A DNA stretch of 44,750 bases, taken from positions 1-44,750 of the forward strand of contig JAOAFE010000014.1 of assembly GCA_026416455.1 (NCBI GenBank), given 5' to 3'. Positions within the stretch are counted from its first letter, which is position 1, and every line of letters starts with the position of its first letter. Made by a program: the position numbers and the translations under genes. Below, piece after piece: positions 1 through 44,750 of the stretch. This stretch comes from Syntrophales bacterium (lineage in GTDB: Bacteria > Desulfobacterota > Syntrophia > Syntrophales > UBA8958). The notes under the pieces were generated by a model. That model worked only from the letters and a program-made list of their open reading frames with translations. It had not been told where the DNA came from and did not search any database.

Positions 1-965
1 TAGTATTTCTTTTTTCCCCTAATCAAAATGCTTCGATGACCTTCAATCGTAACCGACTCTGCCCCTGAATGATGGCCGAGCCTCAATAAACAGCCTCCAT
101 CTACATCAAGATGGCATGGATTAATCTTCGCTAATTGTAATTCTCGCTCCTCCCTTCCTTTCTCCTTTTCGTAGAAATTTTTCACACCGAGTAATAGATT
201 CTCCATGGTTAATTGATGCCTAATCTTTGGATGGCGTTCCTTCTGTTCAGTTACGGAAATGGTGCCCACAAACCATGACCCCGGCTCTACTATTTCCAGT
301 ATTTGACTGAGACCACGTGCTCCCTCTTGTCCGGTCTTCTTTTCGTTAACGGCATAAACGATACGGGTAGTCGCTTTCACCGGTAAAAAATCAGAGACCT
401 TGAGCATCCGAAACGGATCTGATTCAATATCATTATAATCGAGCAATTCCTGCTCTAACCTTATGTTGGCCTTTTTTTCTTTGGGGTTAGATTTAACATG
501 CGGTTTCTTTTTCGCTATCAAGTTCAGATAAGCCGTCCTTAATGAGCCTTTGATGGAAGACCCGGGCAGGTATGGCCTCAGGGTATAGGGGTTATAGGCT
601 GTCCTTTTTATTTCAAACCGGTTTAACTCTTGTTGGATCCTTCTTTCGTCCCCCAGGCCCATGCTTAAACTATTAGCATAATGACTGATAAAACCACGGC
701 AAACATCCACCTCCCATCCTACAGCTTTCTTTCCTCGCATGAACTTCATAAGCTCGAGCAGAGAAGAAACGGTGCCCTTTCTACATATCTCGTTTAGCTG
801 GTTTCTATCTTTCTCGCTTAAATGCCCGAAGAAATCCAAAGGATCGAAAACAACTATCTTTTTTCTTCCTTCATCGACAACAAAAGACAAAGGGTCGTAT
901 ACTTCGTCACACCCGATATGGACCGGGGTAAGAATTTTGATAAAAAAGTGTTTTGTCACGGTCAT
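1..965 (-). CDS. csm5: Type III-A CRISPR RAMP protein Csm5 (3' end cut by window edge)
   Basis: Reading the minus strand from an ATG at 965 gives an open frame of about 321 codons that runs off the left edge of the window. It contains the RAMP-type motif LRPYLPGSSIKGSLRTAYL and, later, LLRLGHHSGAESVTIEG, which is the glycine-rich pattern expected near the C-terminal side of Csm5. In the type III-A (Csm) complex Csm5 caps the 3' end of the crRNA and helps its maturation. The start lies 5 bases after the csm4 stop, so it is the last visible gene of the cas6 to csm5 operon. The true stop is outside the window. Family and order (csm3-csm4-csm5) agree, so the identification is firm. Only the missing C-terminus is uncertain. 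Confidence 0.93.
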   Translation of the reverse strand, partial: MTVTKHFFIKILTPVHIGCDEVYDPLSFVVDEGRKKIVVFDPLDFFGHLSEKDRNQLNEICRKGTVSSLLELMKFMRGKKAVGWEVDVCRGFISHYANSLSMGLGDERRIQQELNRFEIKRTAYNPYTLRPYLPGSSIKGSLRTAYLNLIAKKKPHVKSNPKEKKANIRLEQELLDYNDIESDPFRMLKVSDFLPVKATTRIVYAVNEKKTGQEGARGLSQILEIVEPGSWFVGTISVTEQKERHPKIRHQLTMENLLLGVKNFYEKEKGREERELQLAKINPCHLDVDGGCLLRLGHHSGAESVTIEGHRSILIRGKKKY

Positions 966-970
966 TTTTC

Positions 971-1951
971 TCACTCCACATTTAATGGCAGGTAAATCGA
1001 ATAGCCTTGAGCTACCGTTTGTTCAGCCACCTTCGATATGCCTGTTATGGCCCGACCGATATACGGCTTCTCCCATACGCGATGATCTTTCGGTACCAAT
1101 ACCGCCCCCTCGTCTGCCATAATGATCGGCGCTTTAAAGGGATGAGAAGAGGTAGCAAGTACATCACCATGTCGGCCAAAACGGGTAAAGGGTGTGAAAT
1201 AAATACCCACATATAAATCCGTCTCCGGCACGACCGGCGAAAGGGCATAACAAGCATTTTCGCCTTCTTTTTTAGGAATAGGCTTTTCTACGACTTTTAA
1301 AACGTCAAAACGTCCCAAACCCGTGGAAGCATCGCGACCGAATCCTACTTTTCCTATCTGTTCTAAACCACGATTTATGTTCTCTATATCTGTAGCTTCT
1401 TCATCGAAAAGTACGAACACAACCAGCTCCAAATCCGGATGATAGTAGTGATTTCGCTTGATATAGGGAGCAAACGTATCTTCTCCCGTCGTCATGGTGA
1501 GACGATTGATTGAGTTGTGGGGTTGGATAAAATCACCCCGAATTCTCTTTTCACCACGGGGGGCAAGATCCGCGTCGGTATTCATTCTTTCTTTGGTCAC
1601 TCTTATCCTCAAATCTTCACCCACCAAAATCCACCGCTTGTTTAGTATTTGTTTCCTCTCCTCATAAAATCTCTTTTTATCGTCAAACGAAGCCTTGGAC
1701 AGAACCTTCAAGGGATAGTCCGGACGCTTTAAGGCGTAATAATAAGACCCGTCCCTGTAGATTACAGGCCAAGCCGAGGAAAAAACGGCAAAAGGTCTTT
1801 GATCGTAACAGGCTATCCACTCCTCAAGCCCCTTTTTTAGGAGACTGTTGTCATACTTGGCCTGCCAGCAGAAATGGCCAAAGATGGTATCCCCCTTGAA
1901 GGGCGTGCCAAAAAATGACTTTGGCTTGATGCGTATTTCACACAATTTCAA
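971..1951 (-). CDS. csm4: Type III-A CRISPR RAMP protein Csm4
   Basis: The 326-residue product is Csm4, the RAMP protein that binds the 5' repeat tag of the crRNA and contacts Cas10 at the foot of the Csm complex. The N-terminus has the typical Csm4 pattern (KPKSFFGTPFKGDTIFGHFC), and a glycine-rich segment GKVGFGRDASTGLGRF sits near residues 207-222. The start is a TTG at 1951, chosen because a strong AAAGGAGG ribosome site lies 7 bases upstream and no better start is present. It follows csm3 after 20 bases and precedes csm5 after 5 bases. Length is in the normal range for the family. No lesion was seen. Confidence 0.95.
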   Translation of the reverse strand: MKLCEIRIKPKSFFGTPFKGDTIFGHFCWQAKYDNSLLKKGLEEWIACYDQRPFAVFSSAWPVIYRDGSYYYALKRPDYPLKVLSKASFDDKKRFYEERKQILNKRWILVGEDLRIRVTKERMNTDADLAPRGEKRIRGDFIQPHNSINRLTMTTGEDTFAPYIKRNHYYHPDLELVVFVLFDEEATDIENINRGLEQIGKVGFGRDASTGLGRFDVLKVVEKPIPKKEGENACYALSPVVPETDLYVGIYFTPFTRFGRHGDVLATSSHPFKAPIIMADEGAVLVPKDHRVWEKPYIGRAITGISKVAEQTVAQGYSIYLPLNVE

Positions 1952-1971
1952 GGCTTGACCTCCTTTACTTC

Positions 1972-2688
1972 TCAGGAAAGGGTTATTGCATCATATGCCT
2001 TTTTAATTTCTGCATCCGCAAACTCGAACTCAATCTTCCCGTAACCGCGGCTGCCACTGCCACCTAAGGCATCTTTTTCCAAAAGTTTGAGACCCCTTAA
2101 TAAGTAGGGAAAAAGTTCATTTTCTTCTTCGTCTCCCATAATCTTCAACGTTATTTGAAAATCAAACTGAGCACCTGCCACGACTCGCTCAGTAAAACGG
2201 GGATTTTCGGCAACGCTGGATATTCGATTTATAGAATTTTCGGACTTAACTTCCACGAAGGGTAATCTCTTATCTTCGATACCCTTTTTCCATACCTCAT
2301 TCAGAGGACAATCGGAAAAGGACACACGAGTAGGACCGATTTCCTCATCTACAATGATATCCGCATCCGCTCCTCCGGAACCAAAAATTTTAAGAATCCT
2401 TTTGCACGCAGCCTTTTTATTTTCCGCAGATAATTTTCTCAGATCGCTCGCCTGAAGAGGTTTCCCTCCTGTTACACCCATAAGACCACTTTCCAACTCG
2501 AGAAGAGAGCGTACCTTTCCCTTTAAAGAAGACCCGGGGATGTACGGCTCTTGCGTTAAAGGGTGTTTTATAACAGGGTTATCTGTTCCTCCGATGTGCA
2601 TTTCCGACTCACCAGCACCAATGTGAAGGCCTGTCTTAAGAATTATTTTCCCTTTGATTTCCTTAATTTTTACCAAACGAATATCCAT
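1972..2688 (-). CDS. csm3: Type III-A CRISPR RAMP protein Csm3 (target-RNA backbone nuclease)
   Basis: The 238-residue product matches Csm3, the repeated backbone subunit that cuts target RNA every six nucleotides. Visible hallmarks are LKTGLHIGAGESEMHIGG, then TDNPVIKHP, the PYIPGSSLKGKVRSLL loop, and the C-terminal LGGSGSRGYGKIEF glycine-rich loop. Asp36 (in GGTDNPV) aligns with the catalytic Asp32/33 described for staphylococcal and streptococcal Csm3, so slicing activity is probably intact. The ATG at 2688 follows a GAGGAGC ribosome site. It sits between csm2 and csm4 in the operon. Length is normal for Csm3. Confidence 0.96.
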   Translation of the reverse strand: MDIRLVKIKEIKGKIILKTGLHIGAGESEMHIGGTDNPVIKHPLTQEPYIPGSSLKGKVRSLLELESGLMGVTGGKPLQASDLRKLSAENKKAACKRILKIFGSGGADADIIVDEEIGPTRVSFSDCPLNEVWKKGIEDKRLPFVEVKSENSINRISSVAENPRFTERVVAGAQFDFQITLKIMGDEEENELFPYLLRGLKLLEKDALGGSGSRGYGKIEFEFADAEIKKAYDAITLS

Positions 2689-2705
2689 GTCTGCTCCTCC
2701 TCTTT

Positions 2706-3101
2706 CTAGTTTTCGTACTGACGATAAAAGCCCATAAACGCCTCAAAGAAGTTAGCAAAAACGTCAAGGTCGCGGGGGTCTTCTACCTGCCCGATGCAGC
2801 CTTTGATAAGCTTCACGAAATCGTCGGTTACCAAGTTATTACGCCCTCTCGCATAAACCACTTTTGCAATAATCATGTTTACAAAGGGCTGAATGGTGGG
2901 CCATTCTTCCGGTTTTTTCTTTACAATCTCGTTATACCTAACTACCTCATCGTAAAATTTTCTAATTTGCGATCTCTTATTCGACCTCTGCTCCCCTGAT
3001 TCATGAATCCTCCTTGCCCATTTCTCTGCCTCATCGGAATAGAGCTTGACGTTAACGATTTTGTTTTTTCTATCCTTATAAAACTCTGGATACTCGCTCA
3101 T
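2706..3101 (-). CDS. csm2: Type III-A CRISPR small subunit Csm2
   Basis: The product (131 residues from the ATG at 3101) is a small, charged, helical protein with the Csm2 pattern: an EAEKWARRI-like first helix and a C-terminal FANFFEAFMGFYRQYE. Csm2 forms the inner belly filament of the Csm effector beside Csm3. A longer frame reaches back to 3179 inside cas10, but the ATG at 3101 is preferred because it makes an exact ATGA overlap with the cas10 stop and has GGAGGGAGG just upstream. No enzymatic motif is expected or seen. The position between cas10 and csm3 supports the call more strongly than sequence alone, since Csm2 is poorly conserved. Confidence 0.92.
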   Translation of the reverse strand: MSEYPEFYKDRKNKIVNVKLYSDEAEKWARRIHESGEQRSNKRSQIRKFYDEVVRYNEIVKKKPEEWPTIQPFVNMIIAKVVYARGRNNLVTDDFVKLIKGCIGQVEDPRDLDVFANFFEAFMGFYRQYEN

Positions 3102-5704
3102 GACCTCCCTCCTCTCCGAATGTTGTAAATGAGACCCCATAAGGGGATTCTTAACTTTTCTCGATAGGTATGAAGCCATTCGTATACCTTTGAAAACTCC
3201 CTTCTGGCCTTATGCCTTTCTTCTTCGCTCTTCATTGTTCGTCCGATATTACGTTCCGTCATGTATCTAAAAAGGGCACGCCATTTCAGGCACTCCATAT
3301 CCCTGATAGTAACTCCTCCCTCCTGGCACACCTTGCTCTCCTTTTCTGCCATTTCGATAAATTTGTTTATTCGAAAGAGCATGGCGCTATTCACTAATTT
3401 ACGGTCACTCCACTCCTGCAAAGTTTCTCTTAATTCTGTTAACTTGAAAAATTCACTCCATTTAGCCGTGCTGCCGAAAATGGTGATGGAGTTTCTACCA
3501 TTCGCCTTCGATTGCGAAAGTACTTCTTCAGCATCCTCTGCCAGCCTCACAATAGGTGTATTCGGCTTTTGAAGCGACATGCCTGCTGAAAAGTGAATCT
3601 CCGGGTTATGACACACATAATCAGCAAATTTTCCATTTAGATAAGCCACTAATTCTACGACGCGGTTCCAAGGCCCGATGAGAAACAAATCGTCACCACC
3701 AGCAAAGATGGTATAAATGTCGTTAAACTGCGATTCCTTTTTCAGAAGATAGGGCAAGTATAGGGCAAAGAATAGGTTCAGCATACGGCTTAAAGAGGCC
3801 ACCCGAGAAATGGAAAAATCGTCTTCAGGTATGCCACAAGCCATTAGTTGCCCCAAATGATCGACATCTGCCTTCAGAACACCGAGGGCAGAAATGCCCA
3901 TTTCCTTACCGGAATCATCATAATTAAGCGCCTTGGCGGCAATATGTTCAAAGGTTTTGATCCTTCCAACCTCAATTTCAGCTATCAGTCTCTCCTTTTT
4001 TCTCTCCGATTTTCGACCTGCTAAAATACGCTCATCGTATTTATCTTCTTCTCGGTACGTGGGCACATATCCGGCAATGAACCTCACGGTAACGGTTTTG
4101 TTAACTGGCTGTAATGGATCGGCATTCACATCCCAATACTTATACAACAGCCCATCCCGCGCCAGATCGTTTAAGAGGCCATCGGTAAAAGCCACCTGAT
4201 ACTCATCGAAAATAGGAGCCAGTAGCTTCTCACCTCTAATTGCGGCCTCTTTATGCGTAATGGCAACTCGCAAATCTCCCCTTTTCTGGGCAATATTCTT
4301 GCCTAAGTAGATGTGATCATGACAGATCTCGCACATAGAACGATCTTCGGACTCTTTGAATTCCTCTGCCTTTTCCGACGAGGGTCTTTTTCCACAGTAG
4401 GGACAAAGAGGTGGATCGAGGGGGCGGAACTTTTCGAGATAGCCTTTTATCTCGCCCCCAAAAAGATTTATCGAAAAACGGGAAAACTTTTTCTTCCACA
4501 TTCTCTCCGATAGTTCCTCCCACAATTTGGCAAACTGGGGGCGTATTAAATCGACCGGCGCTAGCTCCATAGACGTTATGCCGATACAACTTTCTCCGAG
4601 TGATACATCAAGAAGCCAGCTATTGATTTGATTTTCTGCTTCTTCCAGGTTCTTTTTTGCCTTTTCCGTATTGGGCAGGATGATATAGAATTTACCACCT
4701 GCCGAAATAATGAGAGAGGTCGAAGGCAGATCCATTTTTCTCAAAATTAAGTCGGCAGCAAGTTCACAATATAGCGAAACAGCGAAAGACCGCCCTCGGA
4801 GCATTTTCGCTCTATATTTAGCTGCTTCTCCTTCATTGAAGATAAAGCCTTGAATACCGTAAAAGTCACCGCCAACAAGTAAGAATTTCTTTGGCTTATC
4901 GTCCTTAATCGATTCCTTGTCATAGGTATTCGTCTCCTTGTGATAGAGATAGAGGGCGCTGGCAATGGCGGCAACCATCCTCGAATGGTCGTATAGAGAC
5001 ACATCGGGAATAATATATCCCGCCCTCGCCTGAGGAATAAAACTAAGATAAATGCTCATCAGGGATTCGAAGTGATCGAACCAGAGGTAGATATTTTCAT
5101 TGCGATGGGCCAACTTTTCTAAAGCAAAGCAAAATTCTTGGAACAATTTACGATATTCATTTTTTGCCTCTTCATCGCTCGGGGGGCGTACAATTTCCTT
5201 CTTCTGCGGGAAGATACTTTCAGGATTCACTTCTTTTAACCCGTAGGCGTATAGGTAGTCTTCTCGCTTCACTTTTCCATCCTTATTCAGCCGCTCAAAC
5301 AGGGAAAGAAGGCGAGTTTTCCTGTAATCAGACCAATTAACGGCCTCGTTGTACTCTTTCTCAAAGGTTGATCTATCCAAGCCGGCACTCAATCTATCAG
5401 CCACAGCTATTATCCACTGAAGGGGAGTTTCCGGTTTATGATGTCCTGCGGCTACCTTGACAAACGTATCCTCCAAACCCCAACTTGCCTGATTAAGCTG
5501 ACGGGGTAATATCTTCTCACACCATTCTATAAAAGCTGCGGTATACACCGCATGACGGTGGGTATAATGTCCATCAAAGGAAGGCTGGTAAAGCGAGGCA
5601 TGTCTATCTAGATAATCAACAGAAACTTCCATTACGTCTTCTGTCAATTTTCCTATGTCATGTATCAATCCACCTAAAGCAACTTTCAGTACCGTTTCTT
5701 TCAT
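3098..5704 (-). CDS. cas10: Type III-A CRISPR Cas10/Csm1, HD nuclease and cyclic-oligoadenylate synthase
   Basis: The 868-residue product is the large subunit of the Csm effector. The N-terminal HD domain has its His15-Asp16 pair (GGLIHDIGK) and a second histidine pair in AGHHKPE. A zinc-finger insert has Cys434, Cys437 (CPYCGK), Cys458 and Cys461 (CEIC). The palm domain has an intact GGDD at residues 669-672 (FAGGDDLFLIG). On target-RNA binding such proteins cut single-stranded DNA through HD and make cyclic oligoadenylates from ATP through GGDD. Both sites look intact, so nucleotide signalling should be active. The ATG at 5704 has a GGAGGTGAC ribosome site. It is separated by 73 bases from the CARF gene upstream and overlaps csm2 by ATGA. 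Full length, no frameshift. Confidence 0.97.
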   Translation of the reverse strand: MKETVLKVALGGLIHDIGKLTEDVMEVSVDYLDRHASLYQPSFDGHYTHRHAVYTAAFIEWCEKILPRQLNQASWGLEDTFVKVAAGHHKPETPLQWIIAVADRLSAGLDRSTFEKEYNEAVNWSDYRKTRLLSLFERLNKDGKVKREDYLYAYGLKEVNPESIFPQKKEIVRPPSDEEAKNEYRKLFQEFCFALEKLAHRNENIYLWFDHFESLMSIYLSFIPQARAGYIIPDVSLYDHSRMVAAIASALYLYHKETNTYDKESIKDDKPKKFLLVGGDFYGIQGFIFNEGEAAKYRAKMLRGRSFAVSLYCELAADLILRKMDLPSTSLIISAGGKFYIILPNTEKAKKNLEEAENQINSWLLDVSLGESCIGITSMELAPVDLIRPQFAKLWEELSERMWKKKFSRFSINLFGGEIKGYLEKFRPLDPPLCPYCGKRPSSEKAEEFKESEDRSMCEICHDHIYLGKNIAQKRGDLRVAITHKEAAIRGEKLLAPIFDEYQVAFTDGLLNDLARDGLLYKYWDVNADPLQPVNKTVTVRFIAGYVPTYREEDKYDERILAGRKSERKKERLIAEIEVGRIKTFEHIAAKALNYDDSGKEMGISALGVLKADVDHLGQLMACGIPEDDFSISRVASLSRMLNLFFALYLPYLLKKESQFNDIYTIFAGGDDLFLIGPWNRVVELVAYLNGKFADYVCHNPEIHFSAGMSLQKPNTPIVRLAEDAEEVLSQSKANGRNSITIFGSTAKWSEFFKLTELRETLQEWSDRKLVNSAMLFRINKFIEMAEKESKVCQEGGVTIRDMECLKWRALFRYMTERNIGRTMKSEEERHKARREFSKVYEWLHTYREKLRIPLWGLIYNIRRGGRS

Positions 5705-5777
5705 AAGTCACCTCCTGCACGGAACTTATTATATCTCCCCTCAGTTGCTAATTTCCAAAACAGCAACGTTGCCATCT

Positions 5778-6899
5778 TTAGTAAACGATCTTGATTCTGC
5801 TCCGCTCCATCGGTATCCCATAACGGGTATCAGGCTTTTTCCCTACTCCTTTAATTACGAGGTCCTTGGCATGATAAGCCCCAAACGCCACCTCAATATC
5901 CCTCTTTATTTTCCCTTTGTAGGAGTTGAAATTATTCATATCCAAATCGAGAATCCCTCCCTTTTTCATTTCTTCGATGGCTCGTTTTGGGTTGCACTTT
6001 CTATAAATCTTCACCATTTCTTCTTTAAAGTCGGAAAGAGAAGCCCACTCAACGAAGCATTCACTGCATCCTTTGCAGGATTTGCTTTCGTCCTCGCGGC
6101 ATTCCTTCTTCCGCATAGCGAAAAAAGCATAAAGAGCCATTCTAACTGGCATAAGGTCACATTCACGACCCTTGAAAATAATTTTTGATTGAGTGAGATC
6201 AATGATCAGATCTGGCTTTTCATCTTTTACGAGTGACAACAGCAGCTCCGCCGGGAGCCGAGGGTTTCTAAGCATATCTTTAGTCAAAAGATGGCGGAAA
6301 GAAAAGAAAGGAAGAGAGACCATTTTTATTTCAGCATATTTAGTCTCCTTGAAGTACTCTTGCCCTTTACTATCTCTCAATTTTACGGGCACGCTGTGGC
6401 GGGGAGGGTAGAAAAAATTAGGATTGCTTTCATACTCAGAAGAGACGAGGACATGGTAAATCCTATCTTGTGGCCGGCCATAACATTGAGCCGCCACCAT
6501 AAGGCAGGCACTCATCGTTTTTCTTCCGCCGGCGATAGAGAAGAAAACGGCATGGTCTGGGTTTTTTGTTAATTGAAATGTCACATCGAGACATAGCTTC
6601 AACAATGCCTCGTTGGCTTCCTCATCTTCAATATCATCGTATTCATTGCCATATGAATCCCGCACGGTATGAACATTTTCGTGCGAAAAGTCGATTCCAT
6701 CGATCCCATATTCCCTGATAAAACGGTGATACCAGCCGTCTTTCGGCGCCAGCAAATGGGCATTTATCTTTTCCTTTCCCCGTCTTGTGGTGATCACATG
6801 AACGGCATCGACGTGGCGTCCATCCTGGTAGATGGCATACAGAGTTTCTGTTATCACCTGAGGACTCAATCCTGATAAAGCGAGAAGAATATTTTTCAT
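5778..6899 (-). CDS. CARF-domain CRISPR protein of the NE0113/TIGR02584 (Csm6 ring nuclease-like) family
   Basis: The product (373 residues from ATG 6899; a GTG at 6902 is the alternative) begins KNILLALSGLSPQVITETLYA and carries SIAGGRKTMSACL near residues 121-133. That is the CARF signature of the Cas_NE0113 family, which binds cyclic oligoadenylate made by Cas10. The C-terminal third (LTQSKIIFKGREC...PVRMALYAFFAMRK) resembles the winged-helix-like tail of this family and has a Cys cluster at about 267, 275, 278 and 281 (CKGCSEC) that could bind zinc. No HEPN R-x4-6-H motif was found, so it is unlikely to be a classical Csm6 RNase. It may degrade the signal (ring nuclease) or act as a signal-dependent DNA-binding protein. 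It overlaps the cas6 stop by one base and is followed by cas10. Confidence 0.85.
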   Translation of the reverse strand: MKNILLALSGLSPQVITETLYAIYQDGRHVDAVHVITTRRGKEKINAHLLAPKDGWYHRFIREYGIDGIDFSHENVHTVRDSYGNEYDDIEDEEANEALLKLCLDVTFQLTKNPDHAVFFSIAGGRKTMSACLMVAAQCYGRPQDRIYHVLVSSEYESNPNFFYPPRHSVPVKLRDSKGQEYFKETKYAEIKMVSLPFFSFRHLLTKDMLRNPRLPAELLLSLVKDEKPDLIIDLTQSKIIFKGRECDLMPVRMALYAFFAMRKKECREDESKSCKGCSECFVEWASLSDFKEEMVKIYRKCNPKRAIEEMKKGGILDLDMNNFNSYKGKIKRDIEVAFGAYHAKDLVIKGVGKKPDTRYGIPMERSRIKIVY

Positions 6900-7825
6900 C
6901 ACTGCCCTTGTTCAATTTCGAGACTTATTTTTCCCAAACCGAATGCCGTTTGTTTACCCAAATGCACTAATTCGCAAAAACGAAGGAAAGGTATAAATTC
7001 GCCAATTTCACCTTCGTAAGAAACGGTACCAACCAAACCTCCCATCATCATTTTTTGCTCTTGCCTCCTGGAATAGCGGCTCCAGTCAAACCATCTCAAA
7101 TCCTTTTGTATTTCTTGAACCCTTAATGAACGTTCTATGAGGCCCCGATAGTCGATACGAGGTTCACCTTCTCCATACATCTCGAAAAGAACGGAAATCC
7201 TTCTCAACGCTGCTCGCACCAAGATATGAAAGGGCAGTTGTGCGACGAGATGATTTTCATACTTGACTCTCAAGGGAGTTAATAACCGAACGGTGAGATG
7301 ATTGGCACAGCAAACTTCATCATAAAAATCAGGCAAATAATCCTTCGGTTCCGGCCACGTGAAAATTTTCCCTTCCTGGCCGTCGTAAATAACGGCTTCA
7401 TCATTTTTCACTTTTCTAAGGGAAAAGCGGCCCCTCGCATCTTTAATTTTTTTTCCGATTCCCTGCTCCCCGATTTCATTGAAGGCATATACGAAATGAG
7501 GCAGATAATCATTCGCCTTCCCAAACAGAAGCAATTGGAACGTGAATTTATCCCCCCCTCGGTAGTTTGTTTTCCCCCCGTCTTCTGGTTCTATTACATA
7601 GGGAGGTGGAGGAGGAACACCCCTATGCCCAGCAGAAGGATCGAACAGATTGATATAAAGGCATGATCGATTTAATATACAACTGTCACATTTTTCGTTT
7701 TTTAATGCACAGACGATTTTCTTAAGGGCATGACCCAATACGCCACGAAAGGTTGAACCTTTGTATTCAGGCAGGATTGCTTCTTCTCTAAAGATACAAT
7801 CGAATGTATACTTGCCGACGCGCAA
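6899..7825 (-). CDS. cas6: CRISPR pre-crRNA endoribonuclease Cas6
   Basis: The product (about 308 residues) begins with FREEAILPEYKGSTFRGVLGHALKK, followed by a CDSCILNRSCLY Cys motif, and ends with a glycine-rich HLGKQTAFGLGKI segment. This is the layout of the Cas6 family with the C-terminal CRISPR_Cas6 domain, which cuts pre-crRNA within repeats. Two TTG starts are possible. The one at 7831 lies only one base from the GAGG ribosome-binding core, whereas the one at 7825 has a normal 7-base spacing, so 7825 is preferred. It is the first gene of the visible cas operon, and its stop overlaps the next start by one base. A catalytic His cannot be assigned by eye. Confidence 0.9.
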   Translation of the reverse strand: MRVGKYTFDCIFREEAILPEYKGSTFRGVLGHALKKIVCALKNEKCDSCILNRSCLYINLFDPSAGHRGVPPPPPYVIEPEDGGKTNYRGGDKFTFQLLLFGKANDYLPHFVYAFNEIGEQGIGKKIKDARGRFSLRKVKNDEAVIYDGQEGKIFTWPEPKDYLPDFYDEVCCANHLTVRLLTPLRVKYENHLVAQLPFHILVRAALRRISVLFEMYGEGEPRIDYRGLIERSLRVQEIQKDLRWFDWSRYSRRQEQKMMMGGLVGTVSYEGEIGEFIPFLRFCELVHLGKQTAFGLGKISLEIEQGQ

Positions 7826-7910
7826 GCTCAATCCTCACAAAGTTTCTCGTACTGCTCTGTGGGTTACTAACAAAAAATAGCTTTGGCTTATACTTCGGCA
7901 ACGTGGCCAT

Positions 7911-7940
7911 GAAATACCACCCCACCATCACCCATGTCAA
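7911..7940 (-). promoter_or_regulatory. Possible promoter of the cas6-csm operon
   Basis: On the minus strand a perfect -35 hexamer TTGACA (7940-7935) is followed after 17 bases by GTATTT, or after 18 by TATTTC, a weak -10. It lies about 85 bases before the cas6 start. The -10 is poor, so this is only a candidate. The rest of the 7832-7980 stretch shows no repeat, array or gene. Confidence 0.3.
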
Positions 7941-7980
7941 TATCTAGAAATTAAAGGTCTGTCGGCTGGAAACCGCTAAA

Positions 7981-8615
7981 CTAAAACTTAAATCGCACGC
8001 CGATATATATATTGTGACCTGCACATTAGGCTTTTATACCCTTAAAATCAGGGTCCGTTGTTGCGAAATATCTGTATTTTACATCCAGAGTTGTCTTCTC
8101 CACCAAAGATAAACCGATCCCGGCTCCAACTTGATAGGCAAATACTACATCATCAGCGCTACCCAAGCGGATTTTTAGAACTGAGAGGTTGTCAACATCG
8201 AGTTTTGCTACTCCTATGCCCGCCGTTAGGTATGGAGTAACGGGGGATTCGTTTAAAAATCCATAGTATCCATTGACGAGCAAGCTCCAAACGGTGAAAT
8301 TTCCACTGGCCGGTACGTCTGATACACATATACCGCCGGCACAAGCGCTAACCTTATCGACCTTGCTTTCCTGATACCTAAGCTCCCCCTCCAACCTAAA
8401 GGCTTTGAAATCGTAACCAAGGTGAAGGCCGGTAGAAAAACCAGTATCTAATTTCACCTTGCCACTGCCCGTGGGGTCAGAGATCTTGCTATCACGCATG
8501 AAAGCCACTCCCGCTTGAGCACCTATGTAGGGACCTTTATCTCCAAAGGCAGTGCCGGCAATCAAAAAAATACGGACACACAGAAAAACAAAACCTTCAC
8601 TTTTCTCTTTTTCAT
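7981..8615 (-). pseudogene. Outer-membrane beta-barrel protein gene, broken by a frameshift and a nonsense codon
   Basis: An ATG at 8615 with a strong GAGGAGGTG ribosome site starts a signal peptide (KKRKVKVLFFCVSVFF) that hits TGA at 8562-8564. Adding one T to the 7-T run (8564-8570) restores LIAGTAFGDKGPYIGAQAG and the rest of a roughly 180-residue OmpA-like beta-barrel (GFSTGLHLGYDF, PYLTAGIGVAKLD, YQVGAGIGLSL). The frame then stops at TAA 8028-8026, but continuing in frame for 14 more codons gives GHNIYIGVRFKF and TAG at 7983-7981, an ideal last beta-strand with terminal Phe. So two single-base changes separate this from an intact outer-membrane protein. It could be decay, a phase-variable tract plus decay, or sequencing error. 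It lies between the cas operon and the WYL regulator and is transcribed toward the cas genes. Confidence 0.8.
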
Positions 8616-8644
8616 TCTATTTCACCTCCTCAATCTGAAAACGT

Positions 8645-8685
8645 TGATTGACTCCCAACCGAACGTACCTCTCCGCCGTCAATCA
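8645..8685. promoter_or_regulatory. Inverted repeat in the divergent promoter region
   Basis: TGATTGAC (8645-8652) and GTCAATCA (8678-8685) form perfect 8-base arms 25 bases apart, between the divergent outer-membrane pseudogene and the WYL regulator gene. The position fits an operator for the regulator, but no binding data or known consensus supports it. Confidence 0.3.
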
Positions 8686-8776
8686 TGGGATTAACTTTAT
8701 AGAATTCTAGTTGATACTTGGAAGATAAACACGACAGCATTACGTCGCAAAAAAATTTATTTAAAAAGGTGGGAAT

Positions 8777-9661
8777 ATGTCAGAGAGAGGAAAAAATAGT
8801 CAAAGCAAGGTAATGCGGTTGGGAAGAATATTAAAGATAATGTCGGAAAAGGATAAACTGCCTATCGGATGGCTGAGTCGACATTTTGACACCACCACAC
8901 GAACCATTCAGCGGGATATAAGACTGCTGAAATTGGCGGGGTTCCCCATTTATCAATTGGGACGGGGCGTTTACTCCATGAAAAAAGACCTGGTCAAGAA
9001 TATGGATGTTTTCGATGACACGGAAATGGCCATGATTATAGCTTTAAAAAACGTTATTTCCCAGTTAGGAGAATCCTTTAAAAAAGCAGCAGATTCTATT
9101 CTTGAGCGCCTAAACGATTGCATGACTGGACTCCCCATGTTCATCAAAATAGAAGACACGGCATCTGTGGATGGGGTACTTTTGGGAAAAGTTGCGCGGG
9201 CGATTGTGGACAGGAAAGAAGTTAGTTTTTCCTACCGAGCAAAATCGGGAACTCATCCCGTATTAATGGAGCCGTACCGTGTAGTTAACTTTGGCTGCTT
9301 TTGGTATTTAATTGGGAAAGAAAAAGAATCGAACGTACTTAAGAGATATGCTTTGGACCGCATAAATCTTTTCCGCCTGACGAAAAAGCGCTTCTATAAT
9401 ATTCCTCAAAAGCTCGACTCAATTCTTCACAAAAGCGCCAACATATGGTTTGAAGAGGAATCTGAGCTGGAGGTAGTCATCTTGGTGGAAAATCCCGCAA
9501 GCGACTATTTCAAAAGAAAACGCATTTATCTCTCTCAGGAAATCGTAAAAGAGCATGAAGACGGCTCTCTTACCGTGAAATTTCAAGTGGGCAAATACGA
9601 AGCCATAAGAGACTTTCTCAAATCATGGATTCCTCACATTTTAGTGATTAAACCGGTATGA
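8777..9661 (+). CDS. HTH-WYL domain transcriptional regulator
   Basis: The 294-residue product has an N-terminal DeoR-like helix-turn-helix (about residues 12-60; LSRHFDTTTRTIQRDIRLL) and a WYL domain from about 135 to 220 (VSFSYRAKSG...VMEPYRVVNFGCFWYLIGKE...RYALDRI), with a C-terminal WCX-like part. WYL proteins bind DNA and sense nucleic-acid or nucleotide ligands. They are often found beside CRISPR or other defence loci, which fits its location next to the type III-A operon. The target promoters are not known here. The ATG at 8777 follows an AAGGTGG ribosome site. It is divergent from the outer-membrane pseudogene and may control it, itself or the cas operon. Complete, no lesion. Confidence 0.9.
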   Translation: MSERGKNSQSKVMRLGRILKIMSEKDKLPIGWLSRHFDTTTRTIQRDIRLLKLAGFPIYQLGRGVYSMKKDLVKNMDVFDDTEMAMIIALKNVISQLGESFKKAADSILERLNDCMTGLPMFIKIEDTASVDGVLLGKVARAIVDRKEVSFSYRAKSGTHPVLMEPYRVVNFGCFWYLIGKEKESNVLKRYALDRINLFRLTKKRFYNIPQKLDSILHKSANIWFEEESELEVVILVENPASDYFKRKRIYLSQEIVKEHEDGSLTVKFQVGKYEAIRDFLKSWIPHILVIKPV

Positions 9662-9674
9662 CGGAGGTAAAAAG

Positions 9675-9752
9675 ATGGATAGAGCGACAAGCGTCAATTC
9701 ATTGATTGGCTTTTTTCTTTCCATTTATTTGAGAGATGAAATTCATAGCTGA
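9675..9752 (+). CDS. Possible 25-residue leader peptide upstream of the Mut7-C RNase gene
   Basis: An ATG at 9675 sits 6 bases after a near-perfect CGGAGGT ribosome site that begins just behind the WYL stop. The 25-codon frame (MDRATSVNSLIGFFLSIYLR...) ends at TGA 9750-9752, overlapping the first 17 bases of the next gene in another frame. The next gene has only a weak ribosome site, so translational coupling is possible. Hydrophobic core, no known family. It may be chance. Confidence 0.3.
   Translation: MDRATSVNSLIGFFLSIYLRDEIHS
9693..9720 (+). terminator. Weak hairpin terminator after the WYL regulator
   Basis: GTCAAT (9693-9698) pairs with ATTGGC (9705-9710, one G-U) around a 6-base loop and is followed by six Ts and a T-rich tract. 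The short stem suggests partial termination or attenuation inside the possible leader ORF. Confidence 0.4.
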
Positions 9753-10215
9753 CTGCATGTTGGGCAAATTAGCCCGGTGGCTGCGTTTGTTGGGATTAGA
9801 TGTGAAATATTATCATCATACAGATGATGGGGAAATTTTAGACCTTTTATCACGGCAAAAAGATTTAATTCTCCTGACGAGAGATCGGGAGCTTTTTAAG
9901 CGGGCGGCTAAATTACATTCGCCCGTTTCAAGGTCTCTTCTTATTCAAAGCGAACTCTGGGAAGAACAAATAAAAGAGGTGCTCTTTGCCTTTCAACTGC
10001 GGGAACATCTAAATCCTTTTTCACGTTGCCTTGAATGCAATACAAGACTCATTTTCATATCGAAAAAAGAAGCCGAATCCTCTATTCCCCCACGAATAGC
10101 AGCGCTTCATCACACCTTCCTCAACTGCCCAAGCTGCGGTAGGATATTCTGGTCCGGCTCACATTATAACCGCATGAGAGATAAATTGGCCGAATTAATC
10201 AAATATTTACCATGA
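9736..10215 (+). CDS. Mut7-C RNase (PIN-like) domain protein with C-terminal zinc ribbon
   Basis: The 159-residue product matches the Mut7-C family: KFIADCMLGKLARWLRLLGLDVKYY at the start, then LILLTRDRELFKRA, which supplies acidic residues of a PIN-like ribonuclease fold, and a C-terminal zinc ribbon with Cys pairs (CLECNTRLIF...CPSCGRIFW...H). Members are predicted RNases, and their biological substrate in bacteria is unknown. Asp6 and Asp50-type acidic residues are conserved by eye. The ATG at 9736 has only a weak GAGAG ribosome site and overlaps a short upstream frame with a strong site. Its place between a WYL regulator and fur gives no clear functional link. Confidence 0.9.
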   Translation: MKFIADCMLGKLARWLRLLGLDVKYYHHTDDGEILDLLSRQKDLILLTRDRELFKRAAKLHSPVSRSLLIQSELWEEQIKEVLFAFQLREHLNPFSRCLECNTRLIFISKKEAESSIPPRIAALHHTFLNCPSCGRIFWSGSHYNRMRDKLAELIKYLP

Positions 10216-10252
10216 AACAACGGGATGGACATCTGAAGCCCTATTTTTTCTA

Positions 10253-10279
10253 TTGACAGAATCATCTTCTGTTGATAAA
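10253..10279 (+). promoter_or_regulatory. Promoter of the fur gene
   Basis: TTGACA (10253-10258) and GATAAA (10274-10279), 15 bases apart, lie directly ahead of a Fur box and the fur start. The spacer is a little short, and the -10 is imperfect. Confidence 0.5.
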
Positions 10280-10288
10280 AGCAAATTG

Positions 10289-10305
10289 TTGATAATCGTT
10301 ATCAT
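10289..10305 (+). promoter_or_regulatory. Fur box overlapping the fur transcription start region
   Basis: TTGATAATCGTTATCAT is a palindrome built on GATAAT/ATTATC-type half-sites (GATAA...TTATC), close to the classical Fur consensus. It ends 3 bases before the fur ATG at 10309, so bound Fur would cover the promoter downstream region. Autoregulation is inferred. Confidence 0.75.
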
Positions 10306-10308
10306 GTT

Positions 10309-10746
10309 ATGGCCGAAAAGACAGAGAAAGAAATTTTTGAAGAATATCTAAGTCGAGCGAATCTAAGGGGTACAGCTCAAAGGGGCTTTCTCCTCGACTT
10401 ATTCCTGAAACAGGATAAACATGTTTCCGCCGAACAACTCTACGATGAAGCAAAAAAAACCGATTCCACAATCGGACAAGCTACGGTCTATAGAATTCTT
10501 AAGTTGCTGGTCGATGCCGGCTTGGCTCGGGAGGTTGATTTTGGAGATGGCATCATGCGCTATGAAAGGCTTCATGGGCTACAACACCACGACCATCTCA
10601 TATGCAAAGGATGTAGCGAGACGATTGAAGTGTGTGATCCAATAATAGAAGAGCTACAGAAAAGACTGGCCGAGCAATACGGATACAAAATGCTGGATCA
10701 CGAACTTTACCTCTACGGACTTTGCCCGAAATGCCGAGGTGAGTAG
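10309..10746 (+). CDS. fur: Ferric uptake regulator Fur
   Basis: The 145-residue product is a Fur-family metalloregulator: winged helix in the first half (ATVYRILKLLVDAGL, about residues 58-72), then the metal and dimer half with HHDH at 93-96, Cys99-x2-Cys102 and Cys139-x2-Cys142. In Fur these bind regulatory Fe(II) and structural Zn. The neighbours feoA and feoB, and Fur boxes before both fur and feoA, argue for iron rather than zinc or peroxide sensing. The ATG at 10309 directly follows the Fur box, with no ribosome site of normal strength, so the mRNA may be nearly leaderless. It is the only Met near the N-terminus. Complete. Confidence 0.93.
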   Translation: MAEKTEKEIFEEYLSRANLRGTAQRGFLLDLFLKQDKHVSAEQLYDEAKKTDSTIGQATVYRILKLLVDAGLAREVDFGDGIMRYERLHGLQHHDHLICKGCSETIEVCDPIIEELQKRLAEQYGYKMLDHELYLYGLCPKCRGE

Positions 10747-10760
10747 TTTTTTTTCGAGAT

Positions 10761-10780
10761 ATAATGATAATGATAATCAT
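10761..10780 (+). promoter_or_regulatory. Fur box upstream of feoAB
   Basis: ATAATGATAATGATAATCAT holds three overlapping GATAAT-type hexamers and matches the 19-base Fur consensus closely. It lies 49 bases before the feoA start, just after the fur stop. Iron-dependent repression of feoAB by the adjacent Fur is inferred. Confidence 0.85.
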
Positions 10781-10828
10781 ATGCGTATTCATTACATCCG
10801 AATCTTAATCAAAAGGGAGGTCTTGACC

Positions 10829-11077
10829 ATGATTCTTTCAAAAATGAAACCGGGGCAATCAGCTTTCATTATTTCTATTGAGGGTAGGTCGAAGGCAAAA
10901 CGTCGTCTCATGGACATGGGAATAATGCCCGGAGAAATAATTAGGCTTGTAAACGTAGCCCCCTTCAATAACCCATTGGGAGTAATGATCAGACGTAGTC
11001 GATTCATATTACGGCTGGAGGAAGCAGACAACATTCAAGTGGAGGTCATGGAATGCATAAATGGTCAACGTCCATAA
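10829..11077 (+). CDS. feoA: Ferrous iron transport protein FeoA
   Basis: The product (82 residues from ATG 10829) is a small SH3-like FeoA protein: KRRLMDMGIMPGEIIRLV and the PFNNPLGVMIRRSRFILR motif are characteristic. FeoA is a cytoplasmic partner of the FeoB ferrous iron transporter. The ATG is preferred over a longer frame reaching into fur because GGGAGG lies 8-9 bases ahead. It overlaps the feoB start by 25 bases, indicating coupling, and lies behind a Fur box. Confidence 0.95.
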   Translation: MILSKMKPGQSAFIISIEGRSKAKRRLMDMGIMPGEIIRLVNVAPFNNPLGVMIRRSRFILRLEEADNIQVEVMECINGQRP

Positions 11078-13257
11078 ACGATATTCGAAATCAAAAAGAC
11101 CTTACCTTAGCGGTCATTGGGAATCCAAATACAGGAAAATCGACTTTAATCAACGCGTTTTCGGGAGCACGACTACGAGTAGGAAATTGGCCAGGTGTAA
11201 CCGTTGAAAAGAAGAGTACTTCTTTTTCTTTCCGGGGAAGACACATTAACCTCGTGGATTTACCCGGCATTTACAGTTTAAGCCCTTATAACGAAGAAGA
11301 GATAATAGCCCGCAATTTCCTCCTTTTCGAACACTTCGATGCAATTATCAACGTAGTAGATGCGTGTAACTTGGAGCGCAATCTTTATTTAACCATTCAG
11401 CTTCTAGAACTCCAGCGACCGATAGTGGTTGCTATCAATATGGTGGATGAAGCGCAAAATGCGGGATTAGACATAAACATTAATGATCTTTCAATATTTT
11501 TAGGCTGCCCAGTGTGCCCAATCGTGGCAACAAAAGGGGAAGGTCTAAACTATCTATTAGAAAATGTATTGGAAATAACATCATCTTCTCATTTCTTAAC
11601 CCCTAATTTCTTTTATGGCACCGAGATCGAACATTCAGCCCGCAAAATAATGGAGAGTTTCTCTTTTATGAGAATAAATGAAATTTCGAAATATCCAAAG
11701 ATGTGGCTTGCTCTTAAAATAATTGAGGGTGATGCTCTAGTCCTGCAGGAGTTGGGCCTACCCTTAAATTCACCTCTTCGAGTTTCTAACATAGAAAACA
11801 TAAGCAAATTTTATGGGGAAGAATTGGATATCTTTTTAATAAGTAGACGTTACGACATCGCCCATAGCTTAGCTAAAGAAGTGATCAGAAAATCGAGTCC
11901 TCCGAGAAGAGAGATAACGGAAAAAATAGACGCCATAATACTAAACCGATTTTTTGGAATTCCAATTTTTTTGCTCATAATGTGGCTTCTTTTCAAATTA
12001 ACTTTCGATCTATCTGCACCATTTACTGATTGGATTGACTCATTATTTTCGGGATTCCTGCAAAGGCAAGTGCTTTTTCTTTCTAACTTAATTGGGGCAC
12101 CTGATTGGTCTGTTTCTCTCTTTACGGAGGGAGTTATCGGGGGAGTGGGATTAGTATTATCCTTTACCCCCTCCATTATGATCCTCATCTTCTTAATTAA
12201 TTTTATTGAAGCGAGCGGATATATAGCTCGGGCAGCCTTCCTTATGGATCGGGTTATGCATGCCCTCGGTCTGCCTGGCAAATCATTTATACCCCTAATC
12301 CTAGGATTCGGTTGCAATGTCCCGGCGCTGTATGCCACCCGTACTCTTGAATCCCAAAAAGAAAGGATACTTACAGCCCTACTTATTCCTTTTATGTCAT
12401 GCAGTGCTCGCCTACCTGTTTACGTACTATTCGCCGGTACCTTCTTTCCCGATTCAGCTCCGACCATTTTGTGGGCTCTTTATTTGATTGGAATTTCCTT
12501 GGCAGTTATAACGGGGCTTATCTTAAAGAAAAAGTTTTTCAGCCAAGAAGATCCCCCATTCATCATGGAGTTACCTCCTTATCGCCTGCCGAATTTCCGA
12601 GCTTTGTACCGGCAAACATGGGAAAAGGGGAAACTTTTTCTTATAAGAGCGGGGACATATATTCTTTGCATCTCTATCATTGTTTGGCTTCTACTCAATT
12701 TTCCTTGGGGAATTAAGAACAAAAACGAGTCTTATTTAGGTCAACTTGGTTCTTCCATTGCCCCTATTTTTGCTCCCCTTGGTTTTGGCTATTGGGAAGC
12801 ATCTGTCTCGTTAATAGGAGGTATTATGGCAAAGGAAATGATCATAACAACTATGGCACAAATTTATTCATCCGATAAAGAAAGAAGCCGAGATGAGGAA
12901 AATAGGCCTTTTTTCACAAATGAAATAAAGAAAATAATTATCGATCTAATATCGGCTGTGCAAAAGGCAATCATAAATGTCACAGCTATTTACAATGTTA
13001 AAAGCCTGAACCAGGATATACCGGAAAAGGATCAAAGCCTAAAAAAAGCCATTTCGAACTCATTTAGCCCACTCAGTGCTTTTTCTTTCTCGGTTTTTGT
13101 TTTGATCTATATGCCGTGCGTTGTGTTTCTAACAGCTTTTCGTCAGGAATTTTTGAGTTGGAAATGGCCTCTTCTGTCTCTTTTTTTGCACTGCACCGTC
13201 GCGTGGATAGTTGCCTTTGCCATCTATCAAGGAGGCCTAATAATAGGCCTTTCTTAA
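11053..13257 (+). CDS. feoB: Ferrous iron transporter FeoB
   Basis: The 734-residue product is FeoB, the inner-membrane ferrous iron permease with an N-terminal GTPase domain. G1 is GNPNTGKST at 23-31, the G2 Thr lies in PGVTVEK, G3 is DLPG at 69-72, and G4 is NMVD at 129-132 (NxxD as in other FeoB). A helical spacer precedes the C-terminal membrane domain with paired Gate motifs (ASGYIARAAFLMD, LGFGCNVPAL, SCSARLPVYV). It starts inside the 3' end of feoA. Import should be repressed by Fur under iron sufficiency. No separate feoC was seen, but the next gene carries a FeoB-associated Cys-rich segment. Complete, normal length. Confidence 0.97.
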   Translation: MHKWSTSINDIRNQKDLTLAVIGNPNTGKSTLINAFSGARLRVGNWPGVTVEKKSTSFSFRGRHINLVDLPGIYSLSPYNEEEIIARNFLLFEHFDAIINVVDACNLERNLYLTIQLLELQRPIVVAINMVDEAQNAGLDININDLSIFLGCPVCPIVATKGEGLNYLLENVLEITSSSHFLTPNFFYGTEIEHSARKIMESFSFMRINEISKYPKMWLALKIIEGDALVLQELGLPLNSPLRVSNIENISKFYGEELDIFLISRRYDIAHSLAKEVIRKSSPPRREITEKIDAIILNRFFGIPIFLLIMWLLFKLTFDLSAPFTDWIDSLFSGFLQRQVLFLSNLIGAPDWSVSLFTEGVIGGVGLVLSFTPSIMILIFLINFIEASGYIARAAFLMDRVMHALGLPGKSFIPLILGFGCNVPALYATRTLESQKERILTALLIPFMSCSARLPVYVLFAGTFFPDSAPTILWALYLIGISLAVITGLILKKKFFSQEDPPFIMELPPYRLPNFRALYRQTWEKGKLFLIRAGTYILCISIIVWLLLNFPWGIKNKNESYLGQLGSSIAPIFAPLGFGYWEASVSLIGGIMAKEMIITTMAQIYSSDKERSRDEENRPFFTNEIKKIIIDLISAVQKAIINVTAIYNVKSLNQDIPEKDQSLKKAISNSFSPLSAFSFSVFVLIYMPCVVFLTAFRQEFLSWKWPLLSLFLHCTVAWIVAFAIYQGGLIIGLS

Positions 13258-13288
13258 GATAAGAAACAAAAAAAGAATGGAGGTAAAT

Positions 13289-14224
13289 ATGGAGTCTAGT
13301 TTTGCCTTAGAAATGATAATAGTTATCAGTATCACTATTTCGATGTTTCTCCTTTTCTATCTGATCATTGGACGGCGAAGTTGTGCTTGCTTAGGATGTA
13401 GTAACTATTGTGATAAAAAAAGACAAAAAAAAGAAAAGAGCAAATTTCTTCCGCTCTTTTTGGGTATCCTTTTAGTCACGGTGTTTTTCGCAACCTCTAC
13501 CTTTGCCGGCCACCCTTTGATAACTGAAGACACAGGCACCCAAGGCCAAGGCAGATTTCAGATCGAAACGGCTATTTCATTGTGGAAAAATAAGGAAACT
13601 ATGGACAACTCGGATGCACAGAAAACAAAGGGAGGAGAATTTTCCCCCGTAATCACATTGGGCCTTCATGACCGTCTGGATGTATCTTGTACCCTTTCCT
13701 ATCAATGGTGGGCTCTTCGGGAAAATGGCGTACTCACTGCTAGGGCTACTGGCCAGGGAGATATGAGCATAGATCTTAAATGGCGTCTAGCTGAAAGAGA
13801 AGATTGGTCGCTAGCCTTAAAGCCAGGGATCGTTATCCCATCGGGGGATGAGCAGCAAGGGTTGGGGAAAGGGAGAATCCGCTACCGTACATTTGTTATT
13901 GTATCCAAATCTCTGCCTCTACCTTTATCATTCCATTTCAATTTGGGATACATAAGAAACAATAACAACTTACAAGAAAAGCTCAATTTATGGCATGCAT
14001 CAGCTGCTTTTGAGTACGAAATGGCTAAAAGACTTAAACTGATGTTCGATACCGGAATTGCAAAGAATCCTAAAAAAGATTCCCGTAACCACCCGGCCTA
14101 TGCCCTCGTAGGCGTTGGCTTTGCAATCTCCAATAATTTAAGTCTTACGAGTGGTTTTAAACGGGGGCTAAACGACGAAGAAACAGATCTCAATTTCTCC
14201 ATGGGCTTAGTATTTCGATTTTGA
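13289..14224 (+). CDS. Fusion of a FeoB-associated Cys-rich membrane segment with an outer-membrane beta-barrel protein
   Basis: From ATG 13289 (GGAGGT ribosome site; 13277 is an in-frame alternative) the product has 311 residues. Residues about 10-32 form a transmembrane helix followed by a Cys motif (RRSCACLGCSNYCDKK), like the small FeoB-associated Cys-rich protein often found after feoB. A second hydrophobic stretch (FLPLFLGILLVTVFFATSTFAG) looks like a cleavable signal peptide, and the rest is a beta-barrel ending in LNFSMGLVFRF, like the MetA-pathway phenol-degradation/transporter family. Poly-A runs near 13414-13436 separate the parts, so ancestral or artefactual gene fusion is possible, although no good internal start codon was seen. 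It lies 31 bases after feoB, probably in the same Fur-controlled operon, before a terminator. Confidence 0.7.
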   Translation: MESSFALEMIIVISITISMFLLFYLIIGRRSCACLGCSNYCDKKRQKKEKSKFLPLFLGILLVTVFFATSTFAGHPLITEDTGTQGQGRFQIETAISLWKNKETMDNSDAQKTKGGEFSPVITLGLHDRLDVSCTLSYQWWALRENGVLTARATGQGDMSIDLKWRLAEREDWSLALKPGIVIPSGDEQQGLGKGRIRYRTFVIVSKSLPLPLSFHFNLGYIRNNNNLQEKLNLWHASAAFEYEMAKRLKLMFDTGIAKNPKKDSRNHPAYALVGVGFAISNNLSLTSGFKRGLNDEETDLNFSMGLVFRF

Positions 14225-14259
14225 GATGCCCTTACCTTAAGGGAAAGTTACAATAATAA

Positions 14260-14317
14260 AATAGTTAGGGGTAACCTTTAATAAGGCGCCACCCTAGCTA
14301 TTTTTTCTTTTTTTATT
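14260..14317 (+). terminator. Rho-independent terminator of the feo operon
   Basis: AATAGTTAGGG (14260-14270) pairs with CCCTAGCTATT (14292-14302) through an 11-base stem with one G-U pair and a loop of about 21 bases, followed by a long T-rich tract. The stretch 14318-14489 holds no other gene. Confidence 0.75.
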
Positions 14318-14489
14318 GCGCCTCCCATCCACTCCAAATTAGTTAAATTCTAAATATTGTATCAATTATGGTCAGCGACAAATTTTGATTCACAAATGTT
14401 TAAACATATCAAAACAATTCCATAAAAATTATCATTTATAAACCTAGATAAGCTTGGGGCATATATTTACCATAAAGGAGGAAATAAGT

Positions 14490-14882
14490 ATGAGAGAAGA
14501 ATACCGGTACATTTATTCTCTTTTAATAGGCCACCTGAATATTTTGAATGAAAGATGTCAGCCGGCCAAAAATAAAAAAGTGGCAACGCCGGAAAAGGTA
14601 GCCGAGTACTTGGAACAGGCCACATTGGAAAACGATTGTGAATTTGAGCTGATCATGAGGAAGAGAGTGGAGCAACAAAAGAAAGAAATAAAAGAGGCTA
14701 TAAAGAGAATAGAGGATGATGACTACGGCACCTGCATGAAGTGCGGAAGGGAAATAGATCTTCGGCGCCTCTTGGCTAAACCGACTAGTAAATTATGTTA
14801 CCAATGCCAAGCGCAGCAAGAAAAAGAAGAAAAGATGAGGAAGCGAGGAAGCAATGCAGAATCCAGTTTGATCGTTTCTTAA
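14490..14882 (+). CDS. DksA/TraR-type C4 zinc-finger protein
   Basis: The product (130 residues from ATG 14490, AAAGGAGGAAAT ribosome site) has a coiled-coil-forming N-terminal half (EFELIMRKRVEQQKKEIKEA) and a C4 zinc finger (YGTCMKCGREIDLRRLLAKP...LCYQCQ). DksA-family proteins reach into the RNA polymerase secondary channel and tune initiation, often with ppGpp. The coiled-coil tip Asp pair appears as EDDDYGTC, close to the finger. It is shorter than E. coli DksA and could be a DksA-like or YteA-like paralogue. A frame extending upstream to a TTG at 14454 is rejected for lack of a ribosome site. It stands alone. Confidence 0.85.
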   Translation: MREEYRYIYSLLIGHLNILNERCQPAKNKKVATPEKVAEYLEQATLENDCEFELIMRKRVEQQKKEIKEAIKRIEDDDYGTCMKCGREIDLRRLLAKPTSKLCYQCQAQQEKEEKMRKRGSNAESSLIVS

Positions 14883-15070
14883 TCATTAAATTGGGCAAGT
14901 ACACAGTGATTTCAATAAAAGCAAAAAAAGATTGAAAAAAGAGGAGGAAATAATTATCAATAAATTACATCTATAGATCACACGTATTGGCCCTACGAGG
15001 GGGTAATGGGATCATCGAGTCGTACTATATCGAATGCAACCCCATCAATACAGAAAAAAGGAGGTTGCAC

Positions 15071-15517
15071 ATGACGATTGAGCTCTGGCAGGTTTGGATC
15101 ATCGCAGGCATTGTACTCTGGATTTTAGAGTTATTTACCCCCGGATTCGTTATGGGCATCTTTGGTACGTCATGTTTTTTAGTTGCCTTGCTTGCGTATC
15201 TTAACCTTTCCTTCTCCCTTCAGCTCTTTTTCTTCGCCATCGCAACTCTCTTTCTTTTCGTCTTAATACGACCTCTGCTTCTTAAATACTTCTATCGAAA
15301 GGATGAAGGTGCTAAAACTAATGTAGAGGCAATGATAGGCAAAGAAGGAATAGTGACGGCAATAGTCGATCCTATAGCTGGTGTGGGGGAAGTAAAAATC
15401 AGAGGTGAGATATGGCGCGCCCTTCCCGTATCAGGAGAGTCACTAGAAATAGGAAATAAGGTTATCGTCCGTGCCATAGAAGGGATTACTTTAATCGTAG
15501 AAAAGATGAACAAGTGA
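15071..15517 (+). CDS. NfeD-family membrane protein
   Basis: The product (148 residues from ATG 15071, AAAAGGAGG ribosome site) has three to four transmembrane helices (WQVWIIAGIVLWILELFTPG; FGTSCFLVALLAYL; LQLFFFAIATLFLFVLIRPL), then a C-terminal OB-fold-like NfeD soluble domain (GKEGIVTAIVDP...GEVKIRGEIWRALP). NfeD proteins partner SPFH/stomatin proteins in membrane microdomain organisation or quality control. The downstream gene is such a stomatin, and its start lies 14 bases after this stop. This is the short NfeD1b-like form without the protease domain. Confidence 0.92.
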   Translation: MTIELWQVWIIAGIVLWILELFTPGFVMGIFGTSCFLVALLAYLNLSFSLQLFFFAIATLFLFVLIRPLLLKYFYRKDEGAKTNVEAMIGKEGIVTAIVDPIAGVGEVKIRGEIWRALPVSGESLEIGNKVIVRAIEGITLIVEKMNK

Positions 15518-15531
15518 AAGGAGGGAGAATT

Positions 15532-16524
15532 ATGACGGCAGGGGTGATTATCATCTTGGTAATTGTGCTTTTCGTGATAACTTTTGCCGTAAAAGGTCTT
15601 GTCATCGTCAAACAAGCAGAGACTATGGTAATAGAAAGATTGGGCAAATATCACCGTACCTTAAGCTCCGGTGTGCATATTATCTGGCCCATATTTGATA
15701 CCCCCCGCTCGATAGAATGGAAATTCATCAAAAAAGATTTGGACGGAAACGCCTATATCAGAGTGGAGAAGATAAACAGAATCGATTTGCGAGAAACCGT
15801 TTATGATTTCCCGAAACAAAACGTGATAACGAGGGATAACGTGGTTATTCAGATCGATGCCGTCCTCTACTTCCAGATCACCGATGCACAACGGGCCATT
15901 TACGAAATTGCCAATCTACCGGAAGCCCTCGAAAAACTCACCCGAACAACATTGAGAAATGTAGTAGGTGAGCTTGATTTAGACCATACCCTAAGTTCAA
16001 GGGAAACAATAAACCAGAAACTCCGGGCTATCCTAGATGAGGCTACCGATAAATGGGGCGTCAAAGTTAACCGGGTAGAGTTGCAAGATATCATTCCACC
16101 TGAAGATATTAAGGTGGCGATGGAAAAACAGATGCGAGCTGAACGAGATAGGAGGGCCACCATCTTAGAAGCTGAAGGGCTTAAACAGGCTAAAATATTA
16201 GAAGCTGAAGGTGTGAGACAAGCAGAAATTAACCAAGCCGAGGGTATGAGGCAGGCACTGATACTAAAGGCCCAGGGAGAAGCAGAGGCGAGAATCAAAG
16301 TAGCAGAGGCAGAAGCAGAGGCCGTTACTTTAATCACGAAGGCCGTCAAAGAAGCAGGAGGTGATCCAACAAAATACATCATCGCAATCAAATACATCGA
16401 GGCCTTGAAACAAATGGTAATGGGCAACAAAAACAAGGTTGTCTATGTGCCATACGAAGCATCAAGTATCTTAGGTGCCGTAGGTAGCATAAAAGAATTA
16501 TTCGGACACTTAAAAACTGGATAA
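15532..16524 (+). CDS. SPFH/stomatin-like protein (band 7, QmcA-type)
   Basis: The product (330 residues from ATG 15532; GGAGGGAG upstream) has one N-terminal transmembrane helix, an SPFH/band 7 domain (about residues 20-190; VKQAETMVIERLGKYHRTL, FPKQNVITRDNVVIQIDAV), then an Ala/Glu-rich heptad region of repeating QAEI/EAEG segments typical of flotillin/stomatin coiled coils, and a short hydrophobic tail. Such proteins oligomerise on the inner membrane and are linked to membrane protein turnover. Pairing with NfeD upstream is standard. The alternative ATG-less start at 15514 lacks a ribosome site. No defect. Confidence 0.93.
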   Translation: MTAGVIIILVIVLFVITFAVKGLVIVKQAETMVIERLGKYHRTLSSGVHIIWPIFDTPRSIEWKFIKKDLDGNAYIRVEKINRIDLRETVYDFPKQNVITRDNVVIQIDAVLYFQITDAQRAIYEIANLPEALEKLTRTTLRNVVGELDLDHTLSSRETINQKLRAILDEATDKWGVKVNRVELQDIIPPEDIKVAMEKQMRAERDRRATILEAEGLKQAKILEAEGVRQAEINQAEGMRQALILKAQGEAEARIKVAEAEAEAVTLITKAVKEAGGDPTKYIIAIKYIEALKQMVMGNKNKVVYVPYEASSILGAVGSIKELFGHLKTG

Positions 16525-16730
16525 AAGCATAATTAGAAAAGATGGCGGATAGCCTGGCTTAGAGTAATCTATCTTACAGAGTTGTACAATCTGCTGGTCG
16601 ATGTACCTTATGGGTATCGGCATTTTCGTAGCATTTTATAAAAATGCGAACACTAACTTCTCTTCCCTTTCTCGACAACTTTTCCTGTCACATTTAACGT
16701 CATAAAAAGTTTTGATTTGCTATTTTTAAC
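16525..16730. other. Gene-free stretch after the stomatin gene
   Basis: No convincing gene, tRNA or repeat is seen here. A short self-complementary pair GCATTTT...AAAATGC (about 16631-16648) is present but has no T-tract behind it. Confidence 0.5.
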
Positions 16731-16758
16731 TTGACAAACAAATCAAATTAACTATGAT
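16731..16758 (+). promoter_or_regulatory. Promoter of the binding-protein gene
   Basis: A perfect -35 TTGACA (16731-16736) and a -10 TATGAT (16753-16758) are separated by 16 bases. The leader to the ATG at 16913 is about 145 bases long. Confidence 0.7.
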
Positions 16759-16761
16759 TTC

Positions 16762-16785
16762 ACTAAATATGAACGACCGTTTAGT
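16762..16785 (+). promoter_or_regulatory. Palindromic operator-like site, TetR style
   Basis: ACTAAA...TTTAGT arms enclose an inner AACGACCGTT (AACG/CGTT) palindrome immediately after the -10. AACGACCGTT-type palindromes are common TetR-family operators. No TetR gene is in the window. Confidence 0.5.
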
Positions 16786-16912
16786 TATATGTATGCGATA
16801 TCATAAGGTTTCAAGCTTGTGAAGGGAGGTGGTTACAAACCGAAGACAAACGGGATGAAGGATTTTAAGGTGATATTAAAATATGCGCAACCGATGAGTT
16901 GGGAGGTCAGAT

Positions 16913-18349
16913 ATGGCAAAACATAAAAATATGTGGACGGTTATAGTATTTTTTGTCGTTATCTTGTGTACGGTGGTGGTAGCTCATGCCACAACTTCCA
17001 AAGACCTAATGGTTCCCAAGGCAAAATTCAATGCAGAAAATATGGGAGATATGTCGGATTATGATCCCGCCAATCCCATTGTGCCAACCGGTGATACCAT
17101 AAAAATTGCTATCGTCGCTTCGTTTTCCGGCCCGTCAGCGGCCAACGGCGGCTTTTATTGGAATGTAGTTCAGTGGGTGGCTCATGACATCAACAAAAGG
17201 GGGGGTATTTTAGTTGACGGAAAGAAAAAATTAATTGAGGTCATAAAAGCTGACCATATGAGCAAACCGGATGTCGCAAAGAAGGTTTCAGAGCGCATGG
17301 TTTTGGAAAAAAATGTAAACTTTTTCTGGGGCACTGACGGAAGTCACCTGATGAGGATTATCAATAGTGTAGCGGACAAGCATAAGGTAATCGCCCTTAA
17401 TGCCACATGCCTTTCCGACGATCTTCAAAGTGCGAAAAACTTTTCTCCCTACGCTTTTCATGCCTCTTTTTCTGTCGAACAAGTAGGTAGAGCCTTTGCC
17501 TATTTCTATGGTCAAATCAGGAAAAAGGAGAAAAAATTCTATATTTTATGTCAGGACTACTCTTTCGGGCATGACATGGGGGCCGCCTTTAAAAAAGCAT
17601 TGAAAGAATACTTTCCGGAAGCACAAATCGTAGGAGAAGATTATCATAAACTTTTCCTCACGGATTTTGCACCCTATCTGGAGAAGATAAAGGCATCGGG
17701 GGCCGAAGTAATATTTACGGGTGATTGGCTGCCCGACGCAGGAAACCTCATAAAACAAGCGCGGCAGATGGGAATAAAATTGCCCATTGCCAACATTTAC
17801 GTGGATGAGCCGAATTTCCTACATGAAGTGGGAATAGAGGGGGCCCGCGGGTTAATGAACTTAAGCACCTGGAATACGGACAATCCCCATTTCAAAAATC
17901 CCGGTCATATAAAAATGTACAGAACGTGGAACGATTTATGGAAAAACAAGTGGAAGACGCCTCCGTACAATAGCAGAACGTTCGAGATATTCGGCGGCAA
18001 TTGGGGAGCGTGGACGGGAGTTACGTACTGGCTGATGAGCGTGGTGGAAAGAGCTAAGACTTTAAATCCTGAAAAGATAATCTCCGTGTGGGAAAACGAT
18101 GTGTATCAATTTGTGAATGGCAAGACCGTCATGATGAGAGGGTGTGACCACAAAATGGTCATGGATCTTGCTATCTCCGAGTTTGTACCTTGGCAAGAGC
18201 AAAAAGTATCCTTCAACATACCCCCTTATTATTGGTACAAAAATACCTGCTCCTATGGTCCTACCTGGATTGTACCGGCCGAAAAATGCCTGCCTTGGAT
18301 GGACACCGAACTTGATCGCTGCAAAAACAAAGACCGCTGGGGGAGATAA
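16913..18349 (+). CDS. Periplasmic substrate-binding protein, branched-chain amino acid (LivK) type
   Basis: The 478-residue product has a signal peptide (residues 1-25, VIVFFVVILCTVVVAHA) and a type I periplasmic-binding fold (IKIAIVASFSGPSAANGGF; FFWGTDGSHLMRIINSV; GAEVIFTGDWLPDAGNLIKQARQMG). These deliver amino acids, amides, urea or short carboxylates to ABC permeases. It is longer than usual for LivK and Cys-rich toward the C-terminus (CSYG, EKCLPW, DRCKNK). No permease or ATPase genes are adjacent, so it is an orphan that must use distant partners or serve in sensing. It has its own promoter, palindromic operator and terminator. The ATG at 16913 follows GGGAGG. The ligand cannot be named. 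Confidence 0.85.
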   Translation: MAKHKNMWTVIVFFVVILCTVVVAHATTSKDLMVPKAKFNAENMGDMSDYDPANPIVPTGDTIKIAIVASFSGPSAANGGFYWNVVQWVAHDINKRGGILVDGKKKLIEVIKADHMSKPDVAKKVSERMVLEKNVNFFWGTDGSHLMRIINSVADKHKVIALNATCLSDDLQSAKNFSPYAFHASFSVEQVGRAFAYFYGQIRKKEKKFYILCQDYSFGHDMGAAFKKALKEYFPEAQIVGEDYHKLFLTDFAPYLEKIKASGAEVIFTGDWLPDAGNLIKQARQMGIKLPIANIYVDEPNFLHEVGIEGARGLMNLSTWNTDNPHFKNPGHIKMYRTWNDLWKNKWKTPPYNSRTFEIFGGNWGAWTGVTYWLMSVVERAKTLNPEKIISVWENDVYQFVNGKTVMMRGCDHKMVMDLAISEFVPWQEQKVSFNIPPYYWYKNTCSYGPTWIVPAEKCLPWMDTELDRCKNKDRWGR

Positions 18350-18354
18350 TGAAT

Positions 18355-18406
18355 AAAGGGGCAGCACCAACATAAGGGAGTCATCAAAGGTGCTGTCCCT
18401 TTTATT
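18355..18406 (+). terminator. Strong terminator after the binding-protein gene
   Basis: AAAGGGGCAGCACC (18355-18368) pairs with GGTGCTGTCCCTTT (18389-18402) with one G-U pair and a 20-base loop, followed by T-rich sequence. The A-rich 5' side makes it possibly bidirectional. Confidence 0.8.
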
Positions 18407-18425
18407 TGAGTTTAGCTCTGTTTTT

Positions 18426-18461
18426 GATGTCACGACATCCTTCTTGGGGCGGCGTGACATC
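18426..18461. repeat. Inverted repeat GATGTCACG / CGTGACATC
   Basis: Perfect 9-base arms at 18426-18434 and 18453-18461 flank an 18-base loop. A run of ATTATTTTTG follows on the plus strand. It may be a second terminator or a binding site. It lies in a non-coding stretch. Confidence 0.45.
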
Positions 18462-18601
18462 AATTATTTTTGTACAACCTTCGTCTCAAAATAGAGAAGT
18501 AACTATCAACGTATCTTTAAAAAAATTGGGAGCAGACCGATTTTCTATAATATAACCATTAAGGTCTCATCCTATTTTTCTGAAGGGTTGTGTAGTGGGG
18601 T

Positions 18602-18739
18602 TTACAGTGGTTTCTTAGGGGGCTTGCGCCAATCATACTCCTCGGACGCTTTTAGCAGCAAGGAGTGTATGTCTTCGAGCTGCGATTTCATCTCTTTTTT
18701 GTTCGATTGTGTCTTACGTTTCTTCTTTTTCTCTTTCAT
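18602..18739 (-). CDS. Small hypothetical protein, 45 residues
   Basis: An ATG at 18739 has a GAAGGGA ribosome site 8 bases upstream and opens a 45-codon frame ending in TAA at 18604-18602. The product starts with a lysine-rich segment (MKEKKKKRKTQ), then a helix (KSQLEDIHSLLLKASEEYDW) and a basic proline tail. No family is recognised. Its high charge suggests a nucleic-acid or ribosome partner, but that is only a guess. The flanking 18462-18601 and 18740-19020 stretches show no other gene. Confidence 0.4.
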   Translation of the reverse strand: MKEKKKKRKTQSNKKEMKSQLEDIHSLLLKASEEYDWRKPPKKPL

Positions 18740-19020
18740 ATCTGAGATCCCTTCTCTTTCCGATTGAGTAATACCCTATGTTTTTCGTTCATCAAACAAC
18801 TCCCGGGTTTGTATGACCTCATCATTTGAAAAGTCTTTTAAAAACTGTAACTAATTTTTTCGATTGTACACCTTGGTATCTTGAAAAAGGAAATGTCATC
18901 GAGGTCATCTTCGCATGCTTCTTACCACGTCTAAATGAGTGCTAGTAGATGCATCACTATCCTCTTTGGAAGATAAAATATCAAAAAAACTGGATCTTTC
19001 GCCGACCAACACCAAGGGAT

Positions 19021-19053
19021 AAATATAAAAGGCTGCGGCAGGAATCCACAGCC
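19021..19053 (-). terminator. Terminator of the tRNA cluster
   Basis: On the minus strand GGCTGTGG and CCGCAGCC form an 8-base stem (one G-U) around a 7-base loop, followed by TTTTATATTT. It lies 12 bases after the tRNA-Lys CCA end. Confidence 0.8.
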
Positions 19054-19065
19054 CCTTCTTTTTTC

Positions 19066-19141
19066 TGGTGGGCCCTGCGAGGCTCGAACTCGCGACCCAC
19101 TGATTAAGAGTCAGTTGCTCTACCAGCTGAGCTAAGGGCCC
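19066..19141 (-). tRNA. tRNA-Lys (CTT)
   Basis: Minus-strand cloverleaf GGGCCCTTAGCTCAGCTGG..., anticodon stem CTGA-CTCTTAA-TCAG with anticodon CTT, T-arm GTTCGAGCC, acceptor GGGCCCA and encoded CCA. The 7-base acceptor pairs fully. Confidence 0.95.
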
Positions 19142-19155
19142 TTCTATACTATAAA

Positions 19156-19232
19156 TGGCGCGCCCGGTACGACTCGAACGTACGACCAACAGATTCGAAG
19201 TCTGCCACTCTATCCAACTGAGCTACGGGCGC
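19156..19232 (-). tRNA. tRNA-Arg (TCG)
   Basis: Minus-strand cloverleaf starting GCGCCCGTAGCTCAGTTGG, anticodon stem CAGA-CTTCGAA-TCTG giving anticodon TCG, T-loop GTTCGAGTC, acceptor CGGGCGC with discriminator G and encoded CCA. Confidence 0.95.
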
Positions 19233-19255
19233 GTAGCCTTTGTCTTTTCGTCATA

Positions 19256-19333
19256 TGGGGTGAGTGAAGGGACTTGAACCCTTAACCTCCGGGGCCACAA
19301 CCCGGCACTCTGACCACTTGAGCTACACCCACC
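19256..19333 (-). tRNA. tRNA-His (GTG)
   Basis: Minus-strand cloverleaf GTGGGTGTAGCTCAAGTGG with an additional encoded G before the acceptor (G-1, opposite discriminator C), anticodon arm CCGGG-TTGTGGC-CCCGG giving GTG, T-loop GTTCAAGTC and encoded CCA. G-1 and C73 are the expected histidine identity elements. Confidence 0.94.
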
Positions 19334-19346
19334 ACGCCTTTTATTC

Positions 19347-19423
<77 letters not shown>

Positions 19424-19513
19424 AGGTAATTACTCAGCTATCCCCCTATCAAACGGGCGCATTTCATACCCCTTTGGTAAGCGTTTGTCAAGTAAAAATA
19501 GGCAAAAAGCTCA

Positions 19514-20761
19514 TCAGTAAGGTATATAACCGGCGATACCATCAAATCTATACCCTTTCGGAAGACTGGGATCTTTAACCAAAGGGGTGTAGAAATAAAA
19601 TCCCATCTTGGGATGGTACCAACGGTAAAGTTCCCTGGTATTTCTCAACCGGGTCGTGGCGATATTTCCCACTGGCCCTTCTAGGATAAAACCCCGGTCT
19701 AATTTCTCCACCTCCTGCTTATTATAGGAATAAAAGAAGCTATCCCGGCTGGGGTTATACCAGCGATAAAATTCGACCGTTCCCGGTGTACCATGGCAGA
19801 AAAGCCTAAAGCAGATGCCCTCTTTGCGGTAACCGCCACGGCGAATAATCTTTTCATCTTCTTGAGGGTTGGTGGTAAAAAAATATCCCTCCTTCGGTGA
19901 TACGTAGCGAAACACATCCAATACCTTGAGACTCCCTTCATTTTTCACTTCCCAAGAGAGATGAACATCTACATTGCCCCCATTCGACCGAAATGAAATA
20001 ACATGGCCGTAAAGACCTGAAGGAGAATTCTGCGGATCAACGGTCACGGTTACGTAATCTATTTCTTTCGTTGTTACACCGTTATCGGGAATAAACCGCA
20101 CCTGCTTCGGGGCCCATTGAACTTCACGGCCGGTGACCTCAAAGCCCGCCAAAATGGTGTAGCCTTTCTCTCCTACTAACGTCAGGGTGTGCCTCCCAAA
20201 CGGTAAATGTTCCACACAGTGAATCCATGTTCTTTCCTGTTTTTCTGCTTGCGTATCGACTTCTCCCAGCCAATACTGATCGCAGAGAAAAGAGAATCTT
20301 CCCCCCTCTGGCATTCTCCAATAATGTACAATGACACCGGTACCGCTAAAATTAAATCTAATGACCCCCTGGGGTGGCAAAACGGGCCAGCCATTCTTTT
20401 CTGTCCACACCCCCGTCAACTCAACGGCCTCTCTATATGCCGAGGGAACTGTGTAATGACCTGTTCCCTTGGCGTCAACATTAAAAAGGCTTATATAGAA
20501 AGGCAGCTTTTCCCCTTTTCGACCGTGTACCGCTTTCCAGTGCAAAGTGCCTTGCCCCACATTGGTAATCTCGAGACGGCGAGATTCAGTCATGCCCGGC
20601 TCGAGCACTCCAAAATCAAGCACGGGTGTATTTATTTTTATCTGTGGCCCCGATTGAACCTCTTCCTCGATCTTCATCTGGCCCGTCTGCAATCCACTGT
20701 ACGATAACGCACTGCCGGCAATGAAAAAAACTATACCGAGCAATAAAATTATTCTTCTCAT
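19514..20761 (-). CDS. Secreted protein with ASH/DUF1573-like and DUF5648-like domains
   Basis: From ATG 20761 (GAGGGG ribosome site) the product has 415 residues. A signal peptide (IILLLGIVFFIAGSALS) is followed by an immunoglobulin-like segment VLDFGVLEPGMTESRRLEI typical of ASH/DUF1573 domains, a central beta-rich carbohydrate-binding-like part, and a C-terminal half with repeated Tyr/Trp-rich units (VFRYVSPKEGYFFTT, FYRWYNPSRDSFFYSY, LYRWYHPKMGFYFYT). The repeats match the DUF5648 pattern of aromatic repeats seen in secreted proteins. It probably acts outside the cytoplasm, perhaps in surface adhesion or wall/polysaccharide binding. It is divergent from dprA and lies behind the tRNA cluster. 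Function unknown. Confidence 0.75.
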   Translation of the reverse strand: MRRIILLLGIVFFIAGSALSYSGLQTGQMKIEEEVQSGPQIKINTPVLDFGVLEPGMTESRRLEITNVGQGTLHWKAVHGRKGEKLPFYISLFNVDAKGTGHYTVPSAYREAVELTGVWTEKNGWPVLPPQGVIRFNFSGTGVIVHYWRMPEGGRFSFLCDQYWLGEVDTQAEKQERTWIHCVEHLPFGRHTLTLVGEKGYTILAGFEVTGREVQWAPKQVRFIPDNGVTTKEIDYVTVTVDPQNSPSGLYGHVISFRSNGGNVDVHLSWEVKNEGSLKVLDVFRYVSPKEGYFFTTNPQEDEKIIRRGGYRKEGICFRLFCHGTPGTVEFYRWYNPSRDSFFYSYNKQEVEKLDRGFILEGPVGNIATTRLRNTRELYRWYHPKMGFYFYTPLVKDPSLPKGYRFDGIAGYIPY

Positions 20762-20858
20762 TTCAGAAACCCCTCTCATCTGCCGCAAAATATCGGTCTT
20801 GACACGTTAGGTCAAGGGGATATAACTTCCGTCTTATCTAAAAAATGTAAAGCAAAAA

Positions 20859-21962
20859 ATGCAAAAAATGGAAGAAGTTACATATTGGATCGCCCTAAAG
20901 CTGATGGGGAGCTTGAGCAACGGAGAAATAAGATCCCTCATCGACAACTTTTCATCTCCTCAAGCAGTATTCGAAGCGACAAAAGAAGACCTCTGCCGTA
21001 TCTTAGGCCGCAACTTGAAAGCGGTAGAAGACATCTTATGCTTTAACCAATGGGAAGAAGCCAAAAAAGAAGGTGAAAAGATGAAAGCCCATGGGGCCAA
21101 AATCATTACTTACTTAGATCCTGAATTCCCCGAACTGCTTAAAAACATCCACGACTGCCCCCCTTTTCTATACGTAAAAGGCGACCTAAAAAAAGAAGAC
21201 ATTAACATCGCCCTCGTCGGCTCCCGCCGAGCAAGTAGTTACGGCATAATAACGGCAGAAAACCTGGCGCGCGGTCTTGCGTTGGCCGGAATCACTATCG
21301 TCAGTGGCTTGGCTCGTGGCGTAGATGCGGCAGCCCACCGAGGTGCGATCGCCGCACGAGGCAGAACCATTGCCGTCCTCGGATCGGGTCTTGATTTCGT
21401 TTACCCGCCTGAAAATAAGAGTCTTTTTGCAGCCGTGGCACAATCGGGGGCGCTCGTAACGGAATATCCGTTTGGCACTCCACCGCGCGCGAAAAATTTT
21501 CCTGTCAGGAACAGATTAATAAGCGGCATGTCATGGGGAGTTGTTGTCGTTGAGGCGGGCGAGAAAAGCGGCTCTCTCATTACCGCGCGTCTAGCGGCAG
21601 AGCAAGGGCGCTATGTCTTTGCCGTTCCTGGAGATATCAATTCACCTCTTAGCCGGGGAACGCACCAACTTTTGAAAGAAGGCGCCACCCTGATAGAAAA
21701 AGTAGAAGATATTTTTGAGGAAATTTCTCCTCAAATCAGGTCCATAAAACCATCGATCGTAAGAAAAGAGGAGTTACCCACCGAGGCGAACGAAAAGGAA
21801 GCTCTCCTCTTGAGTTTAATAGGATCAAGGCCCATCCACGGGGATATGCTGATCCAAGAAACGGGACTTTCGGCAGGTGATGTAATGAGTATCCTTCTCA
21901 CTTTGGAATTGAAAGGCTTAATCACACAGCTGCCGGGAAAATACTACCAAAGGACACCTTAA
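20859..21962 (+). CDS. dprA: DNA-processing protein DprA
   Basis: The 367-residue product has an N-terminal helical SAM-like part (about 1-85), the DprA Rossmann domain with IALVGSRRASSYG, VSGLARGVDAAAH, AVLGSGLDFVYP and PVRNRLISGMS, and a C-terminal winged helix (about 310-365). DprA binds incoming single-stranded DNA and loads RecA during natural transformation. Together with the ComEA-like gene at 34167 it suggests competence. It is the first gene of the block leading to topA, trmFO and recCBD. The ATG at 20859 lacks a good ribosome site, and an ATG at 20868 is an alternative. Its stop lies one base before topA. Confidence 0.95.
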   Translation: MQKMEEVTYWIALKLMGSLSNGEIRSLIDNFSSPQAVFEATKEDLCRILGRNLKAVEDILCFNQWEEAKKEGEKMKAHGAKIITYLDPEFPELLKNIHDCPPFLYVKGDLKKEDINIALVGSRRASSYGIITAENLARGLALAGITIVSGLARGVDAAAHRGAIAARGRTIAVLGSGLDFVYPPENKSLFAAVAQSGALVTEYPFGTPPRAKNFPVRNRLISGMSWGVVVVEAGEKSGSLITARLAAEQGRYVFAVPGDINSPLSRGTHQLLKEGATLIEKVEDIFEEISPQIRSIKPSIVRKEELPTEANEKEALLLSLIGSRPIHGDMLIQETGLSAGDVMSILLTLELKGLITQLPGKYYQRTP

Positions 21963-21963
21963 C

Positions 21964-24354
21964 ATGACCCAATCTCTCATCATCGTAGAATCACCAACCA
22001 AGGTAAAAACCATAAAAAAATTTCTGGGACCAGGCTGTGAAATACTGGCGACCAAAGGGCACATCAAAGATCTACCCAAAAGCAAACTCGGCATCGATAT
22101 TGAGCATGATTTCGCTCCCACCTATCGGGTGATCGAAAGTCGAAAGAAGATTATAGAAGAAATAAAAAAGGCGGCGGCGAAATGTGAAACCATCTTTCTT
22201 GCCCCCGACCCAGACCGTGAAGGTGAGGCCATTGCCTGGCATGTGGCCGAAGAAATCAGAGACAATAGCAAAAAGATATACCGAGTGCTTTTCAATGACC
22301 TAACAAAAAATACGATCCTCGAAGGCATAGCCCATCCGAGAGACCTGGACGTATACAAATACGAAGCCCAGCAAACGAGACGCATTTTAGACCGCCTGGT
22401 GGGATACAAGATTAGCCCTCTTCTGTGGGATAAGGTAAGAAGGGGACTTTCGGCGGGAAGGGTTCAGTCGGTAGCCCTTCGACTCATCTGCGAACGGGAG
22501 GAGGAAATCAAAAAATTCATACCGGAAGAATATTGGATTATATCGGCTCAGTTAGAAGGAGATACACCCCCACCCTTCGAGGCTCGACTGATCAAGGTCG
22601 AGGGGAAAAAGGCACGCATAGAAAAAGAAAATGAGGCGGAACAAATAGTCCAATATCTGAAAACTCACCCTTTTGTCGTCGAGAAAGTTGAAGAGAAGGA
22701 AACGAAGCGTACCCCTCAACCCCCTTTTACAACCAGTAAATTGCAGCAAGAGGCAGCTCGTCGCTTGAACTTCTCTGCTCAAAAGACAATGGCAATCGCC
22801 CAGCGCCTATACGAAGGTGTAGAATTAGGACCGGAAGGGTCGGTAGGTCTGATCACTTACATGAGAACCGATTCGGTACGTATTGCCCAAGAAGCCCTTG
22901 AGGAAGCAAGGTCTTATATCAAAGACCATTATGACCCGTCTTTTTTACCTGCCCGGGCGAGAATATTTAAAAATACAGCCACGGCCCAGGATGCGCACGA
23001 GGCCATCCGTCCTACTTCTCTGAAGTACACGCCGACGGCCATAAAAAAATATCTATCGGGTGATGAATTCCGCCTCTATCAACTTATATGGAATCGCTTC
23101 ATCGCCTCGCAAATGGCCCCCGCCGTTTACGACCTTACTACCATCGATGTGCACTGCGGACCCTATACCTTGAGAGCCATGGGATCCGTGATGAAATTCC
23201 CCGGGTTCACCATCGTGTACAAAGAGATGACGGACGAAGCAGCACCAGCTGAAGAGTTGGAGCTCGGGGCTTTATTACCAAAGGTGAAAAAGGGAGATAT
23301 CCTCCGCCTGATCGAAATAAAGAAGGAACAAAAATTCACTCAGCCGCCGCCGAGATTCACAGAGGCAAGCTTGGTAAAAGAATTGGAAGAAAAGGGTATC
23401 GGCCGACCCAGTACCTACGCAACCATCATCAGTACGATCCAAGAGAGGAAATATGTGCGCCTAGAAGATAAGAAATTCCACCCCACTGAGCTCGGTATGA
23501 TCGTGAACGATCTCCTCGTTAAGAACTTCCCCAAAATCATAGATGTAGAATTCACCGCCACGATGGAGACGAAATTAGATAATATCGAACAGGGAATCGC
23601 TACACGTCTCGAGACATTAAGAGAGTTCTACCAAGAATTTTCCCAAGAGTTGAAAAAGGCGGAAGACGAGATGGACGATGTAAAAGGGGAAGGCATTCCT
23701 AGTGACCGTGTATGCGACAAATGTGGCCAACCTATGGTTATAAAGTTAGGCCGAAACGGTAGATTTTTGGCCTGTACAGCTTATCCAAAGTGCAAAAACA
23801 CGGCCAATTTGGAGGAAAATCAGGTCCCCTCCCCACCTGTAACCGATAAAACATGCGAAAAATGCGGTCGCCCAATGGTTATAAAGAGGGGAAGATACGG
23901 CACCTTCCTCGCCTGTACCGGTTACCCAGAGTGCAAGACGACCAAGAAGATGGTAAACGAAGGGATAGAGCAGAAGAAGGAAGAGATTCGGGAAACGGAA
24001 GAAGTATGTGAGTTGTGTGGTAGAAAGATGCTTCTCAGAGAAGGTCGTTTTGGAAGGTTTCTGGGGTGTTCCGGCTATCCAGCATGTAAAAACCTGCGTC
24101 CCGTGAGCCTGGGCATCCCCTGTCCTGAGCCGGAATGCCAAGGTTTTATCACGGAAAAAAAGACACGAAAGGGAAAAACCTTTTACAGCTGCTCCCGTTA
24201 CCCTCAATGCAAATTCGCCACCTGGGCCCGTCCCTTATCCGAGTTTTGTCCGGCCTGCGGTTACCCTTTTCTGGTAGAAAAAGTGACAAAGAAGGGGCGA
24301 TTCAAGATTTGTCCGTCAAAGATGTGCAAATATAAAGCATCCATTGAAGGATGA
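21964..24354 (+). CDS. topA: DNA topoisomerase I (type IA)
   Basis: The 796-residue product relaxes negatively supercoiled DNA. It shows the TOPRIM core (LIIVESPTKVKTIKKFLG; APDPDREGEAIAWH), the catalytic Tyr299 in GLITYMRTDSVRI, and GIGRPSTYATIISTIQ. The C-terminal part carries successive C4 zinc ribbons (CDKCGQPMV, CEKCGRPMV, CELCGRKM, CPEPECQGF, CPACGYPF), five in all, against three in E. coli. The last one keeps a modified second pair. It starts one base after the dprA stop and overlaps trmFO by ATGA, the usual dprA-topA-trmFO operon. Complete. Confidence 0.97.
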   Translation: MTQSLIIVESPTKVKTIKKFLGPGCEILATKGHIKDLPKSKLGIDIEHDFAPTYRVIESRKKIIEEIKKAAAKCETIFLAPDPDREGEAIAWHVAEEIRDNSKKIYRVLFNDLTKNTILEGIAHPRDLDVYKYEAQQTRRILDRLVGYKISPLLWDKVRRGLSAGRVQSVALRLICEREEEIKKFIPEEYWIISAQLEGDTPPPFEARLIKVEGKKARIEKENEAEQIVQYLKTHPFVVEKVEEKETKRTPQPPFTTSKLQQEAARRLNFSAQKTMAIAQRLYEGVELGPEGSVGLITYMRTDSVRIAQEALEEARSYIKDHYDPSFLPARARIFKNTATAQDAHEAIRPTSLKYTPTAIKKYLSGDEFRLYQLIWNRFIASQMAPAVYDLTTIDVHCGPYTLRAMGSVMKFPGFTIVYKEMTDEAAPAEELELGALLPKVKKGDILRLIEIKKEQKFTQPPPRFTEASLVKELEEKGIGRPSTYATIISTIQERKYVRLEDKKFHPTELGMIVNDLLVKNFPKIIDVEFTATMETKLDNIEQGIATRLETLREFYQEFSQELKKAEDEMDDVKGEGIPSDRVCDKCGQPMVIKLGRNGRFLACTAYPKCKNTANLEENQVPSPPVTDKTCEKCGRPMVIKRGRYGTFLACTGYPECKTTKKMVNEGIEQKKEEIRETEEVCELCGRKMLLREGRFGRFLGCSGYPACKNLRPVSLGIPCPEPECQGFITEKKTRKGKTFYSCSRYPQCKFATWARPLSEFCPACGYPFLVEKVTKKGRFKICPSKMCKYKASIEG

Positions 24355-25679
24355 CTTCTTTACCTTCTGTCGTAATCATTGGTGGAGGGCTGGCCGGTTG
24401 TGAAGCCGCGTGGCAACTTGTAAAACGTGGTCTGAGAGTTAGACTATTCGAAATGAAGCCAACCCGTTTCTCCCCTGCTCATACGTCAGCCAACCTCGCC
24501 GAATTAGTTTGTAGTAACTCATTCCGGGCTTCAAGCATCTCAAATGCCGCCGGTTTGCTGAAAGAAGAAATGCGCCGTTTAGATTCGATCACCATGCTTG
24601 CAGCCGACAAAACAACTGTCCCGGCAGGCCGTGCTTTAGCCGTTGATCGGCAAAGATTTTCCCAAACCGTAGAAGAGTATCTTACCGAGAAAAAGCCCCT
24701 CTTCGAGCTGATCCGAAAAGAAGTCACCACCCTTCCCGAAGAACGCCCCCTGTTAATAGCCAGCGGTCCCCTGACTTCTGATGCTCTCACGGAAGCATTG
24801 AAAAAGATGCTCCGCCAAGATTACTTATACTTCTACGATGCCATTTCTCCCCTGGTCTTTGCGGAAACTATAGATTATTCCCATGCATTCTGGGCCTCTC
24901 GCTACGACGAAGGTGCAGACTATCTGAACTTACCCCTCGATGAAAAACAATATGACAGATTTTGGCGCGCCCTCGTAGAGGCCGATCAAGTACCCCCTCA
25001 CCCCTTCGAAGAGCAGCGCTACTTTGAAGGCTGTCTACCCATTGAAGTCATGGCCAAAAGGGGACGCGACACCCTTCGTTTCGGTCCGATGAAGCCGGTA
25101 GGATTAAAAGAACCTACAACAGGTCGCCGTCCTTTTGCCGTCGTTCAATTAAGAAGAGAAAACGTGGAAGGTAGCCTTTTCAACATGGTGGGATTTCAAA
25201 CGCGCCTTAGATGGAAAGAACAGGAAAAGGTTTTTCGTCTCATTCCAGGTCTGGATAAAGCTGAATTCGCCCGCTATGGAAGCATCCATAGAAATACGTT
25301 CATAAACAGCCCCTCTTTACTAACCCGATCTCTCGCCCTTCGCCATGAAGAGGGAATATTTTTTGCGGGCCAGATTACGGGGGTAGAAGGATACATAGAA
25401 TCGGCCGCCATGGGCCTTCTGGCCGGACTATCTATTATCTTCTATCTTCGAAGGCAAGATTTTGTCCCGCCTCCGCCGACGACGGCGATGGGAGCGCTGT
25501 TGCAATACATAACAAAGGCAAACAAGAAGGAATTTCAGCCCATGAATGTAAACTTCGGCCTCTTTCCACCACTAGACGGGAATGTGCCGGCCCGTGAGCG
25601 GGGCCACATATACGCGCGGCGAGCACTCGATGAATTGGAAAAGTGGAAAGGCAAAGTATGGTCTGTCCTGGAGGGGTAG
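24351..25679 (+). CDS. trmFO: tRNA (uracil-5-)-methyltransferase TrmFO, folate/FAD-dependent
   Basis: The 442-residue product makes m5U54 in tRNA using methylene-tetrahydrofolate and FAD. It shows the FAD site VVIIGGGLAGCEAA (residues 7-20), the ANLAELVCSNSFR segment with Cys54 (the Cys53 equivalent of Bacillus TrmFO), the YFEGCLPIE Cys region and the C-terminal GQITGVEGYIESAAMG motif. It overlaps topA by 4 bases and lies 3 bases before the recC GTG start, so transcription probably continues into recCBD. Length is normal. No lesion. Confidence 0.97.
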   Translation: MTSLPSVVIIGGGLAGCEAAWQLVKRGLRVRLFEMKPTRFSPAHTSANLAELVCSNSFRASSISNAAGLLKEEMRRLDSITMLAADKTTVPAGRALAVDRQRFSQTVEEYLTEKKPLFELIRKEVTTLPEERPLLIASGPLTSDALTEALKKMLRQDYLYFYDAISPLVFAETIDYSHAFWASRYDEGADYLNLPLDEKQYDRFWRALVEADQVPPHPFEEQRYFEGCLPIEVMAKRGRDTLRFGPMKPVGLKEPTTGRRPFAVVQLRRENVEGSLFNMVGFQTRLRWKEQEKVFRLIPGLDKAEFARYGSIHRNTFINSPSLLTRSLALRHEEGIFFAGQITGVEGYIESAAMGLLAGLSIIFYLRRQDFVPPPPTTAMGALLQYITKANKKEFQPMNVNFGLFPPLDGNVPARERGHIYARRALDELEKWKGKVWSVLEG

Positions 25680-25682
25680 AAG

Positions 25683-28600
25683 GTGGCTCTTTTCGGTTAC
25701 ATAAGCAATCGCCTGGAACTCTTGGCCGATGAGCTCGCACAGGTAATCACCCGTGAGCCCTTGGATCCGCTTCAAGGAGAAATCGTCATTGTCCAAAGCC
25801 ACGGCATGGACAGATGGCTGACCTATGCCTTAGCCAAACGCATCGGCATTATAGCGAACGTTAAATTTCCCTTCCCCTCCCATTTTCTCAAGGAGGTAAT
25901 GAGCAGACTTTCCGCAATCGAGGAAGAGTCTTGGGCGGAATGGGAGCCGGAGGTTCTTACCTGGAACATCCTGAAACTCTTACCCTCACTTTTGGAAGAT
26001 GGGTCGTTTAGACCGATCAAAAACTACGTAGGGGGAGAAGATGACCATTTAAAAGCTTTTGAACTGGCGGGCCAAATCGCAACAACCTTCGACCATTATC
26101 TGGTATTTCGCCCCGATATGGTGACAAAATGGGAAGGAGGAGAAGAGCACCATTGGCAAGCCGTCCTGTGGCGAGAAATAATAAAGAAGAAAAGAAAACA
26201 TCCCGCTTACCTTTTGGATCGGCTCGTAGAAGAATCCCTCCCTCTCACCACCTGGCCACAACGGGTCTCCCTCTTTGGCATTTCCTATCTGCCACCTCTA
26301 TATCTTGACTTATTTCTCACCCTCTCTTCCTACTTCGACGTTCATTTCTTCTTGCTCAACCCTTGCCAGGAATACTGGGGAGATGCGCTAAGCCCGAAAG
26401 AGCTGTCCCGTCAGGCGAACAAAGCGCAGGAACTGTTTTTTTCTTCTCACAATAATCTCCTTTCCTCACTTGGCCGCCGGGGCAGGGAATTCTTCGATCT
26501 GTGGATAGAAAAAACTTCCCAACTCCCCTATGAAGAAAAATCCATCTTCGAGGAACCAGGAGAAGACACCCTGCTACACATCATCCAAAGTGACATCCTT
26601 CACTTCCGAGATAGGGGTGACAGCAAAAAAAAAGTGGTTGACATGATGGACGATTCCATCCAAATCCACTCGTGCCATGGCCCTCTCAGGGAAATAGAGA
26701 TACTGCAAGACTACTTGTTGGAGTTTCTCCGTCGCGATGAAACCCTAAAACCCTCCGATATTCTCATCATGACCCCGGATATAGACACCTATGCCCCCTA
26801 CATCAAAGCGGTGTTCTCCTTACCCGAAGAAGATCCCCGTAACCTACCTTTTTCCATTGCCGATTCAGTGGGAGCTCTGACCGGGCCACTGACCAAAACA
26901 TTCTTCAAAATGGGTAAACTGAAAGAAAGCCGACTCGAAGCATCATCAGTTCTTGACATCCTATCTAGTCCCGCCGTCCGTAGGAAATTCGGTCTCACCG
27001 AGGAAGAGTGGGAGACCACTGTAGAATGGGTCCATCGGTCAGGAATATATTGGGGCTGGGATGCGAAAACGAGGGCAGAACTCAATCTGCCGGCCATGGA
27101 AACAGGTACGTGGAAGGCAGGGATAAGAAGAATGCTTTTGGGTTACGCCCTTCCTCTCGAAGAGGATAATTATGAGTTCTCACACATCGTGCCCTTTGAC
27201 GAAATTGAGGGCTCCGATCGCAACATTTTGGAAGGCTTTCTCAAATTCTTGAACGCTCTTGATGAATTTCTAGCCACCCTAAAGGAGCAAAAAAATCCGA
27301 AAAACTGGGCTTCTTTTTTAAGAGATGTAACGGAGAATTTTTTTCTCCCCGACGTGGACGAAGAGCTGGCGGAAATAAGCAGGTTGCTTCAGGCTATCGA
27401 TTACCTGGAGATAACGGCAGAGAATGCAGATTTCGCAACACCTATACCTGCTGAAGTGGCCTATGAATTTGTCGAAAGGCAATTAAGTCTCTCCGTAGGC
27501 GCGAGCGGTTTTATGACCGGGGGAATTACCTTTTGTCATATGGTTCCCATGAGAAGCATTCCTTTTCGGGTCATCTGTTTGGTAGGCATGAATTTCGGGT
27601 CATTTCCCCGCTATCACCGCGCCCCGTCATTCGATCTCATAGTCAAATACCCGAGACCCGGAGATCCGTCAAAAAGATACGACGACCGTTTTCTTTTCCT
27701 AGAAGCCATTCTTTCGGCTAGAGATATACTGTATATCAGCTATACAGGACGCTCGCCGGAAGACAACTCCCAACTTCCCCCTTCAGTCGTCGTGAGCGAA
27801 TTCTTAGACTTCTTAAATGAGAACTTTGTCTTTCCCCGAGAGATTGTGACCCAACATCGCCTGCAGGCATTTAGCCCTTTTTATTTCCGAACTGATTCTC
27901 CCCTTTTCAGTTACTCTCAAGAGAATATGGAAGGGGCAAAGGCCTTCTCCGAACCTCAGAAGGTAGTACCTATCTTTTTCGATACCCCTCTTCCCCCGCC
28001 GAAGGAAGATGAATTTGCACCTACGGTGGACAACCTTTGTCGCTTTTTCAGCCATCCCTGCCGCTTTTTCATTCACCAGAGACTTGGCATCAACCTAAGC
28101 GAAGAAGAATTAATATTGACCGATGAAGAGCCATTTCTACTCGACGCCCTGCAAAGATATCAACTAAAAGAACGTCTTTTAGAGGAAAAGGGCAATGTCT
28201 ATCTCAAGTGCCTCATGGAGGGTAAATTGCCCTACGGTAATCCCGGCGTGTATGTGTTCCACTCTGTACAACAAGAAATATGGCCCCTCCGAGAAAAGAA
28301 AAGTACCTATGTTTCAGGATTTGCCAGGACAATACAGGTGGAAGTTGTAATCGAAGGGGAAAGAAAAACGTGGCAGATAAAGGGAACAGTGAAAGACATC
28401 TTTCCTGAAGGGTACGTTTTCTTACGCCCGACTAAATCTTATGGTCGAGCTCTTCTCGTCGCTTGGGTGACTCATCTGATCTTAAGTTGCAGCCGCTCTG
28501 TTCCCCATGATTTCCGCACTTTTGTGCTTCTCACAGAAAAAGATTACTGTTTTAAGCCGCCAGAAAATCCGGCAGCCCAATTGGAAAAACTTTTAAATCT

Positions 28601-28868
28601 TTACGACGAGGGTCTCTGTCGCCCTTTAAAACTTTTCCCCGAGGTCTCCCGAATTTACGTCGAGCATTTGATGAGGAAAGGGGACAAAGAAAAAGCCCTT
28701 CAAGAGGCGCGAACGGTATGGGAAGGGGGATATATAACGTCCGCCGAACAAGAAGACCCATATCATGCCCTCTGCTTTAAGGGGAAAGACCCGCTGGATG
28801 AAGAATTTGCTGAGACGGCATTAATGGTGTTTGAACCTATCTACCATCATCTCGAGGTCATAAAGTGA
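25683..28868 (+). CDS. recC: Exodeoxyribonuclease V subunit RecC
   Basis: The 1061-residue product is RecC, the Chi-recognition and scaffold subunit of RecBCD. The N-terminus GEIVIVQSHGMDRWLTYALA and later IQIHSCHGPLREIEILQDYL and RVICLVGMNFGSFPR are characteristic. RecC has a degenerate helicase fold with no active ATPase, and accordingly no Walker A is seen. The start is GTG at 25683 with GGAGGGG upstream. It overlaps recB by GTGA, so the C-B-D genes form a translationally coupled set. Somewhat shorter than E. coli RecC (about 1120) but complete. Probably repairs double-strand breaks and degrades foreign linear DNA. Confidence 0.93.
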   Translation: MALFGYISNRLELLADELAQVITREPLDPLQGEIVIVQSHGMDRWLTYALAKRIGIIANVKFPFPSHFLKEVMSRLSAIEEESWAEWEPEVLTWNILKLLPSLLEDGSFRPIKNYVGGEDDHLKAFELAGQIATTFDHYLVFRPDMVTKWEGGEEHHWQAVLWREIIKKKRKHPAYLLDRLVEESLPLTTWPQRVSLFGISYLPPLYLDLFLTLSSYFDVHFFLLNPCQEYWGDALSPKELSRQANKAQELFFSSHNNLLSSLGRRGREFFDLWIEKTSQLPYEEKSIFEEPGEDTLLHIIQSDILHFRDRGDSKKKVVDMMDDSIQIHSCHGPLREIEILQDYLLEFLRRDETLKPSDILIMTPDIDTYAPYIKAVFSLPEEDPRNLPFSIADSVGALTGPLTKTFFKMGKLKESRLEASSVLDILSSPAVRRKFGLTEEEWETTVEWVHRSGIYWGWDAKTRAELNLPAMETGTWKAGIRRMLLGYALPLEEDNYEFSHIVPFDEIEGSDRNILEGFLKFLNALDEFLATLKEQKNPKNWASFLRDVTENFFLPDVDEELAEISRLLQAIDYLEITAENADFATPIPAEVAYEFVERQLSLSVGASGFMTGGITFCHMVPMRSIPFRVICLVGMNFGSFPRYHRAPSFDLIVKYPRPGDPSKRYDDRFLFLEAILSARDILYISYTGRSPEDNSQLPPSVVVSEFLDFLNENFVFPREIVTQHRLQAFSPFYFRTDSPLFSYSQENMEGAKAFSEPQKVVPIFFDTPLPPPKEDEFAPTVDNLCRFFSHPCRFFIHQRLGINLSEEELILTDEEPFLLDALQRYQLKERLLEEKGNVYLKCLMEGKLPYGNPGVYVFHSVQQEIWPLREKKSTYVSGFARTIQVEVVIEGERKTWQIKGTVKDIFPEGYVFLRPTKSYGRALLVAWVTHLILSCSRSVPHDFRTFVLLTEKDYCFKPPENPAAQLEKLLNLYDEGLCRPLKLFPEVSRIYVEHLMRKGDKEKALQEARTVWEGGYITSAEQEDPYHALCFKGKDPLDEEFAETALMVFEPIYHHLEVIK

Positions 28869-31800
28869 AGACTTTCGATCTCCTCAATTCTCCTCTGGAA
28901 GGCACCCATCTCATAGAAGCAGGGGCTGGTACGGGAAAGACATACGCCATCGCCTTCCTTTTCCTCCGCTTGTTAATTGAAAAAAAATTAAAAATAGGTG
29001 AAATCCTCGTCCTTACATATACCAACAACGCCACCGATGAACTTCGCGACCGCATTCGAACATACATAAAACGGACACTAGACACCATAGCCGGCAAAGA
29101 AGAGCTGGACGCAGCCTTTCTGAGACTTCGGGAGGGATTAGTAGATCACACAGCGGCTAAGCGTCTCCTGAAAGAGGCATTGAGAGACTTTGATGAAGCG
29201 GCAATCTTCACCATCCATGGTTTTTGTCACAAAGTGCTAAAAGATTTTGCCTTTGAATGTGGATGCCCCATGAAAACGGAAGTCGTCGAAGATGATGCGC
29301 CGACAAAAATAGCCCTTTTTTTCGATTTCTGGCGACGCCACTTTTATCATTTACCGACAGAATTACTTTCGGCTTTTCACGCCCGCATACCAAAACTGTT
29401 TCCCCTGCTCATGGAGATAGCCTTGAATTTCCCCCGTGATCCATCCATAATCTTCAAGATCCCAGATGAGACAACCCATCCTCCCGATCTCGATCGTCTG
29501 CGGTCTTTATTCACGGAAATTTTCCACGTATGGCAAGAGGAAAAAGCTCTCATCGTAGAGGAAATCTGCAGAATCACGGAAAATAAAAGAGAGGAAATTA
29601 TTTCGAAGCTCTCTTTTTATTTTTCCGACACGAGATATTTTCCCCTGCTGGTGGGAACGGAAAATTTAGCCTTGTCAAAATACACAAAAAAGAAAAAAAG
29701 CCTCCTCTCCCACAGATTTTTCCGCCTTCTCGACGAGTTCGAATCCGCAAGGAAGAAAGTAGTCGAAGATGCCAATCGATATTTAAACCATTTAATCCAT
29801 CGTCTCTTATTGTCGATGAGAAACGAATTACCTACATTAAAGGGACGACTGCGAGAGTTATCGTTTGACGATTTGCTTCTGGAGCTGCATCGTTCAATTA
29901 CGGATAACAACACGGGTCCACTTCTCAAAAAAGCCATCAAAGAACATTATAAAGCGGCCCTAGTGGATGAGTTTCAAGATACGGACCCCGTACAGTATGA
30001 AATAATAAAATCGATCTTCGAAGGGGAAAGCAGCCTTTTTCTCATCGGTGATCCGAGACAGGCAATCTACAGCTTTCGGGGAGCCGATCTTTTTACCTAT
30101 GTGTCTGCTCGGCAACAGTTGAATGAGAATAACATTTACACGCTAACCGACAACCATCGTTCCACACCCGGTCTCATCAAGGCCGTAAACAGCATTTTTT
30201 CCAATCATCCAAATCCTTTTGTATTTCCAGAAATTAAGTTTATACCCTCCCGATCGAGCAGCAAGAAGGCCTTCTTTTGGCCGGCACAAATGAACCCCTC
30301 TCCCTTACAACTTTGGTACTTCAAAGATGATTACCTCGAATCCAAAAACATCAAAAAAAGCACCGATCGGCTGAGAAAACTCATGGCCATCCATCTGGCA
30401 AGCGAGGTAGGATGCCTCCTTGAGGCGGGGTCAAGGGGTGAAGCCAAGCTTGATGGAAAACCTCTGGAGCCGGAAGACATTGTTATCTTGGTCCGCCACC
30501 GGTACGACGCCACTATTGTTCAGCAGACATTGTCCGATATGGGCATCAAAAGCGTTTTCCAACGGATGGGGCCTCTCTTCGAAACGGAAGAAGCACGAGC
30601 ATGCTTTTTACTCTTGCAGGCCATTTTAGAACCTCATCGGAGAGACCTTTTAAAAGCAGCCCTGTCAACGGATATAATGGGCCAGACGGCTTCAGAGATC
30701 TTCTCCGACGATGGGGAGAGGTACTTTACGTCCTTTAATCGTTACCGTTTCCTTTGGGAGCGAAAGGGTTTCTTGCCCATGTTTCGAGAACTCATCAGGG
30801 AACACCATGTGCGGGAAAGATTGCTGATGACAGAAAACGGGGAAAGAAAATTGACCAACCTATTGCAGCTCGGCGAAATCCTACACGAAAGGGAAGCAAA
30901 AGAAGCACTTCTACCGTCAGATCTGGTCAAGTGGCTAAGCGACAAAATCAATGACGATAAAAAAAGGGTAAGTGAATATGAGCTCCGCCTAGAAAGTGAT
31001 GAAGGCGCCGTCGTCATTTCCACCATTCATGGTGCTAAAGGACTAGAGTTCCCCGTGGTTTTTTGTCCTTACCTCTGGATACCAGTGAGAAAGGAAAGAA
31101 ATGACGAGGCCTTCACGGTGTATCACGAAACAGATGGACATAAATGGCACAAGACACTCTCTATTGAGAAGACGCAAGACATAAAAGAATTGGCCTGGCG
31201 TGAGACCTTCGCCGAGGAATGCCGACTTCTCTATGTTGCCCTGACACGCGCGGTTTATCGTTGTTACGTTTTTTGGGGTCGAGTTCCACGAGCAAACACT
31301 TCTCCCCTTGCTTACGTCCTACATTATAGAACAGGCGATGTACGTTTCGATGATCTGGCAAAATTCATGGAGGAGTTGGAGGAAAAAGACATTATCGAGG
31401 ACCTTTACACCCTCTCACGGCTCTCTTCAGAAGAAGTTCATTTTGCTATGATCGAAGACCTACCGGTTACACACCGTTATGAGGGAGCAAGGGAAAAAAC
31501 AGGAGAATTCAAAATACGCACGGCACCAGATATCTCTAGGCGGGTAGAGAAGACGGTAAGTTTTACCCTGCTGACCACCAGGAGAGAGGAAGAAGATTAC
31601 CTGGATTTAGACCTACCGTCACCTCTTGCTACACCACCCGAGCATGTCGATCCCGTCTTCCTTTTTCCCTCTGGCTTACGGGCCGGACTTGTCCTCCACC
31701 GAATCATGGAAAAGCTTGACTATGCTAATTTCAGTAAAGATAGGGCATTGAGCGAAATAAGAGAGAATTTGAGACTTTTCGGTTTTTCGTCGGATTGGGA

Positions 31801-32374
31801 AGGCGCGATCTGGCTCATGATATCACGGGCCCTCACCACACCTCTCGATGGATCGGATGGAAAGATCATACTGTCTCATGTACGCCCCCAGGATCGTTTA
31901 CCCGAATTGTCTTTCACCTTGCCCGTGACGAGATTAACGATCGAAAAACTATCAGCTCCGTTTACCCAGACAGCTTTTGCTGAATACATCGACCGCTTGA
32001 GCTTTCCACCGTACAAAGGCTTTCTCCGAGGTTTTATCGACCTTGTTTTTCGCTTCGAAGGTAGATATTATCTCCTAGATTGGAAAACGAACCATTTGGG
32101 ATACGAATTTACCGACTATACTCCCGCGCGACTTGAAACGATAATGGGCGACCACTTCTACTTTCTTCAGTACCACTTCTACCTCCTTGCCCTTCATCAA
32201 CACTTAAAGAGAACTTTATCGAATTACGATTACGAAGAACATATGGGAGGCATCTTTTATGTTTTCATGCGAGGGATTAACCCGGATCCCCAAATACGAT
32301 CGGGAATCTATGAGGATTTGCCCCCTCTGGAGAGGATAAAACAGTTGGAGCAGGCACTATTAATCGAGGTCTAA
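28865..32374 (+). CDS. recB: Exodeoxyribonuclease V subunit RecB (helicase-nuclease)
   Basis: The 1169-residue product is an SF1 helicase-nuclease. Walker A is GAGTGKT (residues 20-26), then VLTYTNNATDELRDRIR, VDEFQDTDPVQ, LIGDPRQAIYSFRGAD and the helicase motif HGAKGLEFPVVF. The C-terminal RecB nuclease has GFIDLVFRFEGRYYLLDWKTNH, with Asp1059, Asp1072 and Lys1074 as metal/catalytic residues. It starts at GTG 28865 overlapping recC by four bases. The active sites look complete, so RecBCD should be functional. Confidence 0.96.
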   Translation: MKTFDLLNSPLEGTHLIEAGAGTGKTYAIAFLFLRLLIEKKLKIGEILVLTYTNNATDELRDRIRTYIKRTLDTIAGKEELDAAFLRLREGLVDHTAAKRLLKEALRDFDEAAIFTIHGFCHKVLKDFAFECGCPMKTEVVEDDAPTKIALFFDFWRRHFYHLPTELLSAFHARIPKLFPLLMEIALNFPRDPSIIFKIPDETTHPPDLDRLRSLFTEIFHVWQEEKALIVEEICRITENKREEIISKLSFYFSDTRYFPLLVGTENLALSKYTKKKKSLLSHRFFRLLDEFESARKKVVEDANRYLNHLIHRLLLSMRNELPTLKGRLRELSFDDLLLELHRSITDNNTGPLLKKAIKEHYKAALVDEFQDTDPVQYEIIKSIFEGESSLFLIGDPRQAIYSFRGADLFTYVSARQQLNENNIYTLTDNHRSTPGLIKAVNSIFSNHPNPFVFPEIKFIPSRSSSKKAFFWPAQMNPSPLQLWYFKDDYLESKNIKKSTDRLRKLMAIHLASEVGCLLEAGSRGEAKLDGKPLEPEDIVILVRHRYDATIVQQTLSDMGIKSVFQRMGPLFETEEARACFLLLQAILEPHRRDLLKAALSTDIMGQTASEIFSDDGERYFTSFNRYRFLWERKGFLPMFRELIREHHVRERLLMTENGERKLTNLLQLGEILHEREAKEALLPSDLVKWLSDKINDDKKRVSEYELRLESDEGAVVISTIHGAKGLEFPVVFCPYLWIPVRKERNDEAFTVYHETDGHKWHKTLSIEKTQDIKELAWRETFAEECRLLYVALTRAVYRCYVFWGRVPRANTSPLAYVLHYRTGDVRFDDLAKFMEELEEKDIIEDLYTLSRLSSEEVHFAMIEDLPVTHRYEGAREKTGEFKIRTAPDISRRVEKTVSFTLLTTRREEEDYLDLDLPSPLATPPEHVDPVFLFPSGLRAGLVLHRIMEKLDYANFSKDRALSEIRENLRLFGFSSDWEGAIWLMISRALTTPLDGSDGKIILSHVRPQDRLPELSFTLPVTRLTIEKLSAPFTQTAFAEYIDRLSFPPYKGFLRGFIDLVFRFEGRYYLLDWKTNHLGYEFTDYTPARLETIMGDHFYFLQYHFYLLALHQHLKRTLSNYDYEEHMGGIFYVFMRGINPDPQIRSGIYEDLPPLERIKQLEQALLIEV

Positions 32375-32386
32375 GCCAGGGGAGAG

Positions 32387-34162
32387 ATGAGAGAAGAACA
32401 CGTAAGTGATTTTGACATTACATTTGCCCAGTTTATGGAAGAGTTAGGGGAAAGCCCCTCAGAAGAGCTATTTTTAGCGGCCTGTCTCGTCAGTCACCAC
32501 ATAGCCCAAGGACATATCTGCGTCGATCTGAAAAAATACTCGGGTCAAACACTCTTTTTCCCGGAAGCAAAAAAAACATACCTGTGTCCTCCCTTTGAGA
32601 CCTGGTGGCACATCCTCTCGCAATCCCCGGTCGTTGGAACACCTTTCAGTTACCGTCCCTTAATTCTCGACGGACATCTTATCTATCTATATAGATACTG
32701 GCGATACGAAAGGTCATTGGCAGAACACATCCTCAAGAAAGGGCAAGAAAAGACAAGATTGCCCGATCCTGCCCGTTTGAGAAACATTTTGGAGCAGGTT
32801 TTTGCTTCCTCCCGAGCCGATGAAACTGATTGGCTTCAAGTTGCCGCCTTCATGGCCGCGAGAAAAAAGCTGACATTCATCTCCGGTGGACCGGGCACTG
32901 GGAAAACATATTTGACGGCCCGCATCGTTGCCTTGTTTCATGAATTGCAATCGCCACAATCGATCAACATTGCGCTGGCTGCGCCAACGGGAAAAGCGGC
33001 CGCCCGTCTCCAGGAAACTCTCCGAGAAGCAAAGTCCTTCCTGCCAGATAAGGAAATTTCCGCGGAAACTTTCACCCTTCACCGCTTGCTCAAGATGCGA
33101 CCACATAAGCCAGCCTCATATTACTCACCTTCTAATCCCTTGCCTTACGATGTCGTCATTTTAGATGAAGCCTCGATGGTAGATCTGCCTCTTTTTTCGC
33201 GTCTATTGTCGGCATTGAGAGAAGATACGAGGATCATCTTGCTTGGTGACAAGGATCAACTTGCCTCTGTCGAAGCGGGAGCTGTTTTTGGAGAGCTGTG
33301 CAGTGCCGCTGAAAGAAGTGGCTATAGTGATGAATTTGCATCAGAGTGCCTTGAGGTAACGGGTCAGGGCATCCCAGTATCCCCCACACCTGGCCGTCTG
33401 TCCGATAGTCTGGTCGTCTTGAAAAAAAATTTCCGTTTCAGTCCGGCGAGCGCCATTCATCAGGCGGCGGAAGCGGTAAAAGAGGGCAACGGTACTCGCT
33501 TCTTGGAGATTCTTAAAGATCAAAGGGAAGAGGTGGAATGGAGAATCTGGCAAAACTGGACTCACCTTACCTCTTTAATTGAAGACATCGTCACCGAAGG
33601 TTATGCACCCTACCTAAAGGCCGCAAGTGCGGAAGAGACGTTCCACTTTTTCAATCAATTCCGCGTTCTTTGCGCCATAAGAGAAGGCCCCTTCGGCGTG
33701 GAAAATATGAACCGCCTTATCGAATACATTCTGGCCAAGAGAGGATATATCGTCCCCTTTCGCCCCTGGTACGAAAAAATGCCCATTATGGTCACAAAAA
33801 ATGATTATGGACTTTTGCTTATGAACGGAGACTGTGGCATCATTCTGAGAGATAAAAAAGCGAATCGCCTTGTTGCTTTCTTCCCCGAAGAGATGGGCGG
33901 CTTTAAGTCTTTCCACCCCGGAAACCTACCGACCCACGAGCCTGTCTTCGCTATGACGGTTCATAAGAGTCAGGGATCGGAATTCGATCGCATCCTTCTG
34001 ATCCTTCCCGATCGAGCCACACCCGTTTTATCCCGCGAGTTACTCTACACCGCCATCACGCGAGCCAAGAGAAAAATAACCATCATCGGTTCTGAAGTGG
34101 TTTTGATAGATGCACTGAACCATAAAACGGAACGCACGTCCGGTCTTACGAAGTTACTGTAA
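32387..34162 (+). CDS. recD: Exodeoxyribonuclease V subunit RecD (5'-3' helicase)
   Basis: The 591-residue product has the RecD N-terminal region, Walker A GGPGTGKT at 167-174, VVILDEASMVDLPLFSRLL, the GDKDQLASVEAGAVF motif, and C-terminal MTVHKSQGSEFDRILLI and YTAITRAKRKI helicase motifs. In RecBCD, RecD is the fast 5'-3' motor and regulates the nuclease. It follows recB by 12 bases. Its stop at 34160-34162 lies only 4 bases from the stop of the convergent ComEA-like gene, so no room for an intrinsic terminator between them exists. Normal length, intact. Confidence 0.96.
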   Translation: MREEHVSDFDITFAQFMEELGESPSEELFLAACLVSHHIAQGHICVDLKKYSGQTLFFPEAKKTYLCPPFETWWHILSQSPVVGTPFSYRPLILDGHLIYLYRYWRYERSLAEHILKKGQEKTRLPDPARLRNILEQVFASSRADETDWLQVAAFMAARKKLTFISGGPGTGKTYLTARIVALFHELQSPQSINIALAAPTGKAAARLQETLREAKSFLPDKEISAETFTLHRLLKMRPHKPASYYSPSNPLPYDVVILDEASMVDLPLFSRLLSALREDTRIILLGDKDQLASVEAGAVFGELCSAAERSGYSDEFASECLEVTGQGIPVSPTPGRLSDSLVVLKKNFRFSPASAIHQAAEAVKEGNGTRFLEILKDQREEVEWRIWQNWTHLTSLIEDIVTEGYAPYLKAASAEETFHFFNQFRVLCAIREGPFGVENMNRLIEYILAKRGYIVPFRPWYEKMPIMVTKNDYGLLLMNGDCGIILRDKKANRLVAFFPEEMGGFKSFHPGNLPTHEPVFAMTVHKSQGSEFDRILLILPDRATPVLSRELLYTAITRAKRKITIIGSEVVLIDALNHKTERTSGLTKLL

Positions 34163-34166
34163 CTAA

Positions 34167-34763
34167 TCATCGACAGACTAAAAATTTTTTGAGCGAGGCG
34201 AGCTTCTTTTCTTTTATACCTGGAACCTGTAACAGATCTTCCATCTTCTTTATCTTACCGCCCTGTTGTGACCGAAAGGCAATGATAGCCGAAGCCGTCT
34301 TTTCTCCCAGACCGGGTACGAGCATGAGATCGGGGAGCGAAGCTCTATTGACATCCAAGGGTATACCAAGGGCAAGGCGTTTATCCGCCGCCATTTCCTC
34401 TACCGTCACATCCCTTTTATTTGAAATCTTTATTTTCATGCCCGGCGTGATCAGTTGCTCGCTAATTTTCTTTTCCCCGATTACCTCTATTCCTAAACGA
34501 TTTAGCAGGCTTCCAATAGTTGTATTAAATGGAACGAAATGGATGCCCCGTACCGGATCATCCACCTCGATTTCCACGGCCACCGACTCAGGCTTTATTT
34601 CCTTCTCCGCCCAACGGGCCGAAAAATCCGGTAATATTCCGTGGGTAAAGAAGGCATATAAAAAGACCGCCACACCCATCAGGGATATGACGGTCAAACC
34701 CGTCGTCTGCGAATGGACGATTGGTTTTTCCTCAATTTTTCTTATCCAATCCGAAAGCCTCAT
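34167..34763 (-). CDS. ComEA-like helix-hairpin-helix DNA-binding protein
   Basis: The 198-residue product has an N-terminal transmembrane helix (about 21-40, GLTVISLMGVAVFLYAFF), a middle SLBB-like stretch, and C-terminal helix-hairpin-helix motifs (DVNRASLPDLMLVPGLGEKTASAIIAF; MEDLLQVPGIKEKKLASL). It fits ComEA, the periplasmic double-stranded-DNA-binding component of DNA uptake, although HHH proteins have other roles. The ATG at 34763 lies 32 bases inside lysC in a different frame. With DprA in the same window, competence is a reasonable inference. It is the last gene of the minus-strand housekeeping operon. Confidence 0.85.
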   Translation of the reverse strand: MRLSDWIRKIEEKPIVHSQTTGLTVISLMGVAVFLYAFFTHGILPDFSARWAEKEIKPESVAVEIEVDDPVRGIHFVPFNTTIGSLLNRLGIEVIGEKKISEQLITPGMKIKISNKRDVTVEEMAADKRLALGIPLDVNRASLPDLMLVPGLGEKTASAIIAFRSQQGGKIKKMEDLLQVPGIKEKKLASLKKFLVCR

Positions 34764-35952
34764 GAAGTACCATTACGGCCAACTCCGTGTACTTAGATTG
34801 AATCACGCAGGAAATCTTGATCTCCGAGGTGCTTATCATCATGATATTTATGCCTTCTTTCGCCAACGCCGTGAACATGCGAGATGCCACACCCGGCTGA
34901 CTGATCATCCCGACACCGATGATGGATACCTTGGCCACGTTCTCATCTATCTGTACCGAAGAGGCCCCAATATCGGAGGCGACTACTTTTATCACCTCCG
35001 CCGCCACTTTAACATCCTTGCGCGAGATGGTGAAACTCAAATCGGTATAGTTATCGATACTCGCGTTTTGTATGATCATGTCGACGACAATGTTCTTATC
35101 CGCCAAAGCACTGAAAAGACGAGCTGCAATGCCCGGCTTATCCGGCACATGGACAACAGTGATCTTCGCCTGATCTCGATCGTAAGTTACCCCTGATACC
35201 ACTTCTCCTTCCATTTCTTCGTCCTCCTTCGTTACCAGTGTTCCTCCTTCGTCGGTAAACGACGATTTCACATACACGGGCACATTGTATTTTTTAGCCA
35301 ATTCAACGGAGCGAGGATGAAGTACCTTGGCACCTGCCCTCGCCATCTCTAACATCTCATCGTAAGAAATTTTCTTCAATCTTCGCGCTTGCGGGCAGAT
35401 ACCTGGATCTGTCGTATAGACACCATCTACATCCGTGTAAATATCACACCAATCAGCCTGTAAAGCCGCCGCCACCGCCACTGCACTGGTGTCAGATCCA
35501 CCCCGCCCTAAAGTGTTGATATTGTTTTCCCGATCCACACCTTGAAACCCAGCTATTACCACTACTTTTCCTTTTTTCAGCTCTTGTTTTATGCGGTCCA
35601 CGTTGATGCTCATAATCCTGGCCTTCGTTGCCACACCATCGGTCAAGATGGGCACTTGAAATCCTAACATGGACCGGGCAGGATACCCCATCGAATTTAA
35701 AATGATGGACAGAAGCGTCACGGTTACCTGCTCTCCCGTAGAAATCAACGCGTCATACTCCAGCGGATCGGGATTTTCTGCTGCTTCGTAAGCAAGATTG
35801 ATGAGTCTATCTGTTTCTCCCGCCATAGCGGAAAGAATTACGACCACATCATGCCCCGCCTTCTTCTCTTTAATCACCTTCTGTGCCACATTTTTAAGTC
35901 TAGCGATTCCAGCACATGATGTTCCTCCGAATTTCTGTACCACTAAAGCCAT
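34732..35952 (-). CDS. lysC: Aspartate kinase (aspartokinase)
   Basis: The 406-residue product phosphorylates aspartate at the first step to lysine, threonine, methionine and diaminopimelate. KFGGTS lies at residues 7-12, RGGSDTSAVAVAAAL in the kinase part, and YTDVDGVYTTDPGI is the substrate-binding motif. Two ACT domains in the C-terminal half (IIQNASIDNYTDLSFTI; INIMMISTSEIKISCVI) give feedback by lysine or threonine. The class is the monofunctional form. It overlaps tsaE (10 bases) and the ComEA-like gene (32 bases). Alternative name ask. Complete. Confidence 0.96.
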   Translation of the reverse strand: MALVVQKFGGTSCAGIARLKNVAQKVIKEKKAGHDVVVILSAMAGETDRLINLAYEAAENPDPLEYDALISTGEQVTVTLLSIILNSMGYPARSMLGFQVPILTDGVATKARIMSINVDRIKQELKKGKVVVIAGFQGVDRENNINTLGRGGSDTSAVAVAAALQADWCDIYTDVDGVYTTDPGICPQARRLKKISYDEMLEMARAGAKVLHPRSVELAKKYNVPVYVKSSFTDEGGTLVTKEDEEMEGEVVSGVTYDRDQAKITVVHVPDKPGIAARLFSALADKNIVVDMIIQNASIDNYTDLSFTISRKDVKVAAEVIKVVASDIGASSVQIDENVAKVSIIGVGMISQPGVASRMFTALAKEGINIMMISTSEIKISCVIQSKYTELAVMVLHEAFGLDKKN

Positions 35953-36425
35953 GCAAAACCTCCCTCTGTTATCGACTTCTTAATTCCTTCCATCCTACTT
36001 TCGGGCCCCGAAAAACATACTTGCCGACTATTATCATCGACATAAAAAAAATCAATTAAGAATGCATGGGAAGGAATCAGCTCCATCACCTTGTCTGCCC
36101 ATTCGATGACCGTCACTCCGTCACCGAAAAAGAATTCCTCGTATCCGATATTCATAAGTTCTGCCGCATCCGAGAAGCGATACACATCCACGTGATAGAG
36201 GATGAGTCGACCTCTGTATTCGTTAACGATGGTAAAGGATGGACTTGTTACCAATTCCTCTTCTGGGACGGCAAGGCCTCGAGCGATGCCTTGGGTAAAG
36301 CAAGTCTTCCCTACCCCCAACTCACCTCTTAAAGCCACCACATCTCCTTTAATCAAAGAGCTCGCCAAAAGGCAGCCAAGTCGGCAGGTCTCCTCCGGTC
36401 CCCTGGTAATGACCGAACTCTTCAT
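35943..36425 (-). CDS. tsaE: tRNA threonylcarbamoyladenosine biosynthesis ATPase TsaE
   Basis: The 160-residue product is TsaE, a P-loop ATPase of the TsaB-TsaD-TsaE complex that makes t6A37 in tRNA. It shows GELGVGKT at 34-41, TSPSFTIVNEY, HVDVYRFSDAAELMNIGYEEFF and VIEWADKV. It overlaps acpS by 4 bases (ATGA) and lysC by 10 bases. Length and motifs are normal. TsaE is at this place before lysC in other Deltaproteobacteria. Confidence 0.96.
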   Translation of the reverse strand: MKSSVITRGPEETCRLGCLLASSLIKGDVVALRGELGVGKTCFTQGIARGLAVPEEELVTSPSFTIVNEYRGRLILYHVDVYRFSDAAELMNIGYEEFFFGDGVTVIEWADKVMELIPSHAFLIDFFYVDDNSRQVCFSGPESRMEGIKKSITEGGFAWL

Positions 36426-36805
36426 TTCTGATCTCTTTCTGCTATGACAATGGCTATGGCTTCACGGGAGCTATGGGAGAGACTTAAAAGAAGCCGCCCG
36501 ACTCCCTTTTCCCTTAGGATCTCCCTAGCTCTACCCGAAAGGCATAATTCGGGTTGGCCACTTGAGGTGGTCACTACCTCTAACTCTTTCCAACTGACAG
36601 CACCCATACCCAAACCAAGGGCTTTTAAGCATGATTCCTTGGCGGCGAAACGGGCCGCGTAGTGAGGCGCAGGTTCTTTTTGTTTCTCGCAATATTCCTT
36701 TTCCCGGTCGGTAAATACCTTCTCTACGAATTTATCTCCCCGTCTTTCAAGGATTTTTCTCACCCGCTCGATTTCCACTAAATCAATACCTGTGCCGGTG
36801 ATCAT
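36422..36805 (-). CDS. acpS: Holo-[acyl-carrier-protein] synthase AcpS
   Basis: The 127-residue product transfers phosphopantetheine from CoA to ACP. It has GTGIDLVEIERV with metal-binding Asp8, HYAARFAAKESCLKALG with the conserved Glu and Lys, and a C-terminal LLLSLSHSSREAIAIVI. It overlaps folP by 4 bases upstream and tsaE downstream. It directly follows folP here, whereas cdaA, ybbR and glmM often lie between in related genomes. Complete. Confidence 0.96.
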   Translation of the reverse strand: MITGTGIDLVEIERVRKILERRGDKFVEKVFTDREKEYCEKQKEPAPHYAARFAAKESCLKALGLGMGAVSWKELEVVTTSSGQPELCLSGRAREILREKGVGRLLLSLSHSSREAIAIVIAERDQK

Positions 36806-38019
36806 AAATCTACTCCATAACGAACCGCGTCGGCAACGGAGACGACTTTTTTCATCTCTTTTACATCGTGTACACGAACGATCGCCGCCCCATTTAACAC
36901 TGCCGCCGTTACCGCTGCGGCAGTACCCTCGAGGCGTTTTTCCGGCCCCTCACCTGTTACTGCCCCAATTAAGGATTTACGGGAAACCCCAACCAGAATC
37001 GGCCGACCCAAGACTCGAAACTCTGACAGGCGTTTTAAAATCGTGTAGTTATGGCTAACAGTTTTGCCAAAACCCACCCCGGGATCGCAGACCAAATGCT
37101 CAGAAGCTATCCCCCAGCTCTCGGCGGCCTCTATTCTTTTCTTGAGGTAGAAAATGATGTCCCCCACCACATCTTCATACCTTATCTCACCCATTTGCAT
37201 GGTTTTCGGTTCGCCCCTCATGTGCATGAGAACGACTCCCGCTTTACTTTTAGCGGCAACTTCCGGCATTTCTCTATCGAAGGTAAGGGCACTTATATCA
37301 TTGATTATTTCCGCTCCTGCCTGCAAAGCGGCACGGGCTACCGATGCCTTGACGGTATCGATAGAGATCGGCACTGACGCCCGGCGGGTGAGCTCTTCGA
37401 TCACCGGAATGGTGCGTCTCATTTCTTCTTCTGCCGAGACGGGATCGGCACCGGGCCGGGAAGATTCTCCCCCTACGTCTATTATATCCGCCCCTTCCTC
37501 CATCATTTCAAGGGCGCGCGCGACGGCCTTCTCTTTGTCCCTATATTTTCCTCCATCGGAAAATGAATCGGGTGTACAGTTTAAAATACCCATGATAAGC
37601 GTTCGCTTATTTATTACCAAACTGCGACGCGCCGTCTTCCATAAAAAATCACCCGTAAGATAACGAGAAAGGGCCTCCTTTATGACGAAAGATAGCTCTT
37701 TCAAGCTTCCCGGCTGATTTGCCACCTTTTCTGCAAAACGCCGAATTTGCTTCTCTGTGCCCATGAGGAGAACATCTGTCTGCTCATCCGTACAACCGAC
37801 CGTCCCACGAGATACGGCAGCATCCCCGCCTAAGGACAGCATTTCCTGCTTTATTATATTTCCATGACGACATGAAACTTTTTTTACGAGAATGTTCAGA
37901 TGCCTCATCTTCGGCGCCATCGATTCGATCCCATAGGGATCAACACCGATGGACCCGAGCAAATCCTTAGCCTCTTTTTCATCAGTCAAGCTTAAGATTT
38001 GCAGATCCTCAAACGGCAT
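36802..38019 (-). CDS. folP: Dihydropteroate synthase with N-terminal extension
   Basis: The 405-residue product condenses pterin pyrophosphate with p-aminobenzoate in folate synthesis. The TIM-barrel domain runs from about residue 140 to the end, with [15 protein letters not shown] (Asn147), [46 protein letters not shown] and [10 protein letters not shown]. The N-terminal 135 residues ([33 protein letters not shown]) are an extension lacking in E. coli FolP but seen in several anaerobe and deltaproteobacterial homologues. Its role is unknown. The ATG at 38019 overlaps ftsH by 11 bases. Confidence 0.95.
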
Positions 38020-39820
38020 AGGATGGGGTTTTTTCTCCGAAGATGATGCGGTCTATCTCTTCTCCTGTGAGCACTTCCTTTTCCAACAGGGAAGCGGCGA
38101 GGCGGTGAAGGGTATCCATATTCTCTTGCAGTAGTTTTTTCGCCTGTTCGTAACTAGAGTTAACAATGCGCGTAATTTCGGCATCTATCTTTTCGGCCGT
38201 CTCCTCGCTATAGTCCTTGTGAACGGCAAAATCGCGACCCAAAAAAATCTGTTCTTCCTTCTTTCCGAAGCTCAAAGGCCCCATCAAATCACTCATCCCC
38301 CATTCGCACACCATTTTTCTGGCAATGTTGGTGGCTCTTTCTATATCATTGCCCGCCCCCGTGGTAAAATCCTTCAGCACCAGTTCCTCCGCTGCCCTAC
38401 CCCCTAGAAGAACGGCAATGTTTTTTAGCAGATATTCCCTGGTATAAGTGTGTCTTTCGTCCATGGGGAGTTGCTGCGTTATCCCCAAAGCTCGACCACG
38501 GGGAATGATGGTGACTTTATGAATGGGGTCGGTGCCGGGCAGGAGTCTTGCCACCAACGTATGTCCGGCCTCATGGTAAGCTGTATTCTTTTTCTCTTCA
38601 TCACTGATGACCATGCTTCTGCGTTCCGTGCCCATGAGCACCTTATCTTTTGCATACTCGAAGTCACTCAACTCTACCTTTTCCTTACCCTGGCGTGCCG
38701 CGTACAATGCTGCCTCATTGACTAGATTTTCTATGTCGGCCCCCGAAAAACCCGGTGTTCCTCGGGCGATGACCTGAAAATCCACATCTGGTGCCAGGGG
38801 TAAACGACGGGCGTGAACCTCGAGAATTTTTTCTCTCCCCTTAACATCCGGCAAAGGCACGACGACCTGGCGGTCGAACCTGCCCGGTCGCAATAAAGCC
38901 GGATCGAGGACATCCGGCCGGTTTGTGGCTGCCACCAGAATCACACCCTCATTGGACTCAAACCCATCCATCTCTACGAGGAGCTGATTCAAGGTTTGTT
39001 CCCTTTCATCATGTCCACCACCGAGGCCTGCACCGCGGTGACGCCCCACGGCATCGATCTCATCGATGAAGATGATACAGGGTGCATGTCTCTTGCCCTG
39101 GTTGAAGAGATCCCTCACCCGCGAAGCTCCAACCCCGACAAACATCTCCACAAAATCCGACCCGCTGATGGAAAGGAAAGGAACGTTTGCCTCCCCCGCT
39201 ATGGCGCGGGCAAGCAATGTTTTTCCCGTTCCCGGCGGGCCTACGAGAAGCACCCCCTTAGGAATTCTTCCTCCCAAACGGGTGTATCTTTTGGGGTCCC
39301 GCAAAAACTGGATTATTTCTTCCAGTTCTGCCTTCGCTTCGTCTATCCCTGCTACATCATCAAACGTCACCCGACGTCCCTTATCTGCTGTAAGAAGACG
39401 AGCCCGACTTTTTCCGAAGGCCATTGCTTTCCCACCGCCGCTCTGCATTTGTCGCATGAAGAAAATCCAGATACCGATCAGGAGAAGCATGGGGAACCAA
39501 GAGATGAGAACAGTCATGTACCAGGGGGATTCTTCTACTGGTTTAACGGCAATTCTTACGTTCTTGGCCATAAGGGTTTTGACCAAATCGGCGTCTTTTG
39601 GCATGTAGGTCTTAAATCCCTTACCGCTGGCCAGTTTACCAGTAATGAGTTCACCCTGGATTTGAACTTCCTTTACCTGATCCTTTTCCACGAAGGCGAG
39701 GAAGTCACTGTAGACGATCGTCTCATGCATCGTCCGCGGCTGACTAAAAAGGTGGTAAAGAAAGACAAATACCAAGCTTATTACCAGCCAGAGGGCTATG
39801 TTTTTCTGCAATGGGTTCAA
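38009..39820 (-). CDS. ftsH: ATP-dependent zinc metalloprotease FtsH
   Basis: The 603-residue product is the inner-membrane AAA+ protease. A first transmembrane helix lies at about 9-25 and a second at about 107-127, with a periplasmic loop between. Walker A GPPGTGKT is at 194-201, Walker [10 protein letters not shown] follows, then the second region of homology ([19 protein letters not shown]), and the zinc site HEAGH at 416-420. The start is TTG at 39820 with GGAGAGG upstream; no ATG is available. It lies between tilS and folP, overlapping the latter. Complete. Confidence 0.97.
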
Positions 39821-39874
39821 TATATTCGCACCTCTCCGTAATCGGCGTTCAATTACAATATCACGAAATCGATT

Positions 39875-41254
39875 TCAAATAATTTCTATCTTTACCACTT
39901 CTTCCGTCTCCGGCTGAAGGTGGCATCTATCGGCCACCTTTAGTCCCCCAATCCACAGTATACCTCCATCGTCCTCGATGATGGGTATCAACTTTCTTTT
40001 CGCCCGTGGTACCTTCATCTCTCCCATTATATCCTGCACCTTGCGTGAACCCTTCAATCCTAAAGGTACTATTCGGTCGCCCGGCTGCCAACTTCTCACC
40101 TTCAACGGAGGTTTTATTCTTTTTATATCCGCATATAGCACATTGGGGAGCATCATCACCCCTTGGATTTCCTTCCGGTTGCAGATGCTCGCTTTCACCA
40201 GCTGACCCGTGCCCCCGATTCTTACCTCTCCTGGAACAGAGAGGGGGTATGAAAAGCCTTCCGTTTCCTTCTCTTCCTTCCGGTAATCGAATTTTAGATT
40301 CTCATATTCCTTAACTACTCGTCCCCCGGGAACGAAAAGCACTTGACCTGGAGGCTTCGAAAAAACAATCTTTTCTACCGCTTCTATATGGCGGAAGGAG
40401 ATAGCTTTCTTGTCCGGCTTCATTGCCTCCAATAATTCTTTGATCACCCGCTTCCTTAGGGCGGGCGGAAGTTCCTTTAAACTCGCGAGAGAAATAGTTT
40501 TAATGTCATTTCTTCCCTCAACTCCCCATTGCTTCAGGACGGTCATGGTCTCCCGGGCGATGAAATGCTCTTCTTCCCTCAAAATTTCTGCCATTTGAGC
40601 CAGGGTTTCCACAATCCTTGGGTTGAATTCCTTCATTAGGAGAGGAATGAGACGATGGCGGATCCGATTTCGCAAAAATCTCTCATCGAAGTTTGAACGA
40701 TCAACGCAATATTTGATTCTCTCTCGCGCCACATAGGCGGCAATTTCTCTAGGTGAGATGCTAAGTTGAGGCCTTATGTACTTTCCCTCCCGCACGGGCT
40801 CCATACCTTTCAGACCCGCGAGACCACTCCCCCTGATGAGATTGATAAGGACGGTCTCTGCCTGGTCAAGGAGGTGATGACCGAGGGCAATTTTACGTGC
40901 TCCATATTTGGATGCGGTCTCCTCCAAAAATTTATAACGGGCCATTCGGGCCGTCTCCTCCAAAGATCGCCGCCACTCGTTCTTCAACGTCCTTATTTCT
41001 CCCCGACCCAAGACAAAAGGGAGCCCCATTTCTTCGGCCGCTTTTTTTACGAACAACGCCTCTTTTTCTGCTTCTCTTCTTAAACCATGATTGAAGTGGG
41101 CAACGACCATCGTAACTCCAAAATCGGGAGCTAAACAATTCAAAACGTGGAGCAGGGCCATAGAATCTGCCCCCCCAGAGACGGCAACGATCACACAGTC
41201 GCCTTTTTGGAGCATTTGAAACCTGATGATGTTATTCCTCACCTTCCCGATCAT
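39875..41254 (-). CDS. tilS: tRNA(Ile)-lysidine synthase TilS
   Basis: The 459-residue product makes lysidine at C34 of tRNA-Ile2, so that AUA is read as isoleucine. The PP-loop ATP site is SGGADS at 26-31, followed by VVAHFNHGLRREAEKEA, LGHHLLDQAETVLINLIRGSG and RNRIRHRLIPLL, plus the C-terminal TilS substrate-binding domain with WQPGDRIVPLGLKGSRKVQD. It starts 7 bases after the HAD gene stop and is followed, after a 54-base gap, by ftsH. Essential. Complete. Confidence 0.96.
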   Translation of the reverse strand: MIGKVRNNIIRFQMLQKGDCVIVAVSGGADSMALLHVLNCLAPDFGVTMVVAHFNHGLRREAEKEALFVKKAAEEMGLPFVLGRGEIRTLKNEWRRSLEETARMARYKFLEETASKYGARKIALGHHLLDQAETVLINLIRGSGLAGLKGMEPVREGKYIRPQLSISPREIAAYVARERIKYCVDRSNFDERFLRNRIRHRLIPLLMKEFNPRIVETLAQMAEILREEEHFIARETMTVLKQWGVEGRNDIKTISLASLKELPPALRKRVIKELLEAMKPDKKAISFRHIEAVEKIVFSKPPGQVLFVPGGRVVKEYENLKFDYRKEEKETEGFSYPLSVPGEVRIGGTGQLVKASICNRKEIQGVMMLPNVLYADIKRIKPPLKVRSWQPGDRIVPLGLKGSRKVQDIMGEMKVPRAKRKLIPIIEDDGGILWIGGLKVADRCHLQPETEEVVKIEII

Positions 41255-41261
41255 TCGCCCT

Positions 41262-41906
41262 TCATCGAAAAAAATGTTTCAACTCTTTCAGAGTGTTACA
41301 ATAATAATCTGCTTTCAGCGACTTTAAGAGCTCCGGGCGTCCCAGCCCATTCAAAAAGGCACAACTTATCATGCCCACCCTTTGAGCGAGGAGAATATCG
41401 TTTTTCCCATCCCCCACCATAACCGCCCTTTGAGGCTCGACTCGATATTTATTTAGAATGGGGCGCACCAATTCCGGGTCGGGCTTCATGTGAGGATATC
41501 GGTCTCCACCCACAATCTCTATAAAATAACCATCCAGACGGAAGTGACGGAGAATTTGCTCCACGAATTCTTGCCTTTTATTGCTTAAGACAATCTTCAA
41601 TTTTTCTCGAAAGTGAGAGAGACATTCTTCGACCCCGGGATAGATGAACGTGGAATCGAGCAGATGTTCCCGATAATGATCAAGAAATATCGCGAGCGCC
41701 TCATCTAAAAGCTCTCTCCTACCTTCGAGGGCACGTATGATCAATTCTCGCACCCCATCTCCTACGAATTCCTTGACTTTTTCTTCCGGAAGCTCGGGCA
41801 TACCCAGCCTTCGGCGCATAAAATTGACCGACCGAGATAGATCACGACCAGTTTCGGCGATCGTGCCATCTAAGTCGAAAAAGAAAAGATCTATTTCCCG
41901 TTTCAT
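41262..41906 (-). CDS. HAD-family phosphatase, phosphoglycolate phosphatase-like
   Basis: From ATG 41906 (AAGGAGAAAG just upstream) the product has 214 residues. HAD motif I is FDLDGTIAE with Asp11 and Asp13, motif II is the SNKR region, and motif IV is VGDGKNDILLA. The helical cap (residues about 18-85) resembles Gph-type phosphoglycolate phosphatases. The substrate may be 2-phosphoglycolate or another sugar phosphate; it cannot be fixed by eye. It is the first gene of the minus-strand operon and is divergent from the DUF2520 gene 48 bases away. Confidence 0.85.
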   Translation of the reverse strand: MKREIDLFFFDLDGTIAETGRDLSRSVNFMRRRLGMPELPEEKVKEFVGDGVRELIIRALEGRRELLDEALAIFLDHYREHLLDSTFIYPGVEECLSHFREKLKIVLSNKRQEFVEQILRHFRLDGYFIEIVGGDRYPHMKPDPELVRPILNKYRVEPQRAVMVGDGKNDILLAQRVGMISCAFLNGLGRPELLKSLKADYYCNTLKELKHFFR

Positions 41907-41954
41907 CTTTCTCCTTGACTTGTACAAAAAAGGGACGATTAAATTACCACGGTC

Positions 41955-42851
41955 ATGGAGAGAGAGAAAAGAGAAACTTTCACCATCATTGGCCTAGGTA
42001 AGGTGGGAACATCGATAGGTTTCCTCATACGTAAGGCGGGCTACGAAATAAAAGCGATTGCCGATCTTTCAGAAGAAGCCTTGAAGCGAGCCCATCCTTA
42101 CACGGGTGGATACATGACTACGAATGTGCTTGAAGGGGCCTCAATGGCCGATTGCATTATAATTACGACGGTGGACGATGAAATAGAAAAAACATGTCGT
42201 GCCATCGCCGTAAATGGAGGAGTAAAACCGGGCCAGAAATATATCCACATGAGTGGTGCCGGGGCACTCAGCCTTCTCCAAGAAGCCCTTGAGAGGGGAG
42301 CACAGACGGCTTGCATCCACCCTCTGCAATCCTTTGCCAGTATAGAGGGGGCCATCGCCAGCATCCCCGGCAGCATCTTCGGCATCACCGCTTCAGACCC
42401 CAGCATGGCGAAATGGGCCCAAGATTTCGTCCGTCGATTAGGGGGTGTGCCGTTCTTCATCGCCGATGGGGAGGATAAAACTCTCTATCACATCGCTGCC
42501 TGCATGGCCTCCAATTACTTGACCACCCTCATGAACTTTGTAAAAAGCATTTACCGAAGGTTGGGCATGGATGAAGACATGGCGATCAAATCTATTCTCC
42601 CCCTCGTACGGGGAACAATCAAGAACATAGAAGATAATGGCACCGTTCAGGCCCTGACGGGTCCTATTGCCCGGGGCGATGTAGGAACCATTCGGGGGCA
42701 TCTGTCCGTCCTAGAGAAGTTAATGCCCGACCTCCTCCCCTACTACTGCCTGTTGGGTCTGGCCACGGTAAAACTGGCAGAAGAAAAGGGTGTGGCCCCA
42801 AAGACACATCTAGAGACGATTGAGGTCCTGATGAAAGGAGACAAACTATGA
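41955..42851 (+). CDS. Rossmann-like/DUF2520 oxidoreductase, candidate ketopantoate reductase
   Basis: The 298-residue product has an NAD(P)-binding N-terminus ([23 protein letters not shown], residues 9-31), a helical DUF2520 C-terminal part ([38 protein letters not shown]), and looks like 6-phosphogluconate-dehydrogenase-fold reductases. Its stop overlaps the panB start by ATGA, so the two enzymes are made together. A family with this architecture includes PanG, an alternative ketopantoate reductase reported from Francisella (recalled, not checked), which would give pantoate after PanB. A role in another NAD(P)-dependent reduction is possible. No panE or ilvC is visible here. The ATG at 41955 has no clear ribosome site. 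Confidence 0.8.
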
Positions 42852-43666
42852 GTACGGAAATCAGTATTAAAAGAATAACAGCCAAGGATTTCCTGGAAAA
42901 GAAAAAGAAAGGCGAAAAAATAGTCGTAATTACAGCTTACGATTACCCTACCTCTATGGTGGCGGATCAAAGCGGCGTTGATGCCATTCTCGTCGGAGAC
43001 TCGCTGGGTATGGTCGTTTTGGGTTACGAAAGCACCCTCCCCGTTACAATGGAAGATATGATTCACCACACAAAAGCCGTAGTACGAGGCACCAAAAGGG
43101 CACTGGTGATTGGAGATATGCCCTTTATGTCTTATCAGGTTTCCGTCGAAGAAGCGGTTCGTAATGCCGGTCGTTTTCTTCAAGAGGCTGAGGCACAGGC
43201 CGTAAAACTGGAAGGTGGCAGGGAAGTAGCCGAAACGGTTCGACGTATTGTGAAGGCCGGCATTCCCGTTATGGCCCATATCGGTCTCACACCCCAATCT
43301 ATTCATCAATTAGGGGGTTTCAAGGTTCAGGGGAGAGATGTGGAAACGGCAGCCCGCCTGAAGGAGGATGCCCTTCTATTAGAAGAAGCAGGAGCCTTTT
43401 CCCTCGTTCTCGAATGTATTCCCAAAAGCCTGGCCAAGGAGATCTCCGATGCCCTTACGATTCCGACCATCGGCATAGGGGCAGGAGTACATTGCGATGG
43501 CCAGGTGCTCGTTTTCCACGATCTATTAGGTCTTTTTGAAAGGTTCGTACCAAAACATGTCAAAGTCTATGCCAATCTAAGAGAAAAGATGAAAGAAGCA
43601 ATCCTCCAATATGCCAGAGAGGTAAGGGAAGGAATCTTCCCCGACGACGATCACTCGTTCAAGTAA
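42848..43666 (+). CDS. panB: 3-methyl-2-oxobutanoate hydroxymethyltransferase (ketopantoate hydroxymethyltransferase) PanB
   Basis: The 272-residue product transfers a hydroxymethyl group from 5,10-methylene-tetrahydrofolate to 2-oxoisovalerate, giving ketopantoate for coenzyme A. Motifs: [99 protein letters not shown] ribosome site; overlaps the DUF2520 gene by 4 bases. Its stop is one base from the stop of the convergent chemoreceptor gene. Complete. Confidence 0.97.
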
Positions 43667-43667
43667 C

Positions 43668-44750
43668 TCATATCCCCACTACATGGGCCAGTTTATCAAC
43701 GATACTCTTGACGGATAGGGCCCGTTCGTTCGTCTGCCTGGCATAGGCCGCACTCTCCAAAACGTGCTTTTTCATCTCTTCCGCATATTTTCCCACTTCT
43801 ATCATAGCGGCATTCACATCTTTTACCGCCTCTTGCAGTTGAGCGGCCATTTCCCCAGCTTCCTTCGTGAATTCAGCAATTTGGAAACTCACCGTGCCAT
43901 ATTCGTTGAACTTCACTAAGGCTACATGCATTGTTTGCGACCCACCACTTACGGCCTCAATAGTACGCTTAATCATATCGAGAGAATTTTTGGCCGCCTG
44001 AGAAGAACGACGACCCAAATTCCTGATATCGGCGGAAACCACGGCAAATCCGCTGCCTGCCCCCTTTGAGCGGGCCGCTTCGACGGAGGCGTTTAGAGCA
44101 AGTAGCCTCGTTTGGAAGGCTATATCTTCTATATTGCTTAGATACTTTGACGTCTTCAGGCTCGTCTCTTGAATTTCCTTCATCATCTTTCGAGCCGTCC
44201 TCATCTGAGTGAAGGCATCCATCCCACTTACCGCCGTTGCGTCAGAGGTTTTTTTGAGGCTTTCAATTCGTTCCCGATACGCAGTGCTCAAGTTATCTAA
44301 TTCTTTCGCGTCCTGTATCGTTTCATTTAGTAATTGAAGCTGTTTTTCTCCCGCCTCAACCAGGCTTCTACTTGCTTCCGCAATCTGGTTAGCCGCTTCG
44401 GAGAATTGTTCCGCCGTGTCCTTCAACTCCCCCACCGCACGCACCACCGGCGCCGTAATCGCCCGGGCAAAATACACCCCCAAAACCAAAGCCAAAACCA
44501 CACCCAATACCGTACCACCTAAAGCCACCCCCTGAAACCACCGCGCCTGACCCAAACCAGATAACGCCACCACCTCCACTCCCCGATCCACCTCCTTACG
44601 CAACACCTCCAAAACACCACCAAAACGCACCAAAACCCCCTCCAACGAACTACCCCACACCCGCATCGCCTCATCCCTATTCCCACTAGCCAACGCCCCA
44701 AACCATAAACCCTTGCCCGCCTCCCACTCCGACCACACCACCTTCACATC
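43668..44750 (-). CDS. Methyl-accepting chemotaxis protein (5' end cut by window edge)
   Basis: At least 360 residues of a chemoreceptor are visible, read leftward from the right window edge. There is an N-terminal sensory fragment, one transmembrane helix ([21 protein letters not shown]), a short HAMP-like [16 protein letters not shown], then a signalling helix hairpin ([39 protein letters not shown]). The tip differs from the consensus by having no Glu in VVADEVR. Translation from the frame edge starts inside the protein; a GTG at 44747 could be a start only if the protein were truncated. No CheR pentapeptide. The upstream part has an unusual G+T-rich coding strand (see findings). Confidence 0.88.

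Follow-up and report, generated by a model that had tools for sequence, protein, structure and literature searches.

The stretch of DNA analysed here (hereafter the window) is the whole of contig C5, 44,750 bases long, from a 2.1-Mb genome assembled in 44 contigs. At its right end lies the C-terminal part of a gene for a methyl-accepting chemotaxis receptor, whose MCP signalling domain (PF00015) scores 89.6 bits against a cut-off of 34.6, and the contig breaks off at position 44750 inside an island of aberrant base use within this gene. The features concerned are as follows.

43668..44750, minus strand: open reading frame for the C-terminal 360 codons of the receptor, cut by the contig end (Pfam MCPsignal, 2.7e-25)
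43668..44420, minus strand: signalling part of the receptor, with ordinary base use (third-position G+T 0.54)
44421..44750, minus strand: island rich in G and T on the coding strand, running off the contig (third-position G+T 0.94 versus 0.54; change point at codon 110)

The composition break in the receptor gene is real. On the plus strand, A+C makes up 146 of the 180 bases at 44521–44700, exactly the number that a preliminary description had counted by hand, compared with 0.519 over bases 1–44420 (binomial P of about 3e-16), and plus-strand G+T per 180-base window is 0.16–0.21 in the island, against a minimum of 0.34 among windows starting before 44250. On the coding (minus) strand, codons 1–106 have G 0.63, T 0.30, A 0.05 and C 0.02 at their third positions, compared with G 0.32, T 0.22, A 0.26 and C 0.20 in the remainder of the gene. 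The best single change point falls at codon 110 of the partial reading frame, that is, window position 44421 (2 delta lnL 64.5), about 10 bases from the position near 44430 where a leftward return to normal base use had been placed, and a hydrophobic helix (judged by eye) ends about 13 codons ahead of it. G+C also rises in the island (to about 0.58, versus 0.47–0.51 in the remainder of the gene), and in the weakly constrained sensor the first and second codon positions are biased as well (G+T 0.80 and 0.65).

The N-terminal part of the receptor lies at the end of another contig, C44 (L134:19100-19447), so that C44 and C5 carry the two halves of the gene; the halves abut within about one codon when set against five of six related receptors and would overlap by 7 against the sixth. 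The preliminary description had held that full-length homologues of equal skew would speak against a recombined sensor module, and no such homologues are present among these six, in which third-position G+T of the corresponding region is 0.49–0.58. We found no close orthologue of the receptor. A search for paralogues sharing its G/T-rich 5' part, which the same description had suggested, returned no second copy in the genome sequence searched, where twenty small contigs of 512–1,090 bases (possible sites of island cores) read as N.

The receptor island is one of a set. At least four further islands occur in the genome, in genes for an HpaB-like protein, a thiolase, a CoA-transferase and a lipoprotein-esterase, all of them seen near contig ends and located as follows.

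Receptor: C44 end and C5 end
Lipoprotein-carboxylesterase: C44 start and C1 start
HpaB-like gene: C8 start and C16 end (N-terminus), and, more weakly, C1 end (C-terminus)
Thiolase: C33 start, with both borders inside
CoA-transferase operon: C4 end (subunit A) and C2 end (subunit B)

HpaB and CoA-transferase A are each present twice, so the pairing of halves across contigs is not settled for these two. Among the 517 open reading frames of the examined stretches, third-position G+T averages 0.514 (sd 0.094 per 40 codons), and windows of at least 0.85 occur in nine, each within roughly 1 kb of a contig end, those at the C7 start and C40 end being weak. A 40-base G/T run with at most three mismatches is met in this genome only at the C5 and C2 ends. 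Places matching forty consecutive NNK codons without mismatch all lie near ends of C1, C2, C5 and C33; with at most two mismatches there are 544 such places, the highest number among 100 genomes (the next has 186), of which 402 fall in 44 stretches at contig ends (176,864 bases in all, the entire window and two entire small contigs among them), 27 in 20 other stretches (386,718 bases), all at a single low-complexity site, and the other 115 outside both sets. The 20 other stretches include the C44 end, where the island is shorter than the 40-codon pattern. Among the matches listed, codon-phased runs number 275 here and at most 59 in any other of 155 genomes of the order; by eye, the relatives' runs among those matches are low-complexity protein regions, mostly the antisense of Ala/Lys-rich tails, together with one phage-like contig. 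The borders of the islands are mostly sharp. Long antisense reading frames arise in the islands because their A/C-rich DNA is without stop codons, and we reject the reading of the islands as antisense genes.

Where codons are free to vary, the islands use G and T almost exclusively. In 888 codons pooled from seven segments, two weaker segments being omitted, Leu is TTG in 60 of 70 cases and never CTG, Val is GTG in 80 of 90, and Glu and Lys are exclusively GAG (49/49) and AAG (37/37); adding the two weaker segments gives TTG 64/77 and a single CTG. The pooled codons are mostly TTG, GTG, GGG, GGT, GCG, GAG and AAG, with few ending in C or A except ATA and TTA, third-position G+T is 0.93–0.96 per island segment, and C is depleted at third positions more than A. 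As Leu is written TTG without CTG, it is the bases, and not the third position as such, that are under pressure.

How far the encoded proteins have changed can be seen in the thiolase, which has orthologues of 79% and 73% identity in two genomes of other families. Amino-acid identity to G012 and G029 is 0.78 and 0.71 over the first 79 aligned codons, 0.79 and 0.76 over the next 78 (that is, before the island), 0.78 and 0.69 over the 220 codons of the island, and 0.88 and 1.00 over the last 25, and the more distant G013 gives 0.59 inside the island and 0.56, 0.40 and 0.57 outside. Third-position G+T of the orthologues across the island region is an unbiased 0.45–0.49. Similar identity inside and outside the island, together with unbiased orthologues, argues firmly for a synonymous shift made in place, with the protein kept. 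An imported module would be expected to change the distance to orthologues, and no such change is seen in the thiolase, which alone among these genes has close orthologues to either side of a border; the foreign sensor module envisaged in the preliminary description is accordingly left without support. G/T use in the thiolase is already raised (0.65) in the 78 codons preceding the island, so this border is not sharp. For CoA-transferase B, identity to G029 is 0.84 in the island and 0.64 in a 44-codon tail that is less conserved in other homologues too. In these 44 codons, right after the island at the C2 end (L090:2383-2520), third positions are A/C-rich (G+T 0.16–0.20), the opposite of the island.

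In a comparison among the 48 ends belonging to the 24 contigs of more than 3 kb, three of the five island genes (HpaB, CoA-transferase A and thiolase) proved to have second copies elsewhere, with stretches of complete or 99% identity at the island edge or close to it, in unrelated contexts; the second-copy sequence available covers the first 70–105 bp of the second island for HpaB and CoA-transferase A, and two gene ends for the thiolase. The HpaB starts on C8 and C16 are identical from GATTACATTCAGCG for 77 bp, beginning about one to two codons ahead of the G/T onset, and the DNA upstream of the start is unrelated. Similarly, the CoA-transferase A starts (C4 end and C14 start) agree at 99% over 105 bp, beginning at about codon 6, again with unrelated DNA upstream, and in both genes the 5' identity border lies within a few codons of the G/T onset. 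Stretches of near-identity exist beyond the islands as well: the last 77 bp of the thiolase (C33, past the island) are common to C13 and C3 in two different contexts, a second thiolase start on C16 is 95.9% identical over 242 bp and not G/T-rich, and the HpaB ends on C1 and C3, outside the island, match at 87.9% over 116 bp. A paralogue of the esterase lies at the C7 start (L074:2-997; 86.9% over 168 bp); its tract is shorter and less extreme, with third-position G+T reaching at most 0.85 per 40 codons, and the esterase is still G/T-rich although this known paralogue has diverged. The exact 77-bp ends shared by C8/C16 and by C33/C13/C3 would be remains of repeats collapsed by an assembler with k=77. 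Judged from these alignments, the link between islands and paralogue identity is good at the HpaB and CoA-transferase A 5' borders and in the pair described below, less tight at the 3' ends of thiolase and HpaB, and for the receptor it is unproved.

A complete pair is found in a distant genome. Matches to 40-base G/T runs were present in 104 of 395 genomes of the phylum, many of them poly-G or simple repeats in the loci or stretches of 24 genomes that were examined in part, with 13 of 30 loci from that scan covered; a third-position run of at least 0.85 occurred in 6 of these 24, and G209 was the one subjected to the paralogue comparison. This GC-rich genome of another family carries two genes for permeases of the MacB/FtsX type within a 597-kb contig; their starts are separated by 3.4 kb, and the genes share 98.5% over 1,654 bp. 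The copies differ in the first 16 or so codons, and from FRADFGRLALS on there are two differences in 1,500 alignment columns. At the 5' border, a single 50-column window holds both the rise of identity from 0.60 to 1.00 and that of G+T from 0.49–0.58 to 0.82; at the 3' border, G+T falls from 0.72 to 0.50–0.52 where identity falls from 1.00 to 0.84, and identity stays at 0.74–0.90 for about 150 columns after the G/T fall. G+T of this tract is 0.71 in both copies, followed by 0.50 in copy A and 0.60 in copy B, and its G+C is 0.68–0.69, compared with 0.68 in the 20-kb region. A second shared tract (97.0% over 610 bp) has a G+T of only 0.605, and other repeats listed in the same 20 kb have identities of 65.7–97.8% and G+T of 0.44–0.62. 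Third positions in the tract are G 0.67–0.70, T 0.10–0.11, C 0.14–0.15 and A 0.06–0.07, and with so much G and so little C in a GC-rich genome transitions alone are insufficient to account for them.

Three observations from the survey are recorded here in their own right. Copy A of G209 has an apparent frame shift near the end of the identical tract (L260, about 11800–11940), from a pseudogene or a sequence error. In G247, a reading frame resembling a membrane transporter by eye (L265:3266-4171) has a 40-codon patch with third-position G+T of 0.90, and C210 of G462 (L240) contains a kilobase region, partly N, with strongly skewed G/T content and repeated segments.

In two genomes, then, some G/T tracts coincide with twin genes, which suggests that copying between twins can drive base content. 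We consider it an even call that the receptor island belongs to a set of gene-internal tracts in which paralogous copies repeatedly undergo gene conversion, with G and T strongly favoured on the coding strand; the receptor is placed in this class because of its composition and the contig break within its island. The earlier suggestion of an exchange among paralogous receptors gains from the near-identical stretches with unrelated flanks in HpaB, thiolase and CoA-transferase and from the complete G209 pair, and for the receptor itself it is left without a second copy. Gene conversion, beyond recent duplication alone, would keep the paralogues identical, and conversion itself would generate the bias. 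On C1, the HpaB island at one end and the esterase island at the other are on opposite strands, and GC skew in three sampled stretches of this contig is −0.081, −0.094 and −0.076, with only the esterase end at +0.095; the bias therefore tracks the coding strand and not the replication strand.

As to what might impose such a bias, we hypothesize that RecA better holds G/T-rich coding single strands, which are rich in TGG and GTG and little structured, so that each conversion would favour the G/T-richer allele. Folded as DNA, the island strand of the receptor gives −12.5 kcal/mol versus −33.7 for 300 nt nearby in the same gene, and TGG occurs 8.8 times per 100 nt in the island versus 1.9 in the remainder. 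According to PMC3763553, RecA dissociates most slowly from TGG repeats, and nucleation on TG-rich DNA is no better, only dissociation being slower. The E. coli pairs gadA/gadB (97.8%) and tufA/tufB (98.9%) have a G+T of 0.50 and no bias, so conversion alone is not enough and something more, perhaps its rate or the recombination machinery, would be needed. More tentatively, and with distinctly less confidence than in conversion as such, we envision a molecular drive in which the recombinase prefers G/T-rich single strands and this preference, in combination with transcription or with exposure of the coding strand, lets the G/T-richer copy win, so that paralogue pairs would run to near-complete synonymous G/T use wherever conversion is frequent enough. 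The window itself holds a cluster of dprA, topA, recC-like and recB-like genes (20859–32374). Separately, the ordinary interior genes dprA, recB-like and topA (20859–21962, 28865–32374 and 21964–24354) contain opposite and weaker patches of A/C-ending codons, with third-position G+T down to 0.15–0.20 per 40 codons and, in 20859–21962, within codons 17–138. None of the observations on RecA, TGG content, weak structure and recombination genes gives the direction of cause.

Two other explanations deserve weight, each of which we think unlikely. In one, transcription-linked mutation of a coding strand exposed in R-loops adds A-to-G and C-to-T changes until synonymous sites saturate, with the repeats incidental. 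It would account for coding-strand specificity in both orientations, and the C retained in two-fold codons stands mostly before A (8/43 versus 1/165), which resembles a mutational context. Transitions alone, however, cannot turn the genome's Val codons (GTA.28, GTC.21, GTG.25, GTT.26) into GTG 80, GTT 6 and GTA 4, nor do they explain the G209 third positions, and borders that track paralogue identity are not predicted; as transversions are required, exposed-strand deamination as sole cause is rejected. Repeat-induced mutation is rejected as well, since it would make copies differ. In the other, held to be about equally improbable, resident homologues took up, by recombination, DNA of a donor replicon or strain whose codon use is G/T-rich throughout its genome, and tracts then spread between paralogues. 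Island codon use sharply unlike that of 19 window reading frames, sharp borders and the C7 paralogue with its shorter, less extreme tract all fit such a donor. Against it stand the steady identity of the thiolase to its orthologues across the border, a blastn comparison of two islands with 72,556 plasmids (one without match, the other with short matches only), and the codon-phased runs, in which, among the matches listed, no other genome of the order comes near.

The remaining two readings appear still less probable. Selection on the mRNA or codons of island genes (for expression, structure or nuclease escape), which we regard as improbable indeed, agrees with the little-structured island strand, yet it leaves gene-internal borders and their relation to identity tracts unexplained, as well as the bias at first and second codon positions of the receptor sensor. 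An assembly or sequence artefact at contig ends, rated marginally lower again, would explain why islands in this genome are seen near contig ends only; however, reading frames and protein conservation are intact, some ends share exact 77-bp overlaps as at collapsed repeats, and the similar case in G209 lies inside a contig of 597 kb.

If biased conversion between paralogues is indeed the cause, base composition and codon use in bacteria would be subject to a separate force, a G/T push that acts on one strand and goes with tracts of paralogue identity. Genomes would then show which sequences the recombination machinery prefers, and a class of assembly breaks and false horizontal-transfer signals would be explained. 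No report of islands of this kind was found among the titles and abstract openings listed in a literature search.

Among known systems, concerted evolution by gene conversion (tuf and the genes treated in PMC6053082) is alike in that two copies at separate loci have almost the same coding tract between flanks that have diverged, a pattern seen here for HpaB, CoA-transferase A and thiolase within the sequence available for second copies, and in the G209 pair; it differs in that E. coli tufA/tufB lack base bias. The terms 'GC content', 'base composition' and 'biased gene conversion' do not occur in the main text of PMC6053082.

Biased gene conversion is usually discussed as a push toward G+C. 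GC-biased conversion likewise shifts the base composition of repeats, but the shift here is of G/T versus A/C on one strand; a rise in G+C without strand preference is not what we observe, as the bias is strand-specific, although G+C does rise in the receptor island, and G+C of the first G209 tract is not raised. Diversity-generating retroelements also leave an altered tract with sharp edges within a gene, but their substitutions are confined to adenine, whereas here third positions have lost more C than A, the proteins that were compared are conserved, and the tracts are hundreds of bases long. A further parallel is offered by E. coli, where RecA pairs preferentially with GT-rich islands around Chi and GT-rich coding strands are favoured by RecA; those islands are mild and have been explained by codon use, in contrast to the islands described here, with third-position G+T of 0.93–0.96 per segment and borders inside genes.
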